A stretch of DNA of 32,070 nucleotides from Bacteroidia bacterium (lineage in GTDB: Bacteria; Bacteroidota; Bacteroidia; SpSt-205): the NCBI GenBank assembly GCA_025057135.1, contig JANWXY010000030.1, positions 1-32,070 of the forward strand, in the 5' to 3' direction. Below, one piece after another: positions 1 through 32,070 of this stretch. A program made the translations under genes and the position numbers. Below the pieces are notes generated by a model. The model had not been told where the DNA came from. It saw only the letters and a program-made list of their open reading frames with translations, and did no database searches. How positions within the stretch are numbered: the first letter of the stretch is position 1; each line of letters begins with the position of its first letter.

Positions 1-606
1 GCTGTAGCGCCGCTGCTTCTGGTAGAGGCGGGCTAAGTTGTAAAGGGAATGGGCGTAGTACTCGGGATGCTCGGTGCCCAGCACCCGCGCTTGTATCGCC
101 TTCGCCTCCAAGTGTAGCCCCTCCGCCTCCCCATACCGCCCCTGATCCACATACACAACCGCCAAGTTATTCAGCGTGCGGGCATACTCGGGATGCTCGG
201 TGCCCAGCACCCGCGCTTGTATCGCCTTCGCCTCCAAATATAGCCCCTCCGCCTCCCCATACCGACCTTGAGCCCAATACACATTCGCCAAGTTATGCAG
301 CGTGCTGGCATAATCGGGATGCTCGGTGCCCAGCACCTTCGCCCGTATCGCCTTCACCTCCAAGTATAGCGCCTCCGCCTCCCCATACCGCCCCTGAGCC
401 CAATACACAACCGCCAAGTTATTCAGCGTGCGGGCATAGTCGGGATGCTCTGGGCCCAGCACCCTCGCCCGTATCGCCTTTGCCTCCAAGTGTAGTGCCT
501 CCGCCTCCCCATACCGACCTTGAGCATAATACACATTCGCCAAGTTATGCAGCGTGAGGGCATAGTCGGGATGCTCCGTCAGTCCCAGCCCCTCCAGCAC
601 CCGAGC
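1..606 (-). repeat. 126-bp in-frame tandem repeat encoding TPR units
   Basis: The 10-mer cgggatgctc recurs at 63, 189, 315, 441 and 567, exactly 126 bp apart. The DNA between copies is nearly identical, differing by scattered substitutions and no indels that I can see. Each unit encodes one 42-residue TPR. Nucleotide-level identity this high suggests recent duplication or gene conversion within the array. The array continues past the left edge, although the leftmost copy is already diverging. Confidence 0.9.
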
Positions 607-1089
607 CCCTCGCCGATAGCGCTCCACCGCTTCCTCGTACTCCCCCTGATCATGCGCTACGAGCCCCCAGCGCCTCCACAGCCCCGCATACAGAAGGCTC
701 GGCTGCCCACCTACCCCCTCCACTAGCCCAATAGCCCGCTGTAAGGCCACCTCCGCCTCCGCATACGCCCGACGCTGACGATAGTACAGTCCTTTCCACC
801 CCAGCAGCTCCGCATAGCAAAGCGTATCTCGTAGCCGCAGCGCCAGCGTCTCTGCAGGGGCTACCCAGCGAAGGGCTTCGGTGGGTTTATTCACCCCGCC
901 CCATGCCTCAGCCCCTCTGAGATACACCCGCAGTCTCAGCGTATCCGCCATCGCCTCCGTCCGCAAAAGCGAGTCATACAGCCCAAGCGCCGCCGCATAT
1001 CGCCCCTGTTTGAGAAGGCTGTCGGCTATATGGAGAAGCGGCTGGGCCGAAAGCACCGCCAAAAATAAAGTAAATGTCCAGCCCTTCAC
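1..1089 (-). CDS. Secreted TPR-repeat protein (kinesin-light-chain-type repeats), partial
   Basis: Reading leftward from a GTG at 1089 the frame stays open for 363 codons and runs off the window, so the C-terminus is missing. The first ~17 residues (MKGWTFTLFLAVLSAQP) look like a signal peptide. Residues ~20-165 are helical and TPR-like. After that come near-identical 42-residue units with the pattern LNNLAxVYxxQGRYGEAE...LGxEHPxYA, typical of kinesin-light-chain-type TPRs. Such arrays are protein-binding scaffolds. In the bacterial family that shares this repeat, the C-terminus is often a CHAT caspase-like peptidase; that would lie outside the window and is only an inference. The start is supported by a promoter box 4 nt upstream (1094-1101). 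It is divergent from the gene at 1122. Confidence 0.85.
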   Translation of the reverse strand, partial: MKGWTFTLFLAVLSAQPLLHIADSLLKQGRYAAALGLYDSLLRTEAMADTLRLRVYLRGAEAWGGVNKPTEALRWVAPAETLALRLRDTLCYAELLGWKGLYYRQRRAYAEAEVALQRAIGLVEGVGGQPSLLYAGLWRRWGLVAHDQGEYEEAVERYRRGARVLEGLGLTEHPDYALTLHNLANVYYAQGRYGEAEALHLEAKAIRARVLGPEHPDYARTLNNLAVVYWAQGRYGEAEALYLEVKAIRAKVLGTEHPDYASTLHNLANVYWAQGRYGEAEGLYLEAKAIQARVLGTEHPEYARTLNNLAVVYVDQGRYGEAEGLHLEAKAIQARVLGTEHPEYYAHSLYNLARLYQKQRRYS

Positions 1090-1093
1090 AGGT

Positions 1094-1101
1094 CAAAGGT
1101 A
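1094..1101 (-). promoter_or_regulatory. Bacteroidota-type -7 box TACCTTTG for the TPR gene
   Basis: On the minus strand TACCTTTG is followed by 4 nt and then the GTG start at 1089. It matches the TAnnTTTG consensus exactly. The spacing puts the expected transcription start at the start codon. Confidence 0.7.
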
Positions 1102-1108
1102 AAAAGGT

Positions 1109-1116
1109 TATTTTTG
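1109..1116 (+). promoter_or_regulatory. -7 box TATTTTTG for the small coiled-coil gene
   Basis: TATTTTTG lies 5 nt before the ATG at 1122. It is 7 bp from the opposing box at 1094-1101, making a compact divergent promoter. The position favours ATG 1122 over the in-frame ATG at 1074, which would lie upstream of the promoter. Confidence 0.65.
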
Positions 1117-1121
1117 CTCAA

Positions 1122-1547
1122 ATGCGGGGCATACTGCTTCTTCTGGTGGTGCAGACTTGGGCGCAGGAGCCAGCTAACCAGCCTGTGCCTTACACGCTAG
1201 CTGATAGAGATAGGCTGATACGGCTCGAAACTGAGCTCATCGCCTTCAAAGAGCAATATCGGCAAGAAATGGCCATCTTAAGAGGAGAAATAAGTGAGCT
1301 ACGCTCTCAGCTTGCCCACATGGAGAGCCGAAGCGATATGCAGTTCTACTCGCTTTTAACGATTCTGGTGGGGTTTATAGCATTTCTCCTGTGGGATAGG
1401 CGGAAAGCCTTAGCCCCTATAGAGGGTAAGGTCGCAGAGCTCCAAAAAGACTCTGATAAGCTCACCCGCCTGGTTCAATCGCTGCGAGAGTACGCCCGTA
1501 CCCATCCCGACCTCGCAGAGATACTGCGGCGGTATGAGCTGGTGTAG
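1122..1547 (+). CDS. Small exported coiled-coil membrane protein, function unknown
   Basis: The product has 141 residues. It begins with a signal peptide (MRGILLLLVVQTWAQ), then a YTLADRDRLIRLE segment leading into a charged coiled coil (~25-72). A single membrane helix follows (~75-93, FYSLLTILVGFIAFLLW), then a WDRRKA turn and a second coiled coil. I recall similar short proteins (signal peptide, DRDRLIRLE, coiled coil, helix, WDRR) from Bacteroidota genomes but know of no assigned function. The in-frame ATG at 1074 would put a hydrophilic leader before the signal peptide and lies upstream of the promoter box, so it is rejected. The gene stands alone between a divergent promoter and a terminator hairpin. 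Confidence 0.75.
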   Translation: MRGILLLLVVQTWAQEPANQPVPYTLADRDRLIRLETELIAFKEQYRQEMAILRGEISELRSQLAHMESRSDMQFYSLLTILVGFIAFLLWDRRKALAPIEGKVAELQKDSDKLTRLVQSLREYARTHPDLAEILRRYELV

Positions 1548-1558
1548 ATAGATGAAAA

Positions 1559-1589
1559 TGTGCCAGACAAGCTAATTCTTTCTGGCACA
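1559..1589 (-). terminator. Hairpin terminator between convergent genes (leuS-fmt operon end)
   Basis: TGTGCCAGA (1559-1567) and TCTGGCACA (1581-1589) form a perfect 9-bp stem with a 13-nt loop. Read on the minus strand the stem is followed by TTTTC, as expected for an intrinsic terminator after fmt. It may also stop the plus-strand gene ending at 1547, though no T-run follows on that side. Confidence 0.7.
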
Positions 1590-1595
1590 CAAAAG

Positions 1596-2525
1596 CTAAG
1601 TAAAATGCATGTACTGATTTCGCAGATAACCCTGAGCAAACTCCTCTCCTGAGATAGGTTTTTTGCCTTCTAACTGAAGGCTGAGGATTTGGAGGGGGGC
1701 ATTCTGACAGGCTACCACAGTCGTTTTATCCTCCTGCCATATTGTGCCTGGAAGATGAGTGACTCGGCGGGAAGGGAGCCTCTGGACTTTGAGGACATGC
1801 ACACGCTTGCCTTGGAAGGTAGTCCATGCTCGCGGTTCTGGGGATAGGGCTCGGATAAAGTTATACACTTCCTCTGCGGGTCTATTCCAACTGATGCGAG
1901 TATTTTCTGTGGAGAGCTTGGGGGCGTAAGGTGCATCAGGGATATTGGGCTGAGGTGTCGGCTCTATTTTTTGCGTAGCCAAGCCTTCTATGGCTTCTAT
2001 AAGAAGGTCTGCCCCAATTTGGGAAAGGAAACGAGTAAGTTCTCCGGCATCCCATTCCTCGGGCAGAGGAAAGGAGCGCTGGAGAACAATCTCTCCTGTG
2101 TCTACTCCCTCTCGAATGCGAAAGATGGTTATCCCAGTCACCTTTTCCCCAGCCATAATGCTCCAAGGAATAGGGGCTGGCCCTCGATAGGCAGGTAATA
2201 AGGAGGGATGAATGTTTAGAGCTCCAAAGGGAGGCAGTTCCCATATAGAGCGGGGGAGGATGCGATAGGCTACTACGACAAAAACATGGGCTTCCAGAGC
2301 CCGCAAGCGTTCTGGGAGAGAAGGCTCCTTTAAGCTCTCTACTTCCCAAATCGGTAAGTTGAGGCGCAGAGCTTCTTCTTTGATAGGGGTGGGGCGTAGC
2401 TGATGTCCCCGTCCTGCAGGCTTATCGGGGTTAGTGATGACTGCCATCAGCTTGTGGGGGGAATGAATTAGCCGTCGCAAAGCAGGGATTCCAAATGCTC
2501 CATTTCCGAAAAAAACGACTCGCAT
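1596..2525 (-). CDS. fmt: Methionyl-tRNA formyltransferase
   Basis: Transfers a formyl group from 10-formyl-THF to initiator Met-tRNA. The 309-residue length is normal. The N-terminal Rossmann-like domain starts MRVVFFGNGAFGIPAL. The catalytic segment NIHPSLLPAYRGPAP (~106-120) carries the Asn and His, and EGVDTGEI carries the catalytic Asp. The C-terminal OB-like tRNA-binding domain is present (YNFIRALSPEPRAWT onward). The ATG shares its A with the stop of leuS (TAATG at 2523-2527), so the two genes are translationally coupled. No promoter of its own is apparent. Confidence 0.96.
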   Translation of the reverse strand: MRVVFFGNGAFGIPALRRLIHSPHKLMAVITNPDKPAGRGHQLRPTPIKEEALRLNLPIWEVESLKEPSLPERLRALEAHVFVVVAYRILPRSIWELPPFGALNIHPSLLPAYRGPAPIPWSIMAGEKVTGITIFRIREGVDTGEIVLQRSFPLPEEWDAGELTRFLSQIGADLLIEAIEGLATQKIEPTPQPNIPDAPYAPKLSTENTRISWNRPAEEVYNFIRALSPEPRAWTTFQGKRVHVLKVQRLPSRRVTHLPGTIWQEDKTTVVACQNAPLQILSLQLEGKKPISGEEFAQGYLRNQYMHFT

Positions 2526-5305
2526 TAGACGACTACATTGATGATTTTGCCAGGGACGATCACGATGCGGCGTATATCTTTTCCGTTAGTGTATTTTGAC
2601 AGCCGTTCGTCTTGACGCACGAGGGGTTCTATCTGTTCGGCGCTCCACTCAGCAGGAACGCGCAAGTGAAGCCTTAGCTTGCCATTTACTGAGACGGGGT
2701 ATTCTATCTCTTGTTGAGTGAGATACTCGGGGAGCCATTCAGGCCATGGAGCTTCCCAGAGGGGCTGTGTTTCTCCGGCTCGTTCCCATAGCTCATGGGC
2801 GATATGAGGCGCAAAAGGTTCCAATAATATGAGTGCGGGGAGCCATATGGATTTTTTGCGGCAGCCCAAACGCTGCATTTCATTCAAGAATATCATGAAG
2901 TGGGACACACAAGTATTCAAACTAAGGCGTTCTATATCTTCGGAGACTCGTTTGATGAGGGTGTGAAGGTGGCGAAGTTCCTCAGCAGAGGGGCCCTCCT
3001 CCACGAGCAAAATGTCATTACCTTCGGTATCTTCTCGTCCGGTCAGGAATCGCCATAGCTTTCGCACAAACTGATATGTCCCTTGTATGCCTCGGGGGTC
3101 CCACGGTTTGGTTTGAGTCAAAGGCCCGAGAAACATCTCATACAACCGAAAAGCATCTGCACCATACCGCTCACATAATTCATCGGGCGTGATAACATTG
3201 TGAAAGGACTTTGACATTTTCTCAATCAGCGGTTCGCCGTGAAACTCCCCCGCGGCATTAGTTTCAAAGTGGTCATGAGCATATTCTGGCATCCAGCGCC
3301 TGAAGCCTTCTATATCTACTCGGGTGTCATCTGTCAGAGAAAGGTCCACTCGGATGGGCAAGTATTGACTTTTATCGGTAATCAAGTCAGCTGAGGTAAA
3401 GACAGGAGCGTCTTTTCTGCGATAGATTAGGATAGAGCGTCCTAAAATCATCCCTTGATTGACGAGCTTTGTGAAAGGCTCTTTCACAGGGCAAACGCCG
3501 ATATCGTACAAGAAGTGCGTCCAGAATCGCGCATACAGCAAGTGACCTACGGCATGTTCCGAACCGCCTACATATAAATCTACTGGAAGCCAGTATTGGA
3601 GCTTTTCTCTGTCTGCGAGGGATTGGGCGTTATGAGGGTCACAGTAACGAAGAAAATACCAACTCGAGCCTGCCCAGCCGGGCATTGTGTCTGTCTCGCG
3701 CTGACTGCCATCGGGGAGCTGAACCCACGAAGATAAGCGTGCCAGAGGGGACTGTGCTTCTCCTGTGGGCTCATAACGCTCTATGGGGGGAAGTTCTACG
3801 GGAAGGTTTTCCTCTGGATATGGCACATCCCCTTTCCATCGGATAGGAAAAGGTTCCCCCCAGTAGCGCTGACGAGAAAAAACGGCGTCTCTTAGGCGAT
3901 ATTGTGTAGCAGGTGCGCCTTTCCCATCTACCTGTAGCTGCCGACGAATGGTCTGAATAGCTTCCTCCACAGACAGCCCCGTAAGAAATCCAGAGTCTTT
4001 TAGGCGACCTTCTCGGGCTTCATATGCCTGATTTTCTGCGGAGATACCGTCTATGATAGAGCGGATAGGGAGTCCGAAGTGCTTTGCGAAAGCCCAGTCT
4101 CGGGCATCATGCGCGGGTACAGCCATAATAGCTCCCGTTCCATAGCCCATAAGTACATAGTCGCTGATGTAAATGGGTAGCTTTTCGGCTGTATAGGGGT
4201 GGATGGCATAAGTGCCTAAAAACACCCCCGTCGGCGTACCACCTCCGACAAGGCGCTCTCTCTCCAAGCGATTTTTTGCCCAGTCCCGATAGGTAGAAAC
4301 GCTGGGGCGTTCCGCAGGCGCTGTGAGTTTATCCACCAGAGGATGCTCAGGAGCTAATACCAGAAATGTCGCTCCCCATAAAGTGTCTGGACGCGTGGAA
4401 AAAACTCTAATCAGAAGCTTTTCCCCCTCGGGAGATTCTGCGGAAAAGTCTATGAAAGCGCCTTCAGAGCGTCCTATCCAGTTGCGCTGCTGCTCTTTGA
4501 TGGCAGGGGACCAATCCAACCCTTCCAAATGCTCTAATAGCCTATCCGCATATGCAGTGATCCGAAGGAACCATTGACGCAGAGGTATGCGATACACGGG
4601 ATGACCGCCCCTTTCGGAGAGGCCGTCCTTGACTTCTTCGTTAGCGAGTACGGTACCCAAGGCAGGACACCAATTTACCACGGCTTCCTGTGTATAGGCT
4701 AATCGGTAGTACATCAGGATGCGTTGGCGCTCAGCTTCATCCCAGCTTTTCCATTCATCAGCCGAAAAGTGTCCATCATAAGTGCTTGCAGCTTGTACAG
4801 ACCGATTGCCCTGAGTCTCAAAGATTTTGATTAGTTCTGTAATAGGACGGGCTTTCTGCGCTTCTTTATCATACCAGTGGGAAAAAAGCTGCAGGAATAT
4901 CCATTGTGTCCATTTATAGTAAGAAGGTTCGCTGGTACGCACTGCCCGAGACCAGGCATATCCCAAGCCTATCCGCTTGAGCTGCTCGGTGTAGCGCTGA
5001 ATGTTTTTCTCCGTAGTAATAGCTGGATGTATGCCGGTGCGGAGGGCGTACTGCTCCGCTGGCAAGCCGAAAGAATCAAATCCCATCGGATGTAAGACAG
5101 CATAGCCTCGGTGGCGTTTATACCTCGCAATGATGTCGGTGGCGATATAACCCAGTGGATGCCCTACATGTAGCCCTGCCCCAGAGGGATACGGAAACAT
5201 ATCTAATACATAATACTTAGGTTTTTGAGGAAAATCTCCCACTTCATAAGCGCCAACAGCCTCCCAGTGAGCCTGCCATTTACGGTCTATGGAAGCAAAG
5301 GACAT
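2525..5305 (-). CDS. leuS: Leucyl-tRNA synthetase
   Basis: Class I synthetase charging tRNA-Leu, 926 residues, in the upper range for bacterial LeuRS. HIGH signature: PYPSGAGLHVGHPLGY near the N-terminus. KMSKS loop: EKMSKSFHNVITPDEL. The CP1 editing domain is intact, with VPAHDARDWAFA containing the conserved Asp. The segment TMPGWAGSSWYFLRY is also typical. The C-terminus ends in the usual tRNA-binding domain (DIRRIVIVPGKIINVVV). It is the first gene of a leuS-fmt unit with a box TATTTTCG 6 nt upstream of the ATG at 5305. A run of residues around 165-185 (RSVQAASTYDGHFSADEW) looks like a lineage insertion. Confidence 0.97.
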   Translation of the reverse strand: MSFASIDRKWQAHWEAVGAYEVGDFPQKPKYYVLDMFPYPSGAGLHVGHPLGYIATDIIARYKRHRGYAVLHPMGFDSFGLPAEQYALRTGIHPAITTEKNIQRYTEQLKRIGLGYAWSRAVRTSEPSYYKWTQWIFLQLFSHWYDKEAQKARPITELIKIFETQGNRSVQAASTYDGHFSADEWKSWDEAERQRILMYYRLAYTQEAVVNWCPALGTVLANEEVKDGLSERGGHPVYRIPLRQWFLRITAYADRLLEHLEGLDWSPAIKEQQRNWIGRSEGAFIDFSAESPEGEKLLIRVFSTRPDTLWGATFLVLAPEHPLVDKLTAPAERPSVSTYRDWAKNRLERERLVGGGTPTGVFLGTYAIHPYTAEKLPIYISDYVLMGYGTGAIMAVPAHDARDWAFAKHFGLPIRSIIDGISAENQAYEAREGRLKDSGFLTGLSVEEAIQTIRRQLQVDGKGAPATQYRLRDAVFSRQRYWGEPFPIRWKGDVPYPEENLPVELPPIERYEPTGEAQSPLARLSSWVQLPDGSQRETDTMPGWAGSSWYFLRYCDPHNAQSLADREKLQYWLPVDLYVGGSEHAVGHLLYARFWTHFLYDIGVCPVKEPFTKLVNQGMILGRSILIYRRKDAPVFTSADLITDKSQYLPIRVDLSLTDDTRVDIEGFRRWMPEYAHDHFETNAAGEFHGEPLIEKMSKSFHNVITPDELCERYGADAFRLYEMFLGPLTQTKPWDPRGIQGTYQFVRKLWRFLTGREDTEGNDILLVEEGPSAEELRHLHTLIKRVSEDIERLSLNTCVSHFMIFLNEMQRLGCRKKSIWLPALILLEPFAPHIAHELWERAGETQPLWEAPWPEWLPEYLTQQEIEYPVSVNGKLRLHLRVPAEWSAEQIEPLVRQDERLSKYTNGKDIRRIVIVPGKIINVVV

Positions 5306-5311
5306 GGCAGG

Positions 5312-5319
5312 CGAAAATA
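5312..5319 (-). promoter_or_regulatory. -7 box TATTTTCG for leuS
   Basis: The minus-strand TATTTTCG sits 6 nt before the leuS ATG. It differs from TAnnTTTG only by C for the third T, the same variant seen upstream of the Lpd-like gene at 15609. Confidence 0.5.
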
Positions 5320-5367
5320 CAAACCTTTGGGTGAGTTCGTGATTTGAACTACACTGTGGGGAAATCG

Positions 5368-5375
5368 TATATTGC
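5368..5375 (+). promoter_or_regulatory. Possible weak -7 box TATATTGC for the 5379 operon
   Basis: TATATTGC lies 3 nt before the GTG start at 5379. It matches the consensus only partly (TAnnTTGC), so this is a weaker call than the other boxes. It would drive a six-gene plus-strand unit. Confidence 0.35.
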
Positions 5376-5378
5376 TCT

Positions 5379-5975
5379 GTGCATCATTTAGGGCATATAT
5401 TTCTGGCGGAGTCTCCGCCGGGGTTTCGGTTTGGGGCATTTATTGCAGATGGGGTACGGGCTCGTAGGTTTGATGAACTTCCGCCCGAGGTGCAGATGGG
5501 TGTGCGCTTTCACAGATGGGTAGATTGGCAGACAGATAAACATCCGGCATTTTTGGATGCGAGGCGGATTTTGCGGTCAGTCGCAGGTAGATATGCGGGA
5601 CTAATAGTAGATTTATGGTTAGATGTAGCTTTGGGGGAAAACTGGACCGAGTTTTGCGATGAGCCGATAGATGAATTTGAAGAACGCTTTCGTCGCGAGA
5701 CTTTGAAGCCATATTATTCTTGGGCTCCGCCGAGCTGGAAAGCCTTTATGGAGAGTATAAACACAGAGCGCCTGCTCTTGCGCTTCGGGCACAGCGCGGG
5801 CATGCTATCACATATGGAGAGGTTTATCTTACGACGTGGTCTCCCATTGGATAGTGCCCTCGTACGACGGGCTATCCAGCAGCACGAGGAGCAGTTGTCT
5901 ATACTGCTGGTCAAATTCTGGCGAGAGGCCGTGGCTTGGCGAGCCACAGCCAGTACCTTCACCTCAAAACTCTAA
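5379..5975 (+). CDS. AcpH-like acyl-carrier-protein phosphodiesterase family protein
   Basis: The 198-residue protein resembles AcpH (DUF479), which removes 4'-phosphopantetheine from acyl carrier protein. Aligned by eye, the family landmarks are LGHIFLA (His6), FGAFIADGVR (Asp24), FHRWVDWQTD (His45, Asp49, Asp53) and IVDLWLDVALGENW (Asp78, Asp82). In E. coli the last segment reads LDxxWDHFL; here the His after Asp82 is Val, so activity may be altered. The start is GTG; the first residues (HHLGHIF) already align with the family N-terminus. It is the first gene of the plus-strand cluster ending at 9658. AcpH is usually a stand-alone gene, so the neighbours say little about substrate. Confidence 0.75.
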   Translation: MHHLGHIFLAESPPGFRFGAFIADGVRARRFDELPPEVQMGVRFHRWVDWQTDKHPAFLDARRILRSVAGRYAGLIVDLWLDVALGENWTEFCDEPIDEFEERFRRETLKPYYSWAPPSWKAFMESINTERLLLRFGHSAGMLSHMERFILRRGLPLDSALVRRAIQQHEEQLSILLVKFWREAVAWRATASTFTSKL

Positions 5976-5980
5976 CTTTG
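5973..5980 (+). promoter_or_regulatory. Internal -7 box TAACTTTG before the LOG-like gene
   Basis: TAACTTTG overlaps the stop codon of the AcpH-like gene and lies 9 nt before the ATG at 5990 (12 nt before the next ATG). It may give the downstream genes extra transcription. Confidence 0.45.
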
Positions 5981-5989
5981 CTAATATCT

Positions 5990-6709
5990 ATGATGCCCCC
6001 GACTAACGGACTACCTAAAAACATCTTCAATAAGACTCGGGATATTCGGGAAAAACGCGCCACAGATACCTGGCAGATATTCCGTATCATGGCTGAATTC
6101 GTGGATGGATTTGAAACGCTGGCTCGTATAGGCCCCTGTGTGTCTATTTTTGGTTCGGCCCGGAGTCAGCCCGGGAGTGCTCATTATGAGTTAGGTGTGG
6201 AGGTAGCGAAAGCCCTCGTAGAAAATGGGTATGGCATCATTACAGGCGGCGGACCAGGAGTCATGGAAGCGGCTAATAAAGGCGCGAAGCTCTTGGGTGG
6301 GCATTCGGTCGGACTAAACATCGTTCTACCTTTTGAGCAGCACCCTAATCCCTATGTAGATGAGAACCTCCTGATACACTTTGACTACTTTTTTGTGCGA
6401 AAGGTTATGTTCGTCAAGTATGCCCAGGCATTTGTGGTCTTGCCAGGGGGGTTTGGCACGATGGATGAGCTTTTTGAAGCGCTTACGCTTATCCAGACCC
6501 GTAAGATAGAGCGTTTCCCTGTCGTAATGGTAGGGACTAAGTACTGGGGCGGCATGGTAGAGTGGCTCAGATCAGTCGTGCTGGAAGAGTGGGGATACAT
6601 TTCTGCGGAGGATATGTTTCTTTTCTCACTGGTAGATACGCCTCAAGAAGTTGTGGATACCATAAATAGCTTTTACAGGCAGCGGATTGAGCAGCTGCAA
6701 CTCGGCTGA
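5990..6709 (+). CDS. LOG family protein (nucleoside 5'-monophosphate phosphoribohydrolase-like)
   Basis: The 239-residue Rossmann-like protein carries the family signatures GGGPGVMEAANKGA (~87-100), an FVRKVMF segment with the conserved Arg137-Lys138, and PGGFGTMDE (~152-160). These are the LOG/TIGR00730 landmarks; members split a nucleoside monophosphate into base and ribose 5-phosphate. The N-terminal ~40 residues before the Rossmann core are longer than in plant LOG proteins, as in many bacterial forms. I chose ATG 5990 (the first of two adjacent Met codons) because the reading frame opened at 5936 overlaps AcpH and precedes the TAACTTTG box. The actual nucleotide substrate cannot be read from sequence. 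Confidence 0.9.
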   Translation: MMPPTNGLPKNIFNKTRDIREKRATDTWQIFRIMAEFVDGFETLARIGPCVSIFGSARSQPGSAHYELGVEVAKALVENGYGIITGGGPGVMEAANKGAKLLGGHSVGLNIVLPFEQHPNPYVDENLLIHFDYFFVRKVMFVKYAQAFVVLPGGFGTMDELFEALTLIQTRKIERFPVVMVGTKYWGGMVEWLRSVVLEEWGYISAEDMFLFSLVDTPQEVVDTINSFYRQRIEQLQLG

Positions 6710-6711
6710 GA

Positions 6712-7314
6712 ATGCTTTTATATCCCCTGCGATGGCTTTTTAGGCGGATTTTGGGGTGGGTGCTGACGATTGTTTTCGTAACGGTAGGCGCTTTATGGAT
6801 TCTGCGTTGGGTACCAGTGCCACCAGTGGGGGTTATAGTAGGTTTTTTTTCGGGGAAAGTGCCTCAATGGGGATGGTTTGGAGATAGTCCTGTACGGGAG
6901 CGATTTATTTATGTCATCCGAAAGTTAGAAGAGCCGGGTGCAGGTCTGCGTCGTCGCCTTCCGCCCCTTTCTCAGAGAGTAGCTGAGCTGCTTTTTTACC
7001 CCCATAATGCTCCTAAGTGGGGTAGCGGTCTCCTTGGCATGCTAATCCGGGCTCTATGGGGAGAGGAGCGAATCATCGTGTTTTATCTCAACTCCATTCG
7101 GTATGGTTCAGATATTTACGGGGTAAAAGCAGCTGCGCACGCTTTTTTTCACAAAGACATAGAAAGTCTCACACCCTCAGAGTCTGCGGAGCTTATTTTG
7201 CGCAAGGAAGGGTTGGCAATCAGAAGAGATTTGTCTGGGCCACTTTTGCGAGAGCGTGACAAGTTAGAAAAATTATTTATTTCAGGGGCAACCAATGCGT
7301 CGCAAACGCAGTAA
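6712..7314 (+). CDS. MtgA-like GT51 protein lacking catalytic motifs
   Basis: The 200-residue protein has one N-terminal membrane helix (~10-32), followed by a WVPVPPVGVIVGF segment matching the MtgA entry region. The C-terminal part fits the GT51 fold: RIIVFYLNSIRYGSDIYGVKAAAHAFFHKDIESLTPSESAELI aligns, region by region, with the MtgA stretch containing RIL.YLN...G..G..AAA..YF.K...L...EAA. The catalytic EDxxFxxHxGxD motif is absent: VIRKLEEPG is all that remains there. The GGSTITQQ segment is replaced by LPPLSQR, and the later catalytic-helper Glu and basic residues are gone. True MtgA has ~230-240 residues. It is therefore probably not a peptidoglycan polymerase, but an intact reading frame suggests a kept structural role. 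It starts 2 nt after the LOG-like stop and overlaps mltG by 20 nt. Confidence 0.75.
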   Translation: MLLYPLRWLFRRILGWVLTIVFVTVGALWILRWVPVPPVGVIVGFFSGKVPQWGWFGDSPVRERFIYVIRKLEEPGAGLRRRLPPLSQRVAELLFYPHNAPKWGSGLLGMLIRALWGEERIIVFYLNSIRYGSDIYGVKAAAHAFFHKDIESLTPSESAELILRKEGLAIRRDLSGPLLRERDKLEKLFISGATNASQTQ

Positions 7315-8356
7315 AAGTGCCAAAAAGCTGCACAAGCTATCGTCTTTCCCCTGGCTGCAAAGCAAGCGGTTTAGAGTTATCTTGGCGGTTGGGCTCATAA
7401 GTACCATTCTTCTTCTATCAGCCCAGTTTGTTGCTTCGGTAGAGGTGAAGGAGCCTATGACGCTCTACATCCCGATAGACCCTAAGGCCCGAGAAGAGCA
7501 GAGCAAGCAGGTGTCTATGATTTTTCCGAGCTATACCCTCTGGCATTGGCTTGTGCGTTATGGCGGGCTTCGGGCGGGTAGGTATGAAATTCAGGTGGGG
7601 GAAAGGGCTTTCGTCGTATGGCGTCGGCTACGGAATGGCCTGCAATCTCCTGTGCGGGTATATCTGCGTCCGCAGCGCAGCCCAGAGCGTTTAGCGAAGT
7701 TTCTCGGGGAGGTACTCGCGTATGATTCTGCCACTTGGGCTGCGAGTTTTGCTTCGTATCCGTGGGAGAGTATTGGCCTTACGAGGTATAACTGGATAGG
7801 GATTTTTTTGCCAGATGTGTATGAGCTATACTGGACCACTCCGCCGGAGCGGCTTATTCAGCGGGTCTACGAGGTGTATAGTCGGTTCTGGACTGAGGAG
7901 CGCCGTAGAAAAGCAGAGTCTATTGGCTTCACCCCGATAGAGGTGGTTACTTTGGCTTCTATCGTGGAGTATGAGACCTATCGGAATAGTGAAAAACCCC
8001 TTATTGCAGGCGTATATCTCAATCGTCTGCGTCTCGGCATGCCTCTACAAGCGGACCCAACGGTGATTTTTGCTACTCGGCAGTTTGATGCTAACCGAGT
8101 GACGGCGCGAATGCTGGAAGTGGATTCCCCTTACAATACCTACAAGCGGCGAGGGTTACCCCCAGGTCCCATAGGTATGCCTTCCATAGAGAGTATAGAA
8201 GCCGTCCTAAACTATACGCCGAGTGAGTATTTATTCTTTTGTGCGCGTCCTGACGGGTCTGGATATCATGATTTCTCTAAGAGCTATCCCGAGCATCTCA
8301 TCAAAGCCAAAGCCTATCAGAAAGCCCTCAACCGATGGCTCGCTCAGAAGAGATAA
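7295..8356 (+). CDS. mltG: Endolytic murein transglycosylase MltG (YceG-like)
   Basis: Membrane-anchored lytic transglycosylase that cuts nascent glycan strands and sets their length. At 353 residues it is of normal length. It has a basic N-terminus, one membrane helix (~26-48), a LysM-like region (~55-125), then the catalytic YceG domain. The signature LASIVEYET carries the catalytic Glu (Glu225), followed by AGVYLNRLRLGMPLQADPTV and PYNTYKRRGLPPGPIGMPS, all family hallmarks. The ATG at 7295 lies inside the end of the MtgA-like gene, and the 3' end overlaps the thioesterase gene by 22 nt. Coupling to an MtgA-like protein fits the known functional link between glycan synthesis and MltG. Confidence 0.95.
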   Translation: MRRKRSKSAKKLHKLSSFPWLQSKRFRVILAVGLISTILLLSAQFVASVEVKEPMTLYIPIDPKAREEQSKQVSMIFPSYTLWHWLVRYGGLRAGRYEIQVGERAFVVWRRLRNGLQSPVRVYLRPQRSPERLAKFLGEVLAYDSATWAASFASYPWESIGLTRYNWIGIFLPDVYELYWTTPPERLIQRVYEVYSRFWTEERRRKAESIGFTPIEVVTLASIVEYETYRNSEKPLIAGVYLNRLRLGMPLQADPTVIFATRQFDANRVTARMLEVDSPYNTYKRRGLPPGPIGMPSIESIEAVLNYTPSEYLFFCARPDGSGYHDFSKSYPEHLIKAKAYQKALNRWLAQKR

Positions 8357-8781
8357 AGCCTTTGCTCTGGCAGACTCCGCACGAGGTTCGTCTGCGTGTT
8401 CGCTATGCGGAGACTGACCAAATGGGGGTAGTGTATTATGCCCATTATGCTGTGTATTGTGAGGTGGCTCGTACAGAATGGCTACGCCGTTTGGGTCTGA
8501 CGTATGCAGAGATGGAGGCTGAAATGGGCGTGATGTTACCTGTTCGGCGATTCAGCATTACGTATCATCGCCCTGCGCGCTATGATGATGAGCTGCGGAT
8601 AGAGTCGTGGCTTTCAGAGCCTCCTGCCACTCGTTTGCACTTTCAGCATCGGATATATCGGTCGGAGGAGCTGCTCGCAGAAGCCGAGGTACTGCTGATT
8701 TTTGTAGATAAAAAAACTTGGCGTCCCTGCCGTCCGCCACAAGCATTTTATGAAGCATTGGCTGAGGCGAACCTTCGCTAA
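8335..8781 (+). CDS. YbgC-like acyl-CoA thioesterase (4HBT hotdog fold)
   Basis: The 148-residue hotdog-fold protein has RYAETDQMGVVYYAHYAVYCEVARTEWLR, the YbgC/4HBT signature; the Asp of ETDQMG is the likely catalytic residue. The rest (RFSITYHRPARYDDELRIESWL...FVDKKTWRPCRPP) follows the family pattern. It should hydrolyse an acyl-CoA thioester in the cytoplasm; chain preference is unknown. In proteobacteria ybgC sits with tol-pal; here it sits in an envelope-themed cluster overlapping mltG and the YihY-like gene. The ATG overlaps mltG by 22 nt, and no other Met allows a complete domain. Confidence 0.9.
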   Translation: MARSEEIKPLLWQTPHEVRLRVRYAETDQMGVVYYAHYAVYCEVARTEWLRRLGLTYAEMEAEMGVMLPVRRFSITYHRPARYDDELRIESWLSEPPATRLHFQHRIYRSEELLAEAEVLLIFVDKKTWRPCRPPQAFYEALAEANLR

Positions 8782-9658
8782 GGTGACGATGCTTCAATTC
8801 CCGGGGTTTCGTGGGGTCCGCTTAGGGACCGTTATTGTGCTTTTTTGGCGAAATGTCACCCATCCCAGCTTCACTTTGCGAGGCAGTGCTATGGCTTTCA
8901 GCTTCTTCTTTGCGTTATTTCCAGGGCTCTTGTTTGCGCTTTCGTGGCTTAGTTACTTGCCTTTTGAGCGATTTGATGCCCTTCTACAATATCGGCTCGG
9001 CGAAGTTTTGCCCCCTCCTGTCTATCAGCTCGTGCACGACATTGTTTTTCAAGAACTGTACGGGCGTAAAAACTGGACGCTCCTCTCAACATCGCTTTTT
9101 CTGGCGATGTATTCATTGTGGCAGGGTATGCTTACGATGCTTCGGGCATTCCTTCATGATGATATGCCCAAGCCACCTTTTTGGGTGTTATGGATTCGGG
9201 CTCTATGGCTGGTGGGGTTTTTACTTCTGCTCGTGATAGCCAATCTGACTTTCTCTTTTCTCCAGGACAGACACCTCTCAGCGATGCTCTCTGCGATTCT
9301 TCATTCGCCTGTGGGGCCTGGAGTAGAGGTGCTTTTGGGAATACTCAAGTTTATCACACTTTTTCTGATTGTGAGTGGTGTCGTGGAAGTGATGTATCGA
9401 GCCGGTATGCCTCGTCGCAGCTTACCCTACATAATCTCGCCGGGGGCGTTTATCGCTACGTTTCTGTTGGGAGCCGCCATGAAGCTCCTATCATGGTATT
9501 TTCTGGCTGTGGCTAATTTCAGCCGCTTCTATGGAAGCATAGCCGCTGTGATTGCCCTTATGGTATGGTTCTACTGGTTATCCATCGTACTGCTGGTGGG
9601 CTTTGAGATAAACTACAGCCTGTACCGCTCCATTTTGAGGACAAGAGATACCTTCTGA
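8750..9658 (+). CDS. YihY/BrkB family inner-membrane protein
   Basis: The 302-residue protein has about six membrane helices. The family landmarks are the N-terminal AMAFSFFFALFPGLLFALSW segment, the central TLLSTSLFLAMYSLWQGMLTMLRAF region, and the C-terminal FYGSIAAVIALMVWFYWLSIVLLVGFEIN. YihY proteins were once annotated as ribonuclease BN, which is wrong for the family; their function is still unclear. The start at 8750 overlaps the thioesterase gene by 32 nt. ATG 8789, 7 nt after that gene's stop, is an equally plausible start and would remove 13 basic residues. It is the last gene of the plus-strand cluster. Confidence 0.88.
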   Translation: MKHWLRRTFAKVTMLQFPGFRGVRLGTVIVLFWRNVTHPSFTLRGSAMAFSFFFALFPGLLFALSWLSYLPFERFDALLQYRLGEVLPPPVYQLVHDIVFQELYGRKNWTLLSTSLFLAMYSLWQGMLTMLRAFLHDDMPKPPFWVLWIRALWLVGFLLLLVIANLTFSFLQDRHLSAMLSAILHSPVGPGVEVLLGILKFITLFLIVSGVVEVMYRAGMPRRSLPYIISPGAFIATFLLGAAMKLLSWYFLAVANFSRFYGSIAAVIALMVWFYWLSIVLLVGFEINYSLYRSILRTRDTF

Positions 9659-9664
9659 ATCGTT

Positions 9665-9672
9665 TATGTTTG
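9665..9672 (+). promoter_or_regulatory. -7 box TATGTTTG for the NuoG-like gene
   Basis: TATGTTTG matches TAnnTTTG exactly and ends 4 nt before the ATG at 9677, 6 nt after the YihY-like stop. It marks a separate transcript from the upstream cluster. Confidence 0.65.
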
Positions 9673-9676
9673 TCGT

Positions 9677-11404
9677 ATGCCGACCATCTACATAGATGGG
9701 CGCCCGTATGAGTACGAGCAGCCTGGTAAACTCCTGCAATACTGCTTAGACCATGGTATAGAGATACCTTATTTCTGCTATCACCCCGCGATGAGCATTC
9801 CGGCGAACTGCCGTATGTGCCTGATAGAAACGGGCCTGCCCCTCAAAGACCGTCAAACAGGGGAGTATGTGCGCGAGCCTGATGGTTCCCTTAAGATTAG
9901 CTGGGGACCCAAGCCAACGCCGGCTTGTACCACCGACCTTGTACCTGACCTCCATGTGCGAACTCATCGTACTTCCGAGACCGTGCGAAAAACTCAGCAG
10001 GCTGTGCTGGAGTTCATTCTCATCAATCATCCGCTGGATTGCCCCATATGTGACCAAGCGGGTGAATGCCCTCTCCAGATTTGGACTTACAAATACGGAC
10101 CTGAAGGGTCAAGGTATGAGGAAGAGAAAGTCCATAAACCCAAGCGTATCCGGCTCGGGCCACGAGTCATTCTGGATGCCGAACGCTGCATCAACTGTAC
10201 GCGTTGTGTGCGCTTTACAGAAGAGATATCAAAGTCCCGCCAGCTGACTATTATCCAGCGAGGCAATCAAAACTATCCAGCCACCGCCGAAGGACAAACT
10301 TTTGATGATCCTTATTCCCTGAATACAGTAGATATCTGCCCCGTCGGTGCTCTCACCAGTGCCGACCACCGCTTCAAGGCCCGGGTATGGGAAATGAACT
10401 ACACGCCTACCATCTGCACGGGATGTGCCCGCGGCTGTAATGCTTACGTTTGGGTACGAGACAATCTCGTCATGCGGCTCACTCCCCGAAAGAATCTGGA
10501 CATCAATCAGTATTGGCTGTGTGATGAAGGCAGATTAGACTATCAGAAATACAATGACAATCGGGTATCGGGAATCTTTCAGTCAGGCAGTATTCCCGCC
10601 AGCTGGGAAGAAGGGCTCTCTAAGGTAGCCCGAGCTCTCGCTAACCATCAAGGTAAAATACTTTTCGTTGGGTCCGCTTTTGCCAGCGTGGAGTCCTTAT
10701 ATGTGCTTAAGGCGGTAGCGGAAAAGCTTTCGCCAGAGGCTCCTTTATACTTCGTGCCCCATGACTCGCCCGGCTGGGGGGATGATATACTCAGACGAGA
10801 TGATCGCACGCCGAATCGTGCAGGCGCCGAAGCTCTGGGTTATGTAGCCGTTTCAGTAGAAGCCCTGATAGATACCCTAAAAGCGGGGAAGTATTCTTTG
10901 CTCTACTGGGTAGAAGATGACAGGACATTAGAAGCGCTATTGCCTATGCTTCCGCCGGAAGTAGAGGTGATAGCTCATTTGTACCAGGGTATTTCTCAGG
11001 CAGAGCGGCTTAGCTGGATATTACCCGCAGCGACGCACTTGGAGAGCTTCGGCACATATGTCAATTTCCAAGGTATCGCCCAGACCGTACAGCCTGCACG
11101 CCAGTGGAATCAAATGACCCCCGAAGACTGGTTCTATATGCCTAAGAGCCGATTGGATGCCGCAGGACAAGCTGTGGACCGCTGGCGACATCCTGCAAAC
11201 ATTCCCGATTGTCTCCCAAGCTACAAGATGCTCTTACTGATAGCGGAGCAGGCGCAGCTCTCTCTGGGACTGCCGAAGGAGCACCTTCCCCTCTGGGAAA
11301 GGCTAAAAGCTGAGCTTCCTATCATGGCTCGCGCTTCCTATCCGAAGCTCCTCCGAAAGGAGATTTTCCGCCACAATCAGCTGGCTTTTGCTATTCAAGT
11401 GTGA
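9677..11404 (+). CDS. nuoG: NADH-quinone oxidoreductase subunit G-like iron-sulfur protein
   Basis: Complex I electron-wire subunit, 575 residues. An N-terminal [2Fe-2S] ferredoxin domain is ligated by Cys34, Cys45, Cys48 and Cys84. A His-Cys3 4Fe-4S motif follows (His118, Cys122, Cys125, Cys131). Next is a CxxCxxC site (Cys171, Cys174, Cys177) with its partner in DICPVG. A fourth site, CTGCARGCN...LCDEGR, is of the molybdopterin-domain Fe4S4 (N7-like) kind. The C-terminal molybdopterin-oxidoreductase-like part is short: full NuoG/Nqo3 runs from ~680 to over 900 residues. No other nuo gene is nearby, so complex I genes must be dispersed, or this serves another NADH-linked enzyme. HoxU-type and formate-dehydrogenase-related proteins are alternatives but are less likely. 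Confidence 0.85.
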   Translation: MPTIYIDGRPYEYEQPGKLLQYCLDHGIEIPYFCYHPAMSIPANCRMCLIETGLPLKDRQTGEYVREPDGSLKISWGPKPTPACTTDLVPDLHVRTHRTSETVRKTQQAVLEFILINHPLDCPICDQAGECPLQIWTYKYGPEGSRYEEEKVHKPKRIRLGPRVILDAERCINCTRCVRFTEEISKSRQLTIIQRGNQNYPATAEGQTFDDPYSLNTVDICPVGALTSADHRFKARVWEMNYTPTICTGCARGCNAYVWVRDNLVMRLTPRKNLDINQYWLCDEGRLDYQKYNDNRVSGIFQSGSIPASWEEGLSKVARALANHQGKILFVGSAFASVESLYVLKAVAEKLSPEAPLYFVPHDSPGWGDDILRRDDRTPNRAGAEALGYVAVSVEALIDTLKAGKYSLLYWVEDDRTLEALLPMLPPEVEVIAHLYQGISQAERLSWILPAATHLESFGTYVNFQGIAQTVQPARQWNQMTPEDWFYMPKSRLDAAGQAVDRWRHPANIPDCLPSYKMLLLIAEQAQLSLGLPKEHLPLWERLKAELPIMARASYPKLLRKEIFRHNQLAFAIQV

Positions 11405-11428
11405 GGCGTTTAGAAGCCGGGACTGTGA

Positions 11429-11443
11429 TGTTGCGAAGCAACA
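11429..11443. other. Short hairpin between convergent genes
   Basis: TGTTGC-GAA-GCAACA forms a 6-bp stem with a 3-nt loop in the 104-nt gap between the NuoG-like gene and the convergent TPR gene. No T-run follows on either strand, so a terminator role is uncertain. The rest of this gap shows nothing else. Confidence 0.35.
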
Positions 11444-11508
11444 GCTCTAAGGTGATTCCAGACCAAAGCGGGCTCTATCTATTCTAATCACTGAGGAGCA
11501 GCGAGATA

Positions 11509-12663
11509 TTAGTTGGGCAGAGGCTCTTTCAAGTACGATGGCACATCCTCTCGGCTCTGAATAGCCCTTAAGCGAGCTTCGGCGGCTGCGGTTCGTCCCA
11601 TGCGTTTCTCTAAAATAGCGGCTTCTCGCATGAGCCGTGCCCATGTCGGAGCGGGGAATAGCTTGAGCTTGCTCAGAAGTGCATCCATCTTTTTGAAGGA
11701 CTCCCATGCCTCCGAATAGTTTTTCTCTTCTCGGAAGCACATGCCCAATAGCCCATAAGCCTGGACGGCTTCTGACGAGGGATAAGCACTGCCTATGAGA
11801 TAGCAGGGAGGGTTTGAACAAGTGCGTTCATAGGCTTGTATCCAGGGGGAAATAACTTCCCGAGCTTGGGCGAATTTTCCCATTTGATACAGGGCCTCAG
11901 CCCACATGCGGCGGAATAGGGGATTCGTCGGGAACTTCTCCACGAGGCGCGATAGCCAATGTGCTGCCATAGTGGGGCGCTTAGCTTGGTATAGATAGAT
12001 GTATCCCAAAAAATAGGTGGCTTCGTATTGGGTATAGTTTAGAGAGTCTAACGCACAGCGTTCTAAGCGAGCCAAGCCAGAAGTCTGATTTCCCGGCGGG
12101 AAAAAGTACAAAATCGGACGCATGATAGGGTAGTTCGTGGAAAAGTAGTCTATATAATACTCATACAACCCAAGCTCAAACTGCATTTCAGGGTAAGTAT
12201 TCGCATACTGGCGGATTCCATCCAGGAGACTGAGGAGTTCTCTGGCTTTCCAAAGAGAAGGAATAATCTCACCTCGTATGTACAGGCGACGGACGGCGAG
12301 GGCGCGGTTACCGAAGCCAATAAAGTATTTTTCGAGGGGATGGGGTGAGCAGCATCGTAGGAGAGAGTCGGTTTTCTGTATTTCCCGCTCCCAGAAGCTG
12401 TCAAACCAGGTCGTAGAAGGGTCTAACTCTATCCGCCATGAATAACCCAAAGCCCTCAGATAACTTGTGCCTGCATAAACTCCAAATGAAGATTCTAACT
12501 GAGAAAGCAGCCTGTCGCCCTGATAAAAATCCATGGCATAAAACGACTGTAGAGCCCGTAAAGCCAGACTGCGGTACTCAGACCGATAGGGGAGAGGTGC
12601 TTGGGCAAAGGTTATTGTATAGGCGCACAGGGCGGCTTTTGTCCAACGCCAAGCGGGTCCCAC
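11509..12663 (-). CDS. Exported TPR-like helical protein, function unknown
   Basis: The product has 384 residues. It begins with a signal peptide (AALCAYTITFAQA, cleavage near residue 22), followed by helical repeats with TPR-like spacing (ALRALQSFYAMDFYQGDRLLSQLE; ATYFLGYIYLYQAKRPTMAAHWLSRLVEKFP; LFRRMWAEALYQMGKFAQAREVI; YGLLGMCFREEKNYSEAWESFKKMD). Four Cys residues are scattered after the signal. It most likely acts in the periplasm. The start is a GTG lying 52 nt inside the end of the response-regulator gene, which supports co-translation with it. No enzymatic motif is visible; the pairing suggests a role linked to the regulator. Confidence 0.75.
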   Translation of the reverse strand: MGPAWRWTKAALCAYTITFAQAPLPYRSEYRSLALRALQSFYAMDFYQGDRLLSQLESSFGVYAGTSYLRALGYSWRIELDPSTTWFDSFWEREIQKTDSLLRCCSPHPLEKYFIGFGNRALAVRRLYIRGEIIPSLWKARELLSLLDGIRQYANTYPEMQFELGLYEYYIDYFSTNYPIMRPILYFFPPGNQTSGLARLERCALDSLNYTQYEATYFLGYIYLYQAKRPTMAAHWLSRLVEKFPTNPLFRRMWAEALYQMGKFAQAREVISPWIQAYERTCSNPPCYLIGSAYPSSEAVQAYGLLGMCFREEKNYSEAWESFKKMDALLSKLKLFPAPTWARLMREAAILEKRMGRTAAAEARLRAIQSREDVPSYLKEPLPN

Positions 12664-13175
12664 TTCCAGAGACGATTGTCAGGACATAACTGAACATATA
12701 TTGCTAACATCAGCATCGCAGCTAATAAAACGATTGCCCCCACAAGTATCTGCGATCGGCGGACACGCACGCGCAGCTCAATCACCTCTGAGCGCAGGGC
12801 TTCCTGCTTCCCGATATTACGGAAGGCTATCTTCAGACGCTCCCAGACATGGTCGCCCTTTACGACATAGTCATACGCTCCATATGTAAATGTATCCGCT
12901 GCCGTTTGTACATCCTCTTGGGCCGATAGCATGATGACATAAGGGGGATGGTCAGGATTCTCATGTTTCTTGAGCGCTTTCAGCAGTTCTATGCCGGGTT
13001 TATCCGGGAGGTGATAGTCCAAAAGAATATACTTTGGGAGAGACCCCGTGCGAGCCGCTTCTATCGCTGCCGACACTGTGGGGAAGTGCTGTATAGTAAA
13101 TTTTTCACTTAGTTTAGCACTTACCAACTCTGCCCATAAGGGGTCATCTTCTATGAGCCATAGAGTGGCCTTCAT
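12612..13175 (-). CDS. Response-regulator receiver protein with C-terminal membrane helix
   Basis: The 187-residue protein starts with a complete receiver domain (1-~120). The acidic pair is Glu9/Asp10/Asp11, the phospho-acceptor is Asp53 (ILLDYHLPD), then Ser84 (MLSAQED) and Lys106 (YVVKGD). Residues ~123-140 are basic and helical (LRSEVIELRVRVRRS). A clear membrane helix spans ~143-163 (ILVGAIVLLAAMLMLAIYV), followed by a short tail with two Cys. There is no DNA-binding or enzymatic output domain, so the receiver seems tethered to the inner membrane. No kinase gene is adjacent. It is transcribed with the exported TPR gene from a box 5 nt before its ATG, divergent from topA. Confidence 0.88.
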   Translation of the reverse strand: MKATLWLIEDDPLWAELVSAKLSEKFTIQHFPTVSAAIEAARTGSLPKYILLDYHLPDKPGIELLKALKKHENPDHPPYVIMLSAQEDVQTAADTFTYGAYDYVVKGDHVWERLKIAFRNIGKQEALRSEVIELRVRVRRSQILVGAIVLLAAMLMLAIYVQLCPDNRLWKWDPLGVGQKPPCAPIQ

Positions 13176-13180
13176 GTGGG

Positions 13181-13188
13181 CAAAGATA
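13181..13188 (-). promoter_or_regulatory. -7 box TATCTTTG for the response regulator
   Basis: The minus-strand TATCTTTG ends 5 nt before the ATG at 13175. It lies 6 bp from the opposing topA box. Confidence 0.7.
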
Positions 13189-13194
13189 CTCCGA

Positions 13195-13202
13195 TATATT
13201 TG
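13195..13202 (+). promoter_or_regulatory. -7 box TATATTTG for topA
   Basis: TATATTTG ends 5 nt before the topA ATG at 13208. The two divergent start codons here are only 32 nt apart, so the two promoters must interfere or be co-regulated. Confidence 0.7.
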
Positions 13203-13207
13203 CTGCG

Positions 13208-15556
13208 ATGAGCAAGCCGCTCCTCATCGTTGAGTCTCCAACCAAAGCTCAGACTATTCAGCGCCTACTGGGCGGGGATTATGAGACGGTCGCTTCTCAA
13301 GGGCATGTTCGGGATTTACCAGAGAAAGGGTTCGGTGTGCGCATAGAAAAAGTGAATGAAGATTATCGCTTTATACCGATTTATCAGCCGCTTAGCCGCA
13401 GGTCAGCCATTGTACAGAAGATTAAGCAAGCTGTGAATAAAGCTCCCCAGGTATTTTTGGCGACAGACGAGGATAGGGAAGGTGAAGCCATAGCGTGGCA
13501 TCTGTGTGAGTTACTCGGGATAGATGGAAGGAGCCCTATACGAATCACCTTTCATGAAATCACCAAGCGGGCATTGGAAGAGGCCCTTCAAAATCCTCGA
13601 GCCATAAACTTTCACTTAGTGAATGCCCAGCAGGCACGGCGCGTGCTTGATCGTATTGTTGGGTATCAAATTTCACCGCTTTTGTGGCGCAGTTTTCGCC
13701 GAGGGGGGGCTCAGAGCTCGGCACTTTCAGCCGGGCGTGTGCAGTCGGTCGCCTTGCGCTTGATTGTAGAGCGTGAAAGGGAAATAGCCAGCTTTAATCC
13801 AACCCCTGAGATAGTAGCCGAGGCTTACTTACCAGGGCCGCCTGCATTTAGGGCGGTTCTCGTGACGCCTACTTTAGGCTCGGTAGAGGAAGGCCAGGAA
13901 CGACTCTCGCAGTTGGTCGGTCGTTCCTTGAAGGTTTTGCAGGTGATTAGGAAGCCTCGTCGTCGTAGCCCTTCTGCGCCTTTTACCACCTCCACGATGC
14001 AGCAGGAAGCTCAGCGGCGCTTGGGTTTCTCTCTCCGGCGAACTATGCAGGCGGCTCAAAGCCTGTATGAAAAGGGACTCATTACGTACATGCGCACAGA
14101 CTCGGTGCATTTAGCGCCGGAGGCCCTTGAGGCTATCCATGCCACTTTGCGCGAGAGGTTTGGTGCGGAGGCCGTTTCTCCTCGTACTTGGGCAGAGAAG
14201 AAAGCTTTGCATGCCCAAGAAGCCCATGAAGCTATCCGTCCAACTGACCCCAGCGTGGCTGAAGCAGGCGATACACCCGATGAAAAAAAACTTTACACTC
14301 TGATCTGGCGCCGTACTCTCGCAAGTCAAATGCCAGAAGCTGTGTATGAGGAAACTACCGTACAGCTTGAACCTGACCCCCCACTAAACTATACCATCCG
14401 ATGGGAAGCCAAAGGGCGAGTATTAATACAGCCAGGCTTCCTAACTCTCTATGGATATGCTACCGAAGAAGATGAAGAGACGACCATTCCAGCTCTCCGG
14501 GAAGGTATGCTTCTACCGTGGGAGCATCTCCGAGTTTGGGAAAAGTTCCCCCCTCCGCCTGCGCGTTATACAGAGGGGACGCTTGTTCGGGAGTTAGAAG
14601 CGCGTGGAATCGGCCGCCCCTCTACCTATGCGCCCACAGTAGAGACCCTTCTCAAGCGTCGGTACATAGAGCGTGGAGAAGCGAAGGTCATTCGTCCGCC
14701 ATATGCTGAGATCACTATATCCGCCACAGGAGAAGTCGCTCAAGTGCATCACAAACCCCCACCCGACATTCAGCGTAACAAGCTCCTCCCGACGCGCCTC
14801 GGTATTCAAGTTACGGATTTTCTCATGCTACGCTTTCCAGATATTATGGATTATGACTTCACTGCGCGAGTAGAGGGGGAGTTAGACCAAATAGCTGCCG
14901 AAAAATTAGACTGGCAGACTATGCTGAGTAAGTTCTATCTACACTTCACTGATGAGCTAGCCCGAGCAAATACCATAGAGCATCGCTCCAAGCTTCTGGG
15001 GATAGACCCTGTGTCTCAAAAGCCTGTTTTCCTTCACTATGGGCGTCAGGGACCATATGTGTCTCTGGCAGAAAAGGGCGATACTGATTACCGCACGGCC
15101 TCTGTACCGCCAACTCTGTCTGCTGATGCAATAGACCTAAATAAAGCTCTGAGCCTACTTTCCTTTCCCCGAGTCGTAGGTGTTTATGAAGGAGAGCCCA
15201 TAGTAATACGCCAGGGACCTTACGGATACTATATTCGTCATGGCACGAAAAACTATCCTCTTCCCTCTGAGGCTGATCCACTCACTATCACCGAAGAGGA
15301 GAGTATTGCAGCAATAAGGGCTCGGCAGCAGTCCTCTTCTGCGGTTTTGCGTAGCTTCCCTGAGGTAGGCATAGAGATTTTACAGGGGCGATATGGACCG
15401 TACATTCGTCATGCAGGGCGTACTCGGTCTCTGCCTAAAGGGATGTCTGTGGAGTCTCTTACTGTGGAAACTTGCCAGTCCCTTTTAGAAGAAAAGCCTA
15501 AGCGTGGGTATCAAAAGCGAGCCCTTTCTCGCACAAGTAGCAAAAAGAAGTCGTAA
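13208..15556 (+). CDS. topA: DNA topoisomerase I (type IA)
   Basis: Relaxes negative supercoils by single-strand passage; 782 residues. The Toprim domain starts LLIVESPTKAQTI (catalytic Glu) and has TDEDREGEAIAWHL (metal-binding acidic triad). The active-site Tyr is about residue 294 in ITYMRTDS. ALSAGRVQSVALRLIVEREREI and GRPSTYAPTVETLLKRRYI are further family hallmarks. Instead of zinc fingers, the C-terminus carries three short repeats of the RxGPYxxxxxG kind (near 615, 680 and 725), the alternative C-terminal repeat found in many non-proteobacterial TopAs, then a basic Lys/Arg/Ser tail. Stop at 15556. Confidence 0.97.
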   Translation: MSKPLLIVESPTKAQTIQRLLGGDYETVASQGHVRDLPEKGFGVRIEKVNEDYRFIPIYQPLSRRSAIVQKIKQAVNKAPQVFLATDEDREGEAIAWHLCELLGIDGRSPIRITFHEITKRALEEALQNPRAINFHLVNAQQARRVLDRIVGYQISPLLWRSFRRGGAQSSALSAGRVQSVALRLIVEREREIASFNPTPEIVAEAYLPGPPAFRAVLVTPTLGSVEEGQERLSQLVGRSLKVLQVIRKPRRRSPSAPFTTSTMQQEAQRRLGFSLRRTMQAAQSLYEKGLITYMRTDSVHLAPEALEAIHATLRERFGAEAVSPRTWAEKKALHAQEAHEAIRPTDPSVAEAGDTPDEKKLYTLIWRRTLASQMPEAVYEETTVQLEPDPPLNYTIRWEAKGRVLIQPGFLTLYGYATEEDEETTIPALREGMLLPWEHLRVWEKFPPPPARYTEGTLVRELEARGIGRPSTYAPTVETLLKRRYIERGEAKVIRPPYAEITISATGEVAQVHHKPPPDIQRNKLLPTRLGIQVTDFLMLRFPDIMDYDFTARVEGELDQIAAEKLDWQTMLSKFYLHFTDELARANTIEHRSKLLGIDPVSQKPVFLHYGRQGPYVSLAEKGDTDYRTASVPPTLSADAIDLNKALSLLSFPRVVGVYEGEPIVIRQGPYGYYIRHGTKNYPLPSEADPLTITEEESIAAIRARQQSSSAVLRSFPEVGIEILQGRYGPYIRHAGRTRSLPKGMSVESLTVETCQSLLEEKPKRGYQKRALSRTSSKKKS

Positions 15557-15595
15557 ATGCGTACAACCGCTGCCTTCTTGCTTCTGGTGATTATG

Positions 15596-15603
15596 TACTT
15601 TCG
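15596..15603 (+). promoter_or_regulatory. -7 box TACTTTCG for the Lpd-like gene
   Basis: TACTTTCG ends 5 nt before the ATG at 15609. It has the same TTCG ending as the leuS box. Confidence 0.5.
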
Positions 15604-15608
15604 GGAAT

Positions 15609-17036
15609 ATGCAGTATGATTTAGTTATTATTGGTGGAGGTGCTGCGGGTTTTGCTGGGGCGATGCGAGCGATGGACCTTGGGAAAAAGGTTCTCCTGAT
15701 TGAAAAAAGTCGCATAGGCGGAGCGGCGCTTTCGGGAGGCGCGCTATCATCTAAAACCTGGTGGGAGTTGGCGAAAGATTTTGATAAACTGTTTCTGACT
15801 GACCGGGGATATAAAGTAAGTGCTTTTGAGTTTTCGCTCGGAGAGCTACGGCGTATCGTAGAGCAAGCCGTAGAAGAGCGTCGCCAACAGATGCTCCGTC
15901 AGATCCACATTTATCAAGAGCAGGGAAGATTGCAGCTCATCTATGGCACAGCCCGTTTCTTGACCCCACACTGCGTGGAAGTTTTGCCAAACAACGGCGA
16001 ATCCTTTCATGTGGAAGCCGATTATTTTCTTTTAGCCACAGGTAGTCGCCCCCGCACGCTCCCTAACCTTCCAATAGATGGGCAAAAAGTTTTTACCAGT
16101 GACCACATAGATGCCCTTGAGGAGCTACCCTCTGAGCTGCTGATAGTGGGTTCTGGGGTGATTGGGTGTGAGTTTGCGAGTATTTTTTCCACTTTTCCGA
16201 AGGTGCGTGTAACAATGGTAGAGAAGGCTGAGCGAATCCTCCCCTACGAGGACCCCGACATTTCCAGTGTAGTGATGCAGAATCTCTCCGAGTGTAATGT
16301 GCGCTTTTTTACTCAGTCTCAGATTAAAAGCCTGCGCAGGGATGGAGACATCATCTCCTACGAGGTAGAGGATGCGAATGGGAAAGTGCATCAGGAGATC
16401 GCTTCGCATGCATTGATAGCAATCGGACGGATACCAAACTCAGAGAACCTGGGCTTAGAAAAAATAGGCGTCGCCGTAGAGCCCACAGGACAAGTGCGCA
16501 GTGACCAGACTCAGACCACGGTGCCGAATATATTCGTGGCGGGTGACTTGGATACTTACCGGGCTGGTTTTGTAAATGTTGCTGAGCAGGAAGCGCGATA
16601 TGCTGTGGAGCGTATGTTTGGACGAGTAAAGCGCCCTTTGGAATACGACCATCTCTCTTGGATCATGTTTTTGCGTCCAGAAGTGGCCGGAGTGGGTTTG
16701 AATGAACAGAGCGCTCGCAGTCAGGGATACGCTTACAGGGTGGTTCGGTATAACTACGACCTCACTGCTCGGGGCATAGCTATGCGCACTAAGCGTAGCT
16801 TTTTCAAGCTGATTACTACGGATGAACCAGACCCCTATATCTTGGGTTGCCGGGCGGTAGGGCCCCAAGCTTCGTCTATTATTGGGCTTGTAGCGATGAT
16901 GATACGGTTTTCACGGCGGGTGAGTGATTTATGCACTATTCTTCAGCCACATCCAGCGCTGACTGAGGGCATCCAAGAGTGCGCTCGCGCCCTACTCGGG
17001 GAAGCGATTATCAAGCCCGAGCTTCATACAGAATGA
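15609..17036 (+). CDS. Dihydrolipoamide-dehydrogenase-like flavoprotein lacking the redox disulfide
   Basis: The 475-residue protein has the full layout of the flavoprotein disulfide reductase family. FAD-binding is at IIGGGAAGFAGA (8-18), an NAD-binding motif at IVGSGVIGCEFASIF, the second FAD motif at IFVAGDLDTYRAGFVNVAEQEARYA, and a C-terminal dimerisation domain ends in HPALTE, equivalent to the catalytic HPTLSE of Lpd. The hallmark GGTCLNVGCIPSK aligns without gaps to GGAALSGGALSSK (37-49), so both redox cysteines are Ala (Ala40, Ala45). It cannot do normal E3 chemistry. SthA-type transhydrogenases lose only one of the two cysteines. A NAD(P)H oxidase, transhydrogenase or quinone/dye reductase is possible. 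Its stop overlaps the exporter start (ATGA). Confidence 0.88.
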   Translation: MQYDLVIIGGGAAGFAGAMRAMDLGKKVLLIEKSRIGGAALSGGALSSKTWWELAKDFDKLFLTDRGYKVSAFEFSLGELRRIVEQAVEERRQQMLRQIHIYQEQGRLQLIYGTARFLTPHCVEVLPNNGESFHVEADYFLLATGSRPRTLPNLPIDGQKVFTSDHIDALEELPSELLIVGSGVIGCEFASIFSTFPKVRVTMVEKAERILPYEDPDISSVVMQNLSECNVRFFTQSQIKSLRRDGDIISYEVEDANGKVHQEIASHALIAIGRIPNSENLGLEKIGVAVEPTGQVRSDQTQTTVPNIFVAGDLDTYRAGFVNVAEQEARYAVERMFGRVKRPLEYDHLSWIMFLRPEVAGVGLNEQSARSQGYAYRVVRYNYDLTARGIAMRTKRSFFKLITTDEPDPYILGCRAVGPQASSIIGLVAMMIRFSRRVSDLCTILQPHPALTEGIQECARALLGEAIIKPELHTE

Positions 17037-19345
17037 GAAGTTGGCCTGAACTCCTTCTGCGAGGAAGGTATCTCTGGCTTTTTTTCGTCGCTCTGGGCTC
17101 CACTTTTATGGTGAGATATGCTCTAAGGGTGGAGATTACTCAAGATTTTGTCAAGGTTGTCCCCAGTGATGATCCAGACTATAAGACTTACTTAGCGTTT
17201 CGGCAGGAGTTTGGTGAAGATGCGGGGACAGTTGTATTGGGCATCAATATCCCGTCATCAGCGGACTCTAACTTTTGGGAGGGAATAAAGAAACTGTCGG
17301 ATACACTGGCTCGTTTGAGGGGGGTGAAACAGGTATTTGGGGTGCCGACGGCGGTTCGTGTGCGCTGGAATGGGGAGCGCTTTCAGACAGAGCCCCTCAA
17401 TCTTCCTTCTGACTCTCTCAGTTGGGCTCGGCTTCGTCAGCAAAATCCTATTTACCTACGCCTTTTATGGGATACTTTGGGGCGTACCACGCTTCTGTTT
17501 ATTCGGTTAGACTCTCTCGTCCTTCACACCCGTGCGAAGCATGCCTTGATAGACTCCATAGAACACCTCAGTAATCAGTGGGCTACTTCCCAGTCGGTAG
17601 AAATACATTTTGCTGGGGTACCTTATTTGCGCCATTATGTGGCGCAGCTCCTTCCACACGAGCTGTGGATTTTCATCTGCGCATCTCTGGGACTGACAGT
17701 TGTTGTTTTGCTTATCTACTTCCGTTCTTGGTATGCGGCGGTATTCCCTGTGGTGTTACTCGGCTTATCTGCGCTTTGGACTGTGGGCATCATCGGGTTA
17801 TACGGCTTCAAGCTCACCTTGCTCACGGCGCTTTTGCCGCCTGTGATTATCATTTTGGGTATTCCGCCGAGCATATACATGCTTTCTGACTACCATCGCC
17901 TTTATGTCGCCAAAGGCAATAAAGTCGCCGCCATCCAAGAGATGCTCCGCCATCTCGGCGTCGTAACTTTCATGATAAATGCTAATACTGCCTTTGGCTT
18001 TCTCACGCTATACCTGACTAATGTGGTCCCGTTGCAGGAGTTTGGTCTGGTGGCTTTCTGGGGGACGATGGTTACATATATTTTGACCATTCTGCTGCTA
18101 CCGTCCTTTTTTATGCTTCTGCCTGAACCCAAAGAGCGTCATCTTCGTCACCTAACGAATCGCTGGATTGTCCGACTTGTCCGATGGGTTGGACAAGTGG
18201 TAGAGCAGCGCAAAATCTGGATATATGGGCTTACAGCTCTTCTTTTCGTAATCGGAGGTATTGGGGTAGTTCGTTTGCGGGCGGTATCGTATATGGCGGA
18301 TGATTTGCCTTCGGATGCTCAGTTTCTGCAAGACCAGCGGTTTTTTGAGCGGTATTATGGGGGGATGATGCCCTTTGAGATAGTTATAGAGGCAAAGCAG
18401 GCCCAAGGTCTCCGAAGGCTGCGCACCATTCGGGCTTTATCTGCTCTTCAGGATAGCTTATCCAAATACCCTGAGTTTGCTCGTAGTCTCAGCCTCGCCG
18501 ACCTTCTCAAGGCTGGGCGTCAAGCCTTTTGGGGAGGAGCTCCTCAAGCATACGCTCTACCACAGCCAGAGGAGCTGCCAGTACTCTTACGAGCTATGCG
18601 CAAACAGGAAGTAGATTTTTTCCTGCTTGGGAGTCTGGTTGATACCTCCTATCAGCGCACGCGTATAACGACTTTCGTCAAGGATATTGGGTCTGCTGAT
18701 ATGCCTCGCCTCTTGAGGGAAGTTCAAAAAGACATTCAGGCGACTTTTGGCGAAGAAGCTGAGAGCATCCGCATCACGGGTACGACACTCATTTTTCTGA
18801 AAGCCATAGATTACTTGATTGATAATCTGGTTTGGAGTTTGGTAGCCACATTTCTGCTTGTAGCGCTGCAAATGTTCATCCTCTACGGCTCAGTCAGAAT
18901 CATGCTGATTAGCATTTGTGTAAATCTCCTTCCGCTTTTTCTGGTGGCTGGACTCATGGGGTACATGGGTATGCCTATCAAGCCGTCTACTGCGCTGATC
19001 TATGAAATGGCCTTTGGTATCGTAGTGGATAGTGCCATACACTTTTTGAGCTCGTATCAGTGGTACTATCGCCGCCATCCGATACCTGCCCGAGCAGCTA
19101 TTGTGAGCATACATCACACGGGGGCGCTGATTGCTTATACTTCGTTTGTACTTCTGATAGGGTTTGGGATATTTATATTCTCTTCGTTCGGCGGTACGCG
19201 GGCGCTCGGTATTCTAACAGCGATATCTTTGGGGATTGGATTTTTCTCTAATATCTTTCTAATGCCAGCTTTGCTTATCTCATTGCGTCAGTCTGATGAA
19301 GGGGTGGTCAAACGCGTCCTTCGGCAGGTAAAGCAGCGGGGGTAA
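17033..19345 (+). CDS. RND-superfamily (MMPL-like) exporter
   Basis: The 770-residue protein has twelve membrane helices in two similar halves: one helix (~10-30), a large periplasmic loop, then five helices, repeated. The first loop begins [31 protein letters not shown], typical of COG1033-type RND exporters; the second begins [36 protein letters not shown]-like acidic motif is present in [13 protein letters not shown], and [25 protein letters not shown] occupies the equivalent position in the first half. Such proteins move hydrophobic compounds or lipids using proton motive force; the cargo is unknown. I chose ATG 17033, whose ATGA overlaps the upstream stop, over the longer in-frame start at 16979. 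The 3' end overlaps convergent glyA by 38 nt. Confidence 0.87.
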
Positions 19346-20615
19346 TGGGCGCGTACGGGAGGGGATAGCTTTGAAGGAAATCTCGTATTTCGGCTTGGAT
19401 GGCGTTGAGTTTCTCAGGGTTTGCAAGATTAGTGAGGGCTTGGTCTATCCACTGTGCAACCTGGCGAAACTCTGCTTCAGTAAAGCCACGCGTTGTCAGC
19501 GCTGGCGTACCCAGGCGAATCCCACTTGTGATTAGAGGGGGCTGTGGGTCGTATGGAATGAGATTTTTGTTGATGGTGATGCCAGCCATCTCGAGTCCCT
19601 CTTCTGCGTGGCGTCCAGTGATGCCCTTATTTCGGAGGTCGACCAAAACGATATGATTATCTGTGCCTCTGGTTAAGACGGTATAATCCAGCTCCATGAG
19701 AGCCTGAGCCAGTGCTTGAGCATTTCTTATGACTTGCTGGGCGTAGCTGCGAAACTCAGGTTGGAGGGCTTCGCCAAATGCCACGGCTTTGGCAGCGATC
19801 GCGTGCATGTGAGGTCCTCCTTGGATACCAGGAAAGAGCGCGCTATCTAATATGGTGCTCATTTTTTTGAGCTGCCCCTTAGGTGTTTTTTCTCCAAGGG
19901 GATTTGGGAAGTCCTTACCCATCATGATGATACCGCCGCGAGGGCCGCGCAAAGTTTTATGTGTGGTACTTGTGACGATGTGGCAGTGTGGTAGGGGATC
20001 ATTCAGGAGTTTTGCTGCAATCAGCCCAGCTGGATGCGCAATGTCTGCGACTAAGGTAGCCCCCACTTCATCCGCAATCTGGCGAAGGGTCTTCCAGTCC
20101 CAGTCCCTTGGATAGCTACTGGCGCCGGCCATGAGGACTTTCGGACGAAATTTGAGAGCTTTTTCACGTATTTCGTCGTAATCTAAAAGGTATGTATCCT
20201 CACGCACGCCATAATGTTCTACTGTATAGAGGCGTCCCGAGGAGTTTAGAGGACTTCCATGGGTCAGATGTCCGCCGTGGGCGAGCTGGAAGCTCAGAAG
20301 TTTTTCACCAGGTCTGAGCAGAGCTAATAAAACGGCGGCGTTTGCCTGAGCGCCTGAGTGGGGCTGTACATTCACCCATTCGGCGCCGAAGAGTAGCTTA
20401 AGCCTTTCTTGAGCGAGGCGCTCTACTTCATCTACATATGTACAGCCACCATAATACCTTTTACCGGGCAATCCCTCAGCGTATTTATTGTTCAGTACAG
20501 AGCCGAGCGCTTGCAGTACAGCTGGGCTAGCATAGTTTTCAGAAGCTATTAGTTCTAATCCCTCTGCTTGGCGGCGCCGTTCTGCTTCTATCCAGGCGAA
20601 AATCGGGTCAATCAC
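19308..20615 (-). CDS. glyA: Serine hydroxymethyltransferase
   Basis: PLP enzyme interconverting serine and glycine and loading one-carbon units on THF; 435 residues. Hallmarks: [27 protein letters not shown] near the start, [16 protein letters not shown], and the PLP-lysine segment [13 protein letters not shown]. The longest reading frame starts at ATG 20630, but the promoter box TATATTTG (20620-20627) lies inside that extension. GTG 20615 (V-I-D-P-I-F) fits the usual SHMT N-terminus better and follows the box by 4 nt, so I chose it. The end overlaps the convergent exporter gene by 38 nt, with no terminator hairpin visible. Confidence 0.95.
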
Positions 20616-20619
20616 ATAG

Positions 20620-20627
20620 CAAATATA
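20620..20627 (-). promoter_or_regulatory. -7 box TATATTTG for glyA
   Basis: The minus-strand TATATTTG ends 4 nt before GTG 20615. It lies within the apparent coding region if ATG 20630 were used, which argues for the GTG start. Confidence 0.65.
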
Positions 20628-20652
20628 CATTACAGACCTGTATGGCTTTACT

Positions 20653-20660
20653 TACCTTTG
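20653..20660 (+). promoter_or_regulatory. -7 box TACCTTTG for the E2 gene
   Basis: TACCTTTG ends 4 nt before the ATG at 20665 and matches TAnnTTTG exactly. Confidence 0.7.
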
Positions 20661-20664
20661 ACCC

Positions 20665-22020
20665 ATGACGGAACTAACGCTACCTAAGCTGGGCGAAAGT
20701 GTAACTGAGGCTCGCATTATCCGCTGGCTCAAAAAGCCGGGCGATCGCGTAGAAGCTGACGAGCCAGTGTTAGAGATAGCTACGGATAAGGTAGATTCCG
20801 AGGTGCCGGCTCCTGTCGCGGGTATCTTGACAGACCTTCGTGTCAAGGAAGGGGAAACCGTTCCAGTAGGTACGGTATTAGCGCTTATTGTAGTGGAGGG
20901 TGAAGTAAGCTCTAAGGCTTCGCCTGAGGTGGTGCCAGCTTCAGCTCCTCCTACTTTGAGTCCTGCTTCGCAAGGGAATGGTAGCTCTATTTCTACTGCC
21001 GGCTCGGAAAAAATCCCTGCCAGACATGGGGATAGGTTTTATTCTCCCCTTGTTCGGACTATTGCTCAGCAGGAAGGCGTGTCTTTGGCGGAGTTGGAGC
21101 AAATCGCAGGTACGGGCGCCGGAGGGCGCGTTACTAAAAATGACCTACTGGCTTATTTAGCTAAGCGTCCTGCGGTTTCTCAGGTAGCAGTGCCTACAAC
21201 TCCAGCCTCTGAGCCCGCGCCAGCCACTGCGTCTACGGCTTCTATTCAAGAGATTGTGGCTTACTTGCAGGAGCACTTTATCCTGGTTCCTCGGAAAAAG
21301 TTTTCTCATGAAAACGCAGATATTTTAGAAATGGATCGCATGCGCAAGCTTATTGCTGAGAATATGGTCTATTCTAAACATGTGTCACCTCATGTGACCA
21401 GCTTTGTAGAAGCAGATGTTACGGCGGTCGTATTGTGGCGGGAGAAGGTCAAAGAGACTTTTGAGAAGAAATATGGCGAGAAGCTCACATTCACGCATGT
21501 ATTCGTAGAGGTATTGTCAAAAGCTCTTAGAGAATATCCCCAACTCAATGCCTCGGTAGAGGGCGATAAGATTTTACTCAAACGCGATATTCACATTGGT
21601 GTGGCTGTGGCTCTGCCGAATAATAACCTGATAGTACCTGTTGTTCGGCACGCAGACAGACTCAATCTGGCAGGGATAGCGGCTGCGGTAAATGATCTCT
21701 CTCGGAGAGCTCGTGCAGGGCAGCTCAAGCCGGACGAAATCAGCGGCGGTACTTATACCCTTTCTAATGTGGGGACTTTTGGCAATGTGATGGGAACCCC
21801 CGTCATATTACAGCCGCAGGTGGCGATTCTCGCCACGGGCGCTATCCGCAAAAAGCCTGCTATTATAGAAACCCCTTCCGGAGATGTAATAGGGATTCGT
21901 CATATGATGTTTCTCTCGCATTCATATGACCATCGGGTAATAGATGGAGCATTAGGCGGGGCTTTTGTTCGGCGGGTAGCGGATCTCTTAGAGGGATGGG
22001 ATATTCATAGAGAAGTCTGA
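20665..22020 (+). CDS. Dihydrolipoamide acyltransferase, E2 of a 2-oxoacid dehydrogenase complex
   Basis: The 451-residue E2 has the classic order. The lipoyl domain (1-~75) has the lipoylated Lys42 in EIATDKVDSEVPAPVAG. An Ala/Pro/Ser linker leads to a peripheral subunit-binding domain (~123-165, SPLVRTIAQQEGVSLAELE...GRVTKNDLLAYL). A second Ala/Pro linker precedes the catalytic domain, ending SHSYDHRVIDGALGG with catalytic His423 and Asp427. It passes acyl groups from lipoate to CoA. Sequence alone does not separate the oxoglutarate (SucB), branched-chain and pyruvate forms; TDKVDSEVPAP leans towards SucB or branched-chain types. No E1 gene is adjacent, and the only Lpd-like protein in the window lacks its cysteines, so the true E3 must be elsewhere. 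Confidence 0.93.
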   Translation: MTELTLPKLGESVTEARIIRWLKKPGDRVEADEPVLEIATDKVDSEVPAPVAGILTDLRVKEGETVPVGTVLALIVVEGEVSSKASPEVVPASAPPTLSPASQGNGSSISTAGSEKIPARHGDRFYSPLVRTIAQQEGVSLAELEQIAGTGAGGRVTKNDLLAYLAKRPAVSQVAVPTTPASEPAPATASTASIQEIVAYLQEHFILVPRKKFSHENADILEMDRMRKLIAENMVYSKHVSPHVTSFVEADVTAVVLWREKVKETFEKKYGEKLTFTHVFVEVLSKALREYPQLNASVEGDKILLKRDIHIGVAVALPNNNLIVPVVRHADRLNLAGIAAAVNDLSRRARAGQLKPDEISGGTYTLSNVGTFGNVMGTPVILQPQVAILATGAIRKKPAIIETPSGDVIGIRHMMFLSHSYDHRVIDGALGGAFVRRVADLLEGWDIHREV

Positions 22021-22040
22021 AAGGTCTAACTCTCCCGCCC

Positions 22041-22069
22041 CCTAAGTTAGGCTTAGCCCTCTGCGGGCT
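22041..22069. terminator. Palindrome and hairpin between convergent genes
   Basis: The 52-nt convergent gap holds CCTAA-G-TTAGG (22041-22051) followed by AGCCC-TCTGC-GGGCT (22055-22069, 5-bp stem, 5-nt loop). No T-run follows. It could be a weak bidirectional terminator serving both the E2 gene and the minus-strand gene. Confidence 0.4.
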
Positions 22070-22072
22070 GCT

Positions 22073-23497
22073 CTACTCTAGTTCTATGCGTGCAAGTACG
22101 AACTGCCCTGCTCTTTCGCGAGTATAGGCGATAAGTCCTTCGGTATTATTGAGCTGGCGGGCTAACTTACGGTAGAAAGCGTCGCTACTACGGAAACCTG
22201 AGATAAATGGACGGGGAGCGGAGAGGTTGCCCTTTTCATCCAAGGTGACCAGAAAAACCTGCGTGCCCATACCCCGAGTATAACTTCGGTAAAGAAAGTA
22301 TATCTTCTGTCCTCCAACTAATAGGGCATAAGAGAGCTCGGTATCCATAGTACCCGTCTGGGATTTAGGGATAATGCGAAACCATTCCAAGTTTCCGAGC
22401 GAGTCTATGGCGAATATTACAATATCCTCGTAGTGGTAGTTATCTTGCGTGTACCAGAATCCATAAAAGTCTCGGAAAGTGGTGGTAACGATGTAAAACT
22501 GCTCACCAATCAGTAGTACTCCACCATCTGCGCGAGGTATGAGATGGTCTAAATACAAGTCAGGAATTCCTCGGCCGCGGGCAATCTGCCGTTCAGAAAG
22601 GAAGCGTTGGAGGACCTCCGTGGGGAGTGGTGTCTTTTGGATACCGGACAAAAAGAAACCACTACTTTCTACACGAGCGAATAGTATGCCCTGCACCTGT
22701 TCGCTGCCGCGTTTGAGGGAGTAGAAGGCAGCGATGCGTGCCCCGCCCCCTTTTTCTATGCGAAATGTCGGTTCTATGAGGTAGAGATTTTCCACTTCCA
22801 GAGGAACTGACAGCGTAATGTTGGCCTCTGGTACATACCGAAAAAGAAAATACTTCGGATACGGAGATTCTGAGCTTTTCACTGCACCTAAGGCGAAAAG
22901 GTGTCCCTCGTGGCTGGGTTGAATCGCTCGGCGTATCTCTAACTCTTTTTCTCTGTAAGGCAATATCCATTCTCCGGCATAAGCAGTATCAGGACCCACT
23001 AAAAAAAACCGAATCCTATCTGCACTGTCCGAAGCGACACGAACAGAAAAGCTCAGACACGCATACTTACGATTAGGAGCATACTTGAGCTCTATTTTGG
23101 AGGTGCGGGAAGCAGATTCAACCGTGAAAAGGAGCTTCTGCCGGAAAAGAACCTTCCCCTCTGTACTTAGGAGGTAGCCGTAAATGTAGCGCTTCTGTCC
23201 TTCGCTTCGTTGTGTGAAGGTCCATATCTGATTTTCTATGACGGCGAGGTGGAGTGGCTCTTCGCCCAGAGTTTGCTCAAAAATGTCCTGACTCCATTCA
23301 TGCCGCAGCTCGGCGTTATATTTATGGAGAGTGAAAGTACGCACAGAGGTAATAGTCTTATGAGATAGAGTAACGATGCCACCGTCAGCTTGAACATATT
23401 CGGTGTAAATCGGACGAGGCTGCTTTCTGTCCAAGGTGAGCTCCGCAATCACGTTTTGCATCCAAATAACTCCCCACCACAGAAGCGCCACCGGCAT
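22073..23497 (-). CDS. Exported protein of unknown function, probably beta-propeller-like
   Basis: The 474-residue protein begins with a hydrophobic segment (MPVALLWWGVIWMQNVIA) that fits a signal peptide. The rest is rich in beta-strand patterns with repeated short units of the form ADGGIVTLS, ENQIWTFTQ, ADGGVLLIGEQFYIVT, GGQKIYFLYRSY and LDEKGNLSAP, resembling blades of a propeller. No catalytic motif, lipobox or T9SS sorting domain is visible. It is single-gene, transcribed from a box 5 nt before the ATG and divergent from prfA. I do not recognise a family. Confidence 0.7.
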   Translation of the reverse strand: MPVALLWWGVIWMQNVIAELTLDRKQPRPIYTEYVQADGGIVTLSHKTITSVRTFTLHKYNAELRHEWSQDIFEQTLGEEPLHLAVIENQIWTFTQRSEGQKRYIYGYLLSTEGKVLFRQKLLFTVESASRTSKIELKYAPNRKYACLSFSVRVASDSADRIRFFLVGPDTAYAGEWILPYREKELEIRRAIQPSHEGHLFALGAVKSSESPYPKYFLFRYVPEANITLSVPLEVENLYLIEPTFRIEKGGGARIAAFYSLKRGSEQVQGILFARVESSGFFLSGIQKTPLPTEVLQRFLSERQIARGRGIPDLYLDHLIPRADGGVLLIGEQFYIVTTTFRDFYGFWYTQDNYHYEDIVIFAIDSLGNLEWFRIIPKSQTGTMDTELSYALLVGGQKIYFLYRSYTRGMGTQVFLVTLDEKGNLSAPRPFISGFRSSDAFYRKLARQLNNTEGLIAYTRERAGQFVLARIELE

Positions 23498-23502
23498 ATA
23501 CT

Positions 23503-23510
23503 CAAAGGTA
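23503..23510 (-). promoter_or_regulatory. -7 box TACCTTTG for the exported protein at 23497
   Basis: The minus-strand TACCTTTG ends 5 nt before the ATG at 23497. Together with 23520-23527 it forms a perfect 8-bp inverted repeat with 9 bp between arms. Confidence 0.7.
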
Positions 23511-23519
23511 AGGTCTTTT

Positions 23520-23527
23520 TACCTTTG
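23520..23527 (+). promoter_or_regulatory. -7 box TACCTTTG for prfA
   Basis: TACCTTTG ends 5 nt before the prfA ATG at 23533. The opposing start codon is only 35 nt away, so each promoter's upstream element must lie in the other gene's coding region. Confidence 0.7.
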
Positions 23528-23532
23528 TTGAA

Positions 23533-24606
23533 ATGTGGGAGCGTTTAGAGCAAGTGAAAAAACGGTTTCTTCGAGTAGAGGAGGAGCTTTCTCGTGGCGT
23601 AGAAGACCCCGTGCAACTTCGGGAACTTGGGCGAGAGCATAAATACTTAGCACCGATTGTTTCCTTACATGAAAGGTGGCTTCGGGTGCATGAGGCTTTG
23701 ACTCATGCCAAGGAAGAGCTGGAAAGCACCAGAGACCCTGAATGGCGAGCCATAGTCTCGGAAGAAGTAGATCGGCTATCTCAGGAAAAAGTAGATATTG
23801 AACAGCAGCTCAAAATCGCTCTCCTTCCACCAGACCCCGATGATGATAAAAGTGTTATATTGGAGATTCGCGCAGGAACGGGGGGGGACGAAGCAGCCCT
23901 TTTTGCAGGGGACTTAGCGCGAATGTATCAGCGCTATATTGAAAGGCGGGGCTGGAAGTGGGAAGTTAGTGATTTCACTGAGGGAAATGCCGGAGGATAT
24001 AAAGAGCTCATTATGCTTGTTCGGGGAGAAGGCGCTTACGGCTGGCTAAAATACGAAGGTGGGGTTCATCGCGTTCAAAGGATTCCACAAACGGAGAGTC
24101 AAGGGCGCATTCATACTTCCGCTGCGTCCGTAGCGGTTCTACCAGAACCTGAAGATATTGATATTCAGATCAAGGAAAGCGACATCCGTAAGGATACCTA
24201 CTGCTCCTCTGGGCACGGCGGTCAATCTGTGAATACCACTTACTCGGCGGTGCGTTTAGTGCATATCCCCACTGGAATCACTGTGGCAATCCAAAATGAA
24301 CGCTCTCAAATAAAAAACTATGAAACTGCGCTGCGGATTCTAAAGGCTCGCTTGTACGAGATGGAGCTTCAAAAGCGACAAGCGCAGGAGGAGGCGCTCA
24401 GACGATCGTATATCTCCACGGGAGACCGCAGCGCTAAAATTCGCACTTATAACTTTCCTCAAAATAGAGTGACCGATCATCGGATAGGTCTGACGCTATA
24501 TGAACTGGACCGAGTGATGGATGGCGAATTAGACGAGCTCTTAGCGGCGCTGCGTCTGGCTGACCAGACACAGCGCCTCGCTCAGTTGGAAGCTCAGGCT
24601 GGCTGA
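23533..24606 (+). CDS. prfA: Peptide chain release factor 1
   Basis: Class I release factor reading UAA and UAG; 357 residues, a normal length. The N-terminal part is coiled (1-~100). Domain 2 has VQRIPQTESQGRIHTSAASVAVLPE; PQT sits at the PxT stop-codon anticodon position that marks RF1 rather than RF2. The catalytic GGQ loop is SGHGGQSVNTT (Gly229-Gln231), in RF1-style context. The end, QNRVTDHRIGLTLYELDRVMDG, is typical. No programmed frameshift is present, as expected for RF1. The 3' end overlaps the convergent DUF3137-like gene by 13 nt. Confidence 0.97.
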   Translation: MWERLEQVKKRFLRVEEELSRGVEDPVQLRELGREHKYLAPIVSLHERWLRVHEALTHAKEELESTRDPEWRAIVSEEVDRLSQEKVDIEQQLKIALLPPDPDDDKSVILEIRAGTGGDEAALFAGDLARMYQRYIERRGWKWEVSDFTEGNAGGYKELIMLVRGEGAYGWLKYEGGVHRVQRIPQTESQGRIHTSAASVAVLPEPEDIDIQIKESDIRKDTYCSSGHGGQSVNTTYSAVRLVHIPTGITVAIQNERSQIKNYETALRILKARLYEMELQKRQAQEEALRRSYISTGDRSAKIRTYNFPQNRVTDHRIGLTLYELDRVMDGELDELLAALRLADQTQRLAQLEAQAG

Positions 24607-25595
24607 GCTTCTACTTGTACTGGAGAGCCGGAGAGATTCGCGGCAGCCCTTAGGAGGCGCATGAGAGCGCTCACATCTATGAAAAACTCCTCTAATGCAC
24701 TCACATTTGTCAAAGGCTGCCAAACGTCCGGTTCAAACAGGTGGGATTTACAGGTGATGCCCACATAAACTTCTTTACCATGAGTCGCTAAGAGTACAGT
24801 CCTCTCCGGATGTTCGCGACGAAACTGAAGTAAAGCTTCTATAAGCTGAGGTGTGAGGTATTTCCGTGCAGCAGCCAGAGAAGAGGCATATACAGTGAAG
24901 TTTTGATCAAACTCTGAGTTCTCAGTTGTATGAGATTGAAGCCTGCCAGGCTGGTAAAGGTCAGCCTCTGTCATGCCTTTGGGTAGGATGTACAAGTCAC
25001 CTATACGGGGCTCTGAACAGTGAATATGTGCAAAAAGTCCATCAAAAACAGGCACAAATTCTTTTTTATTGTCCTTTTTCTCTATGCTTTTAGCATGAAC
25101 CTCGGAAAACTCTAGGGATGTGCCATTTTCCAGCTGCATAAAGCAGTAGTCGTCGCCTTCGTACTGGTGTATGGGCAAAGCAAACAACCTACTCTTCACC
25201 AGAGTAGCAGGCGGTATGTATCTATGTGGAATATAGTGTAAGCGTTCATCCACGAAACGAATGATACCATCTATCACGCGCCCTTTGAATAAGTTATAGA
25301 AGTGGCGACTGCTCAGCACTTCTTTCCAGAACATGTAGGCTACGAACCCAAAAACAAGGGTTACTAAAATAGCAACGGCTATTAAGTGTTCAGCCCCCAT
25401 AAGCTTAGTAATACCCCAAGTGGCTACTATGCCCAGAGGTACGGCTAAAACCCAAACGAGGACTGCTTTGAAGATAGTTGATTTACGGGCAGACTCAGCT
25501 GCTCCTAACTCCTTTGCAAGCCTTTCTGAAAAAAACTGCCTGAAGTCTTCTATGGTCATCATATGTGTGAGAGTTTTTGTTCGTAGCGCAAACAT
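24594..25595 (-). CDS. DUF3137-like membrane protein, function unknown
   Basis: The 333-residue protein has two membrane helices close together (~43-63 and ~70-90), then a soluble domain of ~230 residues with FAL.IHQYEGDDYCFMQ, FVPVFDGLFAHI and TENSEFDQNFTVYASS. This arrangement (two helices plus a domain carrying F.GLF and FE..F.VY.. motifs) fits the DUF3137 family found in Bacteroidota and Mollicutes; no biochemical role is known. The start could be 25595 (ATG) or 25562/25559 (ATG ATG ACC); the later one looks better because family members often begin with a short segment such as MTIEDFRQFF. Its promoter lies ~60-100 nt upstream, unlike its neighbours. Confidence 0.75.
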   Translation of the reverse strand: MFALRTKTLTHMMTIEDFRQFFSERLAKELGAAESARKSTIFKAVLVWVLAVPLGIVATWGITKLMGAEHLIAVAILVTLVFGFVAYMFWKEVLSSRHFYNLFKGRVIDGIIRFVDERLHYIPHRYIPPATLVKSRLFALPIHQYEGDDYCFMQLENGTSLEFSEVHAKSIEKKDNKKEFVPVFDGLFAHIHCSEPRIGDLYILPKGMTEADLYQPGRLQSHTTENSEFDQNFTVYASSLAAARKYLTPQLIEALLQFRREHPERTVLLATHGKEVYVGITCKSHLFEPDVWQPLTNVSALEEFFIDVSALMRLLRAAANLSGSPVQVEAQPA

Positions 25596-25652
25596 CGTGC
25601 CATTCTCTATGTAGAGGGATAGACCTAATCATATTTATTGACCCATTTTCTG

Positions 25653-25660
25653 CAAAGATA
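25653..25660 (-). promoter_or_regulatory. -7 box TATCTTTG upstream of the DUF3137-like gene, with a longer leader
   Basis: The minus-strand TATCTTTG lies 57 nt before ATG 25595. Six nt after the box is ATG GGT CAA TAA (25646-25635), a three-codon reading frame. The gap 25596-25847 otherwise holds only the opposing barrel-gene promoter; between 25661 and 25834 I see nothing. Confidence 0.5.
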
Positions 25661-25834
25661 CGCAAACCTCAGTATAAAGCAACTCTTAGCAGAAATGATT
25701 TATCGTCCAAGGGTAGGGTTTTCACTGTGGGCTCTGTTTGAGATTGGGTTCGCATAGCTTCTCAGTTTGAGGGCAAGCACTTGGACAAAAAGCTCTATGA
25801 AGCACTGTCTGACTGTGAGCCTCTCTTTTACCAG

Positions 25835-25842
25835 TACATTTG
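25835..25842 (+). promoter_or_regulatory. -7 box TACATTTG for the barrel-protein gene
   Basis: TACATTTG ends 5 nt before ATG 25848. It lies inside the longer reading frame that opens at 25767 and so decides the start. Confidence 0.65.
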
Positions 25843-25847
25843 TAGCG

Positions 25848-27401
25848 ATGTGGAAGTTTTGGGGATTGTTTTTCTGGGGCTTATTGGCAGCGCAGGGGTG
25901 GGAGAGCTTGAAAGACTCTCTGCTGATAGAGAATGAGAGAATAGAAACCCTTGAGTTAGAGCAGCGTCCGCTCCCACAACTGCCTCGCATAGAGCGTCCC
26001 GTATGGTCCATGGAGGCTGCTGTATGGGATAGCATACCTACATTTCCACTGTATAAACCCACCACAATACCGCCTGCTCGTCCGATCTGGACCAAGCGGG
26101 CTCCACTACATGCGAGCTATGGATTGGGTCGTTTTTGGACACATATGGCATCCTTGAGCTGGGGTCGGACGCGAGACTTACGCGCAGATGAGGGGATTTC
26201 GCTCACTCATACTTCCACGAGCATGGGACATGTTAGATTTGCTCGTTGGGGGCATACCCATTTGACTGGCTGGATAGGACGCTATGCTGAAACTCGCGGC
26301 TGGGAGGCTGTTTATAGAGGCGGCTTTGAGAAGTTTATCTTTTATGCACCATATGCAGAGAGATGGGTAGGCTTCGGTGATGCTGCTCCGCTCATAGACT
26401 CCCTGAGGGGGCATTACTGGCGTCAGGAATTGCGCCTGCGCCTCTACGAGCGTAGGATAGGTGAGGTTCATCTTATCAGTCGGCGTTTAGACTGGCGTAC
26501 TGGAGCACCTGAATGGCAAGTTTCTCTCACTGGTGAGAGTAGGAGACTCAAGCTTGCTGAGTGGCATATGCACACTGGTGTCAACTTTTTCATACAGGGG
26601 AAACGCTTTCTTGTAGGTAGTCGTCTGATTGCAGCGAGAAATATAGGGGCATGGAGCATAACTGGCGGGCTTAGGTTAGCAGGAGGGCAGGATAGTACTT
26701 TCAAATTTTTAGCAGCCCCGTTGCTTAGAGTTATCTACACAAATATCACTCCTTATTTGCGCCCTTATATAGAGACCAGAGGGGACTTGACTCCGCTGAC
26801 CTATTTTTCGGCTTCGGAGATAAATCCCTATCTGACACAGGTTTCAGGAGTTTTACCTTTTTCTCGGGAATGGATAAACGCCCAGGTGGGCATACAAGGG
26901 CAGGGAGCGGGCTGGGAATACCGCCTTGCTGGAGAGTATCGTTTTATTCAAGGGGCTTTATTCTTTTTGCCTCAGGGAGCCATGTTTGCTGTACAGGGCA
27001 TCTCAGGCTTTCAGAGCGTGGGCATGCTGGCTCAGATGCTCTATACCCCCACTGCTTCTGGACCGTATGCGGAAGTGCGTGCAGCGTATCGCAGTTGGCG
27101 CTCTTCTGAGACTTATTATAGCTTGCCTCCTTGGGAGGTATGGGCGCGAGGAGGCTATGCCCTGCAAGAAAAGCTCCTGGTCAATCTCAGTCTCTACGGT
27201 CTGGGGGCTCGTTTGCTTGCGCCTGAAGTCAAAGTCCCTCCATATGTGGATATTTCGTGGGGAGCTCAACTACAAATAATGCCATTTCTGAGTATTTTTG
27301 CTGAGATGAATAACCTGTTGAACCGTCGTTTTTACCGATGGTATGGGTATGTAGAAAGGCCCATGGACTTTCGCCTTGGTATATGGATAAAACTCGGATG
27401 A
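25848..27401 (+). CDS. Outer-membrane beta-barrel protein (porin or TonB-receptor-barrel-like)
   Basis: From ATG 25848 the product has 517 residues. The first ~17 residues (MWKFWGLFFWGLLAAQG) form a signal peptide. The rest from ~75 is a run of amphipathic strands rich in aromatic and Gly residues (GHYWRQELRLRLYERRIGEVHLISRR, WRTGAPEWQVSLTGESRRLKLAEWHMHTGVNF). The C-terminus, NLLNRRFYRWYGYVERPMDFRLGIWIKL, resembles the last strands of TonB-dependent receptor barrels. No plug domain or TonB box is seen, so it is a plug-less barrel of unknown cargo. The alternative start at 25767 would add a hydrophilic leader before the signal peptide and is rejected. It is followed 4 nt later by the HU-like/SPOR gene, probably in one transcript. 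Confidence 0.78.
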   Translation: MWKFWGLFFWGLLAAQGWESLKDSLLIENERIETLELEQRPLPQLPRIERPVWSMEAAVWDSIPTFPLYKPTTIPPARPIWTKRAPLHASYGLGRFWTHMASLSWGRTRDLRADEGISLTHTSTSMGHVRFARWGHTHLTGWIGRYAETRGWEAVYRGGFEKFIFYAPYAERWVGFGDAAPLIDSLRGHYWRQELRLRLYERRIGEVHLISRRLDWRTGAPEWQVSLTGESRRLKLAEWHMHTGVNFFIQGKRFLVGSRLIAARNIGAWSITGGLRLAGGQDSTFKFLAAPLLRVIYTNITPYLRPYIETRGDLTPLTYFSASEINPYLTQVSGVLPFSREWINAQVGIQGQGAGWEYRLAGEYRFIQGALFFLPQGAMFAVQGISGFQSVGMLAQMLYTPTASGPYAEVRAAYRSWRSSETYYSLPPWEVWARGGYALQEKLLVNLSLYGLGARLLAPEVKVPPYVDISWGAQLQIMPFLSIFAEMNNLLNRRFYRWYGYVERPMDFRLGIWIKLG

Positions 27402-27405
27402 GTTT

Positions 27406-28530
27406 ATGGCTCAGATAGACTTTCAGTCCTATTTTGCCTTACTTGCTGCGGAGTTGCCGAGGTTTTCCATACCCGGGATAGGCAGTTTTGTCTGGCATGT
27501 GGAAAAAGCACAGGTAGATCCCAAAGCTGGTTCAATGAGCCCTCCTCGTCCTACTCTCAAATATGAGCCGGGTCACCGATATCAAGCGGATACCGTAGCG
27601 TTTTTACAGGAGTATTTCGGTATCCCTTCTGAGGAGGCAGAAGCCCTTCTGAGAGAGGTAGGTCGTCTGTCCTCCAGCTATCTGCGCGCTACTAATGAAA
27701 TGGATCTGTGGAAGTTTGGGAAGGTGAAAAAAGTGGGGGCTATTTACAAAGTAGAGTTCAGTGAAGGCGCTCCCATCCCAATTATAGCAGAGCTGTATGA
27801 AGTATCCCTCCGAGCTACTGCCGGGGCGGCTGCGCCGGTATCAATTTCAGCTCCGCCGCGCACAGACAAATCAACAGAGAAGGCTAAATCGCAACCTACA
27901 AAACCAGAGACTTCACGGGCTAAAATCGTGGAAGATCACCCCCAAAGTGCTACTGAATCCCAATCTACGACGCAGGCTAAGCGACGATGGTCTGTCGTGC
28001 TCGCCCTCGTTTCCTTGCTCATGATTGGAATAGCTGGTGGCGTATTCTGGATGCTCAAAAATAAAAAGGCTAAGCAACCGGTCGAGATTGTCATTAGCAA
28101 GTCCTCATCCTCATCTGCCGGGTCCTCCTCTTCTCCAGAACAGCCCAAGGAGACGCCTTCAACTAAAACGCCTACTCAAGCAGACCAGAAGCCTAAGATA
28201 GAGGAGAAGCCTTCCCCTCCACCTAAGAAGACTCCACCTCAGCCATACAAAGAAGCAGAGAAACCTGTCCGTCCTGAGCCTGTACCATCCAGTCAGCCCT
28301 CTACCAGAGGACCTAAGTATTACATCATTGTGGGTTCGTATCCTTCTCGTGCGGAGGCGGAAGCTAAGGCTAATCAGTTTTCGGGTTATCGGGTAGAGTA
28401 CCTTCCTGGAAAAGAGCCAGGCTGGGTTCGCCTAAGTATTTATAGCTCCTCTGACGCTGGGGAAGCTCAGCGAAAGCTGCGTGAAATAAAATCACGCATA
28501 CCAGATGCTTGGGTATTTAGAGCTGAATAG
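27406..28530 (+). CDS. HU-like/CCDC81-type and SPOR-domain membrane protein
   Basis: The 374-residue protein has two N-terminal small domains (1-~75 and ~75-130) that resemble the bacterial CCDC81/HU-like pair (SIPGIGSFVWHVEKAQVD...LKY; DLWKFGKVKKVGAIYKVEF). A Ser/Thr/Glu/Lys-rich linker follows, then a membrane helix (~197-217), a long Pro/Lys/Glu-rich periplasmic stretch (~225-300), and a C-terminal SPOR domain (~304-374, YYIIVGSYPSRAEAEAKAN). SPOR domains bind denuded septal peptidoglycan. The layout places an HU-like module in the cytoplasm and a septum-binding module in the periplasm. It starts 4 nt after the barrel-protein stop and ends at a hairpin terminator. Confidence 0.87.
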   Translation: MAQIDFQSYFALLAAELPRFSIPGIGSFVWHVEKAQVDPKAGSMSPPRPTLKYEPGHRYQADTVAFLQEYFGIPSEEAEALLREVGRLSSSYLRATNEMDLWKFGKVKKVGAIYKVEFSEGAPIPIIAELYEVSLRATAGAAAPVSISAPPRTDKSTEKAKSQPTKPETSRAKIVEDHPQSATESQSTTQAKRRWSVVLALVSLLMIGIAGGVFWMLKNKKAKQPVEIVISKSSSSSAGSSSSPEQPKETPSTKTPTQADQKPKIEEKPSPPPKKTPPQPYKEAEKPVRPEPVPSSQPSTRGPKYYIIVGSYPSRAEAEAKANQFSGYRVEYLPGKEPGWVRLSIYSSSDAGEAQRKLREIKSRIPDAWVFRAE

Positions 28531-28547
28531 TCCTGATGGAATCAGGA
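28531..28547 (+). terminator. Hairpin terminator overlapping the ribH stop
   Basis: TCCTGAT-GGA-ATCAGGA gives a perfect 7-bp stem with a 3-nt loop directly after the HU-like/SPOR stop. It is followed on the plus strand by GGTTTCTTTCT, a broken T-rich tract. The right arm contains the ribH stop codon (28542-28544 on the minus strand). Confidence 0.65.
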
Positions 28548-29216
28548 GGTTTCTTTCTGGCCGAATATCTTATCTATTGTTAGCCGGCTTTCCCATACGA
28601 GGAAGCCAGATTTTACCCAAGCTTTGGCTTGAACCACCCTTTCCCAAGCCTGAGGTAGGGTATCAGGGGTAAGGATGCCCATTATGATAGGGATGCCTGT
28701 GGTAGCGCTTAGGTAAGCCAGTTGGTGGAGCACTGCATGGGCTAAGTACCGATTATGTTCTGTCTCACCTTTTAGAATACAGCCCATTGTGATGATTATG
28801 GGCAGCTCATCAGAAGAAGAGGTAGGTTCGTAAGGTTGAAGGTAACCAATCGGTCCAGGCGAGTCTAACAAAAACTCTGATCGGAGCTGACTGTCAAAAT
28901 TACCTTGAAAAAATGGAGGAAGTCGGAGGTTGCTTTGAATTTGTGTAGGACCGCGTACGGATACTATCTGGGAAAAGCCGCGCTTCCATGCGTACAAACG
29001 AGCGACGACTCCACTCAAATGCACGAGTTCAAACGCTCCGGGAGCTATTAGTGTATGAGTCTTTTCTTCTGGAAAGCGTAAGAGTCTCAGCTCAACTCGA
29101 GCTTCATTTTCCATCGCCTGCGTAAGCTCTGAATGCCAAACCGTCCGCAGAATAAAAACGCGTGCCCTCTCAACTACGGATTGAGGAGGGATGTAGTTGA
29201 TGTCCTCTTGCTTCAT
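28542..29216 (-). CDS. ribH: 6,7-dimethyl-8-ribityllumazine synthase with an internal insertion
   Basis: Condenses the ribityl-diaminouracil with dihydroxybutanone phosphate in riboflavin synthesis. Family landmarks: FILRTVWHSELTQAM (N-terminal substrate region), APGAFEL (58-63), MGCILKGETEHNRY with catalytic His154, and IPIIMGILTPDT. At 224 residues it is ~65 longer than usual (~155-160). The extra ~53 residues (84-136) lie between the GAFE helix and the GCILKGETEH strand, which normally follow each other closely. The insert has no recognisable motif. The ATG overlaps the stop of the upstream TPR gene (ATGA), a gene pair I recall from other Bacteroidota. Confidence 0.9.
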   Translation of the reverse strand: MKQEDINYIPPQSVVERARVFILRTVWHSELTQAMENEARVELRLLRFPEEKTHTLIAPGAFELVHLSGVVARLYAWKRGFSQIVSVRGPTQIQSNLRLPPFFQGNFDSQLRSEFLLDSPGPIGYLQPYEPTSSSDELPIIITMGCILKGETEHNRYLAHAVLHQLAYLSATTGIPIIMGILTPDTLPQAWERVVQAKAWVKSGFLVWESRLTIDKIFGQKETS

Positions 29217-29896
29217 CGCAGAAGGCGTACTCGCTCTAAATGCTTTTGGGCTGTATTTGACTCTCCCGCAGTTGGGTATTCTTTTAGGATGCGTTCGTAT
29301 AGTTTGGCGGCCTTGTCATTCTCCTTTGCGAGCTCATAAGAGAGGGCTGCTTGGAGGAGAAAGACAGGGCTCGTCTGAGAGTTATTGTGAATATCAGCGG
29401 CTTTTTCATAATATTTGGCGGATTTTGAGAAATCTTTCAGTTCGCCATAAGCGCCAGCCAAAGCGGCATAAGCCGCTCCCCCTAAATAGGAGTCAGGCGC
29501 ATCATAAGCAGAGAGAACTTCAACAGCTTCCCGAGGTTTATTGAGTTTCAGATAGCATAACCCTAAATATAGTCGGCAGAGATTGCCAGCTTGAGTCCAG
29601 CCATATTCCTCCACGAGCTGTTCAAATCCCGGCGCCCCCAAAGTTCCCTTAATGGCTTTCTCAAAAGAGTCTTGTCTAAAGTAAGCTTCGGCAAAGCGCA
29701 TTAGTTCTACGCACTCTTCATTTTTGGATGTTCGGTATTCTCGGAAGGCTACCCAACCCACCACGATGATCACAATACCGATAGTGATAAAATTCACGAC
29801 TCGTCGCTGCTGGAGGAGGTTCCAGAGTTTCATCCATATGCCTTGGGCTTTCGGGGGGGCTTCGGTTCCAGGATTAGGCACTTGCTCTTCTGCCAT
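29213..29896 (-). CDS. Membrane-anchored TPR protein (YfgM-like)
   Basis: The 227-residue protein has a short cytoplasmic Pro-rich N-terminus, one membrane helix (~33-51, FITIGIVIIVVGWVAF), and a periplasmic helical-repeat domain of about four TPR-like units (GNLCRLYLGLCYLKLNKPREAVEVL; GAAYAALAGAYGELKDFSKSAKYYEKAA; FLLQAALSYELAKENDKAAKLYERIL). This layout resembles YfgM/Tol-pal-associated TPR proteins, which assist periplasmic folding or complex assembly. The start is ATG 29896; the upstream in-frame TTG at 29905 is part of the promoter box. Its stop overlaps the ribH ATG. Confidence 0.85.
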   Translation of the reverse strand: MAEEQVPNPGTEAPPKAQGIWMKLWNLLQQRRVVNFITIGIVIIVVGWVAFREYRTSKNEECVELMRFAEAYFRQDSFEKAIKGTLGAPGFEQLVEEYGWTQAGNLCRLYLGLCYLKLNKPREAVEVLSAYDAPDSYLGGAAYAALAGAYGELKDFSKSAKYYEKAADIHNNSQTSPVFLLQAALSYELAKENDKAAKLYERILKEYPTAGESNTAQKHLERVRLLR

Positions 29897-29902
29897 GACC
29901 AG

Positions 29903-29910
29903 CAAAGGTA
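29903..29910 (-). promoter_or_regulatory. -7 box TACCTTTG for the TPR-ribH unit
   Basis: The minus-strand TACCTTTG ends 6 nt before ATG 29896. Use of TTG 29905 as start would put the start codon inside the box. Confidence 0.65.
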
Positions 29911-29936
29911 CGAACTGTCATTTTACACGAAGAGTA

Positions 29937-29944
29937 TATTTTTG
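29937..29944 (+). promoter_or_regulatory. -7 box TATTTTTG for the T9SS cargo gene
   Basis: TATTTTTG ends 7 nt before ATG 29952, the longest spacing in the set. It lies in the longer reading frame that opens at 29724 and so decides the start. Confidence 0.55.
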
Positions 29945-29951
29945 TGAAAGT

Positions 29952-31307
29952 ATGAGAGTAGCTTTCATCTCAGTTTTAGGATTAGCGGCTATGGGCAGTG
30001 CCCAGCGCATCAAAGCCGTTTTCGGGGTTTTAGAAGGAAATGGGGTGTCTTATCTAAATAGCGGACTTTATTATCGGTGGGAAGATATCTCCGACGGTAC
30101 TGTGTCGTCTTTTCTGGGGAGTACTGACATAGAGCCTTTCGCCAATGACTTAGCCTATGACCCGAAAACAAAGCTGCTTTTCGTCGTAGGTGGAATGCCC
30201 AGAGGCAGCGTATATGCTTTTGACATATGGCACTCTACGATAGAGCTTCCTACCTCCTTAGACAGCATTGAGGCTCGGCGTATAGCTATAAAAGACACCC
30301 TGCTCCTGGTTACGCGAGCGCGTGCGCCATTCTTTACTGCGTACAGGATTGCCTACAACGCTCAAAACGGCACGCTTAGTTTGGACTCACTCTGGTCGCC
30401 GAGCCATTCTCTGCTGCGGTCAGTTCCGGAGGGGATTCTGGTTTGGGGAGATACGGCTTTTATTTGCCTTTCTTATGAGCCGAATACATTCGTTTCTGAT
30501 AGCATAGTTTTAGCTATCAACCTGCTCACTAAGCAGGTCGTTGCCTCATGGGAGGTAGAGGCTAATCCCTCAGAGATTGTACGGGTCAAAGATAGCTTGT
30601 ATGTGGCCTGCTATGGAGACTTTAGTCATGACCTCAACATAGCTCGTATTCAGCCCTCTAATCCTACTGTGCAGATATGGAGTGCGGGCGATACGAGTTA
30701 TGGGGGATTTGTTACGGATACAAGCGGGGTTAGAGACACGATACTCTTCTGGGGTAATGATGGCTCGTTGAGAGGCTTCAATACTAAGACGGGAAGTCCT
30801 ATTTCCGGTGCCTACTTGGGTATAGCCAGTAGTGGCTCTCCATTTTTTAGCTACGGTTTATTGTGGGTAGGCAATCAGCTGCATATGAGCTTCACAAACT
30901 TTATTGACACCAGCCTCATAATCATGCGGGATCCAACATATGTCACTACCCCCCCATACACAGACACGATATTTGTATCTAATGGACTCGGCGGGATAGG
31001 CTACCCTTCTTTACGGCGGTTTATTTATGTAGAAGATGATACTAGCCGGGGCACAACTACTTCTGCGTCCGTGGTAGATAGCCATAGCGGTTCTTTTCGC
31101 TACGATGCTATGAGGGGGCTGCTCATTTATGATAGCCTCAAAGAAATCAGTAGAGTCTGGATATGGAATGCCACTGGCCAGCTTATGAGGTACGAGAATA
31201 CCCCTGCCTCGCAAATATATATTGGGGGACTACCGTCGGGCGTGTATTTTGTGACGGCTACGACTTTGGATGGGCGAGTGCTAAGTCATCGCTTCTGGAA
31301 GCCGTAG
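29952..31307 (+). CDS. Secreted beta-propeller-like protein with C-terminal T9SS-type sorting domain
   Basis: From ATG 29952 the product has 451 residues. It starts with a signal peptide (MRVAFISVLGLAAMGSAQR). The middle (~30-370) carries repeated strand patterns of a propeller (FVVGGMPRGSVYAFDIW; GDTAFICLSYEPN; KDSLYVACYGD; RDTILFWGNDGSLRGFN). The last ~75 residues form a type-A-like sorting domain (VWIWNATGQLMRYENTP...GLPSGVYFVTATTLDGRVLSHRFWKP), which targets proteins to the type IX secretion system and the cell surface. It is divergent from the TPR-ribH unit and followed 9 nt later by the sirtuin gene. Its role on the surface is unknown. Confidence 0.83.
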   Translation: MRVAFISVLGLAAMGSAQRIKAVFGVLEGNGVSYLNSGLYYRWEDISDGTVSSFLGSTDIEPFANDLAYDPKTKLLFVVGGMPRGSVYAFDIWHSTIELPTSLDSIEARRIAIKDTLLLVTRARAPFFTAYRIAYNAQNGTLSLDSLWSPSHSLLRSVPEGILVWGDTAFICLSYEPNTFVSDSIVLAINLLTKQVVASWEVEANPSEIVRVKDSLYVACYGDFSHDLNIARIQPSNPTVQIWSAGDTSYGGFVTDTSGVRDTILFWGNDGSLRGFNTKTGSPISGAYLGIASSGSPFFSYGLLWVGNQLHMSFTNFIDTSLIIMRDPTYVTTPPYTDTIFVSNGLGGIGYPSLRRFIYVEDDTSRGTTTSASVVDSHSGSFRYDAMRGLLIYDSLKEISRVWIWNATGQLMRYENTPASQIYIGGLPSGVYFVTATTLDGRVLSHRFWKP

Positions 31308-31316
31308 CTCTGTCAG

Positions 31317-32045
31317 ATGGAGCGCGTACCACCGTGGCCTGCTTGGCTTCAAAGCCCGCCTACTTACGAGCCAGGCAGGCTTTTAGTTATTCTGACGGGC
31401 GCAGGTATATCAGCGGAGAGTGGTCTCTCTACCTTTCGAGACAGCGGCGGCTTATGGGAAAAGTATTCTATCTACGAAGTAGCGACACCCGAGGCGTGGC
31501 ATCGTAATCCTCAGCTGGTCTTGGACTTTTACAACGCTCGTCGGGCTCAGCTGGCAAGCGTTCTGCCTAACCCTGCCCATCTGCTTCTTAGGGAGCTGGA
31601 AAAGTACTATACGGTGATTCTAATCACGCAAAATGTAGATGACCTTCATGAGCGAGCGGGCTCTTCCTATATTCTCCACTTGCATGGAGAGCTTACGAAG
31701 GCACGCAGTACCATAGATGATAATCTGATTTACCACATAGGCTATTCTTCTATACGGTTGGGTGATACATGTGAGAAAGGTGCTCAGCTGCGTCCTCATG
31801 TTGTATGGTTTGGGGAGGAGGTGCCAGCCTATGGGATAGCGCAGAGATGGTCTGAGCGAGCGGATATTTTTGTCGTGATTGGCAGCTCGCTTCAAGTATA
31901 TCCTGCGGCTGGACTTTTGGATGAAGCTTATCGGGCTAAACGTAAGTTCCTTATTGATCCGAAGCCGACGATTACACAGGGGGTAGAAACGATAGCTGCG
32001 CCGGCGAGTGAGGGGACTAAGCGTTTGTTAGAGCTGTTGATTTGA
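31317..32045 (+). CDS. Sir2/CobB family NAD-dependent protein deacylase
   Basis: The 242-residue protein has the NAD-binding GAGISAESGLSTFRDSGGLW, TQNVDDLHERAGS, catalytic His in LHLHGEL, RPHVVWFGE and IGSSLQVYPAAGL. FYNARRAQL carries the Tyr-x-x-Arg pair of class III sirtuins (CobB, Sirt5), which favours desuccinylation or demalonylation. The zinc-binding cysteines of E. coli CobB are mostly replaced: RCS becomes RST and KCHCC becomes TCEKG. It therefore looks like a zinc-free variant. It removes acyl groups from lysines using NAD. The remaining 25 bases to the window end are G-rich with no feature. Confidence 0.9.
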   Translation: MERVPPWPAWLQSPPTYEPGRLLVILTGAGISAESGLSTFRDSGGLWEKYSIYEVATPEAWHRNPQLVLDFYNARRAQLASVLPNPAHLLLRELEKYYTVILITQNVDDLHERAGSSYILHLHGELTKARSTIDDNLIYHIGYSSIRLGDTCEKGAQLRPHVVWFGEEVPAYGIAQRWSERADIFVVIGSSLQVYPAAGLLDEAYRAKRKFLIDPKPTITQGVETIAAPASEGTKRLLELLI

Positions 32046-32070
32046 GGGGTTGGGGGGGCGGCAGCCACCT

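Follow-up and report, generated by a model that had tools for sequence, protein, structure and literature searches.

A conserved MtgA-derived protein that has lost the GT51 catalytic motifs is encoded directly before mltG in one family of uncultured Bacteroidia

What is left for an MtgA-derived protein to do when the motifs of GT51 catalysis have gone from it, and why is its gene kept directly in front of mltG? This question is raised by an open reading frame (ORF) at 6712..7314 on the forward strand of the window (i.e., the whole stretch of 32,070 nucleotides analysed here; all features given below by window position lie on the same strand). The ORF encodes an MtgA-derived GT51 protein of 200 aa with an N-terminal membrane anchor, hereafter pMtgA. 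The first-pass annotation had picked out 6889-7050, which is the interior of this ORF, and had read it as a non-enzymatic GT51 relative serving as a scaffold or regulator of MltG.

First of all, pMtgA descends from MtgA. In Pfam, PF00912 is matched by residues 102-162 (profile positions 88-148 only, E 1.4e-11), and the 44.6 bits exceed the cut-off of 27, although this match covers the C-terminal half only. The best NCBIfam model is TIGR02070, the MtgA equivalog, with 57.7 bits against a cut-off of 182.65; that is to say, the equivalog cut-off is not reached, and TIGR02070 is nevertheless matched by 12/12 pMtgA members and is the commonest family among them. When the alignment of the 12 pMtgA family members (A1) was compared by hhalign with that of 15 canonical MtgAs from other Bacteroidia (A4), the probability was 99.4 and E was 7.5e-22, and the aligned span took in almost the entire pMtgA. 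It includes the transmembrane helix (aa 3-31), which is also a helix in the AlphaFold2 model, and the juxtamembrane RWVPVP stretch (aa 32-37; together 6718..6822), which is typical of canonical Bacteroidia MtgAs. The AlphaFold2 models of the window protein (pLDDT 83.4, pTM 0.76) and of the ortholog at locus L067 (pLDDT 89.7, pTM 0.82) were searched against the PDB with Foldseek, and all significant matches of both were GT51 domains (TM about 0.5, probability 1.0, E about 1e-5 to 1e-3). pMtgA is thus predicted to have a GT51-like fold, as had been expected of an MtgA relative, and so modest a TM-score is compatible with a GT51 fold from which a segment is missing. By PF00912, Foldseek and hhalign together, pMtgA belongs to the GT51 superfamily through its descent rather than its activity. 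Since the PF00912 gathering score is exceeded at 6712-7314, automatic annotation would name the protein a transglycosylase.

Such a name would be misleading, because pMtgA has lost motifs 2 and 3 as well as the segment with the catalytic Glu. The hhalign gap of about 23 residues (deletion site 6892..6921) falls on the canonical segment CSEDQNFIKHNGFDFEAIQKA, which is motif 1, and the same gap in the MAFFT alignment shows that EDxxFxxHxG[FI]D has been deleted in 12/12 members, in agreement with what had been noticed in the window alone. Motif 2, G[GA]ST[IL][TS]QQ, is kept by 0/12 members; in the alignment, RGASTISQQ of canonical MtgA is paired with RRLPPLSQR of pMtgA (RLPPLSQR at aa 82-89, 6955..6978, in place of GASTISQQ), which bears out the reported change of GGSTITQQ into LPPLSQR. 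Motif 3 (RKxxE) is overwritten as well, with PKWGS at aa 101-105 (7012..7026) standing for RKGxE, and its E153 is S in 10/12 orthologs. At the C-terminal end, the canonical LPxP and the motif-5-like arginine region have been replaced, so that motif 5 is unrecognisable; the rebuilt end (aa 163-198, 7198..7305) carries the family-specific R164 and P175, followed in the AlphaFold2 model by a long helix (aa 176-198). Six-frame translation of each of the 12 loci contained no catalytic motif shifted to another frame.

What remains is the GT51 core at aa 108-162 (7033..7197; W..ERI..YLN...YG..AA...F.K...L...E.AEL), in which columns are conserved as in canonical MtgA. The claim that YLN...G..YG..AAA..FF.K...L...E.A had survived is right for part of motif 4 (K..I(L/M)E.YLN) and its surroundings, i.e., for Y-L-N, YG, AA, F.K, L and A; it does not hold for the invariant K of W-S-K, which is E in 10/12 members, or for the E of ILExYLN, which is lost. 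Between the 12 pMtgAs and the 15 canonical MtgAs, 16 columns carry one conserved residue that both groups share, including W116, R120, Y125, N127, G137, A140, A141, K148, L153 and A159 (window numbering). Five columns are conserved in both groups yet differ between them, including E153 to S105 and K166 to E118, and about 21 are conserved in the pMtgA family alone (e.g., W8, W29, P38, P51, W53, E160, R164 and P175). In GT51 enzymes, the Glu of motif 1 serves as the catalytic base (PMC3608906), and GTase activity is customarily blocked by mutating it (PMC4632607). As this Glu is gone from pMtgA, lipid II polymerisation by the known mechanism would be impossible, and pMtgA should be unable to act as a GT51 polymerase in that way.

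Is such a protein nevertheless maintained? An ortholog of 190-202 aa is present in all 11 genus and family relatives, and an order-wide profile search found pMtgA in 12/12 genomes of the family, which comprise two genera. No in-frame stop occurs in the 12 sequences, while each of the five other frames contains 2-17. Where NG86 was computable, dN/dS was 0.12-0.18, a value that is approximate because dS is saturated, and pMtgA thus appears to be under purifying selection. The mean pairwise identity is 40% for pMtgA, 61% for MltG and 85% for the upstream LOG protein, which suggests a protein that evolves fast, yet under constraint. A pseudogene or an assembly error is ruled out by the 12 independent genomes in frame, one of which is a single 2.27 Mb contig. 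Taken together, the intact frames and lost motifs in 12/12 genomes strongly support the earlier view that a real protein, a GT51 relative without enzymatic activity, has been maintained beside mltG; reading frame and residue pattern are both conserved in the relatives, and none of the 12 genomes has a catalytic MtgA at this locus.

The spread of pMtgA is narrow. In a tree with canonical MtgA, pMtgA forms one group with 100/100 support. Among 296 class genomes, scores of 236-302 bits are reached by the members of the pMtgA family, and no other match exceeds 73 bits; the non-family matches, among those listed, are mostly MtgAs of canonical length. No further member was found in 395 phylum genomes at 1e-19, nor in the 296 class genomes, and neither pMtgA nor MtgA was found in the sister family of the order (one genome, 77% completeness). 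A scan with alignment A2 returned seven named records with pMtgA, all of them uncultured Bacteroidia MAGs, and an eighth, distant match in Aliiroseovarius (E 5e-7) to the conserved core; a scan of genome contigs with a single pMtgA protein gave no match. With the A1 profile at E<=1e-8, about 10% of class genomes are without a GT51 match. The conversion to a pseudoenzyme probably dates to the ancestor shared by the members of this uncultured Bacteroidia family.

The second part of the question concerns the neighbourhood. The gene mltG (7295..8356, 353 aa, apparently intact) encodes an endolytic murein transglycosylase (PF02618, E 2.9e-66; TIGR00247, 142 bits vs a cut-off of 103.4), and its ATG at 7295 gives an overlap of 20 nt with the pMtgA ORF, exactly as first described along with the intact frame. 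Upstream, separated from pMtgA by 2 nt, lies the gene of a LOG/TIGR00730-type protein of the Lysine_decarbox fold (5936..6709, PF03641), which is kept in 12/12 genomes, and farther upstream in the first genus lies that of an ACP phosphodiesterase-like protein (5379..5975, PF04336), which is absent at the second-genus locus. Downstream follow a YbgC-like thioesterase (8335..8781, PF13279) and a YihY/BrkB-family membrane protein (8750..9658, PF03631). The order LOG - pMtgA - mltG - ybgC is found at 12/12 loci, with -4 to 9 nt between the end of LOG and pMtgA. mltG adjoins pMtgA in all 12 (in G001 it is cut by the contig end), and the overlap is -1 to 26 nt in 9/10 loci measured, the tenth having an ambiguous mltG start. 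In the single-contig genome G005 (KatS3mg025, L011 about 2094-3146), mltG lies in two frames (query residues 2-88 and 86-353), which is a frameshift or a sequencing error, and pMtgA is intact.

Outside the family the arrangement is different. The mltG-ybgC-yihY series also occurs elsewhere in the class with no GT51 gene, and mltG was beside canonical MtgA, within about 1.5 kb, at 0/15 class loci examined. In the sister family (L084, G012), a NAD-dependent epimerase-like gene replaces LOG-pMtgA upstream of mltG, as judged by eye. We infer that an mtgA copy came to lie in front of the mltG operon in the family ancestor and then lost catalysis. Because synteny within the family extends over the entire neighbourhood, the linkage of pMtgA and MltG is partly due to common descent, and the gene trees have support too weak for congruence between the two proteins to be followed in detail.

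The family has other means of polymerising glycan. No true, canonical MtgA was found elsewhere in the 13 genomes of the order, where the other GT51 proteins are of 571-796 aa; the genome of the window itself has three of them (761, 734 and 587 aa). PBP1A-type proteins with full motifs are present in all family genomes examined, and FtsW/RodA-type SEDS proteins in 13/13 genomes of the order. Since lipid II polymerases are still present, pMtgA need not be one. The third GT51 protein of the same genome (L003:1330-3063, G000:C94) measures about 578-587 aa, and most family genomes contain a counterpart of 571-612 aa. Its long N-terminal extension gives no Pfam match, it carries no transpeptidase domain, and its motifs are unusual (EDGLFFFHQGFQ, GAGTITMQ and RKIEE); it looks catalytic but atypical.

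As to function, pMtgA is probably a non-enzymatic partner in wall assembly. The reading that we favour, believed about as much as it is doubted, is that pMtgA is an MtgA pseudoenzyme kept for a non-catalytic job, likely that of placing or tuning MltG, looser forms of regulation included. In B. subtilis, MltG has PBP1 and PBP2B as binding partners and works on nascent strands (PMC8135044), and the E. coli protein has been proposed to terminate strands next to PBP1b (PMC4810414); these contacts between MltG and PBPs, together with the adjacency in 12/12 loci and the overlapping ORFs, make a scaffold or regulator of MltG our best guess. pMtgA would sit in the inner membrane with its core in the periplasm, and its retained surface may dock onto the wall-synthesis machinery, so that it could help to place or tune MltG at the points where nascent glycan emerges from class A PBPs or from the SEDS synthases FtsW and RodA. 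That is to say, a membrane-anchored GT51 body free of catalysis and co-expressed with MltG could take up the synthase-contact position, and from there might either bring MltG in or hold it back. A more tentative form of the proposal, possible but on the doubtful side, is that a GT51 polymerase has turned into a dedicated non-catalytic adaptor which couples the terminator MltG to active synthases and thereby sets the length of glycan strands. Against the MltG-linked pseudoenzyme reading stand the synteny of the neighbourhood described above and the TM-scores to GT51 of no more than about 0.5; the faster evolution of pMtgA compared with its neighbours counts against it as well and would suit a lightly constrained protein.

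A septal structural role independent of MltG ranks next. Reportedly, MtgA of E. coli contacts PBP3, FtsW and FtsN, and pMtgA might have inherited such contacts with the septal synthases as a non-catalytic structural or divisome component, the site before mltG being an operon of convenience. The neighbours LOG, ACP_PD, YbgC and YihY are indeed not wall enzymes, and the existence of mltG-ybgC-yihY without pMtgA elsewhere in the class also agrees with this; however, the LOG-pMtgA-mltG unit is kept in the second genus although the ACP_PD gene is not at that locus, and the direct, usually overlapping partner is another wall gene, so that this role is considered rather unlikely. It is still less probable that pMtgA uses a remnant of the cleft to bind lipid II or the growing glycan, and in this way serves, with no catalysis, as a competitor, sensor or feeder. 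The YLN, YG and AA residues of the GT51 core are retained and the AlphaFold2 models resemble moenomycin-bound as well as apo GT51 domains, but motifs 1, 2 and 3, from which most substrate contacts come, are gone, and the stretch between motifs 1 and 2 is partly gone too. A decaying mtgA relic heading for loss, with which fast evolution and lost active-site motifs would agree, is already disfavoured and hardly credible, for the frame is unbroken, length is near constant, new conserved positions are found in 12/12 genomes of two genera and dN is far under dS; the family-specific conserved residues favour a new role over decay. That pMtgA is still an active glycosyltransferase whose active site has moved would account for the retained fold and membrane anchor and is equally far-fetched, as the motif-1 Glu has no conserved acidic substitute, most members have Ser where motif 3 has its Glu, and the conserved E118, E157 and E160 are located within the retained helices or behind them, off the catalytic alignment position.

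If the favoured MltG-linked reading is right, pMtgA is a candidate regulator of MltG which bears on the placement of MltG and on how glycan-strand length is set. In addition, a natural and conserved GT51 domain that appears to be without catalysis, located beside mltG, offers a test of what GT51 domains do apart from polymerising. It also calls for caution with automatic annotation, since the label "transglycosylase" given by PF00912 is set against a probable incapacity by the known mechanism. A search of open papers brought up neither a GT51 protein or MtgA that is conserved yet non-catalytic nor a GT51 example of a pseudoenzyme that regulates an active paralog.

Among known systems, pMtgA is closest to MtgA (TIGR02070, GT51, PF00912), with which it shares the N-terminal membrane helix, RWVPVP and the helical core YLN...YG..AA..F.K..L...E.A. 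Unlike canonical MtgA, which is mostly of 230-290 aa, it has 190-202 aa, lacks motif 1 through deletion, shows other residues at motifs 2 and 3 and no recognisable motif 5 region, and its gene stands directly before mltG, which accompanies none of the 15 canonical class loci. In predicted fold, as matched by Foldseek, it resembles the GT51 domains of class A PBPs (A. aeolicus PBP1A 2oqo/3d3h, S. aureus PBP2 and E. coli PBP1b), but it has neither a transpeptidase domain nor the catalytic Glu. MltG (YceG), a proposed glycan-strand terminase, is the product of the next gene, which usually overlaps that of pMtgA; unlike MltG, pMtgA comes from an unrelated family and has no lytic-enzyme domain. With its catalytic residues lost and its fold and conserved surface kept, pMtgA is like the pseudoenzymes that regulate active paralogs.
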